Positions 1-64,000 of a DNA stretch of 64,000 nt are shown piece by piece. The position numbers and the translations under genes are program-made. The notes beneath the pieces were generated by a model. That model worked only from the letters and a program-made list of their open reading frames with translations, was not told where the DNA came from and did no database searches. This DNA is from Siphonodentalium dalli (taxonomy: Eukaryota; Mollusca; Scaphopoda; Gadilida; Siphonodentaliidae), in contig CP136066.1 in NCBI GenBank assembly GCA_032622095.1, positions 91,471,319 through 91,535,318 of the forward strand, in the 5' to 3' direction. The stretch's first letter is position 1. Every line of letters begins with the position of its first letter.

Positions 1-44
1 CACAAGTTATTCAACTGAGAGTATTGCTCCTCTCCCAATTAGTA

Positions 45-335
45 TAGAGAGGGTTAACCAGCAGTGATGACCCAAATGAGCTCCAGTACAACCTCAATGA
101 GCCCCATAAACAAGCAATGCCATAATGTACAGTAATTCTCACCGAGAGCTTTCCGATGAATGGCAACAAGCCATATTTCCGACTAAATCCTTAAAAAATA
201 ACTCATAATTCTGCTGTGGTAAAGGAGTCAATTATTTAGGGAATTACTGTAGTATAGAGGGTTAACCAGGGGTGGTGACCTGAATGAGCCCCAGTTCAAC
301 CTTAATGAGCCCCATAAACAAGTGTAGCCCTAATG
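45..335. repeat. Direct repeat flanking a half palindromic element
   Basis: Two copies (about 45-115 and 253-325) of a sequence containing 'agagggttaaccag' and 'aatgagccccataaacaag' flank a deleted palindromic 'family A' element (130-249, TA on both sides). The rest of 336-639 holds nothing I recognise. Confidence 0.6.
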
Positions 336-639
336 TAATGATCCCCTAGAAACTAGTTTAAGTTGATCAGTTAGCTCTTGTTACCGGCCAATTTGATCTC
401 TGCGGAGGACAAAAATAATTGAAGCAAAGCAAATATCGATTAAACTTTCCAATATGGATAATTTGGTGTGCCAGGCCTATCATTGCCAGCATGGAATCGT
501 TAGAATTGACGCTTTCCTGTGACATGTAGTCCATATTGTAAGTGTACACCCAGTCATAATGCTAGCATAATTCTCCCATTAAGTATTGATCACACTCTAT
601 TAGAAGATAATCTGTTTTGTTAAAATGGAATCTCCTGCC

Positions 640-1745
640 TGAAAGTCTGAGATAGATAGGGACCAGTCTAGTGGAATGAAAGTCTGAGATAGGGACCAGT
701 CAAGAGGAATGAAAGTCTGAGATAGGGACCAGTCTAGAGGAATGAAAGTCTGAGATAGGGACCAGTCTAGAGGAATGAAAGTCTGAGATAGATAGGGACC
801 AGTCTAATGAAAGTCTGAGATAGATAGGGACCAGCCTGGAGGAATGAAAGTCTGAAATAGGGACCAGTCTAGAGGAATGAAAGTCTGAGATAGGGACTAG
901 TCTAGAGGAATGAAATTCTAAGATAGGGACCAGTCCAGAGGAATGAAAGTCTGAGATAGATGGGGACCAGTCTAGAGGAATGAAAGTCTGAGATAGGGAC
1001 CAGTCTAGAGGAATGAAAGTCTGAGATAGGGACCAGTCTAGAGGAATGAAAGTCTGAGATAGGGACTAGTCTAGAGGAATGAAATTCTGAGATGGGGACC
1101 AGTCCAGAGGAATGAAAGTTGAGATAGATGGGGACCAGTCAAGAGGAATGAAAGTCTGAAATGGGGACCAGCTGTGCAAAGACGGGGGACATATAACCTT
1201 CAGACAATTAAAATGATTTGATCATTTATTTAAAAACAGTTCAATAGAATATCTTTGTGTCGTCGGTATGGCTTCTCCTAGTTTGGTTCGTCTTCCTGTC
1301 ATCTGCGTGCATCGGGGCTTCTAGTATCGTCATTTTCATACTGCATATTGGCATACATCCTAGAATTATGAAAGTCTGAGATAGGAACCAGTCTAGAGTA
1401 ATGAAAGTCTAAGATAGGGACCATCCGATAGGTTTGAAAGTCTGACATGGGACCAGCCTAGAGGTATCAAAAGTCTCAGATAGATAGGGACCAGCCTCGA
1501 GATTTTAAAGTCTGACATGGGACCAGCCTAGAGGTATGAATGACTGAGATAGATGGGGACCAGTCTAGAGGAATGGAAGTCTGAGAAGGGAACCAGTCTA
1601 GAGGAATGAATGTTTGAGATAGATAGGGACCAGCCTAGAGGAATGAAAGTCGGAAACAGGGACCAGCCTAGAGTAATGAAACTTTGACCTGGGAACCAGC
1701 TAAAGGTTTGAAATTATGAGACGCGGACCATGCTAGAGGTTTGAA
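640..1745. repeat. 33-bp minisatellite
   Basis: About 15 tandem copies (640-1175) of a 33-bp unit containing 'gaatgaaagtctgagatag' and 'ggaccagtctagag', some with an extra GATA that makes 37 bp. After about 190 bp of unrelated sequence (1176-1365) a more diverged series continues to 1745. No coding frame runs through it. Confidence 0.9.
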
Positions 1746-2462
1746 ATAGCCCCGCATGTGTTCAATATGGAATACATTTGGGTTTTAATAGTTTCTGAAA
1801 AGGGCCAATAAAATTTTTAAATAGCCAAAAAAATTGCTGGCCAGTGCCAGTAAACATTACACTTATGGAAAAGATGTTCACACAATAAATTGGACAAATG
1901 GCCTATAAAGTATTGATATTTTGTAAAAATAATCCTACCATAAAAATGACAGCAGTATGATATTGTAGTTAAGAGTACATCTCTATATACGAGGAATAAT
2001 TTCCTCATTACATATCGATTTGAGTTTATCAGAACGTTATTTATTTTGTTAAACCTGTGACGTTATCGGCATTAGTCAATGCTTGATCGCTCAAGTGAAA
2101 TGTATTGCTTCCTGTTCAGAGATATATTTGTGTATGTTTATACGGGGCATGAAATCTGGGGCAGTAGAGAAAACAATTCTGTGAAGGTCATAACACCTCA
2201 TCACCCAGTTTCTTTGAAAAGCGAATGAAAATCCTATATCAGATGTATGTCTCTAGAACTCTCTATTAAAATAAGGTTCTGTATTGAAGGGATTCCCTCC
2301 ATTTCGTTGGAGAGTGGCGCGCGATTTCATTGGTTTATTATGGCATAGCAGATCACGTCAGAGATCAGAGGTCAATGAAGTGTTGACAATCTTCCCAACC
2401 ATTGTCAAACTCGACAATTTTTGGAAAACTGAATACAGCCGATATATACCCATAATTCATTT
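1746..2462. other. Unannotated AT-rich intronic stretch
   Basis: About 700 bp between the minisatellite and the LINE target duplication. No exon-like LamG or EGF sequence and no repeat family recognised elsewhere in the window. Short open frames here show no family features. Confidence 0.5.
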
Positions 2463-2477
2463 TACTCATCGCAATAT
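2463..2477. repeat. LINE target-site duplication, left copy
   Basis: TACTCATCGCAATAT, directly repeated at 10379-10393. It lies immediately beside the T-rich tract that represents the LINE's A-rich 3' tail. Confidence 0.85.
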
Positions 2478-2821
2478 TTTATTTTATTTTATTTTTTTTT
2501 GAATATTTTATTTTTTCATTATATTACACATTTATATTATGTACAGAACAATATCTGATAACAACGATTGCATAAATATATAGACGGGAATGGTGGGGGG
2601 GGGGGGGGGGGTCGACATTCGTACACAACTTACACACTCCTTGCACACACATTGATATATTAATAACATTGTATGCGTACATGTATACACGTATATATAT
2701 ATATATTTATGCCAGTTATATTCTGTCTCAAATTTGTTCATGAACTTTGGACTGGTTTGCCGAATGTCAGATTGTAAACTCGGACTATTTACTATTCAAG
2801 ATGATTATGTTCCCTGCTAAG

Positions 2822-5800
2822 TTAGTTATGTGTGTGCCCTGTTGTTTGTTGCATGGCTTTCATTAGGTCCCCCCACTCGAGTTGGAAATTGTTCAGATCG
2901 TCGGAGTTCAGTGCAATATATCGATACGATTTATATCGTAATTCAAATTCTCGAATGAGTAATTTCAGAGAGAGTTCGTCGGGGTTAAATTTTGTTTTAT
3001 ACAGATAATATTTCAGAATTGATAGTATAAGAAAGTTTAGTTTGTTGTTTTTATTGTGAGCACCAATCCCAAAAAGAATGTTTTTCCGAGAAAGCGAAAT
3101 GCCCAGTTGATAGCGATCTAGCCAGGCCTGAGTGGTATTTAAAAACGTTCTTACAAATGGACAGTCAAAGAAAATATGCGAAATTGATTCGTTTGCGACG
3201 TTGCATCTGAGACATAGACCGTCTGACCGAATTCGCATTATGTTCTAAAGTCTGTTTGTGCCTATAATTCTAGTCAGTATTCGGTATTGAAACCAGCGTA
3301 GTTTTGTGTCGACTAATAGTTTGAAGGGTGATGAACATATATGTTTCCAGTGAAGGGAACATCTTAATTCATTTTCCCATTTCATTTGCGACGATGATTG
3401 TCCTATTTTAGTCGCTTTTATGAATTCGTCGTAAAAATTTCTGCAACCTCGCTCATTCTGAAGTAGTGATACTATATTTTCAGGAATGATTGGATTTTGA
3501 ACCCTGACGATAGTTTGATCGGTCCGTTTTAATAACCTATTAATTTGTCTGTTTAGGCCGTGTAAAGTGATAAAGTTTGTGGTGATATTGTTCTTAGTTC
3601 TAAGAGTTTCGATGGAATGTAGCTTATTGTCTTCGGTGAACATATCATTTATGAATGTTATGCCTTTGTCCTTCCACTCAGCGACGTCTATCATTGAGTC
3701 GTCGATCAACCATTCATCATTGTTCCAAATTGTCTGCGTCATGCCGTATCGAGGCTCTTTACTTTTTATGTCTAGAAAATTACGCCAGGCTACAAAGACG
3801 TCACGCCAGAAAGGATTCCCAAGTGTCGACTCGCATCTTTTTATATATTTTGAACCATATGTCGCAAATAGAGGGTCATTTATTATTTGTTTTGGTGCCA
3901 AATTTCTCCATTGAGTTGTTTTCGTTATGCACCTTCGAATCCATGTTATTTTTAATGTGTCGATGAAATATTTTAGGTGCACCATTCTTAAACCACCGTT
4001 TTCATATTCTTCGCACAGTTGCATTCTTTTTATTCTATCACGTTTTCCATTCCAAATGAATCTGAACAAAATGGTATTCATTTCGTCTATGAACTTTTTA
4101 TCTGGATTTGGCAAAGCTATAAATAAGTGAACAAATTTTGGTATTAGAATAGATTTTATCAAAGTAATTTTACCATGTGGTGTTAAGAGTCTATATTTCC
4201 ATTTATTTATCGATTTCTTTAATTCATCAATCTTCCCCATGTAGTTGAGTTGCAGAGTCTCTGTCGGATTAGTGCAAAATTTTATACCTAACAACGTGAA
4301 AGAATTTGATACCTTAATGTGACAATTTGGGATTGGTGCCAATCCACAGTTCTTTTTTGTCCCCAACCAGACAATTTCACATTTATCAATATTAACTTTC
4401 AAACCAGACATTCTGGCAAACAAGTCCAATACATTAAGAACTTCACGGAAGCTAGTATCGCTCCCATCAAGAATTAGTGTGGTGTCGTCAGCATATTGGT
4501 TAATCTTGTACTCTGCCCTACCGAGTGTTACACCATGAATATTTGTGTTCTGTCTTATGATAGTGGCCAGTACCTCAGCGCAAAGCAAAAATATATACGG
4601 TGAGAGTGGGTCCCCTTGTCTACATCCTCTGGATGGATTAAAATATGAAGATATGCTACCATTTACTTGAACTGCAGATTGTATATTTGTGTAGAATGTT
4701 TTCACCCATCTCTTTAGTTGAGTCACCTAGATTGAATTGCGATAAACATTTGTTAATGAATGACCATTCAACTGTGTCAAATGCTTTTTCAAAGTCAATT
4801 AATAGAAGCATCCCGGGTATGTTATGTCGTTCTGTTTCGTGAATTATGTCATATATCAGTCTTGTGTTATCCCCTATATATCTTCCCGATAGGAATCCCG
4901 TTTGATCTTCATTAATAATTTTTGGAAGAACAGTTTTTAATCTGTTTGCAATGCAAGCTGAAGCCAGTTTATATGTAATATTTAGAGGGATATGGGGCGC
5001 CAGTTTTTAAGATGTTGTCTAGCTTTGTCTTTCTTTGGAATGAGGGTGATGATACCTTGCTTTTGAGTAATTGACATTTCCTGTTTTTTAAAAGCATCAT
5101 TTAACGAGTTTCAGTACATACATTCCGATATCTTTCCAAAAGAATTTGAAAAATTCTACACTGTAACGTCTGGGCCGGGTGATTTTCCGTTTTTTAAATG
5201 TTTTAAGTGTTTTGGTAAGTTCCGTGTATGTTATTACGCCTTCTATGGACGCTGCGTCATTCGATGTTAGCGATCGGTAGGTTATATTTTGTGGGATTTC
5301 GTACTTAACACCATTGTTTTATTTTAGTTGTGTAAAGATCCTCATAAAAAGTTTTGGTAGTTTCCATAATTTTCTCGGGGGTCAGTAACTATGCGGTTCG
5401 ATTGGTCCACTACTTCAGCTAGGGTTTTTTGAAATAATACTGTCGCTTCTCCATGTTTAGGAAATATTTTCGTATGGTTTTCTCTCCATCTTCAATGAAC
5501 TTGGCTTTGGTGCGAATCATTTGTCCGGCAATTTTATCCTTTCTACTAGCGGTTAGTTGTATGTCTATATTAGAAATTTCATTCAATAATTCGCTATTAT
5601 TTGTGTCTTTCGAGTTGTCCAGTATACGTTTCGATCTCCGATTTTCTATCTATTAGAGTGTGATTTTCTTTTCGTTCTGCTTCTTCAAACGCGAAGAATA
5701 TTGAATTGTTTTCCCACGTAAATCTAACAGCAGAGCATCTAAAAATAATGCGTCTGATATTGCGAACATGGGTGGAGATTTATCTGAAAAATCGATGCGA

Positions 5801-6638
5801 GATTTTATATCTACTAACATTTTCCTGTATTGTTTCTCTAACGATAATTTTGGTAATCCAGTCCTGAATAAAAAGAGAATTGTTGAACTTCCAAAAACCG
5901 CGGCCATGCTTTTATATTACTGACGCGAAGGTCGAGTGAGATAATTGAGTGGTCGCTTCTATACCCCGTGAGTATGTCCGGAGTATCGGATGTCAGATTC
6001 AAAAGATCAGATGATATCAAGAAAAAGTCGAGCCGGGCCATTTTTAGTGGTCGGAACGTCGCAATGTAAAATCTTTTCGTTGTGGGGTTATTTAGTCTCC
6101 ATGGGTCAGTCAGTTCCAGACTGCCAGCTAGGGATTTAACTGCGGATTTTGCTTTCGGGTTATTAACGTTAATATATGTTTTGTATCTAGATTTTGTTCC
6201 TGCACAAGATTCCAGTCACCGCATATAATAATCTGTGTATTGCCAATTGTTCGGATCTGTTCGTGAATTTCATCATAAAAGCTCGGGCTGTCCTCGTTTG
6301 GTCCATAAATAGCAGCCAATGTAACGCGCATATCTTCTATCGTAATATCTAATATCAAACAATTGCCATTTTTGTCGCGTTTTGAGTCGTGGATTTTGAA
6401 CTGAAACGTGTTTCTGAAAAGTATGGCCACACCCCTAGATTGGGAATGATAAGATGCGAACCTACAGTCAAATCCCCATTCTGATTTGATAATGTTTTCT
6501 ATTTCATTTGTAAAATGTGTGTCCTTGTAAACAGTAAATAGAACCCCCGATACCTTTAAGGTAATTAAACACATCGCGTCGTTTCTCCACCTGGTGTAAC
6601 CCTCGGCAGTTGGCAGATACAATTTTAACGGACGACAT
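2822..6638 (-). pseudogene. LINE ORF2 (endonuclease-reverse transcriptase), disrupted
   Basis: The likely start is at 6638, reading MSSVKIVSANCRGLHQVEKR, a typical APE-endonuclease N-terminus. A frameshift near 6560 moves into a frame with SEWGFDC, AAIYGPN and CGDWNLV (to 6128). The endonuclease C-terminus, RLDFFLISSD and GYRSDHSII, is at 6041-5900. Another shift near 5900 leads to LRGKTIQYSS. Reverse-transcriptase motif A (LIDFEKAFDTVEW) is at about 4800-4762, and a further shift leads to the long frame 4726-3245 with SRGCRQGDPLSPY and the catalytic YADD at about 4495. An in-frame TAG near 3243 separates the last part (to 2822), which has a C-terminal CLRC-x7-H-x4-C zinc-knuckle-like motif. 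Total length of about 1,270 codons fits L1/Tx1 ORF2. Confidence 0.87.
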
Positions 6639-9063
6639 AACTAAGTATTATTTGACGACACCACATCATATAGTCTTTGAATGGATTATAGTACACATAT
6701 AATTTGCTGAAATGAACATATAAGTACATGTATGATATTCTGTTAAGTTGATAAATAGTATATAATGTTCACGATTTAATGCAAAAACAACATTGATGAT
6801 TAGACACACACACATTTCATTCATACTATGGATGGGGGAGGGGTAAAACCAAACAAATGGAATGTCAATACATTCGCTGACCGGTTTTGAAATGTCATCT
6901 TGTCTGACTTTTCCGGCCATGTGACCGCCATTCTGGACGTTTCGGTGTTGGAAAGAAGCGATATAATTGTTACAGCTATGCATTAAGATTTAACTGTAGT
7001 TCTGGAGACAGTATACGTATGTATATGGTTGGTGCAACAATTGATCTAAATGTATATAGTTATCGAGTTATAGAGTATATATGCACGTGGTCGTTCGGTG
7101 TCGGATATATGACAATTTACAACGTGAGTTTAAGATTAGTGAAAAAGACAACTAAATCTACTATGTCACACTCATGTGGTCGGTGTCGTTCATATAGGTG
7201 AGACGATAATAGTGTACCTATATGAGTGCAAATATTAGTGTAACATATAGGAAAGTCGAATAATATGGATGGATTTGTACAAAATAATTTAGTAAACTTT
7301 AGTATACGTTTTCGTATGTCACAAGCATGTGGTCTTTTTTTTCTTTTTTTTGTGTATGCGTGGGTAAAATGTTTAAAATGTCAACATATCATAAATACGA
7401 CTGCTATGTCCCACTCGTGTGGTCAGTGATGTTGCAATATTTGATCGTTTGTGGTCAAATGGTGACAATGGCAGTATAATATAAATACAAATAACCACCA
7501 TGGTATAGAGAGGTAAAAACAAATAATCATTTAAGATGTTATGTCAATTTGTTAAACCAAGCTATCGGAATACACTTAAATTTTATAAAATGGTTACAAA
7601 TGTCAACATATCATCAACACGACTGCTATGTCCCACTCGTGTGGTCGGTGATGTTCATGCAAGTGAATTGATAGATATGTGCATGTGTGTATGTCAAATG
7701 GTGACAACGGCAGCATAAATATAAATACAAATAACAACTGTTATGCCATAAATATATACACATATCATATGCGACTGCTATGTCCCACTCGTGTGGTCGG
7801 TGATGTTCATGCAAGTGACTTGATAGATTTGTACATGTATGTACGTCAAATGGTGACAACGGCAGCATAAATATAAATACAAATAACAACTGCTATGCCA
7901 TAAATATATACACATATCATATGCACGAATTACTGTAACATATATGATCAGAGAAGCGATATATTGTTTATATTAGAACATGATTCAGAATGTCACACGT
8001 GTGTGGTCGTTTGTAGTCAAATGGTTACAAATGACAACAAAGTCAAAACACAGCTAACGACAATATATCAAAGTATAAGAATAGGATTGTACAATTTACA
8101 TGAGGACATGCTTGATGTGGATGTGTCTTTATGGTAAAGGAATGAAAAACGACATGGTATAGAGAGGTACAACTAATAATCATTCAAGACTCCATGTCAA
8201 TTTGTTAGAGTCTAGCTGTCCGGATACACTTACATGGAGTTGCATATCATGGATTAATACCATTATTTGGGCCCGAATATCTATATACAGTTTTTCAGAT
8301 ATGTATATATAAAATGGCATATAGTCATATAGTATTGATCGGCAGCGATGTTAGTGGATAATATAGAGAACCAGGCAAACATATACAAAGTTTTTAAAAT
8401 TAAAAACATATTTGTCTATAACATGCGTGTCGTGCGCGTATCAGACTTACTATATTTTTGAAATCTCTATGAGCAAATAAAAAATCAAACACGGATAAGT
8501 GTGGAGTGTGCAACACTGTTGAAACCAATCCAATATGTTGGTTTACGGAAAGATAATAGAGATCGTAAGGACCATAAAAAGCGTCATCTTTATAATAGAG
8601 TCGATGTGAATAAAAGTCGAACCACAACACAAAAGTGGTATACTGTACTGCTATTAAAAGTGTCGAGGGAATCTCACTCACTTTTACTAATTTACTGGTG
8701 TATAATTGGGTAGGATAGTGTTAACAGACAAAATATATTAGTGAGCATTGTTCGTTATAATTGATTGCCATGGACAATCTGTTTTTGGCGATTGGCGAGC
8801 GACGACCACGGGTCACCGGTATTCTATAATGAAATTCCAGGTCTGCATATATGCGTTTGACCTAGCAGCGGGAATCGAGGCTAAATTAATTGGATATTCG
8901 CTTGTTGTTAGACGCGACAGGCTTTCGTGTACATGAATACAGACAGAATATGTGTGAGAAAAAGTTTGTTGACATGTTCGGTCAATTAACGACTGCTGTA
9001 ATTATTGAGTATCGGGTACTGTTTGTTTCACAATGCACACATATTGCGTATACACTATACACA
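6639..9063 (-). repeat. LINE inter-ORF spacer with repeated block
   Basis: 2.4 kb separate ORF1 from ORF2 with no credible coding frame. Inside, a block with core CCCACTCGTGTGGTCGGTGA recurs at 7630 and 7785 (155-bp period). More diverged relatives lie near 7408, 7154 and 7991. Further repeated phrases are 'caaatggtgacaa(t/c)ggcag' and 'cataaatataaatacaaataac'. It is either an unusually long family-specific spacer or a nested tandem repeat that expanded inside the element. Confidence 0.6.
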
Positions 9064-10128
9064 TTAACGTGTTGATTTTTCGTTTTGGCTGGGTTGTTTG
9101 GATCGTACCTGTAATAGGTTCATGTGATATGCTACTATATCGTCAAGATCCGACTCTGTGCGGAAGCGAATTATTTCGCCTGTGAATGCTTTAACGAACA
9201 GTTTTGCGTTCATCAGCCATGAGGATGTTATTCCTGGAGCCTTGTATGCCTTAGTTAATAGGTACTGGTTAAATTTGGTAATGTCCTCAGAAATTAGAAT
9301 CCCAGAGCCTTTGAGTTTGTCTTTATGTGATTTTTTAGCACTTAGCACATCCAATTTTGCCATGCGTGATGTGAATTTAACAATCAAAGATCGCGAACTT
9401 GGTGATTTGTTGGTGGTATCTTTTTGTGTGGAGGAAGACTGTTGTTCAGATTTTCGCTGAGTTTGGCCGACACGGTGTGCAATCGAAATATCAGCAGTTG
9501 TTAGGTGCGTTCCCAGAGTTTTGTTTGTCATTTCCACAACTTTCCGAGCTGCTTCTGCTGTCGTTTCTCTCGAAGATTCGGGTTCGGGTATACCCCTTAT
9601 TCGGATACTGTCTTTCCTGGAGTACTGCTCGAGGTCGTTATGGGCATACCACATATCACGCAAGTTATTTTCTAAATTCGAATTAGATTCCGTTAACACC
9701 TTGTTCTTTAATTCCAAAGTCGTCTTTGCAGTTGCTAATTCTGACACTTTGGTTTCTAGTTGGGAGATCTTTTCACTGAATTTTAGAGCTAGTTTCGCCT
9801 CGATTTCTTGAAATTTTATAACAATTCGTTCATCGTGCGAAGTACACAGTTTGTCGATGTTCTCTTTATTTTCTTTGGTTAGGGTGTCAATTTTACTAAT
9901 TAGTGTTTGTATCTGTGTTTGCACTATCACATGGGCTGACATGGGTGTTGATGCGTTTGGCCCGTTCATTCCGACGAATTTATCAAGAGTCAACTGTTTT
10001 TTTGGTGATCGCTGGATGCTTTCGTCCGACTCGCTAACTGTGGTTTCGTGTTCGGATGTGTGTTCATATTTATCAGAAGTGAATCTCAATTGTCTCTTGG
10101 CCTTTCCCTTCTTTCGCTTAGTTGTCAT
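9064..10128 (-). CDS. LINE ORF1 protein (L1 ORF1p-like)
   Basis: An intact 354-residue frame starting MTTKRKKGKAKRQLRF. A basic, Ser/Glu-rich N-terminus is followed by a long heptad-rich region (about residues 75-155, many K/E/L positions) that looks like a coiled coil. Then comes the L1-type RNA-binding segment with EQYSRKDSIRIRGIPE (about residues 165-185) and a C-terminal domain containing AHRVG. L1 ORF1p trimerises through the coiled coil and binds element RNA as a chaperone. It keeps an uninterrupted frame although its partner ORF2 is broken. Confidence 0.85.
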   Translation of the reverse strand: MTTKRKKGKAKRQLRFTSDKYEHTSEHETTVSESDESIQRSPKKQLTLDKFVGMNGPNASTPMSAHVIVQTQIQTLISKIDTLTKENKENIDKLCTSHDERIVIKFQEIEAKLALKFSEKISQLETKVSELATAKTTLELKNKVLTESNSNLENNLRDMWYAHNDLEQYSRKDSIRIRGIPEPESSRETTAEAARKVVEMTNKTLGTHLTTADISIAHRVGQTQRKSEQQSSSTQKDTTNKSPSSRSLIVKFTSRMAKLDVLSAKKSHKDKLKGSGILISEDITKFNQYLLTKAYKAPGITSSWLMNAKLFVKAFTGEIIRFRTESDLDDIVAYHMNLLQVRSKQPSQNEKSTR

Positions 10129-10378
10129 TACGAAGTTCTTAAGTTATATATACCTTGTTTCGTGGTATTAGTCCTTGTTTTAAAAAAAAATCCAAGATGG
10201 CGGTCACACAGCCTGAAACTTATTTACGAATTAGCATCCAAATTCCATCCATATCATACCGAGATGTGGAAATCCAAATGTATTCGAATCCAACTTTACT
10301 GCTTCTGTTGGTTAATACTTGTCATATTTCTTGGTTTTTTGAATTGCTGGTGATATTTGCAATTTTTTACGGAGCAGC
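10129..10378 (-). promoter_or_regulatory. LINE 5' leader with YY1-like motif
   Basis: This is the leader upstream of ORF1 on the - strand. At about 10193-10206 the - strand reads ACCGCCATCTTGGA, a good match to the mammalian YY1 motif GCCGCCATCTTG. Mammalian L1 leaders also carry a YY1 site that helps place the start of transcription. A promoter role here is inferred from position only. Confidence 0.4.
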
Positions 10379-10393
10379 TACTCATCGCAATAT
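10379..10393. repeat. LINE target-site duplication, right copy
   Basis: The same 15 bases as 2463-2477, next to the LINE 5' end. A third copy at 12031-12045 exists because the flank was later tandemly duplicated. Confidence 0.85.
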
Positions 10394-11581
10394 AGGAGAC
10401 ATCATCTTCACATTTTTTATCAGTCAACGATATTCATGACTGATTATTCTTTCACATCTAGTTTTTTAACTATTTCTAAATACTACGATTCTCACAAACA
10501 TTTACTTCTCCAGGATTGCACTCCATATTTGGAAACGGTTTATTATGTTGGGAATGCCACATCGTCGTAGCAATGAAATATAATGGACACTTCTGTAGAT
10601 GTACATCCGGTATAGTATTTTCGTCGGCTTTTCAAAGAGACTGCTCAGCACTGCCCATCTTAACAGTTCTATACTAAATACTAGAGTAGTTCCCTTAAAA
10701 ATGTTCAGATAATAAAACAAACAAATCATTATCTGAAAATTGCCCACCAATTAATAGGAATCCTTCTTCAGTTGTATTAGCTTTTTGTCTGTCTGTCGTC
10801 TGCTTTTTTTTACCTGAGCATCCCTCCAAATGTGTAATAGACCTTTCCAATGTAGACTTTTATAACTGAACGGGAGAATCGGTTTAGTAAGGAAAGTGTT
10901 AAAGGTACTCAATCTGATCATATGGTCCCCATATCATCAAATACAACAACAACAACATTTCTTCAAAATACGCTTTAGTTATCAGAATCGATTAATTGCA
11001 ACAAAATAATGCTAACCACTGTCAACTTTGGTATTAAATTTCCCACAACATGTTATTTATCAACATTTTGTTCTAGGAAATAGGGGGCCGTATTATCACT
11101 TGAGTACCACAAAATTTGGCCGTATTACCACTTGAATTTAGAGTTATCCATCTTCATCTGCAATTTTGTCCAAGACCGTCCATTTGATGATGTTTTTCTG
11201 GGCCACAAATAATTGCACATCTCGAGAAATAACAAACTTCAAAAATTGATATCTGATCACTCTGAGCTTTGATGGGTGGGTTCCTTTGACTCGAAACAAA
11301 TATTTTTTACCCCCCCCCCCCCCCCCAAGCCAAAGAAATAGTAATTTAGGAGTGTAAATTTGAATAATGCATATTTTGCTTGAAATATCTGACATCTGAA
11401 AACTCACTGATATGTGTTAAATTGATATCTATTAATTCATTTGTAACTGCATTCGACCATTGTTTTAGCAATGGACATAGTAGAACAGGCCTAATGTTGT
11501 GATCTGCTGCTAATTTCTTAGATGTGACCCCCTTCTTCAGTTACTTGATTCCCATTGATTCATTTGTAGAGAGGTCATTAA

Positions 11582-11910
11582 CCCTTTGGCGAGTAGAACG
11601 ACATATATGTCGTCTATCGGTTGAGGAGTAGAACGACATATATGTCATTTCAGGAAGTGTTATTTTATGTAGACATAACTTCAATAAATCATCTGATTTA
11701 TAAATGATTTGTATAGGAGTTATTTTGATTAATATAATGCCCCAAATGTATAAGTGCAATCGATTATGATAGCACACGTTAACAGAAAATGCACATCAAT
11801 TAAAACAAATTATTGGACCCTTTTGACCAGAACTTGTTAATAATTATTGCAATGACGTTAAATTTACTCATGACGTCATTTATATGACGTTACAAATACT
11901 CTCCAAAGGG
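11582..11910. mobile_element. TTAA-flanked miniature element (family T1)
   Basis: Bounded by TTAA at 11578-11581 and 11911-11914, with terminal inverted repeats CCCTTTGGCGAGTA / CCCTTTGGAGAGTA (one mismatch). TTAA targets and CCYTTT-like ends are typical of piggyBac-type transposons. It carries repeated 'acgacatatatgtcgt' motifs. It encodes nothing. Confidence 0.75.
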
Positions 11911-11987
11911 TTAAACTGCAACTGCATTTGTCCATTGGTTTAGCAATGGAATTAGTTTGTGGGTTTCCTGGACAGGTTTTCCATGAA

Positions 11988-13635
11988 TTTTTGAATTGCT
12001 GGTGATATTTGCAATTTTTTACGGAGCAGCTACTCATCGCAATATAGGAGACATCATCTTCACATTTTTTATCAGTCAACGATATTCATGACTGATTATT
12101 CTTTCACATCTAGTTTTTTAACTATTTCTAAATACTACGATTCTCACAAACATTTACTTCTCCAGGATTGCACTCCATATTTGGAAACGGTTTATTATGT
12201 TGGGAATGCCACATCGTCGTAGCAATGAAATATAATGGACACTTCTGTAGATGTACATCCGGTATAGTATTTTCGTCGGCTTTTCAAAGAGACTGCTCAG
12301 CACTGCCCATCTTAACAGTTCTATACTAAATACTAGAGTAGTTCCCTTAAAAATGTTCAGATAATAAAACAAACAAATCATTATCTGAAAATTGCCCACC
12401 AATTAATAGGAATCCTTCTTCAGTTGTATTAGCTTTTTGTCTGTCTGTCGTCTGCTTTTTTTTACCTGAGCATCCCTCCAAATGTGTAATAGACCTTTCC
12501 AATGTAGACTTTTATAACTGAACGGGAGAATCGGTTTAGTAAGGAAAGTGTTAAAGGTACTCAATCTGATCATATGGTCCCCATATCATCAAATACAACA
12601 ACAACAACATTTCTTCAAAATACGCTTTAGTTATCAGAATCGATTAATTGCAACAAAATAATGCTAACCACTGTCAACTTTGGTATTAAATTTCCCACAA
12701 CATGTTATTTATCAACATTTTGTTCTAGGAAATAGGGGGGCCGTATTATCACTTGAGTACCACAAAATTTGGCCGTATTACCACTTGAATTTAGAGTTAT
12801 CCATCTTCATCTGCAATTTTGTCCAAGACCGTCCATTTGATGATGTTTTTCTGGGCCACAAATAATTGCACATCTCGAGAAATAACAAACTTCAAAAATT
12901 GATATCTGATCACTCTGAGCTTTGATGGGTGGGTTCCTTTGACTCGAAACAAATATTTTTTACCCCCCCCCCCCCAAGCCAAAGAAATAGTAATTTAGGA
13001 GTGTAAATTTGAATAATGCATATTTTGCTTGAAATATCTGACATCTGAAAACTCACTGATATGTGTTAAATTGATATCTATTAATTCATTTGTAACTGCA
13101 TTCGACCATTGTTTTAGCAATGGACATAGTAGAACAGGCCTAATGTTGTGATCTGCTGCTAATTTCTTAGATGTGACCCCCTTCTTCAGTTACTTGATTC
13201 CCATTGATTCATTTGTAGAGAGGTCATTAACCCTTTGGCGAGTAGAACGACATATATGTCGTCTATCGGTTGAGGAGTAGAACGACATATATGTCATTTC
13301 AGGAAGTGTTATTTTATGTAGACATAACTTCAATAAATCATCTGATTTATAAATGATTTGTATAGGAGTTATTTTGATTAATATAATGCCCCAAATGTAT
13401 AAGTGCAATCGATTATGATAGCACACGTTAACAGAAAATGCACATCAATTAAAACAAATTATTGGACCCTTTTGACCAGAACTTGTTAATAATTATTGCA
13501 ATGACGTTAAATTTACTCATGACGTCATTTATATGACGTTACAAATACTCTCCAAAGGGTTAAACTGCAACTGCATTTGTCCATTGGTTTAGCAATGGAA
13601 TTAGTTTGTGGGTTTCCTGGACAGGTTTTCCATGA
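11988..13635. repeat. 1.65-kb tandem duplication, unit 2
   Basis: Second, almost identical copy of 10336-11987. The first junction reads 'ttccatgaatttttgaattg' and the unit ends at 'ttccatga'. The high identity implies a recent event, or an assembly artefact that should be excluded. Confidence 0.92.
13231..13559. mobile_element. TTAA-flanked miniature element (family T1), copy in duplication
   Basis: The same element as 11582-11910, carried by the tandem duplication. TTAA at 13227-13230 and 13560-13563. Confidence 0.75.
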
Positions 13636-14330
13636 TCTGCAGCTATTTTGTGTGGGCAATGACCCCATTTGGTTTATTAATGATATTTTGTCTCACATGC
13701 TAGATCGATAATCACGGCATGTTATTGAGACTCTGTTCACACTCAGCGACCATCCTCAAATTGATCTGCACCATGTGATCGCCATCTCAAAAATGTTTAG
13801 TTCGAACTGAAATCTAAGATGTGATTACTGGAATCCAAGTTTCTCTCAGCCATGCCTGAGAGAAATTCCCTCATTTCCGAAAGACATTGCTACTGAAGAA
13901 TTGATCTTGTCTGTCAATGGCTATAAAATAAGCCATCTCAATACCACCTTAAATTGATCTGCATCATGGGTTTGGCATTTCAAAAAGTTAATTTTCCGAA
14001 GTCGTGAGCAAGGTCCTTACACATTTAATGTTCCTGCTCAGTCAAATATTTGTTCATCGATTCAAGCTCGAGATTTTATCAGATTTCATAGAAGCGTTAA
14101 TTTTTCGAAGCAACATGTTATTTTCCCTCAAATATTGAATAAAAACCGAAAACATTGCCAATATTGAATGAAAACAAAAAAAATACAATGATGACTTTGA
14201 TTATAGGTTTATTTCCTATAACTCAGTGTTAAGGATTAAATTCGGGATTCAAGGTTCTAAATCAATATTGGTTATTTGATACTTTAATACTATGGCACTG
14301 CATGTGCTCAAGCCTTGAATAGTGTGTCTG
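13636..14330. other. Unannotated intronic stretch
   Basis: Unique-looking sequence after the tandem duplication. No coding, RNA or repeat signal was recognised on either strand. Confidence 0.5.
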
Positions 14331-14335
14331 TCATT

Positions 14336-15125
14336 TGCAGAATGAGGTCCCCAGAGGGTGAATTTAGTGATGCTACCCCGCATAGTGGGCTAGTATCACC
14401 AAATTCACCCTCTGGGGACCTCATTCTGCTTACACCTGAGCAGAATGAGGTTCCCTGAGGGTGAATTTGGTGATGCTAGCCCGCTATGTGGGGTAGCATC
14501 ACTAAATTCACCCTCTGGGGACCTCATTCTGCAAATGACAGACACACTATTTCAAGGCTTGCATGTGCTCTCTGTGTTTATCCTTTAACCCTCTATGACT
14601 GGAGCTTCTTGAAAGTTTGCGAAAAACCCTGTGCCAATGCATTCTCTTATATATGCGAGTCTCCCGGCAAGTCTGAATTTAGTGTGTCTCACATTTGCAG
14701 AATGAGGTCCCAAGAGGGTGAATTTAGTGATTCTACCCCACACAGCTGGCTAGCATCACCAAATTCACACTCTGGGGACCTCATTATGCTCAGGGCTTAT
14801 CTTCTGGGAAGTATCTATAGTCTCAAATAAATAAAAAAAATTAGTTACTTTTTCCCTTCTGTTCCAGTCTGTTCAGTTTTTATATCCCCTAATTTGCTGT
14901 AGATAAATTGCATAATCGAGGTGATTACTTGGTGAACATCACCAACTTCAACTGGGGAACTTCAATCTGATTCTAGGTCTCCCATAGCAGTTGAGGCCTA
15001 AGCAGAATGAGTTTCCCAGAGGGTGAATTTGGTGATGCTAGCTCATTATGTGGGATAGCATCACTAAATTCACCCTCTGGGGACCTCATTCTGCAAATGT
15101 CAGACACATTAAATTCAGACTCGGC
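14336..15125. repeat. Cluster of palindromic 'family D' elements
   Basis: Several foldback blocks built from 'gcagaatgaggtccccagag' followed by 'ggtgaattt', and their reverse complement 'ctctggggacctcattctgc', separated by a short loop containing 'gctagc'. Between them is a spacer with 'tatagtctcaaat' and 'tagttactttttcccttct'. Other copies are at 15905-16135, 22505-22740, 31690-31830, 33850-34345, 39915-40360, 51095-51475, 52718-53520 and 57340-57555. The inverted halves make strong hairpins. No transposase is seen. Confidence 0.75.
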
Positions 15126-15785
15126 TTCTTGTTGTTTGAAACAGTGTATGATTTTCTATCATTGTTCATGATCACTTCTTTTGGATGGAATCAGTTTTAT
15201 GGTTTTTGCTTTAGTCCCGTTTTCCCACTGAAAAATGGCCATATTATGTCAACGGCCCAGCACACGACGTCATGACATCATTCAGCAGTGAAGAGGTTAT
15301 AACACTTGAAAAGCTAAATGGTTTCTCCCATTCAGTTATAAAACTATACATTGGAATAGTCTAAACTTCATCTGTAGGGATGTTCAGATATAAGCAAACA
15401 ACATGCATAGAAGCAATAAGCATTTGTTTTTAGAGATGTTTAGAACCTGGATTATAGGCCTCATCTTCTTTGGAAAGTATCATTATTATCAAATTAACAA
15501 CTTTTTTATATTGGAGGCGACTAATTAAAGTCCTTCTTGTTAGTGCCTTCTGGTGGTAGGGTGCGCAGAGAGTGAAGATCCGCGCTATCTCTCTCTTTAT
15601 TTGCGCGCTGAGGTGCTGTGCTGAGGTTTAGTGTTCCAGATTTGTGCGTGTGCATTTAGTTCCCCTTTGTAAGTTGTCATCATGGATTACTATAGTGAGG
15701 GACACGTTGGGTGTGGGGAAGTTGATGTCAACGGGTGTGATACTGGTGAGAGAAATGCTCGTGGCCATATTTACTGTGATTGAGT

Positions 15786-15853
15786 TGTGAGTTAATAAAT
15801 TCAAAAATGCGAGGATCATCCTCCTGGAGGATCATCCTCGCCTTTTTGAATTT
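15786..15853. repeat. Short perfect-type palindrome
   Basis: 'gttaataaattcaaaaa' and its inverse flank an inner palindrome 'gcgaggatcatcctcc' / 'ggaggatcatcctcgc'. The whole can fold into one hairpin of about 30 bp. Confidence 0.7.
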
Positions 15854-17377
15854 AACAAGTTTTTTAGTTTCTTTAGAAAGTTTGTTTTTTTACTTGTTAA
15901 TTTAGTTTCTCTATATCCCCAAATTGGCAGACAACACAATCCATACTCGAGGTGCCCAATGGGTGCACATCATGATCTTCACTACCTGGGAACTTAAATC
16001 TGTGTCTTAGGTCACCCCATAGCAGATGAGGCCATGCAGAATGTGGTCCCCAAAGGATGAACCGTTTGGGGTAGCATCGCTTAATTCACCCTCTGGGGAC
16101 CTCATTCTGCAATTGTCCAGCGCCAAATTTTTAGGCATGAATGCATGTGAAGCGTTAATATGTCGTCTCTTATAACATGACATTATCGATGGTATTAAGA
16201 GTTCTGATTTTCGATCAATATGCACAGTGTATGATATATGACACTGTAACCAAACTTTGCACGGCTAAATTACATCTTGTCTATGACATTTCAAATAAAG
16301 TAGGCTGGAATCAGGTGGTGCTACTTTTTCCTTTTGTTATTAATGTCCCTCGATAATTTTTGCTTATCGATTTATTTTGATGGCCGATCGCAGAATGTAA
16401 ATTGGCAAATAGGATTGAGCTGATTTTAAATCGGTTTATGCATATTAACCCTTTCTGTACTAAATGGATTCTCCCATTCAGTTATAAAAAAGTATACATT
16501 GGAAGGGTCTATTATTCATTTGTGGGATGTTCAGGAAACATAAGCAGACGACAGATAATAGAAAGTGCAGTAAGATTCTATTAATCCATGGGTTATATGA
16601 ACTAGCAACGGGGGGTGGGGGCTGAATAGGTTACACATTATGTGTGGGTTAATGGACGAGCGACTGAACATTCAGAAACTAGATGGACGACCCGAAAGGT
16701 TTCCAAATGTCCAGTCATGAGTCCATCAACTGACTTAAAACACAATTTTGAAATATCACAACATTGACTATATTTTCATACCGATTATTCTGATAAATCT
16801 TGATAAATGAGACATGTAAGAAAATGTTATGTATATAAAATAGTCCTCCTGCTCGGCTGAGAACAAAACAATGCCCATTGACACAAATCCTGTGAGCGGC
16901 GGTTGCACATGGACTATATGATTTGATAACAATTGTATTATAAGCATATACAGCTGCCCAGTATAGCTTTGTTCAAAATGACTAAATGTTGATATATGCA
17001 AACATATAATAAACTATTTGTTTTCACTGTAAATATAACATTGAATATATAAGAAATATATACTGTTGACACAATTATCTGTATTTTGGGCCCATTTGAA
17101 TTTTAGGATAGTTTTGACTCGCAAAGTAATATCGTTCTGCAGAAGAAGAACAGTAACTCTATTATGACGTATTTTGTTTGAATGTGATAGATATATACAA
17201 CTGGTATGCAAATTAACAAGCTGCCTTTTCTGACAAGGAATTACGTGGGGTTTATAAGCACTATGCAGATGTTTGTTATTGTTGGCTTGTGTTAGAAGCA
17301 AACTATTTCTGGAATAGAGGTCCACGTGGGAGTTCGTTGTGCATAAATTGGGAGACATGACCATTCCAGATTACGAA
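15854..17377. other. Intronic stretch with element fragments
   Basis: Contains a family D element at 15905-16135 and a family C fragment at about 16440-16590 ('aaccctttctgtactaaatgg'). From 16600 to 17377 nothing is recognised. Confidence 0.5.
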
Positions 17378-17530
17378 TGTCGACTTATGGTATAAAGCAT
17401 GAACGTTCTAGATTACAGAGATCAACTTGTGGTATAAAGCATGAACGTTCTAGATTACAGAGATCGACTTGTGGTATAAAGCATGAACGTTCTAGATTAC
17501 GGAGATCAACTTGTGGTATAAAGCATGGTA
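17378..17530. repeat. 42-bp tandem repeat, about 3.6 copies
   Basis: The unit contains 'ggtataaagcatgaacgttc' and 'tagattacagagatc'. The period of 42 bp keeps a 14-residue repeat open on both strands, which explains the short open frames here. It is not evidence for a gene. Confidence 0.85.
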
Positions 17531-17934
17531 TAAAGTGCCCATTGGGAAAAAATAGAAGGTCGAGGTTGAACAAAGGAGCTGGGTTTTAAATTGAAATCAG
17601 TTAGCCTGCAACTTCTTTCAAAGGTTTATAATATATGTGCTATAGTTTTGCAATCTGAAATCTACATAGCTGGCAAATGTTGGCACTGAAAGTTACATGC
17701 TATCAGACTGGAAACTATTGGGTGTGTCTGCCAGGATATGAAATCGACATGAATGCCCTGAAACTCACGATGCAGGTGTTGAGCACAATTAAGTACTTGT
17801 ATATCAATGGCAAAGTACAACTTAATACAGTTATGTTAATCCTTCCGTGACGAGCTTCCTGAAATTTTGCGAAAACCCTGTGCCAATGCATTCTCTTTTA
17901 TATGCAAGTCTCCCACAGGGTCCGGGAACTTTTT

Positions 17935-18480
17935 ATTTTTAATTTATTATACCCCCACTTTCGAAGAAAATGGGGGGTATATATACTGGATTGACTGCGT
18001 CTGTCCGTCACACTTTCGCAGTCTGTCCGTCACACTTTCTCCCTCCGTGTGTCCGTCCGTCCGTCCGTCCGACCGACCTCATAACTCGAACAACTATGAA
18101 CCGATTTCAATAATGTTTTGTATGCAATCTCCTTAGGACCGCCTCTCCTCATGATGCTAATTGCGGTGCGGTCCGACTTTCTTTTTTTAAGTTACGACTT
18201 ACTTTTCGACTTATTTTGACTTAGAAAATTCTGTCCGACTTAATAACTTTAACAAATATGAACCGATTTCAATAATTTTTGGTATACATGCTTCTCACAA
18301 CACCCTCTCTACATGATGCGGCTCAGGGTTGGCTCGGACTGTTTTTCCTAACATTACACTTCATTTTCGACTTTTTGGGATTTTTATTTTGTGGATACTA
18401 TCACACTCGACAAAAGCCATCTTAGATGGTAAGGTTGCGTTTCATTTTCTACCCTTTTTTGGGTTTCTGCAATCATTCGA
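17935..18480. repeat. Dispersed repeat with GTCCGTCC tract
   Basis: Starts with 'tacccccactttcgaagaaa' and 'ggggggtatat', then a (GTCC)n-like run and two diverged blocks 'aactatgaaccgatttcaat'. Similar 'GGGGGTATA ... GTCCGTCC' repeats occur in many invertebrate genomes. Related sequence with a GTCCGTCC run lies at 30940-31480. Confidence 0.55.
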
Positions 18481-18689
18481 ACAAATATGAACCAATTTGA
18501 ATATTTGTTTCTGTACAAGCTTCTTGCGACATCATATCGATATTATTAATCCAAATTTTTCTTTAAAGTTAAAAATCTTTTTTGTTGGGTTTACGGATAA
18601 TGCGGGTTGAATTTGCCATGGTGGGGGTATGATATCACGTGAGTGCACACTTCTTGTTATATTATATTGTATTGGCCTAACAATATTTA

Positions 18690-18800
18690 CCTTGACATTG
18701 TAATTAAGCCAGTGCATTCTCTTATATATGTGAGGCTCCCTCGCATATATAAGAGAATGCACTGGCACATGATCTTTAATGCTGCACCAGTGCAGCTGTC
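18690..18800. repeat. Palindromic 'family B' core
   Basis: Inverted copies of 'cagtgcattctcttatatat' meeting at 'gtgaggctccctcgc' form a hairpin. The sequence 18801-20300 has no coding signal; it includes a fuller B element (about 19505-19710). It also has a 55-bp direct repeat starting 'tgagccggttctgctggagt' at about 19361 and 19963. Confidence 0.65.
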
Positions 18801-20309
18801 GTCATGAAAAGGTTTAATTCTATGGCTTGAATAAGTTTTTCTGTGGCAAACGTATAATGTATTTATCAACATATATCGATCTCTGGAGACGGACTGACAT
18901 GTGACAAAAGCGAGCATAGTACAAAACATCAAACAGTCGAGTGCCTTTAATTTACAATGTCTTCAAATTTTGAAGTTGCGAACACTTGTATACCGCTCTA
19001 AATTATTTAGCTGCTCTAATGGCAACTAGCGTCACATATCGCTACTTGTTGGGCCTCTTATCCATTCATATCCTCGTATATTGGTATTTAATCTCCATCT
19101 CTTTGTAGTAATTTGGACGAATTTATCGCAGTTCCCTTGCCCTCTCAATCAATAATCTCCACAACCAGTTCCAGGGAATAATTTTGGCTGCCAAATGAAA
19201 TGATGAAATTCTATAACAACACAAGGGGAATGGGTTTCACGTTTTTGTTGATTATCGATCACGCCATTTGAGGATGATCTTATAATAATATGCGATCATG
19301 TTTGTGTTAATATTTGGGTTCGGTGATTATAAAGTCTGTTGAATTGTTTGTTCCCACTGAGCCGGTTCTGCTGGAGTAGAACAGGATTCTGTAGATTGAT
19401 TTTAACCCTTTGGTTTACTGAATGAATTCTTTTATTCAATGACAACATTGGAAATAACTATTTATATAGATATTTCTTGTATAGATTGTTCTTATATAGG
19501 CCTGATAACCTTTCCATGACTGGAGCTTCCTGAATTTTTGCGAAACCCTTTAGCCATTGCATTCTCTTTTTTACACAAGTCTCCCATAGGGAGCCTCGCA
19601 TATATAAGAGAATACATTGGCTTAACTATATTTACCTTGACCTTGTAAGCCAGTGCATTCTCTTATATAATGCTGCACCAGTGCAGACCCCATCATGAAA
19701 GGGATAAATAATATAAAATGATGACTGCAGAAAGTTTTTCCAAGGAACCAAAATCTATGAATACAAAAGAAATATTCATATATTCTAAAATTTGAAGCAA
19801 AGAACTATTTCTTTTTCTCCTAGTTCACTGCATATGATACAAAATACAAAAACTAATTTTGAAATTTTAATACATGTATTTGTTTTCCCAGGACCCCACT
19901 CTCGCTTTTGCATACGTTATGAATAGTGATTTAGTTAGTTGTTTGGGCCCATTAAAAGCACTGAGCCGGTTCTGCTGGAGTTGAACAGGATTCTGTAGAT
20001 TGGTTTTAACCCTATCAAGAACCATTTGTTTATTGACAAACACTCGGAACTACCCGATCATCCAATCAAAATATTCCATTGCTCTATGGAAGGCCAAGAT
20101 AAAACTATTGGCGCCATCAACGATCGCTTTCAAATCACACCAAATTTTATTTTAATCGACCCATTCTACCCGATGTCAGTTCAAAATCCAGCTAAGTAAC
20201 ACTACTTCATGATTGGGAACTGATCAGACAGAAAACGTGTATATAATATAACTGTTCTTGCAAAGAGATGAATATATTTCAATCCAGTTAGTATTTTCTC
20301 CTAACCTAT

Positions 20310-20475
20310 ATATACACAAAACGACACGATGTGTAAATGTGTTTATCGATACTGCACGAGTGCTGTCGCGGAGGGATAGAATGAGAGGCGCTTGCACCTC
20401 GAGTTCTATCCTTCCGCGACAGCACGAGTGCCATATCGACAAACCCATTTACACATCGTGTCATTCTGTGTTTAT
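20310..20475. repeat. Long palindrome
   Basis: Arms contain 'acacgatgtgtaaatg' and 'gcacgagtgctgtcgcgg', with their inverses after the loop at about 20392-20400. The two arms give open frames on both strands that are mirror images, not genes. Confidence 0.7.
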
Positions 20476-20730
20476 TACACGCTTCGCGTCCTAGAATCCG
20501 TGCATTAAAAATACAGGATTAGAAGGTATATTTAGGCTCATACAGGGCGTGTTTGATTCTTTTATTTAAATATTTCCAGTTTCATGGTTGAGGTGTACGT
20601 CATGTACGTCATTTTACATCAACGAGATGCATATAGAACGTACCTTCCATACGGATTTGTAAATATGGAACAGCAATAATGCTGTATTTTTAGGAACAAG
20701 CGTGTAATAAATAGAGGATATCAAATGAGT

Positions 20731-21351
20731 GTTTCTCTCATATGATATTTATGAAACGAGTCTAAGAATTTTCAGTTTTCTCGAGCCTCCGGCGAGAGAA
20801 AACTGACAATTCGTGACGATTTTCATAAATATCATATGAGAGAAACACGAATTACATATTCTATTTATCATATGACACCTATAAATTGATTATGCTGTCC
20901 AAAACGCACACAAATCACTAAATAGCTATATGACATCGGCAGCAAAAGGTTAATGTGACGTCACTTCATTGCACCAGAAGCCCAATTACACCTGGTGAAC
21001 TAGCAGAAGATATAGTGCGCTATTCTGTTCTCAGTTTGTGACATTATATCGTATGTTTATTAGATAAATACGAATTACATATTCTATTTATCGTATAACA
21101 ATGTCCAAAACTATATATTTCAAGATTATAATTGCGAGAATTTCGGCATCGCGTTGATTGACGCGCACAAATTTGACCTACATTTAGTTAGAGATGCGGC
21201 TCGGCTCATGCTGCCATTCAGCCAATCAGAACACACTTTTTGTCAACAAACCAATCAAATTATCGGAAGGTGATATGAACTAGTAGTTCATATGAAATTG
21301 ATTTATGACATACTTTCCAACGTAAATAATGATTGAGTCATATGATAAATG
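20731..21351 (+). mobile_element. Dispersed element, + copy
   Basis: Begins with a 120-bp foldback ('gtgtttctctcatatgatat' and inverse, 20731-20850) and runs to 'tgagtcatatgataaatgg'. The part 20790-21351 is present in inverse orientation at 47237-47804 with high identity, so it is a mobile family. No coding frame is seen. Confidence 0.7.
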
Positions 21352-22792
21352 GTAATACATACCAAATAAGAAATTAACCGTGATAGTATTGTGAGTTAAT
21401 TGTAAGTAGATTTTGGGACCAGTGAGGCAAACAGTAAAAATAAAGTATTGGCTCACCCAAATTTAAAGTGGCACAAACAAATTGGTAAATGGCACAAACA
21501 TTTGGCACATGATCATTTCGGGCCAGCCGGGAAACCAATATCTACGGATACAAAAGAAATATTCATATATTCTCAAATTTGAAAATAATTTTGAACTACA
21601 TGTATTTCTTTTTCTCCCGCTCTATGGTTTGCATATGTTATGAATAGCGATTTAGATTTTTGGGCCCATAAAAGCTTTGGCATCATGAAAGAAACTAATG
21701 ACACATTATTAAAATAGCAGTTTTCCATAGCAAATTTTGTGTGGTGGATACTTAAAATATGTAGCTTGTGTCATCCCTTTAATCTTTTCATATACGTGAG
21801 GGGGATATTGGTTCCAAGGGGAGACTATCCGCAATGTACCAGTGTAAAGCAGAGTCGTCATTTTATTTATTGTACCTAACAGACATGTCCCTCGAATCGT
21901 GACTGAATATGTGTTACTAGACATTGTCATATATAGCATGTCAATATGAATATGTTTACAAGATACTGGTATAGCTTATCTAATCCTGGTGTTGAGTGTT
22001 TTGCTTCTCACTCACTCTTTACATGCTGTATATATAAACAAACACTCAGCTCACACAAAGTCGGTTTTGTTGATAATATCGCATCCATACTATCATTATA
22101 CCATACTACATGTATTACTATATTCATGAGGAAATTTTCATAATTTGGTAACTGTTACTTCTAAATTATAAACGTGCCTTTAATGTGAGGTATAATAAAA
22201 TCGATTGTTTCTCAGGGAGGGAAAGCCTCGTCTAAAATAAACTTGCACTCTTTACTTATTTATGACCTGTTGTAAATAATACTAGTAACTTAATATTGAT
22301 AAATACTGCCCCATCCAAACACAACCCTGTTAATCTGTCCATGATTAGAGCTTCCTGAAATTTTACGAAAACCCTGTCTCTTGTTATATATGCGAGTTTC
22401 CCATAGGGAGCCGAATATATATAAGAGAATACATTGGCCTAACAATATTTGCCCTTCCTTGTAAGCCAGTGCATTCTCTTATTTATGCGAGGCTCCCTAT
22501 TAGGAAATATAGGAAATTGGCAGATGACGCAATGCATAATCGAGGTGCCCAATGGGTGCACATCACTGTCTTCACCATCTGGGAAACTTAAATCCGAGTC
22601 TAGGTCTCCCATAGCAGATGAGGCCATGCAGAATGAGGTCCCCAGAGGATGAATTTGTTGATACTAGCCCACTATGCGGGGATAACATCACTAAATTCAC
22701 CCTCTGGGGACCTCATTCTGCAAATATCGGCACCATATTTTGAGGCCTGTTTGTGCTACCAGGAAGAGCTAGAGCATCTTAATAAACAAGTA
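21352..22792. other. Intronic stretch with repeat fragments
   Basis: 21525-21690 is a diverged copy of 19740-19960 ('aagaaatattcatatattct'). A family B fragment is at about 22325-22500 and a family D element at 22505-22740. Otherwise nothing is recognised. Confidence 0.5.
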
Positions 22793-23005
22793 CAGTAATG
22801 CCCTAAGTAATTGACTCCTTAACCACAGCAGAATTATGGGTAACTTTTCAGGATTTAGTCGGAAAAATGGCTTGTTGCCATTTATCGGAAAGCTCTCCCC
22901 AAGAGCTTTCCGATGAATGGCAACAAGCCATATTTCCGACTAAATCCTGAAAAGTCACCCATTATTCTGCTGTGGTTAAGGAGTCGATTACTAAGGGCAT
23001 TACTG
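22793..23005. mobile_element. TA-flanked palindromic element (family A) abutting exon E1
   Basis: 213 bp from CAGTAATGCCC to GGGCATTACTG between TA dinucleotides. The whole element is a near-perfect foldback, each arm about 105 bp. The TA target and CAG...CTG ends fit a non-autonomous Tc1/mariner (pogo-like) element. It ends only 24 bp before the first base of exon E1, so its arm covers the normal branch-point zone. Confidence 0.82.
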
Positions 23006-23029
23006 TATAAACAATATTTTATATTTCAG

Positions 23030-23828
23030 GTTATATATATAGGTGACACCATCAAGTTAGATATCACGGAACTGGCAAGAACAGGACACGATTTGATACA
23101 AGTTGTCGGACCCGTTCAATTTAACAACTGCCATGACTCAACTGACACACTACCAGTGACGTTCACGACATCTGAGTCATTAATAGATCTTCCACTCTGG
23201 GATCTCAGTGAAAACTGGGGTACGATATCATTTCAATTCCAAACTAATGAAGCTAACGGAGTTGTGCTATACAGTTGTGGGTCTGCCCAAAGCTCTGATT
23301 TCATTGCCATGGACATACTTGGCGGATATATTTATCTAATCATTGATTTTGGAATTGGCCCACAAAGGGTCAAAGCTTTTCATCAGTTAGTCAACAATGG
23401 CGATGTGCACTCAGTATTAATCGACTATCGAGGAATTTCCGGACATATCGAGGTTGATGGTCATGTGACTAAATATGACAGTCGTGGGTCAGACAACAAA
23501 CTTAATATTGAAAGTCGACTATTCGTTGGAGGTGTTGACGCTGGAAATGTTCGGAATAAATTCTTATTGCCACGAGAGATGTGGGCGGGAATGTTAGGTT
23601 ACGGATACATCGGATGTTTGAAAAATCTAGTCATTAATGGAAACAAAGTTGATTTAGCATCTATCGTGAAGAAGCAGAAGATTTCCGGTGTTGTGGACTA
23701 TTGTCAGGTTTCGGATCCGTTGTGCCTCAGTCGTCCCTGTCTTCATGGTGGCATTTGTGCAGAAGGATGGAACAGATATATATGCAACTGCCGATCGACA
23801 GGATACACTGGAAATGTGTGCCATAAAG
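23030..23828 (+). CDS. NRXN: Alpha-neurexin exon E1: end of LNS2, LNS3, EGF-B
   Basis: Neurexins are presynaptic single-pass adhesion receptors built from LNS (laminin-G-like) and EGF modules. This exon encodes 266 residues plus one base. Residues 1-33 read as the last strand of LNS2, 34 to about 230 as LNS3 (landmarks SFQFQTNEANGVVLYSCG, DFIAMDILGGYIYLIIDFG, GYGYIGCLKNLVINGNKVDL), and 232-264 as a six-cysteine EGF module beginning CLSRPCLHGGICAEGWNRY. LNS3 followed by EGF with the GWNRY signature is the order seen in vertebrate neurexins. The acceptor is atatttcag|g (phase 0) and the donor aaag|gtaaat (phase 1). The open frame extends upstream to 22913, but that part is translated palindromic repeat, not neurexin. 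The call rests on remembered family sequence, not on a search. Confidence 0.93.
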
Positions 23829-25852
23829 GTAAATTTATCTAAACCCTTTATGTTCTGATAGATCTTCCCATCTACCTATATAAAAGCCAAGTGTTTGTTT
23901 GTGTGTCTGTCTGTCTGTAACTCTGTCAAGATTTTCGCCCGTCTAAAATATATCACACTCTTGTCCGATTGTACCCAAATTTTGGCAGTGTTCTATGGCA
24001 CATCTTAGAATATGACACTTGATTTTTCAGGCCAATCGGTACAAGACGACCTGAGATATAACGCGTTTCCCAATAAAGGTTAACAAGGCGACATTTTCAC
24101 TGATAAAATGTGTTTCTCCGAAGACGATTGTGCTTTCAGCGGCATCCGTCATACAAAACACCAAACTCTGCACACCATTTGCCGACTTTCTTTATATCAT
24201 TATAAGCAGTGACAATATTTTCCTACATGTCATGTTTGTCACCCGTCAATCGTGATGGGCAAACCCAGTTCAGTTATAAAAGTGCACATTGAAATGGTCC
24301 ATTATTCAGCTGGAGGGATGTTCAGAAAATATCAGCAGACGACAGATAGATGAACACATAATACAACTGCAGAAGTATTCCTATTTAATTTCCACCAATG
24401 AATAGGAAGTTTCTGCACTTGCATTATCTGTTTTTCTGTTTGTCATCTGAATGCCAGCAAAGCCATATTTCCGACTAAATCCTGAAAAATTACCCATAAT
24501 TCTGCTGTGGTTAAAGGAGTCGATTATTCAGGGCATAACTGTACCCCCATGACTAAATCTGTTTTTTCTGTTTGCTATCTGCTTATTATAGCCCCATGAC
24601 CAAAGGAAATGGTGGGTATACCCAGGATAGGGATTGGACCGGTGGTCTGGTCCACTAACAAGGCAGTCCAGTCCGGTCGTAATGAAATGTCCCTCAACTC
24701 AGATCAAGATTGAAGAACGGTCCCATGTCAGAGTTCAAACCCACGACCTCCTCATCTCGCCCAGACTGCGATTAACTCTTTCTATATTAAATACATTGAC
24801 GAGTGGTTCCCTTAGGAAATGTTCAGATAATAAGTTCAACAAACAACCTTAGGTCGTTTGTTGAACTTATTATCTAAACATTTCCCACCAATAAATATGA
24901 ATTCTTCTGCACTTGAATAATCTTTTCGTCTGGCTTTCGTCTCCTCATATATCATAGCGGGCTAGCATCACCAAATTCACCCTCTGGGGACCTCATTCTG
25001 CTTGCACCTCAGCACTATTTCAATCCCCTCCAAATGAATAATAGACCATTCCAGTGTTTACTTTTCTAACTAGTTCGGAAAATCCATTCCATATAGAAAG
25101 GGTTACGGTATCTCTTGGGAGCTATGAATATATCTTTGTTGATCTGTATATAAACAACTAACAATTGTTCTCATGCCTTTAATGGTAATCAATCCGATCA
25201 GACAGTCCCCATATTATCAAGATACAACATTTCTTCAAAATATGCTTTAGTTATCAGAATCGATTAATTGCAACAAAATAATGCTACCCACTGTCAAATA
25301 TGGTATCAATTTTCCCAAAATGTTATTTATCAACATTTTGTTCAACGAAATATGGCTGTATTATCACTTGTGTATCATGAAATTTGGCCGTATTACCACT
25401 TGATTTTAGAGTTATTCGTCTTCATTCGCATTTTTATCCGAGGCTGCCCATTTGACGACGTTTTTCTGGGACACAAATAATTGCACATCTCGAGAAATGA
25501 CAAACTTCAAAAATTGATATCTGATCACTCTGAGCTTTGTTGGGTGGGTTCCTCGACTCCATTCAAATATTTTTTACCCCAAAGCCAAAGAAATAGTAAT
25601 TTGGAAGCGTTAATTTGGATAATGCATCTTTAAACTTGCCAATATATTTACAATAAATAGGTGAGAATTTTTTTTTTAATGGATTTGTGGCAATATAAAG
25701 TCCTCATCATATGAACTTTTACTCTGTATATTTGAGAGTTGAGATGATATATATTGCTATCAGAATGGGTGCAGGTACTGCATGGATCATTATAGTGTGT
25801 TCATTGCTTCATATTTGTGTAAAAACATTATCCTTGTTCCTTTCATGATGGG

Positions 25853-26330
25853 AGCTGTGCTTGTGCAGCATTAAAGATCTTGTGCCAGTGCATTCTCTTA
25901 TATATGCCCGTCTCCCATCGGGAGCCTCACATATATAAGAGAATGCACTGGCTTACAATGTCAAGGTAAATATTGTTAGGCCAATGTATTCTCTTATATA
26001 TGCGAGGCTTCCTATATGAGACTCGCATACATAAGAGAATGCATTGGCACATGGTTTCAGAAAATTTCAGGAAGCTCCAGTCATGGAAGGGTTACTGTTG
26101 AATATTCCATTTAATGTGCCAGTTCATTCTCTTATATAAGCGAGTCTTCCATAGGGAGCCTCGCATATATATAAGGGAATAAACTAGTTGTCAAGGTCAA
26201 TATTTTTAGGCCAATGTATTCTCTTATATATGCGGGGCTCCCTATGGGAGACTCGCATTTAAAAGAGAATGCATTGGCACATGGTTTTTCGCAAAATTTG
26301 AGGAAGCTGCAGAAATAGAAGTGTTAAATG
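25853..26330. repeat. Two adjacent family B foldback elements
   Basis: Each contains two hairpin modules built on 'gcattctcttatatatgcga' and its inverse, joined by a spacer 'aaggtaaatattgttaggcc'. Outer parts read 'catgatgggagctgtgct' and 'aggaagctccagtcatgg'. Confidence 0.75.
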
Positions 26331-27761
26331 GTTATGATCGGAATATTTAGATATCCCTCAATGCTAATCAAGCTAGAAAATCAGTCCACATGTCGGTGTT
26401 TGAATACATGACCTCCGCGTTTAGCCCAGACTGCGATTATGGTATATCTTGGGAGCTCCTAATACATCTTTATTGCTAAATATAAAAAAACCAAACATTA
26501 GAATGTGCAAATGTTCCATCATTTTACCATTATTAACATTCGTGCAATCCATCACCAGTGTGTATCATGTGACAGTGAAATAATGGAAATTCATACTGGC
26601 GTGTAAATATTATAAATTGTACTCGCGTTTACGATAATTTATTACTACATTACTTTCTCATGCAGAATTTTTTTTAATGAAGAATCTTACTCGGCATTCT
26701 GGGAGGTAGATAAATTTGATATTGAGAAAGTGAACTCGATCAGTTTCATCTAGCACCTCTCCCCAGGGAAATCACAGATAGGTCTGTTTGCCTTGCACTA
26801 TTAGCAGATACGACCCAGGAGATATATCACTCGATCAGACATTGAAAACCGTCATATAGCTACTCACTGAATACTGCCAGATACAAAAAAGTTGGTTTGG
26901 AATAGCCTGCACCACTGAAATATATATGTTGATTTTTTTTGATAATTAAGTACTTAAATATTTACTCTAAATCGATGATTGGCTAATACTTACATAGCCT
27001 GTACATGTGTGATACACTCAATCATGTTCTGTGATTGGTCAACTGCCAATTGGGTCATGAGTTATCATTTTTTATTTGGAAATGTTGATTTTTTTTAAAC
27101 TGGTTTCCCTCCTGTCCATGTTTCAATTTGTGTTTGTTGTCCCCTTTCCCTACTAAATGGATTCTCCCATTCAGTTATAAAAACTATAATTTGAATGGCT
27201 TATTATTGATTTGGAGGCGTGTTCATGAAAGATCAGCAATGACAGACAGGTGAAAAGATTTTTTTTTTTTTTTTTTTACTTAGAAGAAAGAATGACAAAG
27301 GTGGAAAAAACAAAATGCATGCACACATTCATTCTCTCATTCCAAGGCTTGGATGAGTATTAAAAACTCTTTCATCCCCTGGCCTATTTTCTTACATGTG
27401 ACATATAATTAGAAAATATTTGAAGCCACATAATGAAAAGATGAAAAGATATGAGAAGTTCAGAAGGATTCATATTCATTGAAGGGAAATGTTTAGATAA
27501 AGTTAAACAAATGACCTATGGTTTCCTAAGGGAACTCCTCATCAATGAGTATTTAGTATAGAAATGGTTTATACATGTACATAAACACCCCAGTCGACTA
27601 ACCAACCATTCTAATTAAGAAAAAAATAATCATTTTATTCTTGCCTAAATTACAAACCCTTTGTCAGTGATGAATAGACCCTTCCTATACTAAATGGATT
27701 CTCCCAGTCAGTTAAAAAGTGTACATCAGAATAGTCTATTGTTGATTTGGAGGGATGTTAA

Positions 27762-28096
27762 CCCTTTGGAGAGTATCTGTAACGTCATATACATGATGTC
27801 ATGGGTAAATTTACCGTCTACGTCATAGCAATAATTATTAACAAGATCGGGTCAAAAGGGTCCAATAATTTGTTTTAATTTATGTGCATTTTTTGTTAAC
27901 ATGCGTTATCATAATCGATTGCACTTATACATTTGGGACATTATATTAATTAAAATAACACCTATACAAATCATTTTTAAATCAGATGATTTATTGATGT
28001 TATGTCTACATAAAATAACACTTCCTGAAACGACAAGTATGTCGTTCTACTCCTCAACCGATAAACGACATATATGTCGTTCTACTCGCCAAAGGG
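27762..28096. mobile_element. TTAA-flanked miniature element (family T1), inverted and nested
   Basis: A 335-bp copy of the 11582-11910 element in opposite orientation, between TTAA at 27758-27761 and 28097-28100. It interrupts a family C element (about 27677-28194): the host sequence 'ggagggatgtt' continues after it with 'aggcaacaaaagc', as in the uninterrupted copy near 35845. The nesting confirms both element ends. Confidence 0.8.
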
Positions 28097-28673
28097 TTAA
28101 GGCAACAAAAGCAAATTAAAGATAAATAAAATTGCATAAGGAGCCCTATTTATTGAGGGAATAACTACTCAATGATGCTTTAGTACAGAAAGGGTTAACC
28201 ATTCCATGACTGGAGCTTCCTGAAATTTTGCGAAAAACTCTGTGCCAATGCATTCTCTTACATACACAAGCCTCACATATATAAGAGAATGCATTAGCCT
28301 AACAGTATTTACCTTCACCCGTGTAAGCCTGTGCACTCTTATATTTGCGAGGCTCCCTATGGGACACTCAAATATATAAGAGAGTGCACTGGAACATGAC
28401 ATTTAATGCTGCACCAGCACAGCTGCTGTCATGAAAGTGATAAATTGCCTGAAATGCTAAACGCTGGAGTTTTCTGATTTCTAGAATAACCTTTAAAATT
28501 CACATGGTTTTGGTACGTCTGTGATTAATCGTCAAATAAATTATTAAGTTCTGTGACAAGTATGCAAGGAATTCAGCCATCGATAGGCGCAATGAAAAGA
28601 TCGCTGATTTGTTATTGAGACACTCCTGATATGTTCTTCTTGTAAAGTGCCAATCAGATCCCCCCACAGTTAA

Positions 28674-28907
28674 CCTTTTCAATACGGGAGCAGTGCTGTG
28701 CAGCATTAAAGATCATGTGCCAGTGCATTTTATTATATATGCGAGTCTCCCATAAGGAGCCTCACATATATAAGAGAATGCACTAGCTTACAAGGTAAAT
28801 ATTGATAGGCCAATGCATTCTCTTATATATGCGAGGCTCCCTAAGGGGGACTAGAATATTTAAGAGAATGCATAGGAACCGTGTTTTCACAGAATTTCAT
28901 GAAAGGA
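28674..28907. mobile_element. TTAA-flanked family B element
   Basis: TTAA at 28670-28673 and 28908-28911. It has the same two-hairpin layout as the other B elements. Flanking sequences 28500-28630 and 28915-29045 are diverged copies of each other ('cacatggttttgg', 'ctgtgattgatcgtcaaata'). Confidence 0.72.
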
Positions 28908-29672
28908 TTAACCTTGAGAATTCACATGGTTTTGGCAAGTCTGTGATTGATCGTCAAATAAATTAGGTTCTGTGACAGGTATTCAAGGAATTCAGCTGTC
29001 GATAGACGTAACGAAAAGATCGCCGATTTGTCATTGAGACACTCCTGATTGTTCATTCATATTAAATTCAGAGAGAAGTCAGTGATGCACAATGAATAGT
29101 CTCATAGAGAAACCATCAGCAAACATTTTTTAATGAGAATTTACAATATGTTCCACTCGTACAGTGCCAATCAGAATGATTTTTTTTCTGAATTAGAATG
29201 GTTGGTTGGTGGAGTGGCGAAAAGATAATACAAGTGGAGAAGGATTCTTTTTCATTGGTGGGAAATGTTTAGATAATGATTTCCGGAAATGGCCTACATG
29301 TACTTATTATCTGAACATTTCCTAAGGGAACTACTCGTCAATGAGTGTTTAGTATAGAAAAGGTTAAGTCAACATCCATATCATGCATGATGCATGATCT
29401 AAACCCAAGCCTGATTTTACAAAGTCGGAAAATCAATGACTTGTTTGTTATAGCTTCTCCAACATCAGATTTGATGTAAGCACTCACATAAAATTTTACA
29501 ATAGAAGGTTGTATACCCTTCAGTCATTGTTAAATCTTTCAACAGTTCAGACAGTTACCGTTGACTTTGAAACAAAGCTTGAAAACATTCTGTTCAATAA
29601 GATTGTTTGGGCTAACAAAGTAACTGGTTTGTAGAACGCAGTTCTCCTAGCATTTAACTCTTCATTTATTAA

Positions 29673-29948
29673 CCCTTTCATGACTGGAGCTTCCTGAAAT
29701 TTTGTGAAAACCCTGTGCCAGTGCAATGAATGCATTCTCTTATATATGCGAGTATCCCATAGCGAATCTAACATATATAAGAGAATACATTGGCCTAACA
29801 ATATTTACCTTGACCGTGTAAGCCAGTGCATTCTCGTATGTATGCGAGGCTCCCTATATGCGAGGCTATGGGAGACTCACAAACATAAGAGAATGCACTG
29901 ACACAGGATTTTTAATGCTGCACCAGCGCAGCTTCCATCATGAATGGT
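29673..29948. mobile_element. TTAA-flanked family B element
   Basis: TTAA at 29669-29672 and 29949-29952. The left end is 'ccctttcatgactggagc' and the right end 'gcttccatcatgaatgg'. Two internal hairpin modules. Confidence 0.75.
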
Positions 29949-30575
29949 TTAAAAATTGCCCAGTAACGAGATTATCGCATGTTGAAATGATTGTTATGTA
30001 AACAGTATCTGTTACAGCTTTGTCAACAAACATCACCAATGCTAATTATGATTAAAATATTTAGTTGAAAATCTGTGATTTCCTGAATATTTTTCAAGGC
30101 TTTGACCTTTCAAATATTCACTTTCATTATTGAATTGTCTTTTTTGGTAGCTCTATTGATGTAACAATAATGAAACTGTCGGATTTAAAAAAAATACTTT
30201 ATTGACACTATATACATGAACATATTCAAACATTTCATATACAGCATAATGACAATAACAACAGCTATGTCCTGGTATGGGTGGGGGAGCTTTCACATGC
30301 AACTCGCCCATGCCTTACACACATTAAAAATTGAAACGAACGACTTCTTATATGTTTCTTTATTACTTAAATATATATATGAATGGATGACCACCAGAAA
30401 AATTTGAATATGTTTTTATTATACATGTAATTTATTATCTCCAATATGACAAAAATTGCCTCAAGTCATTTTCTGGGTGTCCGATGCCCTCTCTACTCAC
30501 CTTTTTTCAGTTCTGAATGGTAGATTCAATTCCATCAACAAAGGGCTCCATTCTTAAGTTCATTTTACTTTTCAG

Positions 30576-30793
30576 CTGCTACGACATTGCATTTTGACAG
30601 CCAAGAATATTTCAAGATCAGAATGCCGGAGGAATCGCACACGGAAGCTGAGGACATATCTCTGCGCTTCAATACAATGCGACAGAACGGACTTCTGTTT
30701 ATAACCTCATCATCGTCTTCTGCTGACATCATGGAACTCTACCTCTCTTCAGGATCACTGACACTGAATATTAATGTTGGAGGCGGAAGAAAG
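30576..30793 (+). CDS. NRXN: Alpha-neurexin exon E2: first half of LNS4
   Basis: The exon starts in phase 1 after ttacttttcag and completes an Ala codon with the last base of E1. It reads AATTLHFDSQEYFKI, then HTEAEDISLRFNTMRQNGLL and MELYLSSGSLTLNINVGGG. This is the N-terminal half of LNS4, whose vertebrate counterpart also begins directly after EGF-B and carries the HTEAED motif. It ends at Lys before gtaatg, in phase 0. In vertebrate neurexins the alternative splice site 3 lies at this point of LNS4, so the junction with E3 is a natural place for an alternative insert. Two near repeats of the bases GAAGGGTGGAGTCA follow the donor and lie in the intron. Confidence 0.92.
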
Positions 30794-32092
30794 GTAATGA
30801 AGGGTGGAGTCAGGGGAGCTTCCGTTTATGAAGGGTGGAGTCAAGGGAGCTTATTTTTATTCCAAAGAAAAAAATATTTGTAGTTTGGTTATCCTACTGA
30901 CCCAATCTTTAACTCCCCTTAGCTTGAAGTTATTTGTCTCCCGACCTTCTGAAAGAAAAGGGGGACTATAGAAACGGGCTCTGTCCGTCCGTTCGTCCGT
31001 CCGTCACACTTTTGAGTACCTTCATGGTGTAATCATCTCCTCCTACAGATTTCATCCCAGAGGTTTGAAACTTCAGAATATTGTTGCCCATATATTGAAT
31101 ATGTGCAACATCTATATAGATGACGGAAAAAATATTTTTTACAGAGTTATTAACCCTTTTCGACTTAGAAAATTTCAACATTTGTTATAATTTTCTGTAT
31201 GAGGGTACCTTCATGGTGTAATCAACTCCTCCTACAGTTTTGATCGTAGATATTTGAAACTTCAGAGTATTGTTACCCACATATTGGAGATGTGCAACAT
31301 GTATATAGATGACGGAAAAATCATTTTTTTACGGAGTTATTAACATTTTTTTTAATTTCTTTAACAAAGCAGCATCGACTTGCCACGTTGTCGTGGGACA
31401 TTGTGGTCGGCTGACCTTTTATTTTTCGTGGTTTTCTAGAAAATATTAGAAATTTTTGTAAATGTTTTACATAAAAAATGAAAATCACTTTTCAATGTCA
31501 CTCAATGGGTTGATTTATCAGTGAATTCATTGTGTTTATTACAGTTATTACAGTATTCAAGTCTTGCCATTTTCTCTGGGCCGCAAATGACTCGTCCTGG
31601 CAGACTCGTTGATATACAGCAAAAATAAGCTCAACCTGAATACAGATTAGGGGATATAGAAACGAACAAAAGGGAAAAAGCAACTGAAAACAATGTTAAT
31701 TTTAGACTATAGATACTTCCCAGCAGATGAGGTCTAAGCAGAATGAGGTCCCCAGAGGGTGAATTTGGTGAAGCTAGCCCACTCTAATCTGCAGACCTCA
31801 TTCTGCAAGTTACAGATGCCCTATTTCAAGGCTTGACACTGCTCCAACAATCTCTTGTGTGGTTCACTGAGTTCAGGATGTGTCCTGGCGGGTCAGATCC
31901 TATCTATCCCAGCAGATAACCCTTTTTATACTAAAAGGATTCTCCAACTCAGTCATAAAAGTATACATTGGAATGGGCTATTGTTAATCTGGAGGGGTTT
32001 TCAGGAAAAATAAGCAGAAGGTATCCAATTTATTGGTGGGAAATTTTCAGATAATAAGTTTAATAATGACCTATGGTCGTTTGTTGAACTTA

Positions 32093-32350
32093 TTATCTGA
32101 ACACATCCCAAGGTATAACTACTCATCAATGAGTGTTTAGTATAGAAAGGGTTAACCCTGTCACCACTAAATAGATTCTTATCTGAACACATCCCAAGGT
32201 ATAACTACTCATCAATGAGTGTTTAGTATAGAAAGGGTTAACCCTGTCACCACTAAATAGATTCTTATCTGAACACATCCCAAGGTATAACTACTCATCA
32301 ATGAGTGTTTAGTATAGAAAGGGTTAACCCTGTCACCACTAAATAGATTC
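32093..32350. repeat. 86-bp tandem triplication of a TTAA element end
   Basis: Three near-identical units starting 'ttatctgaacacatccca' at 32093, 32179 and 32265. Each holds the right end of a family C element, the TTAA, and the first bases of the next element ('ccctgtcaccactaaatag'). Confidence 0.88.
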
Positions 32351-32887
32351 TTCTGCATCTGTACCTGTAATGTTTCCGTGCAGAAGACATTGCTGGCTGT
32401 AGGCACCGGAAGTGTTTTTTTTGTGAGCACGGGTTATATATTACTTCTTGCCAGCCATCATCTCACTTTCATTTTGAAGTCCCACTTGACTTCAAGTACT
32501 GTCACTAACTCACTTGACATACTATACAGATACTGCACATACGTTTACGAACAGTCAAAACACTATTAACAAGTGTCCCTGGAAAGCTATCAATTTATCA
32601 AATAACTTTGGTGTTCCAAAAGTTTCCCACACTCACTTGACATTATAGAAATACTGCACATTCTTAGGCACTTGAAGTCTTTATAGTGACCAATAAAAAC
32701 TGTTAAAAAGTGTCCCCGAGAAGCTATCAATTAACTTTGGTCTTCCTCCTTTATTGTGGTCATGATGCAACAATATCCCATTCAAATGATTCCATTGCAT
32801 TGGCGGTTGTCGTTATGTATCCATATCATCAGAAGTTTGTGTGTGCTTAGTGTTTCTGTTGGTGCCTTTAAAATTATTTACTGTAAT

Positions 32888-33064
32888 ATGGCACAAATTG
32901 ATGAAGAAAGTAACACAGATTCTTCCGAAATTTATGATTCTGATGAACTTATAGACATTCATTCGGCACCATTCAATAATACCTGGAATTCATTATCCGG
33001 ACAACCTGTGTGTTCTCCATCAGATTATCTGCCTGGACCACACCTACTACATCAGGCTGACTAG
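32888..33064 (+). pseudogene. Possible transposase N-terminal fragment
   Basis: A frame with an acidic start, MAQIDEESNTDSSEIYDSDE, stops after about 58 codons. Such acidic openings occur in piggyBac-type transposases, and the many TTAA-flanked elements nearby need such an enzyme. No catalytic domain is present, so this is a weak suggestion. Confidence 0.2.
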
Positions 33065-33096
33065 GTAGACATCTAGGATGCTGCTGTTTACTTTAA

Positions 33097-33325
33097 CCCT
33101 TTGAGTGCCAGGGGCCGATCTCATCGGCCCTAAACCTACAAAATAAGTCTGTTAAAGAATATAAGAATAAATTATTAAAATTGTAAAAACAATAAAAAAA
33201 AAATTGTTAGGCCAATGCATTCTCTTATATATGCGAGGCGACCTATGGTCGACTCGCATATATAAGAGAATGCATTGGCACAGGGTATATGGGTTGATAC
33301 AAAAATCGACCTGGCACTCAAAGGG
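33097..33325. mobile_element. TTAA-flanked element (family T2) containing a B hairpin
   Basis: TTAA at 33093-33096 and 33326-33329. Terminal inverted repeats CCCTTTGAGTGCCAG are perfect over 15 bp. Inside, at about 33208-33280, sits the 'ccaatgcattctcttatata' hairpin module. Directly after it (33330-33400) comes a partial family B element. Confidence 0.8.
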
Positions 33326-34490
33326 TTAACACTGTCATGTCTGGAGCCTCCTGAGATTTTGCGAAAACCCTGTGCCAATGCATTCTCTTATATATATTAT
33401 AATTAATAAGAACTTCCAAAGAAATTTAAATGGTTTTATTGTTTGCATTCTTTATGCCAGCGTTATTTCTCTTTGTTTATATTGATGATATTTATTAATA
33501 TTATTTCTGTCTGCATGAATGTCTCAATGTTTTATCAGATCTCAATGGAATTGGGTGGAAATATTCAATACAAGGACAGCTTTAAAAAAAAGAATCTATT
33601 GATAGGATCGAAAATGGTCACAGTCCTGTGACTTCTAGTGAGGGTATGCTCTCCCTAAGCGGTATGCCATATGGGGGTATGCACTGGGCAACAGCCCATC
33701 TCTTGTTTTTTTTAGAGCAGTTCAGACCTTAGTTACGAAAATACATAATTTAAAGGCAGCACGATTCAATGCACTGTGTTCTTTATTTTTGTGTAAAAGT
33801 TACTCCAAATGTCAATAATATCAGATTTGAACAAACTTCAGGACCTCAGCCCAGCCTGGGTCTGACATTTGCAGAATCAGTTCTGCCTAGGCCACATACG
33901 CACTAAATTTCCTGTTTCTCAGGAATGCATGCATGGTCTCAAAACCACTAATGTGCAACCTTTTTATTCATGATCAATTTGTCGGGATCACCAAATAATC
34001 TCCTTGGAACTCATTCTGCTTAGGCCTCATCTTCTGGGAAGTATATATTGTCTCAAATTAACATTGTTTTTAGTTACTTTTTCCCTTCTCTTCAGTTTCT
34101 ATATCCCCTAAATTTGCAGAAGATAAAATGCATAATTGAGGTGACTAATGTGTGAACATATCAACTTCAACTGAGGAACTTCAATCTGATCCTAGGTTTC
34201 CCATAGCAGTTGAGATCTATAAAGCAGAAAGAGTTACCAGAGGATGAATTTGGTAATGCCTGCCATGCGGGATAGCGTCACAAAATTCACCCTCTGGGGA
34301 CCTCATTATGCAAATCTCAGACACACTATTTCCAGACTTGACCTCAGCATTAAACTGAAAACAGTAAAATGTTTCCACTGTCAGAATTAAGTCTATGGAC
34401 AATTTTAACACTGTTATAACCTATTGGCAACTCACGCGTTGTAAAGCTTAGTTTCAGGCGGTCTATTAAAGTTAACTACAGACCCACATA

Positions 34491-34752
34491 CAGTATAAAT
34501 GCCCTAAATAATCGACTCCTTATCCACAGCAGAATTATGGGTAATTTTTCAGGATTTAGTCAGAAATATGGCTTGTTGCCATTCATCGGAATGCTCTCAC
34601 TGAGAGCTTTCAATGGCAGCAAGCCATATTTCCAACTCTCACTGATCGAGATCTTTCCGATGAATGGCAACAAGCCATATTTCCGACTAAATCCTGATAA
34701 AATACCCATAATTCTGTTGTGGTTAAGGAGTTGATTATTTAGGGCATTAATG
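34491..34752. mobile_element. Family A palindromic element
   Basis: TA-flanked foldback with an extra internal inverted segment. The flanking 14 bases TACAGACCCACATA occur on both sides (34477-34490 and 34753-34766), longer than the TA duplication expected for a mariner-type element. Confidence 0.75.
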
Positions 34753-35004
34753 TACAGACCCACATAGTGGATAGATTGTGGGTCGGAAAAGTTGCCTCCG
34801 GCAATCAGAACTCACTATTAGTAGGCCCAAGATAAAAGTGTCCAATTGAAACGATTTACATGACACGATTGGCATAATTTGGGGGAAGCATGCTTTCTTC
34901 TAAGAAATGAAATTTTGATGAGTTTAGGATAGACTTGGTATGTCAGTATGTTTACAGACTGTGTGTTCAGGGTGATTGACACCTTTATTTTAAATATTTT
35001 GCAG

Positions 35005-35113
35005 GCACTAACAGTTGGTCGTGTGCTGAATGATAACAGATGGCACACTGTTTACATCAAGAGACGGGCTCAAGCCATTGAGCTCAGCATTGACGGTGAT
35101 AGGCCAGTCACCG
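35005..35113 (+). CDS. NRXN: Alpha-neurexin exon E3: middle of LNS4
   Basis: A 109-bp exon, phase 0 in and phase 1 out, with acceptor tattttgcag|gca and donor ccg|gtatgt. It encodes ALTVGRVLNDNRWHTVYIKR followed by RAQAIELSIDGDRPVT. The LNDNxWHTV motif followed by a basic strand and an xLSIDG strand is the standard centre of a laminin-G fold and matches vertebrate LNS4 (LNDNEWHTV). Too short to show as an open frame of its own, it was found by scanning for the missing LamG centre between E2 and E5. Splicing to E5 directly, or through the candidate exon E4, keeps the frame. Confidence 0.92.
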
Positions 35114-36123
35114 GTATGTCCCTATAATAGAGTTATGTCCCTTCCACACTATCAATATTTATCTATGATGTTGTTTATATGTTTATAATACCATTTGATG
35201 GAGTAGTTATTGATATACATTATTAACGTGATGTGAAATTAACACTCCGGTTGGATGATCAAATAGAAATAGAGAATAATCTTGCTCATAGTAGTTATTT
35301 TTAAGAATATATTTAATCCAAATTTACAGCACACACCATCATTTTTATATATTTTAATTAAATGCAATTACTCTATATGACAAAATCATTAGCATTAGCT
35401 TTTCACCGATTGTTGAATCCCGAATCAAGATGTAAATATTTACAATTAAGCGTAGTTTAGACGATGATTTCTATAGAGTGGTAAAGTCCAAAACATTGAG
35501 ATTTTCTGCAATGTTAGTAGAATGCCACATTCCAACAGTTGTCATAGTGCCTGAGTACTAACTCAGTTTCACGCACCCAAACAAGTGCAGGAAGATTTTA
35601 ATAACTGAAGAAACTCATGGAGATTGTAGTATTTTAATATGCAGAGCCATCAAATTACGACCTGAATCAACCAAGATCAAGGGGGACAACTGCCAGAAAA
35701 GGCACTTTATTCAGTTATAACCATTCGCATATATGCTGAGAAGGCAACATTTTGTAATCCTGCAGCATCTTAACCCTTTCCATACTAAATGGATTCTCCC
35801 AGTCAGTTAAAAAGTGTACATTTGATTGGTCTATTTTTAATTTGGAGGGATGTTAAGGTGATAAAAGCAGACGAAAGATAAATAAAAGTGCAGATGAAGC
35901 CCAGGTATTTTTTGAGGGAAATCTTTAGATAATAAGTTCAACAAATGATGGTCAGTTTGTTGAACTTATTATCTGAATATTTCCTATGGGAACTACTTAT
36001 CAATGAGTATTTTATAACATATAAAGAGGTTATGGTACTTTCCCAGACCAAGCTCATACTAAGCTGCTTCTCCGTCATGACAATATAATTATGGTGTTTT
36101 AGCAGATATATGAGGTATGTCTT

Positions 36124-37125
36124 TTAGTGTTGAAACTATTAGTCGACGTCGACAAATTGTTCACCAAAAGTCGACTCCAGAATCCCAAGTCGATTAGTTG
36201 CATTAAATTGAGCACACACTATGTTTTAACAAAACAATGGTAGAATACAATATACCAACAACGATAACGACAGTGTTAAAAGATATAAAATAAAAGCCGC
36301 GCTATTTAGTAGAATTATTTAAACAAACACCAGTTATGAAATCAACAATGTGGCTATTTAACCCTTTCAGTGCCAAGTCCGATTTTTGTAGCTCTTTAGA
36401 GCTCTTTCCATCAATGTATCACATTATTATAATCAATAAATTTGAAAAATGATCAAGGAAATATGGGTTGATACAAAAATCGGACTTGGCACTGAAAGGG
36501 TTAAATATACATTGTTGCACGATGGCCGATCAAAGATAACTGTACCGGCTACCGCGGCGCGCTTTGAAACCTTTGGTGTTCTTTCAATTTTTGTCACATC
36601 ACGTCACATGCAGATATGGTGGACACAGTGTGGAATTAATTCAGTATGAGACTATGAGTAGGGACTAATGTGTCCTGATATGGTATGATGAATGTTTATA
36701 ATAATACAACATTAAACAAGAAATAGATACAAAATTAAATGCAAACCAAGACACCGGGTATTAATTAGCTGGCTACAAATTTAGTATCACCGGTTTTTGA
36801 GAGCACCGCTTCTGAGTCTCGACGTAACTACCGCGAAAAAATTGGAACTTGTTAAATAGCAGTTATCTCGCAGTGATTTACTTCAATTTTAAAATGATAT
36901 CAAATAAATTTCTAATATATTTTATGACCTACTAAAAGGTAGATACTTACTACCTTTGTTGACAATGTTGGGTAGATCAAAAGATATTATCATTAGGCAA
37001 ATTTCTGGGGGTTTTTTTTAGTACTCAATAGCCATATATTAAAAGGGGTATTTTCCGTGGGAATGGGGGTTGTTGATTAATCGACTTCGACTCTATTTTT
37101 GACTGTCGATTTTTCAACTACGAAA
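36124..37125. mobile_element. hAT-like remnant (tentative)
   Basis: The left end is 'tagtgttgaaactattagtc' and the right end is 'gtcgatttttcaacta'. The inverted ends are imperfect, with subterminal GTCGAC motifs. No clean 8-bp target duplication was found. A TTAA element is inserted in it. Confidence 0.4.
36362..36500. mobile_element. TTAA-flanked element with 26-bp perfect inverted repeats
   Basis: 139 bp between TTAA at 36358-36361 and 36501-36504. The ends match for 26 bases, starting CCCTTTCAGTGCCAAGTCCG. It is the cleanest TTAA element in the window. It lies within the hAT-like remnant 36124-37125. Confidence 0.88.
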
Positions 37126-38033
37126 AATCCTAGACATTTCAACATTAATGTCTTTGCATCCTACGAAGATTGAAAAGGATGTTTTTTCTTTCCTGTGTCC
37201 ATCTTTGTTCAGATGTAACCCTGTGGATGACCCACCCACATCACCCAACCCCCAACCCCCCAGTGCCTGTCCAATTTGGACCCATTGTTCAAGATAATTG
37301 TATAGAAATTTGCCTATATATAATATACCAACTAATGTGCCCGACTTTGTCCGGGCTATTTAGGGATTTCTTTGTGATCGCCTCCATCTGGGAACTATTG
37401 TTCGATCGGTCCAGAAACATGCCTATATGAGCGAGGTCGAGGTCAAGGACACGGTCGCACATGAAATTGGATCCGCCCGTATTGTTACCGGGATCAAAGT
37501 AGGCCTACATACCAAATTTTGAGTCGGACCGGTCGAGCAGTTGTCGGGTCTATAAGACACATACAGACAGACAGAACTTCCAAAATATATCATTAAATGA
37601 CTATATAGTACTAGTTGTTCAACTTTGTCAATCAAAATATTAGGTTATTTCTAAAACTTTGAGTTATTAACAACTGGGCATATCAAATATCTTTAATGGA
37701 CTATTATCTTCGGGGACTTTTAAAAAGTTTATTAAAAATTATAAAGAAATCAGTTTTCCCACCAGCCTTATTGTGATGAGAATCTAGTATTTTGTGTGTT
37801 GAGGCTTAAATACAGTAATGCCCTAAATAATCGACTCCTTAACCACAGCAGAATTATGCCAATTCATCGGAAAGCTCTCAATGAGAGCTTTCCGATGAAT
37901 GGCAACAAGCCGTATTTCTGACTAAATGCTGAAAAATTATCCATAATTCTGCTGTGGTTAAGGAGTCGATTGTTTAGGGCATTAAAATAGTTTTGATAGA
38001 AGCCAATATCACTGAACACCCAGAGCTCTAATC

Positions 38034-39385
38034 TAGTGCTGAAACGGTTAACCTATTTTTGTAGCCGGTTAACCGCGACGTGTAACCGGATCATAACCGG
38101 TTATCCGCTATTTTCAACCTATGACTTTATACTGATTATTTATACTATAATTTGTACCCATATATCAGCATAATTTGATTTATTAACTGTATGGCAAACT
38201 CGCGTAATGATTACACAGACAGAGCTTGTATTAAACGAATGTAAATCACCAAACACGAACGTCACAAAGCCACGTGTTGACAACTTGGCAGATGACACAG
38301 TGAACTAAAACTCGCAGTGTTTATAAATAGACGTGTCATGCTTGACCTATTTGTACTGCAGTTGCGACTGCTACCTGACTTGTTATCGTTCTCATTTTGG
38401 GAAGAATATTGTGTGACCTATATACATGTTCATACATGCAAATATCGACAGTTTTGTATTGCCATTATAGCGATTGCGGGACTGGCCGATTATTAAGTCA
38501 TGTGACTCAGGTATTCTAACCGCTGGGTGTTCTTTGGCGATTTGAGATAGATAGGATGACTGACGACCGATAAACACAATTATGAAGTTTGTGAACTTTA
38601 TGTAGCTAACAAATGAAAATTTAAAAAAACAGCTGAAAACCTGCTAAAAACACTGTTTTCTGTTAGAAGACAATCAAATGCTGAGAATTAGTCATTAGGA
38701 TGCAAATAAGTCCGACTGCAGGGGAACACCATTTTGATTTGAGTTCATTTGAATTTCATCAACTGAGATTACTCAAACTCAGTAATGTTAGAAGTATATA
38801 GACCGAGCGTATGTAAATAGGGTTGGTTCTCAGATTTTGCATTCTGCCAATTTCTCTTTGAAATGTGCCCAGACATCTGATTTACTAATATCTTGGGTAT
38901 CCATGATACTATCTACAAGTAGTCAGTCGGAGAGTAGATGTCAAATGACCACGCCGTATACTGCAGTGAAAACGATTGTATTGATCTTTGCCGATGACCC
39001 AGTGGCGTCAGTGCATATGTTTTACCAGACATCGGAACATCAAAGTCAAAGATGACGTCATGCATCTCTGATGTTTACCGGCTAATGCCAGACTATGTAA
39101 TCTGCCATTCATGGAAGACTTGATCTGGCACCAGATTTTGACTTTTAATATGCGTAATTTCGAATGTATACCCCCTGAGTGATAACGTTTGTAGCAAAAT
39201 TGATATACCCGTGTTTAAAAGCTACTGTTATCAGTCTATGCCGATTAAGGACCTGAATACGTTAGTTTTTATCAGTGGCATTGCATGTGTGTAATACATA
39301 GCGGTTAACCGGTTGATCGTAGTTCAACCGGTTGCCGACGGTAGCCGGTTGTCAACCGGATATCCGGATATCCGTTTCAGCACTA
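38034..39385. mobile_element. Non-autonomous hAT-type element with 8-bp target duplication
   Basis: 1,352 bp. Terminal inverted repeats TAGTGCTGAAACGG are perfect over 14 bp. The flanks are CTCTAATC at 38026-38033 and again at 39386-39393, an exact 8-bp duplication as made by hAT transposases. Subterminal regions carry many 'ccggtt' motifs. The interior has no transposase frame. Confidence 0.92.
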
Positions 39386-39708
39386 CTCTAATCACAAAGA
39401 GCTTCAAGTTTCAATGGAAGCCATTCAAAGGAACAGTCCTTCCATGAGATGAAAACCGTCTACGAGATGAAACTCGTCTTTGTGAAGACTCACTAGTTTC
39501 TAGCCATGGGTTTATCCTGAGAGCCACCAGCATATTGCTCTTATGATTAAAAGACTTTACACTAATCTCCATAGAAAAAGTTACGATGCTTTTTGATGAT
39601 ACAAAAAAAGAAAAGAAAAATCGATTGAAGTTTAAGCCGCCTGTAATTTTTGTCTTAGTCAGAGCAATGGGGCATGCAGGATCTCCTCCAGCCCCTCCAC
39701 GCGCTTAA

Positions 39709-39810
39709 CCCTTTCAAGACGTGCAGCATTAAAGATCCTGTGCCAGTACATTCTCAAATATAAAAATGCATTGGCACAGGGTTTTTGCTAAATTTCAGAT
39801 CATGGAAGGG
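39709..39810. mobile_element. Minimal TTAA-flanked family B element
   Basis: 102 bp between TTAA at 39705-39708 and 39811-39814. One reduced hairpin. Confidence 0.7.
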
Positions 39811-41639
39811 TTAACTGCATGAAGCCTGTAAAAATGCAAAATTTACATTGAGGAAAAGTGCTGTTATGACGGTTGTGCCTCCCTTGTCCTTCCATGATAT
39901 GTTCGACACAAGCCTGAGTTTAGTGTGCCTGTCATTTGCAGAATGAGGTCCCCAGAGGGTGAATTTAGTGACACTATCCCGCATAGTGGGCTAGCATCAC
40001 TAAATTTACCCCGTGGGGAACTCATTCTTCTTAGGCCTCATCTGCTATGGGAGACAAAGACTCATATTGAAGTTCCCAAATGGTGAATATTGTGATGTGC
40101 ACCCATTGGGAACCTCGATTATGCAATGTGTCGTCTGCCAATTTGGGGATATAGAGAAACTAAACTAAAAAAGAAAAAAATTCTATGTGAAGAAGTTTCT
40201 ATAGAAATTTGATAATAAAGAAACTTTCCAGAGAAGATGAAGCCATGCATAATGAGGTCCCCAGAGGGTGAGTTTGGTGATACAAGCCTGCTATGTGGGA
40301 TACCATCACTAAATTCACCCTCTGGGGACCTCATTCTGCAGATGACAGGCACACTAAACTCAGGATTGGTTCCGCCAGTCCTTGTTTCATTACATAATCC
40401 TGGAAATAAGTATCCGTTCACTATCAATGAACAGCTGAAGCCCAAATAACCGATGAATGTTTGTTTGAAAACAAAAACATCGTACATATCTGTTTTATCC
40501 CATCGCAGCGCTCATTATTGTACCGCTAGTTAATTAAAATGTGCTTTATATATGAGATCAAGTGACTGTATTTGGCACTTCGATACCAGTACCGCGAGGG
40601 CAGTTGCAAGTTTTAACGAATGCACGTGCCGTGTGCCTCGATATTTTATTTCGCTTTCAATACGGCGAAACAATTAGCTGAATTGAATTATTTCTTAATT
40701 AGAGAAATTTTATCAAAGTTCAACTTGAATATTATTTTTGTTTAATGCCTTTGTACCATAAAACATGGTATATATATACTTCACGAAAATTTATTTGAGA
40801 GAAATAAATTTGGTAAAGATGCATAATCTGATTATTAAAGCGCATCTCAATTACTATTTATTTGGATTCGGTGGTAAAAAATATTTGATTTGAGTCGAGG
40901 AACAAACCTATCAAAGCTCAATATTTCAAATCTATAATTTTGCACCATAGAAAATTATTAGTGGCCCAGTAAAACTTTGACGAGTCGATGGTTTCGGACC
41001 AAATTGCGGATGAAGATGAATAACTCTAAAATTAAAAGGCTTTGTGTTGATAATAAGGCTAAATTTCGTCGAAGAACATGTTGATGAATAACACGTTTCA
41101 GGCAATTTTATACTATAGTTGACTGTGGTTTGCATCATTTTTGGGCAATTACTCCATTCTGAAAATTGAAGCGGCATTTCTAAAAATGCTGTTGTTGTTG
41201 TTAGAATATGATGATATGGGGACCATCGAATCGGATTGCGTACCTTTAATAACTGGCACAAACCAATTGGTACCTGTCATTTTGTCAAGCACTATAACTT
41301 AAGTTATTTACAGGCATGACAGTATGAAAATTGCTGTACTTTCTTGATAACAATATCCAAGAAATCTTTTTGGGGAAACCTGTTTATTTGTTTCATCATC
41401 ATCATCATCGTCATCATTCTAAGTTTATCGCTCAAAGTATAGTATAGATTTAGACCCACAGATCGCCTGCATGGATTTGTAGTCGAATCAGACGTAGAAC
41501 CACTTTTCCTTCGTCTATCTCTGATAAAAAATAAGACGCAGTTTCCTTGAAATTCCATCATCTCCAAAAAACATTGGTCTGATGCTGACTGAGATAAAGT
41601 GACATGATTCCTTTCCTAGGCTTCACATGGACAAATATA

Positions 41640-41930
41640 TACATGCATTAAATAAATTTAGACATCAAATCTTGCAGTGTATTTCAGCGGGTCCTTAGGC
41701 GGATGAGCAAATTGGACGATATAAGTCTTGAGGGCCAATTTAAATTCCAAAATATCTTGTGCAGTTTTGATAGAAATGGCTAGTTGGTTCCAAAGAAATG
41801 GCCCAGCTACCGAAAATGCCCGATCGCCGCACATTTTGAGGTCACCGGGGTTCAGTACAAGATTGCACACATTTCCAGACCTTAGAGGATAGGCCGGTTC
41901 ATATTGTGCCACCAATTCAGCTTCAATTCA
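41640..41930 (-). pseudogene. 5'-truncated CR1-like LINE, reverse-transcriptase C-terminus
   Basis: On the - strand, 41915-41658 encodes about 85 residues including CGDRAFSVAGPFLWNQL and EFKLALKTYI. This is the conserved C-terminal signature (GDRAFSVAxPxLWNxLP...F) of CR1/Rex/Jockey-type ORF2 proteins. Nothing of the catalytic domain remains, as is usual for 5'-truncated LINE copies. It is a different clade from the LINE at 2478-10378. Confidence 0.82.
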
Positions 41931-42388
41931 ACCCCTGTCCAAGCTTGTATTCCTTGTATTTCTTGTGTTCCTCATATCGGTGTGTTTACATCGGATGAAT
42001 ATACAATGAGATATTGATCTTTATTAATGATAATGATTTTTCATTACTCCTGGCGTTATGAGTTTTGATTTAACATACAACGTTATACAAATTCAGCATT
42101 ATTCAAGCTTCCAATTTTCTTAAATTTCTTAAGCATTTTGTTGCATTTTAGCATGTTTAAATCATTCCTGTCTTCCACTGCTATTATTCACTAATAATGA
42201 GCGATGGGTATTCTTTGAATATCGTGTTTTGATGCGCTTGATTGAATAATGATTGAGCTAAATTGGAATGGTCACTGACAAAGAATGGTCAAATGGTCAA
42301 AGTCAAATGCAATAGCATGAAACGCAAGTGTTCAACTCAAGCTCAAAGCCGTGACATCACATGCCAAGTATGGCCGGGACTATATGTA

Positions 42389-42524
42389 CAGTAATGCCCT
42401 AAATAATCGACTCCTTAACCGCAGCAGAATTATGGGTAATTTTTCAGGATTTAGTCGGAAATATCCTGAAAAATTACACATAATTCTGCCGTGGTTAAGG
42501 AGTTGATTATTTAGGGCATTACTG
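42389..42524. mobile_element. Shortened family A palindrome
   Basis: 136 bp, starting after TA with CAGTAATGCCC and ending GGGCATTACTG. The centre of the palindrome is deleted compared with the 213-bp copies. Confidence 0.78.
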
Positions 42525-43185
42525 CATGTAGTGCCAATGTGTAGTGACACTACAGTACTGTCGACCATCTCATGGATGAGCTCTACATGGAATAGCAGTA
42601 CAGCTCTCAGCCAATCAGAAGGCGGGAAAGTCATATGAGATACAATATTCATACATTGTGGACTAGCTGTTATCAGGGAGAAATCACAAAGGTTGAAGTT
42701 CAATTTACGCTCCCTCTAGGCTGGTCCCTAGCAAGCCATGAAATAGTGACGTCGCAAAAATCTATGTCTTATTTAGCAGTATTAAAGATAGTCTCGTACC
42801 TGGCTCAGATGCTCTGCTCACTGTCCCGTGCAAGTTCACGACGTAACGCTTCCACCGGAGCATTACACCTTAGCATAGAGGAGGCTGAGTGCTAAGAACG
42901 AGTCCATGCAGCAGTGAGATAGAGTTACGACATGTCGTTAAACCATATTACTCTGATTTGTGATGTCGTAAAATGATATTACTTGGATTTGTGATGTAGT
43001 AAAATGATATTACTCAGTTTAAGGGCAATTTGAAGCGATATCCACCTAGTCCAATAACAAGCAGTTCTGGGCAAAAACGTCATATCTAATTATAAATAAC
43101 CATACATATTCCATGTTCCAAAAGCTGTGGTATGCCCGAATGTTAGAACAATAATCGTTGTACGTTGATACCTTCTACCTTTCAG

Positions 43186-43260
43186 ATCTTCTCACGGGAT
43201 CAGACACACTCCTCAATTTTAACTGCATTATGTTAGGATCCGTAGAGTCCGTTATGGCCG
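43186..43260 (+). CDS. NRXN: Candidate neurexin cassette exon E4 in LNS4 (SS4-like position)
   Basis: A 75-bp stretch with a strong pyrimidine-rich acceptor (ccttctacctttcag|at) and donor gccg|gtaatg. It is open in the only frame compatible with E3 and E5 (phase 1 to phase 1) and encodes 25 residues including LLNFNCIMLGSVESV. Because 75 is divisible by three and both E4 and E5 begin with bases at, exon skipping also keeps the frame and the junctional Asp. Without E4, E3 and E5 give an LNS4 of normal length when aligned with vertebrate LNS4. E4 would therefore be an insertion between the SIDG strand and the LTFDHLEVG strand, where LNS6 carries splice site 4. It contains one unpaired cysteine. 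It could also be a chance match in a 20-kb interval; transcript data would decide. Confidence 0.55.
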
Positions 43261-43322
43261 GTAATGTTTCTTATTCACCCTAGAACGTGTTTTGTCTTCT
43301 GTGCTCCTCTCATCTGTCTTAA

Positions 43323-43768
43323 CCCTTTCTTTACTGAATGGATTCTCCCATTCAGTTATAAAAGTTTACATTGGAATGGTCTACTATTCATATGGAGGGA
43401 TGTTCTGGAAATATAAGCAGATGATTGATAATACAAGTTGAGAAGGATTCCTTATTCTTTGTTCAGGAAATAGTGAAGAAAAATTTTGATTAATTGGTAG
43501 GAAATGTTCACATAATACTTTAAACATGTCTGTTTGTTGAATTTATTATCTGAAAACTTCCTACGGGAACTTCTCAATGCGTATTACATGTAATGCCCTA
43601 AATAATCGACTCCTTAACCACAGCAGAATTATGGGTAACTTTTCAGGATTTAATCGGAAATATGGCAACAAGCCATATTTCCGACTAAATCCTGAAAAGT
43701 TACCCATAATTCTGCTGTGGTTAAGGAGTCGATTATTTAGGGCATTACTGTACATAGTAAAGAAAGGG
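43323..43768. mobile_element. TTAA-flanked family C element with nested family A palindrome
   Basis: TTAA at 43319-43322 and 43769-43772. The outer element reads 'ccctttctttactgaatgg' to 'catagtaaagaaaggg'. A family A palindrome (43587-43750, TA on both sides) is inserted near its right end. The outer element starts only 60 bp after the donor of candidate exon E4. Confidence 0.82.
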
Positions 43769-44398
43769 TTAACTGCCATAAGTTGAATTGTCTGTAAAGT
43801 TTGTAGAATGTGAGATTTTAGGTTCATTTTGTTGTGTGTTTGTATTCATTTTGGCATGTTGTCTCAGAATGATTTGGTATTTATGTTAGAAATGATTCTG
43901 CTTTTAGGTCAAAAGATGAGGTTCCCGCCACTGGACATTCGATTTGAAGTGAATTCATGCTAAATGTAAAAAAATTCTACACCACATGCTTCACAGTTTA
44001 GTCAGCATGATCATAAACCAAACAATAAAAGTTTGAATTTTTTACAATATGGGGAAAGAGTTGTAGGAGGGGTTCATAAACCAGATGATTAAATTACTGT
44101 GGCCTTACCGTGATATTTTCTAACCCTCCATTAACAGGTGAGGAGACTGCTGCGACTTTCTGTAATATATAAATGAATATGCCCTTAAACTATTGGCATT
44201 ATCGTGGTTGACTAGATGAAAGATAACCACATATATATCATTTATTATGGTGAACGTGTGTCAGCGCAAAATGTCCTGGCTACTCAGTATGTTTTAATTT
44301 ATGTGACTGATCCGTTGTCTTGTTCTGTTCTGATTTTTATCTCTGTGAAGTTCATGACGTAAATAAAAACGTGACTTTCTTCTGATTTCAGTTATTAA

Positions 44399-44790
44399 CC
44401 CTTTACCCAACAAACCGACCAAAACCGGCCAAATAAAGCTTCAACAGCCTAAAATATCTTCGGTCTGTCTCAATAGAACCATACAAATATGGATATCATT
44501 GGAACCGGCTCCTTGACCACATTGTGATAGTTACAGTTATGCCCTGTGCCAATGCATTCTCTTATATATGCGAGTCGACCATAGGTCGCCTCGCATATAT
44601 AAGAGAATGCATTGGCCTAAAAAAATATTTTTTTAACACTTTTTACCATTTTTTCTTACATTCTTTAACAATTTTATAAGTTTTAATGTGTTAAGCCAAT
44701 GCATTTCTCTTATATATGCGAGGCGACCTATGGTCGACTCGCATATATAAGAGAATGCATTGGCACAGGGCCCTTCTGTTGGGTAAAGGG
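44399..44790. mobile_element. TTAA-flanked element (family T3) with two B hairpins
   Basis: TTAA at 44395-44398 and 44791-44794. The ends CCCTTTACCCAACA match as inverted repeats over 14 bp. Inside are two hairpin modules (about 44548-44617 and 44696-44764) in mirror arrangement around an AT-rich spacer. Confidence 0.82.
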
Positions 44791-45837
44791 TTAATTAAGT
44801 TTTGCAGTCTAATCAGTCTCAATGTAACGGTTTGTGACGATGATAATTTACTCATGATGTTTCCTATATTCACCTGCATCGAAAATGAATGGTTGAATCG
44901 GATAATTTCACTGAACTTTAAATTTATACGGCACTTTGGTTGGATGTGAAATGTTGCCCCCTGATTCGATTCGAGTTTGGATACAATGAAAAACATATTC
45001 GCAGGAGCCAACACAAAGGTGAAAAAACCAATGTTATTATATGCTCTCCATGCTGGGCTGTTGAAACACTCATAGCAATTTATCTTGCTGAACACAGGTC
45101 TATTAATTTAAATTGGCAGCTGAGCACAGAGCATAACTCTTCTATATAAATTCTATGTATTGACTCCCATTGGCAGAATCATTTATGTTTGTTTATCAGT
45201 GTGGGTTTACTCACAGGGTACAACCAATGTTTTTTTAAGTTACGACTACAATAGTTTATTCTTAATGTATTCAACCCTTTCATGACGGGAGCGGTGCTGG
45301 TGCAACATTAAATATCCTGCGCCAGTGCATTCTCTTATATATTCGAGTCCCGCATAGGGAGTCTCGCATATATAAGAGAATGCACTGGCTTACCACGGCA
45401 AGGTAAATAGTGTTAGGCCAATGTAATCTCTTATATATGCGAGGCTCCCTGTGGTAGACTCGCATATATAAGAGAATCTGTTGGCACAGGGTTTTCGCAA
45501 AATTTCTTCAATATATTCTTTCGAATTCACTGGTGAGTCATAACATGTCAATGAATTAGGGCAACTTTGCTGGTACGTGTCATTATGATTGTGGTGTTAG
45601 AAATGGTTGTGCTTCTAAAATCAAAACATAACTTTCATAATCATAATTCATCCTATGTTCGTCCTTCGATTCATCAGTGTAAATAAATTTCATTCTTTGA
45701 TTTCAACCCAAGACATGCATAAAGTGTCAATCATGTAGGGTTAATAACCTTGTTGTTTTCATAAGTTTTAATTCTCTTTGAGACAGTGGCCAGTATCATC
45801 GGCTGCCCGGGTTACGTCACAGAGACGCCAGAGCTAT

Positions 45838-46665
45838 TTATTTTAATGTTAATCATATCAGGGTCGATATTTCCATTTAATTTAATGTTAACCGTATCAG
45901 GGTCAATATTACTCATTATTTTAATGTTAAACATATCAAGGTAAAAATTACTATTTATTTATGTGCTAATAAAATCAGGGTCAATATTACCATATAATTT
46001 AATGTTAAACATATCAGGGTCAATATTACCCTTTATTTTAATGTTAATCATATCAGGGTCAATATTACATTTATTTTAATGTTAATCATATCAAGGTAAA
46101 AATTACTATTTATATGTTAATAATATCAGGGTCAATATTACCATATATTTTAATGTTACCGGTAATCGTATCGGGGTCAATATTACTATTCATTTTAATA
46201 TTAATCGTATCACGGTCAATATTACCATTTATTTTAATGTTAATCTTATCCGTGTTGATATTACCATTTATTTTAATGTTAATCATATCAGGGTCAATAT
46301 TACCATTTATTTTAATGTTAATCATATCAGGGTCAACATTACCCATTATTTTAGTGCTAACCATATCAAGGTAAAAATAACTATTTATTTAATGCTAATA
46401 ATATCAGGGTCAATATTACCATATAATTGAATGTTAAACATATCAGGGTCAATATTACCCTTTATTTTAATGTTATCATATCCGTGTCGATATTACCATT
46501 TATTTTAATGTTAATCATATCAAGGTAAAAAATTACTATTTATTTATATGTTAATAAAATCAGGTCAATATTACAATATATTTTAATGTTAATCGTATCA
46601 GGGTCAATATTACTATTCATTTTAATATTAATCGTATCAGGATCAATATTACCAATTATTATATG
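45838..46665. repeat. 39-bp minisatellite, first block
   Basis: About 20 copies of a unit containing 'taatcatatcagggtcaata' and 'ttaccatttattttaatgt'. Because 39 is 13 codons, both strands stay open over parts of the array and spell a 13-residue repeat. That is a by-product of the period. Confidence 0.92.
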
Positions 46666-46669
46666 ATCA

Positions 46670-47040
46670 TAAGTTTCTTTCCCAATTCCTATGTTAAAAC
46701 ATAACGAAAAAAATTGAGATATCTAATGATGTTCACCTCATTAATCAAACAAGAGGTTAATATCAGTTCTGAGTGACGTCAGATACTTCAGGGGTTAACA
46801 TAACTTATTATCAGACCTGAAAGTAGATAGCATTTTCCCAGTGACGTTCAACATCACAACGTCTTGTCCAATCAAAGCGCGTTTCATATAATAAAACAGT
46901 TATCGCATTGTTTCTTGGTTGACACGAGGAATTGTCAGCCCTTGGAAGTCAATATTCACCTCGGCCTACGGCCTTGGTGAATATTGATTTCCTCGTGGTT
47001 GACAATTCCTCGTGTCAACCTCGAAACAATGCGATAACTG
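46670..47040. repeat. Palindromic insert in the 39-bp minisatellite
   Basis: About 370 bp of different sequence splits the array. 46888-47045 is a long foldback: arms contain 'acagttatcgcattgtttc' and 'ggttgacacgaggaattgtc', centre 'cctcggcctacggcctt'. The array resumes at once on the right. Confidence 0.75.
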
Positions 47041-47240
47041 TATATTATTTTAATGTTATCATATCCGTGTCGATATTACCATTTATTTTAATGTTAATCA
47101 TATCCGGGACGATATTACCATTTATGTTAATCATATCAGGCTCAATATTACCATTTATTTTAATGTTCATCATATCAGGGTCAATATTACCATATATTTT
47201 AATGTTAATCATATTAGGGTCAATATTACCATTTATCATA
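47041..47240. repeat. 39-bp minisatellite, second block
   Basis: About five more copies of the same unit, ending where the - strand dispersed element (47237-47804) begins. Confidence 0.9.
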
Positions 47241-47804
47241 TGACTCAATCATTATTTACGTTGGAAAGTATGTCATAAATCAATTTCATGTGAACTACTA
47301 GTTCATATCACCTTCCGATAATTTGATTGGTTTGTTGACAAAAAGTGTGTTCTGATTGGCTGAATGGCAGCATGGGCCGAGCCGCATCTCTAACTAAATG
47401 CAGGTCAAATTCGTGCGCGTCAATCAACGCGATGCCGAAATTCTCGCAATTATAATCTTGAAATATATAGTTTTGGACATTGTTATACGATAAATAGAAT
47501 ATGTAATTCGTATTTATCTAATAAACATACGATATAATGTCACAAACTGAGAACAGAATAGCACACTATATCGCGTGCATATTATTTCTGCTAGTTCACC
47601 AGGTGTAATTGGGCTTCCGGTGCAACGAAGTGACGTCACATTAACCTTTTTCTGCCGATATCATATAGCTATTTAGTGATTTGTGTGCGTTTTGGACATC
47701 ATAATCAATTTATAGGTGTCATATGATAAATAGAATATGTAATTCGTGTTTCTCTCATATGATATTTATGCAACTCGTCACGAATTTTCAGTTTTCTCGA
47801 GCCT
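47237..47804 (-). mobile_element. Dispersed element, - copy
   Basis: Reverse complement of 20790-21351, cut off inside the foldback at 47804. It directly follows the 39-bp minisatellite. The + and - copies lie on opposite sides of exons E1-E4. Confidence 0.7.
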
Positions 47805-47983
47805 CTCTTCTTTTTTTTCTGCTTTTTTTTATTTTATTGAATGATAATGGAACATGATTATATTTACAATCCAGGAAAAATCTAAACAATGTATTAGTAA
47901 ACATTCACACTCCTTTTGCTCTGTCTTGCACTCTCTGCAGACATGCCAGCTTCCACGCATGACTCATAATGGAATCATAAATA

Positions 47984-48201
47984 CAGTAATGACCTAAATA
48001 ATCGACTCCTAACCACAGCAGAATTATGGGTAATTTTTCAGGATTTAGTTGGAAATATGGCTTGTTGCCATTCATCGGAAAGCTCTCAGTGATATGATTT
48101 TTTTTTCCGATGAATGGGAACAAGCCATATTTCTGACTAAATCCTGAAAAATTACCCATAATTCTGCTGTGGTTAGGAGTTGATTATTTAGGGCATTACT
48201 G
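47984..48201. mobile_element. Family A palindromic element
   Basis: TA-flanked foldback from CAGTAATGACC to GGGCATTACTG, with a central T-rich loop. Confidence 0.8.
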
Positions 48202-48429
48202 TATGCACATGAATATGATCTTTCTTCCTATGTGTATACGTATGTACATATACCTCTGTCATTTAGATTTTCGTGTTATTTTCCACAGATTTTTGGATTC
48301 AGGTTTGCTATTTTGTATCAGTTTAATTATGTTTCTCTGTTCTCTAACATTTTGAATTTCAACTAACATAGATTTTAGGTATTAAATAAAAATTAGGCAA
48401 AGGAAGCCTAACCATAACGAAATAGCATT

Positions 48430-48900
48430 GATAAGAATTATTCTCGCAATATTAATTCCACATGGCGGTTTCCACTCCGAAATACACATAATATTATTCG
48501 CTTTTTAATTTTTTCCGGTATCGAAATAGGTCGAATTAATATCTGAACTATCTTTCTACGAGCCTTCTGTAACCCAGAGACGCATTGAAGTAATGAAAAA
48601 CAAATACAACTATGTACACAGTGTTTGGGTCCCAAAAAAAACCCAGGCATTTTCATGACATGGAACAGAAAAAAGTGCTCTGTGTTAGTCTATTCCTGAT
48701 ATGGTAGAAATAAAAAGCGTTTGTCTGACTAATATGGTGAAAATTTTTAAATGGCTGTGACATTGGCAAGTGTTTTTTACAGAGCATATGATGCCAGTAT
48801 ATATTTTGTCAATTTTTGTGTATTTATCGACCTATCTTATCTCGTCCCTCCAAATTACATAGACAAAATTTGGAGCTTCGAATGAGCCATGTCTGTTTAT
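48430..48900. repeat. Dispersed repeat, uninterrupted copy
   Basis: Matches 56385-57310 over several blocks ('cgaaatacacata' / 'caaaatacacatt', 'ctgaacta', 'gagccatgtctgttta'). The copy at 56385 is interrupted by a family A element, so this one shows the empty site. Confidence 0.6.
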
Positions 48901-49107
48901 TTTAATTTGCATATTATTCGAGATGTTCAAATATGGTTTGGTTTGAGTTTCACGTGCACTAAGGTTGCTTTATGTGCATTTATAGATGATCAGCTCAAAA
49001 TCATAAATGGATGTTGTTTTCCAATAAAGCAGTGATCAGACAGCCGCGCTGCTGGTATTACCTTGTGTTGGCACATTAGTATGGCATGTTATGTTGTCAA
49101 CTTTTAA

Positions 49108-49321
49108 CCCCCTTTCTATAATAATTGGATTCTCGCACTCGGTATAAACATGAATACATTGAAATGGTTTATTATTTATCAGGAGGGGTTGTCAGGAAAA
49201 TTAGAAGATGACAGATAATATAAGTATAGAAGGAGTCTTATTTATTGGAGTTGTTGAACTTATTATCTGAACATTTCCTGAGGGATGACTTCTCGTCAAT
49301 GAGTATTTAGTTTAGAAATTG
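49108..49321. mobile_element. TTAA-flanked family C element
   Basis: TTAA at 49104-49107 and 49322-49325. It carries family C landmarks 'gttgaacttattatctgaac' and 'caatgagtatttagt'. Confidence 0.72.
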
Positions 49322-50442
49322 TTAAAAGTTACTGCTCACACGGGTGAATTGGATATTAATGCATGTCTTCCGATTGTAGCAGATATGTGTTGATATTTGG
49401 AATAAATGCAATATTGCCAACTATGCAATCTATCTTAGATGCAAAGTCCGAATTAACTCTCCCAACTTACTATTTCTTTGGCTTCGGGGGTAAAAAATAT
49501 TTGAATCAAGTCCAGGAACCCACCCATCAAAGCTCAGAGTGATCAGATATTGATTTTTGAAATTTGTTATTTCTCGATATGTGTACTTATTTGTGGCCTG
49601 GAAAAAAAGTTGTCAAACCGATGGTCTCTGCCAAAATTGCGGATGAAGATGGATAACTCTAAAATCAAGTGGTAATATGGCCAAATTTTGTGATACGCAA
49701 GTGATAATACGGCCATATTTCGTTGAACAACATGTTGATAAATAACATGTTTTTGGAAATTTTATACAATAGTTGACAGTAGTAGCATTTTGTTGTAACT
49801 AATCAATTCTGATAACTAAACCGTATTTTGAAGAAATGTTTTTGTTGTTGTTGCAACTTGATGATATAGGGACTGTCTGATTGGATTGAGTACCTTTAAA
49901 TCCCAACATCTAATAATCTTTATTCTAACAAATACAAGTCAAATTTCATCTATCGATTAAAAACAAGAATCACTATGGAAACGTCACATGAAATTTCAGT
50001 AACCGAATAATCTTATTTTACCTAGGCAATATTATTGCCTGGGCAATATTACTGCCTGGGCAAACATATATTGTCTCTGCTTTTACCTGGGTATTGCCTG
50101 GGCTAATTCCCAAGGCTGCTGTGGGCCACATTAAGGATAAAACCTAACAGATCCCTTAATATCTGAATACCCTTATAGTGTTATTGCCTATATTCCAGTT
50201 TCAATACAATGCACAATCTAACAGATGCGACAGATTCGCCTGAAAACGCCTGAACAGATATGGCTAGGCAAGCCTTGAAATAGTGTGTCTGTCATTTGCA
50301 GAATGAGGTCCCCAGAGGGTAATTTGGTGATGCCATTTTTCCGACTAAATCCTGAAAAGTTACCCATAATTCTGCTGTGGTTCAGGAGTCGCTTATTTAT
50401 GGCATTAATGTATAAAGATAATACTGAGAACAATGGTGTTAA

Positions 50443-50584
50443 CACTTCCATGACTGGAGCTTCCTGAAACGTTGTAAAAACCCTGTGCCAATGCATTCTC
50501 ATATATATATGAAGCTCCTTATGGGAGAATGCACTGGCACATGATCTTTAATGCTGCACCATCGCAGCTCCTGTCATAAAAGGG
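50443..50584. mobile_element. TTAA-flanked family B element
   Basis: 142 bp between TTAA at 50439-50442 and 50585-50588. A second, partial B element follows to about 50760. Confidence 0.68.
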
Positions 50585-52101
50585 TTAATGGAAAGGTTAG
50601 GGAGCCTCGCATATATATAAAGCGAATATATTGGCCTACCAATATTTGCCTTGACCTTGTAAACAAGGCATTCATTTATATATGCAAGTCTCCCATAAGA
50701 GAATACACTGGCACAGGATCTTTTAATGCTGCACCGGCACATCTCCTGCCATGGAAAGGTTAGAACTTTTATCTCTGGAGTATTGACCATGACTGATAAA
50801 AAACAATATTACCGTTGAAAAACGGCCAGAATCGAGAAAACAAGGTTTAGACAAGGTCTTTGAGCTTGGGGCAGATGAGTTACTGCATGGACATGCGATG
50901 AGTTACACGTATCCATTTTTGTTGTAGATAATACTATAGAAAGCGTCATGCATCAGAATTGAGAAGCATTCCTCCCAGCTCATTTCCACCTCCTAAATCC
51001 CACAACCTGTAATGTATTTGAAGTATAACAGTACATGAAAGTAAACAAAACGAATAAAACAAATAATGTCAGTGATGATGCATACTCCATTCAGACCTCA
51101 AAATATGGTGCTTTTCATATGCAGAATGAGGTCTAGCATCACTGAATTCACCCTCTGTGGTCCTCATTCTGCATGGTCTCATATGAAATATCTTCTCTGG
51201 AAAGTATTTAGAAACTTCTTAGAAAGTGATTTTACTTTTTTAGTTTAGTTTCTCTATATCCCCAAATTGGCAGACGACACAATGCATAATCAAGGTGCGC
51301 AATGGGTGCACATCACCATCTTTACCATCTATGAACCAAAATGTGTGTCTAGGTCTCCTATAGCAGATGAAGTCCCCAGAGGATGAATTTGTGTGATGCT
51401 AGCCCACTGTGTGGGGTATAGCATCACTACGTTCACCCTCTGGGGACCTCATTCTACAAATGGCCAGCACCATATATTGAGGCCTGACTCCATTAAAATT
51501 TAAAACGGTGATATTCAGCCACTTACAAATCACATTAATTTTCCTAACGGATATATTAGTGCGACATATTAAAGTCATGTGAAGCACCTCGGTAGGGTGA
51601 TCGAATAGAAATGGAGAATAATCTTGTTCATGTAGTAATTTTTTGAAATATTATATCCAAATAAACAATGCACACAGTTATTCTTATATATTAATTAAAT
51701 ACAGTGACTCGTGACAGCAAAATCATTTTCGTTAGTTTATCGCCGAGAGACGTGCCCCGAATAGAGTAGTAAATATTTACAATTGAGCATTGTTCAAACA
51801 ATGTTTTCTATGGAGTGGTATGGTCGATTTGCTTCAGATTTTCGCCAATGTTAGTAGAATGCTGCATTCCAGTTGGCATTTTCCGAATACTAACTTATCA
51901 ATTTCACACACCCGAACAAGTACATAATATGTCTTTAAGCACTGCTTTCTCCTCGGAGTTTTGTGGCGTCTTGCCGTTGAAAGTTCATTTACTACTTACG
52001 GAGATAATCAGTTGCTTGTGTGATTATTTCAGATTGAAAACTCTTTTGTTTCAACAAAACTCTAAGGAATATATTACTGAAACCACAATTCAAAGTTTTA
52101 A

Positions 52102-52360
52102 CCCTTCCATTACTGGATCTTCCTGAAATTTTGCGAAAACTATGTGCCAATGTGTTCTCTTATTTATGCAAGTCTCCCATAGGTAGCCTCGCATATATAA
52201 GAGAATACATTGGCCAAACAATATTTACCTTGATCTTGTAAGCAGTGCATTCTCTTATATATGCGATACTCCCTATGGGATGGGAGACTCGCGTATATAA
52301 GAGAATGCACTGGCACAGGATCTTTAATGAGGCACCAGCACAGCTCCCGTCATGAAAGTG
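52102..52360. mobile_element. TTAA-flanked family B element
   Basis: TTAA at 52098-52101 and 52361-52364. It has the standard two-hairpin layout around 'aacaatatttaccttgatc'. Confidence 0.75.
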
Positions 52361-52843
52361 TTAAGAGTGCTCATCTTTGCATATTCACTTGCTTAGGTAG
52401 CTGATACTCGGCCTCCATTTGGACTTTTCTAGAATTATAGCTGGCAGCAATTAATTCAATGAAGCTAATATTAAATGAATAATTCCATTGATTTTTTAAT
52501 TGTTGCCATTTTTCGTTTTGTTTACTTTCAATGTCCTTGTTGTCCTCCAAATCCAAATCTGTATGGGGTGCTTTCAGTGGCATTGTAACAAGCATTGATT
52601 GCAGGAAGGATGATGATGATGTCACAGTTAAGGAAGCAGACAAACCAAGGGGAACTACTCTATTTACAGTACAGAAATCAACACACTACAGTCTGCAGAA
52701 GTTACTTGTCAATAGTGTCTCATTTGCAGAATGAAGTCCCCAGAGGGAAAATTTAGTGATGCTATCCCGCCAAGTGGGCTAGTATCACCAAATTTACCCT
52801 CGGGGACCTCAATCTGTTTAGGCCTCATCTTCTGGGAAGTATC

Positions 52844-53160
52844 GGGGCCTCGGTGGCTCAGTCGGTAAGGGGTACAACTCCAAGCTGTTTTCGCGATCTA
52901 GCTCTGGCGATGAGGGTTCAAATCCACATGTTTCATTGTGGACTTTATAACTCAAAATCGTTATCTGGTGGAGTTGTCAGTTACTCGCTGATGGCCCGTG
53001 ATTGGCTACACATGGTCGATGAGATTATCAGCCACTGAAATCACTGTTAGATTCGCTGTAAGTGTGCGGATTTCCTCCACCACTAAAGCTGGCAATGTCG
53101 TGATATGGCCTTAGTTGCTGAAAGTGACATTAAACCCCAATCAATCAATCAATCAATCAG
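52844..53160 (+). mobile_element. tRNA-derived SINE nested in a family D repeat
   Basis: The head has polymerase III box A TGGCTCAGTCGG (52854-52865) and box B GGTTCAAATCC (52915-52925), spaced as in a tRNA gene. The body ends 'gctgaaagtgacattaaacc' with a (CAAT)n tail. SINEs with this kind of tail are common in molluscs and relatives. It splits a family D repeat: 'ggcctcatcttctgggaagt' on the left continues with 'tctataatctcaaattaaca' on the right, as in the uninterrupted copy near 14800. It is not a functional tRNA gene. Confidence 0.85.
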
Positions 53161-53535
53161 TCTATAATCTCAAATTAACATTGTTTTTAGTTACCTTTTC
53201 CCTTCTAGGAAGTTTCTATATACATGTACCTACATGTAATTTGCAGAATTCACTCTCTGGGAATCTCATTCTGGTCAACTACTATGGGAGACCAAGGATC
53301 AGATTGAAGCTTCCCCAGTTGAAGTTGGTGATGTTCAGTCTGTGGGTGATGTTCACCCACTGAGTCACCTTGATTACACATATAGAAACTGAACAGAAGG
53401 GAAAAAGTAACTAAAAACAAAGTTAATCTGAGACTATAGATACTTCCCAGAAGATGAGGCATAAAGCAGAATGAAGTCCCCCAGACGGTGAATTTGATGA
53501 TGCTAGCCCACTGTGCTGGCGAAATTGCAGTTGTA

Positions 53536-53746
53536 CAGTAATGCTCTAAGTAATTGACTTCTTAACCACAGCATAATTATGGGTAACTTTTCAGGATTTA
53601 GTCGGAAATATGGCTTGTTGCCATTCATCGGAAAGCTCTCGGGAGAGCTTTCCGATGAATGGCAACAAGCCATATTTCCGACTAAATCCTGAAAGGTTAC
53701 CCATAATTCTGCTGTGGTTAAGAAGTCAATTACTTAGAGCATTACT
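53536..53746. mobile_element. Family A palindromic element, near-perfect
   Basis: 211 bp between TA dinucleotides. The two arms meet at 'agctctcgggagagct', leaving almost no loop. It is one of the most symmetric copies. Confidence 0.85.
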
Positions 53747-53932
53747 GTAAGCATGATCATAAAACATTTAGAAATCATGCTCGGGTACATCAAACTTGCT
53801 AAATTAGAAATTAGAAAATGATTGCAATTGAAAACATGTGCATGTTCAAAGAGTCTTCATGTGAGTTTGATTAATATTGTTTTAAATTTTGCATGGACTT
53901 TACATCAATAACAGGCATGATGCATGGGTTAA

Positions 53933-54156
53933 CCCTTTCGTGACAGGTGGTTACAGAATTTTTGCGAAAACCCTGTGCCAATGCGTTCTCTTATATATGC
54001 GAGGTGCCATATGGGCGAATGCAGTGGCCTAAAAATATTTTACTTGATATTGTAAGCCAGTGCATTCTCTTATATATGCGAGTCTCCCATATATAAGAGA
54101 ATGCACTGGCACATGGTATTTAATGCTGCACTAGCACAGCTCCTGTCATGAAAGGG
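53933..54156. mobile_element. TTAA-flanked family B element
   Basis: TTAA at 53929-53932 and 54157-54160. Ends 'ccctttcgtgacagg' and 'cctgtcatgaaaggg' are inverted repeats with one mismatch. Confidence 0.8.
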
Positions 54157-54309
54157 TTAAAGATATTTTCAGGGTTCCAGGCTCATTTTTGTGAAACCTA
54201 TTTTACTTTTTATTTAGATTCAACAGTATAAAATACATTAAACATGTTTGGAACAGGAATTGCTCCATGAATGAACCAATTGTGTTTGATATTGAATGTT
54301 ATATATAGA

Positions 54310-54860
54310 GGATCTTAACAAGTTATGTTGGGATATAATATTTTATGAAACGAGTTTGATAAATTTGGTTCACAACAAGTCGTAGACAAGTTTCATAAAA
54401 TCTTATATCCCAACTTAACGAGTTGAAAATATTGTATATCACGTGAAAAAAACTAGAGCTTTATCCCTTATTAACAAATCAAAATCCTTAAATGAAGCCG
54501 CAAATTGCCAACATTTTAATACAGAGTTGGCTGAGGCGCTTCATAACCATATACGACAGTAGTGCCTGCTCTGGCCGGTGACGTTAAATGTAGCCCCCCA
54601 ATTTGCCTCTTTGTTTTTGTGTCTATTTTCGTTAGTGCAACAATAATTTAACCTGAATGAACAAAAATCATTTTGAACTTACTTGTCTAATGTTGACTGG
54701 TCTTTATGGTGATATATTTAGAGGATATTTCTTGGTTTGATTGATATTAGGCCCGATATCAGCCCGAGGTAACCTCATAGCAGCCTGAGACCGAAGGTCA
54801 TAATGCTGATATGAGGTTACTACCGAGGACTGATATCAGTCCAATAATTTCAAACAAACC
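54310..54860. repeat. Two long palindromes
   Basis: 54328-54420 has arms with 'gttgggatataa' and 'ttatatcccaac'. 54735-54855 has arms with 'tttgattgatattagg' and 'gatatgaggttac'. Between them (54430-54730) nothing is recognised. Confidence 0.6.
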
Positions 54861-54949
54861 ATGTAGTATACTATTTATTAATTAGATCGCCTCTTAGTTA
54901 GTAACTGGATTTTACTCGTTACATGACTATTATCTTCTGCATACCATAC

Positions 54950-55110
54950 AGGCTACATTCCTCATCCCATTGTCACCAGAATTCAAACCATTCTTCAGGG
55001 AGACCACTTGATTGGATTTTTTATTTAAATTTTTTCAAAAATCTGGCTGCCAGTGGCCATCTTGGATTTCACATTTGAATCCATCTGCACACCCTGCACA
55101 TCATGGAAGC
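54950..55110. repeat. Dispersed repeat with GGCCATCTTGGATTT core
   Basis: Contains 'ctgccagtggccatcttgga' and 'tgcacaccctgcacatcatg', matching the tandem units at 61680-62330. It lies just upstream of exon E5. Confidence 0.6.
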
Positions 55111-55282
55111 GTGGTGACATATTTACGAGCTTTGTCACTGACAACATGCCCCATTCAAAATTAGACCAGATACTGATGCTGTTGAATAAAAAAAAGTTAA
55201 CATCTCTCGGCCAATCAGAATGCATATTTCAGAGATAAATACTTAACTTGAATTACAATGTTTCTTTCTCTGATAATTCCAG

Positions 55283-56038
55283 ATCGTGTCCCAGGTGCCA
55301 TCAAATCGTTGACTTTTGATCACCTCGAGGTTGGTTACATGATGCGAGACAATAACGAGTTGGGCCGACACATTCCATTTGTCGGATCCATGCAGAATTT
55401 TGTCTTCAACAAAAACGAGTTCTTTGAAATGGCGAAATCAGAAACCATCGACAACATAGAGGTTACAGCAAGATTTGATTCTCACGAACCCGTCATTAGA
55501 AATCCAGTGACCTTCAAATCCATTCATTCCTATGCAACGCTCACGACACTAAATGCTTACGATGATTTTTACATCAAATTCTTCTTTAAAACAACTCAGG
55601 ATGATGGATTATTGTTCTACAATAGTGGTAAAGAGAGCGATTTCTTTGCTATAGAATTGAATCGCGGCTTCTTGTTCTATGTTTATAATATGGGGGCGGG
55701 ATCACAGTCAATCCAAGTCAACACGCTGAAGCCAGTAAATGATAATAAATGGCATGAAGTCTCACTGCAGCGGATTTATGATGACCAGCAGTTAATACGC
55801 GTCGATAGCTACTCGCCGACAGTGGATCATATGAAGGGCAATGCACGACATTTTGATCTTGAAGGACCTCTCTATGTGGGCGGAGTTAAGAAGACAATGT
55901 ACTACTCATTGCCGAAGCTCATCCAATCACATAATGGTTACCAAGGCTGCATGGGATCTTTTGATTTCAATGAGTTCCAGGCCGATCTGATGACAAATGC
56001 TCTCAGCAGAGCACCGACCGTCGTTGAGGGATGTAATG
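55283..56038 (+). CDS. NRXN: Alpha-neurexin exon E5: end of LNS4 and all of LNS5
   Basis: A 756-bp exon, phase 1 to phase 1, with acceptor ataattccag|at and donor aatg|gtaaga. The first ~70 residues finish LNS4 (SLTFDHLEVGYM, then HIPFVGSMQNFVFN). LNS5 follows from NPVTFKSIHSYATLTTLNAY through FKTTQDDGLLFYNSGKESDF, LKPVNDNKWHEVSLQR, DLEGPLYVGGV and NGYQGCMGSFDFN to VVEGCNG. LNS5 keeps its two disulphide cysteines. LNS4 lacks the two cysteines that vertebrate LNS4 has shortly after the GHLSGL-like strand. That comparison is from memory. The open frame continues a little past the donor into the intron. Confidence 0.94.
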
Positions 56039-56117
56039 GTAAGAATAGGGGAAATGTATGGACAAATCATCAAATAAAGGGTATTTGAGAATTGATCCAT
56101 ATTTCAATTGTAATGTA

Positions 56118-56324
56118 CAGTAATGTCCTAAATAATCGACTCCTTAACCACAGCATAATTATGGGTAATTTTTCAGGATTTAGTCGGAAATATGGCTTGT
56201 TGCCATTCATCGGAAAGCTGAGAGCTTTCCGATGAATGGCAACAAGCCATATTTCTGACTAAATCCTGAAAAATTACCCATAATTCTGCTGTGGTTAAGG
56301 AATCGATTATTTAGGGCATTACTG
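56118..56324. mobile_element. Family A palindromic element 80 bp after the E5 donor
   Basis: TA-flanked foldback from CAGTAATGTCC to GGGCATTACTG. The arms meet at 'gaaagctgagagctttc'. Confidence 0.82.
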
Positions 56325-56494
56325 TAACTCTTGTTTTGATTAACCCTTTTGATGACGGGAGTTGCTATGATACAGCATTTCAGCCACATGGCACTTTGCG
56401 CTCCAAAATACACATTCTAATATTAGCTTTTGAATTTTCTCCCCCATCGAAATAGATCAATAAATACCTGAACTACCTTTATGTGAGCATTATA

Positions 56495-56823
56495 CAGTAA
56501 TGCCCTAAATAATCAAGTCCTAAATAAGCGACTCCTTAACCACAGCTGAATTATGGGTAATTTTTCAGGATTTAGTCGGAAATATGGCTTGTTGCCATTT
56601 ATCGGAAAGCTCTTAGTGAGAGCTTGCCAATGAATGGCAACAAGCCATATTTCTCACTGAGACAAATTGTTATTTGCTTGATTATTTCGCCGCAAGAATT
56701 ACAGTAATGCCCTAAATATGAGAGCTTTCCGATGAATGGCAACAAGCCATATTTCCGACTAAATCCTGAAAAATTCCCCATAATTCTGCTGTGGTTAAGG
56801 AGTCGATTATTAGGGCATTACTG
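56495..56823. mobile_element. Rearranged family A element
   Basis: Starts after TA with CAGTAATGCCC and ends GGGCATTACTG before TA. It has a repeated start ('ccctaaataatcaagtccta' then another 'aataagcgactcc') and an internal partial copy starting near 56700, so it may be two copies, one inside the other. Confidence 0.7.
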
Positions 56824-58124
56824 TATGTCCCAGACAGATGCATTGAAGTCATAAAAAAAAGAACTTCGAACACGAAGATCGGGGTCCCAATCAAATATTA
56901 CAATATTTGTATTCATTACAATTCGAAAACGGAAAAATGTGTGACTTCCGGAAAAGGGATAATTGCATTATCTTAACGTGAAGCAATTTAAAAACTTCTC
57001 ACACTGCTTTCTCTTTGTTTTAATCGTCAAAATGATGTAATATCATAAACGTTTCAGAACAAAGACAGCTGTAGTTGTTCATCCCATGGTTTACATGTGC
57101 AATCTTATGTGACCGCTGATTAAAACATCTGAGCCAACACAAACGAAACGATCTCAAATTTGTTTCTAAAAATATAAGAAACAAAACATGTATTTTCTAC
57201 TTTGATATCTTTGAAATCTTCCGCTTATGTATGTTTTGTCTTACCAAATTATGTATACATAAATTATGGGGTTCAAAGGAGCCATGTCTGTTTATAATAG
57301 AGGAGACAACAGTAATCAGGTAAGACTATTTTGCTCTGTGGCAGTCATCTGCCAATTTGGGGATATAGAGAAACTAAACTAAAAAAGAAATAGAATCTAA
57401 GTTTCTATAGAAATTTGATAATAAAGCAACTTTCCAGAGAAGATGAGGCCTAAGCAGAATGATGCTGGACGCTATGTGGGATAGCATAACTAAATTCACC
57501 CTCTGTGAATCTCATTCTGCAAATGACAGGCACCTTATTCTCAGACTTGACCCTAAAGGTCAAATATAAATAAATTACTAGATTCTCATCGAAGTTTTTT
57601 GGAAAATTTGGGGCGGGCGTGCAAATTTAATTTTTTATATTTGATTCTTTAACTCTTTCTATACTAAATACTCATTGACAAGTAGTTCCCTTAGGAAATG
57701 TTCAGATATTAAGTTCAACAAACGACCATAGGCCATTTGTTGAACCTATTATTTGAACATATGTATCTTTAATATAAACTTGTTGTAGAAATAAATTGAT
57801 CACTCTATAGTTTGTTTAGACAGAGCCTGAAATACATTGAACATGGATTAGGCAAATGAGGATACAGCTAGGAATTATACACTTTTTTTATTTTCGATCA
57901 TAACTTTGGTTATATTTTACATGTACTTCTTTCTAAAAAGGACCATCTATTTTTTTCTAAAATGAACAACGGGGATAATAATGTCAATGATAAAGTGCTG
58001 GGGGATAGTTTAGCGTTTTGTAAAAATTATCCATAGCAATCTCAGTGCAGAAATATTTCACATATGTGGGTCATTTGTGGGTCATTTGGGTTCTTAACTT
58101 ATGTGCTACTGATTATTTATACAG

Positions 58125-58244
58125 GCCCGAAAGTGAAATGTGTGGACAATTCATGTGAAAACAGCGGGAAGTGTGTTCAGCAGTGGAGTACGTTCTCATG
58201 TGACTGTGATATGACGTCGTACACAGGAGAAAAATGCACAAAAC
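58125..58244 (+). CDS. NRXN: Alpha-neurexin exon E6: EGF-C
   Basis: A 120-bp exon, phase 1 to phase 1, encoding exactly one EGF module: CVDNSCENSGKCVQQW then CDCDMTSYTGEKC. It has six cysteines, and its CVQQW and CDC-MTSY-G features match the third EGF repeat of neurexins. Acceptor tttatacag|gc, donor aaac|gtaagt. A one-module exon with symmetric phases could in principle be skipped without a frameshift. Confidence 0.95.
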
Positions 58245-58570
58245 GTAAGTAGGCAAATACAAAAAGTGGGATTTTAGCCTATGCATGCTACAAGTTGTGG
58301 TAAAACTGTTGCCATGATGGAGGATACCACCTCCCTTTTTTGTAAGCCGGATTCCGGGTGTTTTGGAGCTGTACACAATATTCTATTTAGGATTCCAACC
58401 GCATTATAAACTGGATCCAGTTTACAGCAAAAACCAATAATTCAGTCATTTTACTTCATATTCGCTTTCCAAATTAAGTAAATATATAGATATTAACTTT
58501 TATTATATGCTAAGCTATGATAAAACAGTATTTTTGCATCAGATAAAAACCGTTATCCGTCTAGTGAGAT

Positions 58571-59626
58571 TAATATTATCCATCATGACCTGGGGTGTGG
58601 GATGGAAAAATCTCACCCGAGGGGCCAGATATTTGGGCCGGACACGAGGCTTGCCGAGTGTCCGGACCAAATATCTGGCCCCGAGGGTGAGATTTTTCCA
58701 TCACACACCCCAGGTCATGATGGATCATTTTTCTCCCAACCCAAGAGCCACATTCCGATTTTTTGTTTTATACCAATCTTTGGCACTTTCCAGTAGCTTC
58801 GTAACGGTATATCTGGGGAGAAATCTGATGCGATATTCGTGATTAACTGGGATGATGTCGGTATATACCAAAGGTATATACTCTATAAACAAAGCGCGTT
58901 ACCCGTGCGCCCAGGGTTAATACGTTAGAGTGAAATCGACACGGTCTTGTGAAAAGGACATGGATACGTCACATCGTTGCACCTGCATAAATTCCGAGAA
59001 ACGCGCGTATTGATATGAAGTATGTACAACTGGACTAATCGTGTTTGTCATCGGAAATGACCATATCGATACCATTTAGAAAAGGAAACATGTGAATATT
59101 TGACAGACGCGTTCCACGATTTATTGCAACGATGACAACTGTTCGAATGTGGAATTATTTCGTTCGTCATTTGTGAAGCGGCTATTGTTTACCTGTTACG
59201 AAATGTGCCAGTGGTACCAGTTTCGCTTGGGGTCTTCCGTTTTATGGAATATGTTCGCAAATTAGTCGTTTATATCTCATGTTATATATGCAACTCTGTG
59301 TCTGCAAGTGAGGTTATGTTGAAGGTTTTTCGTGATTAACAGTTGAGACTTATCTCCATTTGTATTTGCGTCCACGAATTCGTCCGTATTTATTTACTTG
59401 AAACGTGAAGCGTAACTGGTTGCATGGTCGCCATTGTTTTTATCTGTTTTAATTCACACAAAACATGATGATGGATAGTTAAATTAGTTCCGGCTCTTAA
59501 TTAAATAGGTAAATCAGTCACGTGGGTGGTGTGAGATAGATGGTCACGTGTTATGCGAGACAGGGAAATCTCACCCAGCTATCTCACACTGACTGCCTGT
59601 GCTAAAGTGTTTAGGGGGTGGGAGAA
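58571..59626. repeat. 1.06-kb tandem duplication, unit 1
   Basis: Begins with a 150-bp foldback (58576-58728: 'ccatcatgacctggggtgtg', 'gggccagatatttgg' and inverses, centre 'cgaggcttgccgag'). It then runs through unique sequence to an inverted 'gtgtgagatag' / 'ctatctcacac' block near its end. It encodes nothing recognised. Confidence 0.88.
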
Positions 59627-60690
59627 TAATATTATCCATCATGACCTGGGGTGTGGGACGGAAAAATCTCACCCGAGGGGCCAGATATTTGGGCCGGACA
59701 CGAGGCTTGCCGAGTGTCCGGACCAAATATCTGCCCCGAGGGTGAGATTTTTCCATCCCACACCCCAGGTCATGATGGATAATTTTTCTCCCAACCCAAG
59801 GGCCTCATTCCGATTTTTTTTTTATACCAATCTTTGGCACACTCCAGTAGCTTCGTAACGGTATATCTGGGGAGAAATCTGATGTGATATTCGTGATTAA
59901 CTGGGATGATTACGGTATATACCATAGGTATATACTGTAAAAACAAAGCGCGTTACCCGTGCGCGCAGGGTTAATACGTTAGAGTGAAATCGACACGATC
60001 TTGTGAAAAACGACATGGATACGTCACATCATTGCACCTGCATAAATTCCGAGAAACGCGCATATTGATATGAAGTATATACAACTGGACTAATCGTGTT
60101 TGTCATCGGAAATGACCATATCGATACCATTAGAAAAGGAAACATGTGAATATATGACAGACAAATGTTAGTTAGACACGTTCGACGATTTATTGCAACG
60201 ATGACAACTGTTCGAATGTGGAATTATTTCGTTCGTCATTTGTGAAGTGGCTATTGTTTACCTGTTACGAAATGTGCCAGTGGTGCCAGTTTCGCTTGGG
60301 GTCTTCCGTTTTATGGAATATGTTCGCAAATTAGTCGTTTATATTTCATGTTATATATGCAACTCTGTGTCTGCAAGTGAGGTTGTGTTGAAGGTTTTTC
60401 GTGATTAACAGTTGAGGCTTCTCTCCATTTGTATTAGCGTCCACGAATTCGTCCGTATTTATTTACTTGAAACGTGCAGAGTAACTGGTTGGTCGCCATT
60501 GTTTTGATCTGTTTTAGTTCACACAAAACATGATGACAGATTGTTAAATTAGTTCCGGCTCTTAATTAAATAGGTAAAGCAGTCACGTGGGTGGTGTGAG
60601 ATAGATGGTCACGTGTTATGTAAGACAGGGAAATCTCACCCAGCTATCTCACACTGGCTGCCTGTGCTAAAGTGTGTAGGGGGTGGGAGA
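59627..60690. repeat. 1.06-kb tandem duplication, unit 2
   Basis: Second copy at an offset of 1,056 bp, with scattered substitutions and small indels (for example an extra 'aaatgttagttaga' near 60165). It is therefore older than the duplication at 10336-13635. Confidence 0.88.
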
Positions 60691-60800
60691 AATCGATATC
60701 TCACTTGTATCCATCAGCGCTAAAATTAAAAGTGATTCGGTACCAGATGTGTTAACAACGCTATGCTAAAAGTCCCTGAGTGTTCAGGTTGAACATGTAA

Positions 60801-61257
60801 TATGTGACCCGCCATATCAAATCCAGTCGTAAGTCGGGATTTTTTTACCCTGTGCCAATGCATTCTCTTATATATGCGAGTCGACCATAGGTCGCCTCGC
60901 ATATATAAGAGAATGCATTGGCCTAACAATTTTTTATCATTTTTTTAAAATAAATGTTTCTTATAATTTTTAGGACATAAAATAAAAAATTACCCTGCAG
61001 GGAGCCCCACACATATATAGAAGCATATAGAAGTGTATCATCTGCTCATGTTTGTCTGGGGCTCTGTATGGGTGAAATTATAAAATTGTTAAAGAATACA
61101 AGAAAAAATTATTCAAATTGTAAAAAATTGTAAGGCCAATGCATTCTCTTATATATGCGAGGCGACCTATGGTCGACTCGCATATATAAGAGAATGCATT
61201 GGCACAGGGTAAAAAAAATCCCGACTTATGACTGGATTTGATATGGCGGGTCACATA
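60801..61257. mobile_element. Foldback element (family T4) with two B hairpins
   Basis: Ends 'tatgtgacccgccatatcaa' and the inverse give terminal inverted repeats of about 60 bp, extending into the B hairpin modules (about 60853-60922 and 61136-61202). The middle is AT-rich. The target duplication is unclear. Confidence 0.78.
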
Positions 61258-61679
61258 TGTGATCAATTAAATTTTTTTGTGAAACATACTATGATAGCAC
61301 CTTTATGCCTCAACCGATCTGTCTGAAAAATGGAACTATTTTATATGCACAAGCTCATTACAATGGCTGTTCTTGAGTATACACCTTTGTACTTTTTACT
61401 CTTCTTTTGAGTTGAGCCATGGACCAATAGATATATATGAATTTAACATGTATCCACCTAATACATTGGCAATATACAATTTAACGTCATATGAATTTGA
61501 AACTATGCCTTTGAAATTAAAATGTTTTTTGTCTATCCACCCACACAAAAATGTTGAAAATAAAGATTTTTCGTCAAGTTTGTTCTATGGTACCATGGTT
61601 CACATCTATGCATGCATCAATAATTTCCTTTGGCACACCCTATGTCACCAATTTTTTTGGAAATTCATGAAAAAACAAG

Positions 61680-62330
61680 GCCACCAGCAGCCATCTTGGA
61701 TTTTACATTTGTATTTGGCACACCCTGCAGTCCTCATTTATTGGAGAATTTTTTGAAAATTGATTATTTTCTATTAAAAAACATGTCTGTTGGCATCCAT
61801 CTTGGATTTTACTCTTTGCATGTCTAATATTTTGGGCACACAGGACAGACCACCCCTCATCCGATCATCAGTAAAATTTAAAACAGGGCTACCATTGGCC
61901 ATCTTGGATTTTATTCTTTGCATGACTAAATCCTCATCCGATTGTCACCAAACTTCATATGGATCTTTGTGGTGACCTCTAGATGCAAGGGAGCCATCAA
62001 TGTTTTCTTAAATTTGTTAAAGAACAAATTGGCCGCGAGCAGCTATCTTGGATTTCACATTTTTGTAAATTTTCAGGCATGTTTACGATTACCTATAGAT
62101 GGGAGCTATCGTATTTGAACGATTTTCAATGAAAAACATGGCCACCGGCAGCGATCTTGGATTTTAATCTTTGCATGACTAAATCATTTGGCACACCCTA
62201 CAGATCACATTCCTCATCCGATCATCACCAAACTTCATATGGATCTTGAGGGTGTCCACTAGATGGGAGATATAATTTATTTCCAAATTAAAAAAAAAAC
62301 CTGGCCGCCAGCAGCCATCTCAGACATTGA
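61680..62330. repeat. Tandem repeat with GCCATCTTGGATTTTA core
   Basis: Five to six diverged units of roughly 100-250 bp. Each has '(g)gccxccagcagccatcttgga', 'ctttgcatgactaaatc', 'ggcacaccctacagatc' and 'accaaacttcatatggatct'. It ends about 170 bp before exon E7. Confidence 0.75.
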
Positions 62331-62386
62331 CAATTTCATTATTTTAGTTGTGTTCTGTTCTGCCCATGTTTCAAATTTGGCATCAT

Positions 62387-62414
62387 GGGGGGGGGGGGGG
62401 GGGGGGGGGGGGGT
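62387..62414 (+). repeat. Long poly-G tract before exon E7
   Basis: About 28 consecutive G's, ending about 85 bases before the E7 acceptor. It is on the transcribed (sense) strand, so it would be present in the pre-mRNA. Confidence 0.9.
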
Positions 62415-62498
62415 TGGGTACCAATCATGTGCCAGCAGCCATCGTGCAATTTCTTGTTTTCTCAGCTTATAATATTGTGCATTTGATATTATTCTCAG

Positions 62499-62674
62499 AT
62501 ACGACAACATATGAGTTTGGACCGGGAAAGGGTCTGATTACGTTTGAATTTCCTGATAACAAGAAGCCTCATTCAACACAAGATAAGATCGCTTTGGGAT
62601 TTAAAACCACGTTAGTCAACGCTGTGCTCGTCAGAATAGAAAGTGTCTTTGGAGACTATATAGAAATGGAAATC
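62499..62674 (+). CDS. NRXN: Alpha-neurexin exon E7: start of LNS6
   Basis: Phase 1 in (ttattctcag|at), phase 0 out (atc|gtaagt), 176 bp. It encodes HTTTYEFGPGKGLITFEFPD, then DKIALGFKTT, AVLVRIESVFGDYIEMEI. LNS6 is the only LNS domain shared by alpha- and beta-neurexins in vertebrates and binds neuroligins and other postsynaptic partners. The TTYxFGxGxGLITxxxP opening is diagnostic. The rest of LNS6 (including splice site 4), the membrane segment and the tail lie beyond the window. The open frame upstream includes a translated poly-G tract and is not exon. Confidence 0.95.
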
Positions 62675-64000
62675 GTAAGTATAGCATTTGCTGTAAATTC
62701 TGATGACAAAAGACATGTTTTTTGTTCAGTTAAGTTGCATTGGTGGAATTTCCCACTAGAACTCAAGTGTAATAAATTGAGAAAGGGATTGGGGCACAAG
62801 TGCTACCACTTTAGAATTGCCAAGTTCTTTAGTGGATCATTTGTGGGCTCTAAAATGTTGGTGTAAAGATAATTTATTCTCCGATCTTATAGCATACATT
62901 ATTTCCATATAAAGTAATTATAATCTGGTCAGGCACATCCTGAATTCCACAATTATAGTGGTATATGACCATAACATATCCATGTTTCCTTTTTTTGCGT
63001 TGGGAATAGAAGACGGCGTATAACATTGCACAGCCAAATTCCACTCTTAACAATATCGCAGCGAATGAATAGTCTTCCGACAAAAAATTTTGTGCAATCT
63101 TACAGCATTGTTATTCAATAATATTACTAATATATGCTTTCTAAATGACAATAACAGGATGACTCAATCGCTCCATCTTAACATTAAACTAATTGAATGC
63201 TAATTGACTTGCTTATCATGTGCCGTCATGATTAATCATTCTCATGGACAAAACATATGTATGATACCGAATAAATGCGACACTGATTTTGAATAATTTG
63301 TGTGAAATATGATTTTTGGATTATCCCTCTTTTATTAAATTCACAGAACGGTAGTGGTCATATACCACTTTAATATTGGAATTCATTACATGTATGTGCC
63401 TGTCCTGATAATAGTGCATGTATACATAAACATAATGATTGGAAAGGGGATTAAACAAGAAGCCCGGGGGCATATATGTTAAATTTTTTCCTATTTTGTT
63501 GCACGTCCCTTCTCCAGCGGAGAGGGGATAGGATTGGAAGGACTGGAAATATAAGAGAAAGATACTACTAATAGTGTCAACTTTTTATTTTGCTTATTTG
63601 AAATCGAGAGGGAACTTCCTCCTAATCCTGTGTGACGAAAGACTAATCTAACTTCAGACAAGAGAGTCTCTGTCAAGTTCGAATTTGGATCTGGTCCTTT
63701 CCATTTTACAGACTATTTTGGTATTCGGATGATAATTTATCATAGTTATTTTTAGAATTTAATTTTCTTTTCACTGAATACCTGAATACTTTAATAATTT
63801 GAATATAATACAATTAGTTGTGTACAATATAATGTTCAAGTTGGATAATTGCAAGTTCAATGATAGGAAAAATTACAAATTTGGGGGCAAATATTGTTTT
63901 CTTAACACTACTTAGAAGAGTGTAATGAATGACACACAAACTAACCAACACTAGTTTGATTTACCAACATCAGAACTAAATCAGTAGGGCCAACCAACAT
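62675..64000 (+). other. NRXN: Neurexin intron after E7 (partial)
   Basis: Starts with the donor gtaagt. No LamG-like exon, RNA gene or known repeat of this window was recognised up to the end. Confidence 0.6.

Follow-up and report, generated by a model that had tools for sequence, protein, structure and literature searches.

Neurexin splice inserts help to determine which partners a synapse binds. Up to six splice sites are given for vertebrate alpha-neurexins in the available part of a 2025 review, according to which extensive neurexin splicing appears to be exclusive to vertebrates (PMC12665717), and twelve splice sites are described for honeybee neurexin I in the available part of PMC2570956. 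At SS4, the insert reduces the affinity for neuroligin, and cerebellin binds LNS6 only when the SS4 insert is present (PMC6856630, in part). In LNS2 of Nrxn1, residues I401, T405, and Y407 lie in strand beta-10, which makes a sheet extension with neurexophilin-1 (PMC6856630, in part), and the beta-10 epitope of LNS2 is also given in PMC4183798 (in part). Mammalian LNS4 co-precipitates neurexophilin-4, and the available part of the review describes invertebrates as lacking neurexophilins (PMC12665717). In the neurexin literature searched, including the available parts of PMC3084293 and PMC11258300 and with subscription papers mostly outside reach, we found no report of an insert at the place described below.

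The window analyzed here, the whole stretch of 64 kb at C6:91471319-91535318 (+ strand coordinates) in a genome of 2.23 Gb and nine contigs, carries part of a neurexin gene. The joined product of two + strand exons, E3 (35005..35113; ALTVGRVLNDNRWHTVYIKRRAQAIELSIDGDRPVT plus the first base of a split codon, ending in phase 1) and E5 (55283..56037; the remainder of LNS4 plus LNS5, with a phase-1 start at 55283 and the acceptor ATTCCAG), matched LNS4-LNS5 of bovine neurexin-1 alpha (3qcw_A) with an E value of 2.1e-96, which bore out the assignment of the gene and of the domain in an earlier note on this DNA. The N-terminal half of LNS4 (ATTLHFDSQEYF...INVGGGRK) was placed at 30576..30793 on the + strand by its match to bovine neurexin-1 LNS4 and by its borders, including the donor AAG|GTAATG. 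Exons of LNS1 and LNS2 were found by tblastn upstream of the window's LNS4, and LNS6 of the same gene lies downstream (E 6e-84). Also downstream, L025:7999-8151 resembled the transmembrane and cytoplasmic part of neurexin (51 aa aligned at 45% identity, E 1.1e-13). The order of the LNS domains is as in neurexin-1, and the sequence identifies the host gene as an alpha-neurexin and the domain with E3 and E5 as its LNS4. The LNS4 encoded here (30576-56037) is without the vertebrate disulfide pair, with EMAKSETIDNI in place of DLCKNGDIDYC, and is without any cysteine.

In the 20-kb intron between E3 and E5, the earlier note had pointed to a 75-nt candidate cassette exon, E4 (43186..43260, + strand), as a stop-free segment of phase 1-1. 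The letters confirmed this description: read with the last G of E3, E4 translates without a stop as DLLTGSDTLLNFNCIMLGSVESVMA; it is bordered by TGATACCTTCTACCTTTCAG just 5' and by GTAATG just 3'; and with AG/GT borders, a length divisible by three, an open frame, and equal phase on both sides, it has the anatomy of a cassette exon, the reading frame being kept whether it is included or skipped. Use of the upstream E5 acceptor gives VT-D-RVPGAIKSLTFDHLEVG, gap-free against the bovine MT-G-QMAGDHTRLEFHNIETG, and E3 plus E5 aligned with bovine neurexin-1 LNS4 without a gap. Since E3 and E5 alone already form a full LNS4, the 25 residues of E4 would be an insert, in agreement with what had been claimed. 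A second in-phase AG at E5, with a start at 55295, 12 nt further on, could make the E3/E5 junction four residues longer or shorter.

The splice signals of E4 were described in the earlier note as good. The putative acceptor region (43163..43185, + strand) consists of a branch-point-like CGTTGAT (43163-43169), which begins 23 bases upstream, a pyrimidine tract, and the AG; the next AG in the 5' direction begins at -41, and these are signals in the letters, which by themselves are no sign of use. When sites were scored with generic frequency matrices and compared with other sites taken from both neurexin genes of this genome (the second is described below), the acceptor of E4 (3.95) fell in the middle of the range of 11 other acceptors (-3.5 to 6.5), with five above, one of them the alternative AG of E5, and six below. 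The donor GTAATG (43261..43266, + strand), however, was the weakest of the nine scored, at 2.31, and the LNS4 exon ending at 30793, which has the identical GTAATG, reached 2.86. This donor counts against the use of E4 as a cassette and in favor of an unused remnant. Past the donor, the frame stays open for 7 intronic codons before a stop, and four splicing-regulator-like motifs showed no enrichment near E4.

The composition of E4 resembles that of an exon. It has a GC content of 45%, compared with 51% in E3 and 43% in E5; the intron has 36% and the flanks 34%. The codon score of E4, 2.13, from a score trained on 1162 codons of both neurexin genes, was above 20 of the 43 coding chunks (which are the training codons themselves) and was equalled by 226 of 3274 null stretches. 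The E4 peptide occurs at one place in the genome. Membership of E4 in a repeat was rejected, the six other matches of the query 43100-43360 all beginning at about 43312 (query base 213), outside E4; a poison exon was rejected as well, because the exon is in frame. By eye, palindromic, MITE-like elements were seen near E4 in the intron at approximately 42390-42530, 43590-43755, 44540-44765, and 45325-45490, and an AT-rich imperfect tandem repeat on a TTAATGTTAATCATATCAGGGTCAATATTACC unit occupies approximately 45840-46480 of the window and continues onward. In a single scan of viral_contigs for a relative of E5, one stretch fitted a pattern and none encoded a relative.

We then estimated how often splice quality of this level arises by chance, by scanning for intervals of 30-200 nt that are open in phase 1, divisible by three in length, and above thresholds set just below the scores of E4. 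E4 was the sole such interval on the + strand of the window. On the + strand of 264 kb (the window plus 20 loci) there were five, E4 included; two were taken as true neurexin exons, one of LNS6 (L023:5296-5400, + strand, by tblastn) and one encoding the N-terminal part of LNS2 (L032:7763-7909, + strand, by eye), and the remaining two were short orphans, encoding 13 and 12 residues. Three more intervals lay on the - strand of the same 264 kb. The number of false intervals expected in the 20-kb intron is thus 0.15-0.23, or 0.31 if both neurexin exons are counted as false. By itself, this uniqueness is moderate evidence for E4, and the case becomes strong because of the likeness of E4 to LNS4.

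This likeness was measured over 19 residues, from the first residue and without gaps, in a register that had been set after an earlier free alignment. In this register, the bovine LNS4 strand gave a score of 20 with E4 and likewise 20 with E5, and E4 compared with the start of E5 gave 18. The controls were 4630 stretches from the + strand of the window and 20 loci, each preceded by AG and free of stops in phase 1 over 19 codons, with true exons kept in. Of these, one matched the bovine score of E4, three matched the E5 score, and none matched both or their sum. Peptide shuffles reached the scores of E4 in fractions of 0.00017 (bovine), 0.00023 (E5), and 0.00002 (joint), and among 1563 loose pseudo-exons on both strands, those as good as E4 numbered none, one, and none for bovine, E5, and sum, respectively. 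The earlier note's remark that E4 resembles a LamG strand was thereby found to hold beyond chance. The free local alignment that came first was less clear-cut than these tests, with shuffle fractions of 0.003 for bovine LNS4, 0.066 for E5, 0.004 for the LNS3 of the same gene, and 0.14-0.87 for six other LNS strands. In the fixed register, E4 scored -29 against its own LNS6 and -24 against the second neurexin gene, values that are uninformative because the loop lengths differ.

At the DNA level, 27 of the first 54 bases of E5 (55283..55336, + strand) are equal to those of E4 in a gapless comparison, and 34 over 75 bases; the 54-base length was picked after the alignment had been seen. A match of 27 or more of the 54 bases to the E5 start was found at none of the 1237 further positions preceded by AG in the two LNS4 introns, at 1 of 24061 positions of any kind, and in none of the 1563 loose pseudo-exons, and it was reached in 6 of 20000 dinucleotide shuffles and in 0 of 20000 base shuffles. 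By codon position, 7, 11, and 9 of 18 bases are identical, which is no sign of protein-level constraint, 18 codons holding little information. E4 thus lies in register with the E5 start beyond chance, as a partial tandem duplicate should. The likeness does not extend into the intron 5' of the acceptor, where 9 of 20, 13 of 40, and 17 of 60 bases are identical, which weighs little because none would be expected after an old duplication. From these comparisons, E4 is very probably homologous to the LNS4 strand, and it is most likely an old, diverged partial duplicate of the E5 start. The earlier view of the insert as a loop insert therefore gives way to a better explanation, a diverged copy of the strand element with which E5 begins.

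Profile comparisons added less. With Pfam Laminin_G_2, the domain scored 67.2 bits with E4 (to profile position 98), 67.6 with the E5 start (to 97), 63.8 with neither, and 66.2 with one shuffled E4 (to position 84); the gains from E4 are small, and our case is not based on them. With E4 present, the phmmer match to bovine LNS4 continues straight across E4. For the whole LNS4, the score was 79 bits without E4 and 72.3 bits with it, a drop that counts against the cassette reading. LNS4 has no cysteine without E4 and one in E4, so that the free cysteine noted earlier would be the only one in the domain. A single cysteine in an extracellular domain is unusual, and this, too, counts against the cassette reading.

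The site of E4 had been called SS4-like, and this was correct in outline only. The E3/E5 junction and SS4 are both phase-1 introns in the stretch that links the VD/ID strand to the L-F strand after it; however, counted by eye from the conserved D, the junction comes after 6 residues in LNS4 and after 10 at SS4 in LNS6, and thus the sequence places E4 near SS4, approximately four residues earlier and in a different column. E4 is not an insert of LNS6 in the SS4 column, as canonical SS4 is. LNS6 of the host gene has its own phase-1 intron exactly at SS4 (NPT|G-EQLTIFN), of approximately 10.8 kb. No vertebrate-like SS4 peptide was detected in the LNS6 intron, the best match (E 0.064) lying after the strand exon, outside the SS4 intron. 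In the SS4 intron, a 36-nt phase-1 candidate mini-exon, AFSWILDQVTDK (L023:4395-4430, that is, C6:91549395-91549430), has good splice scores, and its end bears only a weak resemblance to that of the vertebrate SS4 insert (shuffle fraction 0.078; 9 of 264 control stretches equal). When LNS4 is aligned to bovine LNS2 without gaps, its junction falls at T405|G406, within the segment matching beta-10, and by this match the site of E4 would correspond to a partner-docking surface of a sister domain.

A second, divergent neurexin-like gene was found at C4:249030001-249170000 (L009, L010, L012, L014), in which the LNS4-LNS5 exon, the counterpart of E5, is 28.5% identical. Its LNS4, too, is interrupted at the matching place by a phase-1 intron, of approximately 1.36 kb. 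A search for an E4-like segment in this gene found none (best E 1.1; L009, L010, L014).

Based on the anatomy and the likeness, we slightly favored the reading that E4 is a genuine exon spliced as a cassette. We proposed that the acceptor-proximal part of E5 may have been duplicated long ago to give E4, or that a single ancestral exon start may have given rise to both. E4 would be skipped in the ordinary transcript, which would encode the standard LNS4, and would be included in some cells or stages, where it would put a second copy of the loop plus L-F strand right after E3, in the beta-10-like edge-strand region. A single structural position of the domain would then have two candidates in tandem, and the unused copy would be displaced as a surface insert, which might alter the face that LNS4 offers to partners, in a manner comparable to SS4 in LNS6. 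Since the two copies are about equal in their fit to the family, the core place might go to either one, with the other projecting from the edge. In addition, as E4 holds the sole cysteine of LNS4, its inclusion might permit a disulfide-linked dimer or impair folding. A more far-reaching version, which we consider doubtful, is that LNS4 folds with either of two interchangeable tandem strand copies while the other is looped out on the docking edge; if true, splicing would select among conformations of LNS4, beyond adding a loop, and neurexins would have gained a novel type of splice site through the partial duplication of an exon.

The main rival to cassette use is an unused relic, in which an ancient copy of the E5 start sits in the intron and either has ceased to be spliced or never was, the frame and the splice sites being remnants. 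The weak donor is consistent with this, as are the lack of a detected E4 in the divergent gene and the fact that the likeness to E5 is as much at the DNA as at the protein level, third codon positions being no more changed than the others; but a neutral copy with half of its bases changed should have lost its frame, acceptor, or donor, and E4 keeps all of them, equals E5 in its score against bovine LNS4 (20 for each), and retains an exon-like GC content and codon score. We thus regarded the relic as a tangible possibility, though less probable than a spliced cassette. That E4 is instead an intronic pseudo-exon with a chance resemblance to a LamG strand would fit the 0.15-0.31 intervals of its splice quality expected per 20-kb intron, and E4 may have been picked for its LamG look in the first place. 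However, in the register used for E4, none of the 4630 and none of the 1563 controls equalled it against E5 and bovine LNS4 together, and although the E3-E5 intron holds 309 AG-preceded open stretches, even so many tries make a match as good as that of E4 unlikely; chance is accordingly very improbable.

Finally, E4 could be the start of a unit spliced in mutual exclusion with the LNS4 part of E5, for which its LamG profile fit, about equal to that of the E5 start, would speak, or an alternative last exon yielding a soluble neurexin that ends in LNS4, which would agree with the early read-through stop and with the AATAAA/ATTAAA hexamers at 44024, 44088, 44362, and 44432. Against the former, our search of the E3-E5 intron gave no plausible second exon for the rest of LNS4, the best matches being E 0.83 with the gene's own query and, among the matches listed, E 0.53 with the bovine one, both on the - strand; against the latter, the closest polyA-like hexamer lies more than 700 bases downstream. 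Both forms together seem quite unlikely, and a cassette derived from the E5 start remains the reading that we prefer.

As such a cassette, E4 has no exact counterpart among the inserts compared here. SS3 shares its domain, and we take its place to be ahead of the LNDNEWH segment, which in the host gene would put it close to the intron 30794-35004 and away from the E3-E5 intron. It is the LNS4 site encoded by exon 11 of NRXN2 (PMC3622022, in part). In honeybee neurexin I, the 72-bp alternative exon 11 (PMC2570956, in part) is, like E4, in frame, of similar length, and within an LNS domain, and it occurs in an invertebrate; however, it sits in LNS3 and is supported by RT-PCR and cDNA, whereas E4 sits in LNS4 and is known from genomic sequence. 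The neurexophilin-1 docking strand beta-10 of LNS2 (PMC6856630, PMC4183798, both in part) contains the position matching the E3/E4 junction, although there it is a binding surface and not a splice site. If E4 is used, it would add a new variant to the known neurexin splice inserts, and, if the host is an invertebrate, as is assumed here, a further case after the honeybee against vertebrate-exclusive extensive neurexin splicing. An LNS4 insert copied from the domain's own strand would, if true, show one origin of new splice sites. The closest relation is to SS4 in LNS6 (PDB 3mw2, 2r1b, 3mw3), with which E4 shares a phase-1 intron in the VD-to-L-F stretch, an insert of similar size (30 residues in SS4, 25 in E4), and a full domain upon skipping; in contrast, E4 lies in LNS4, approximately four residues earlier, and its peptide is unlike that of SS4 (3'-anchored score -18). 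E4 itself resembles the strand that follows it.
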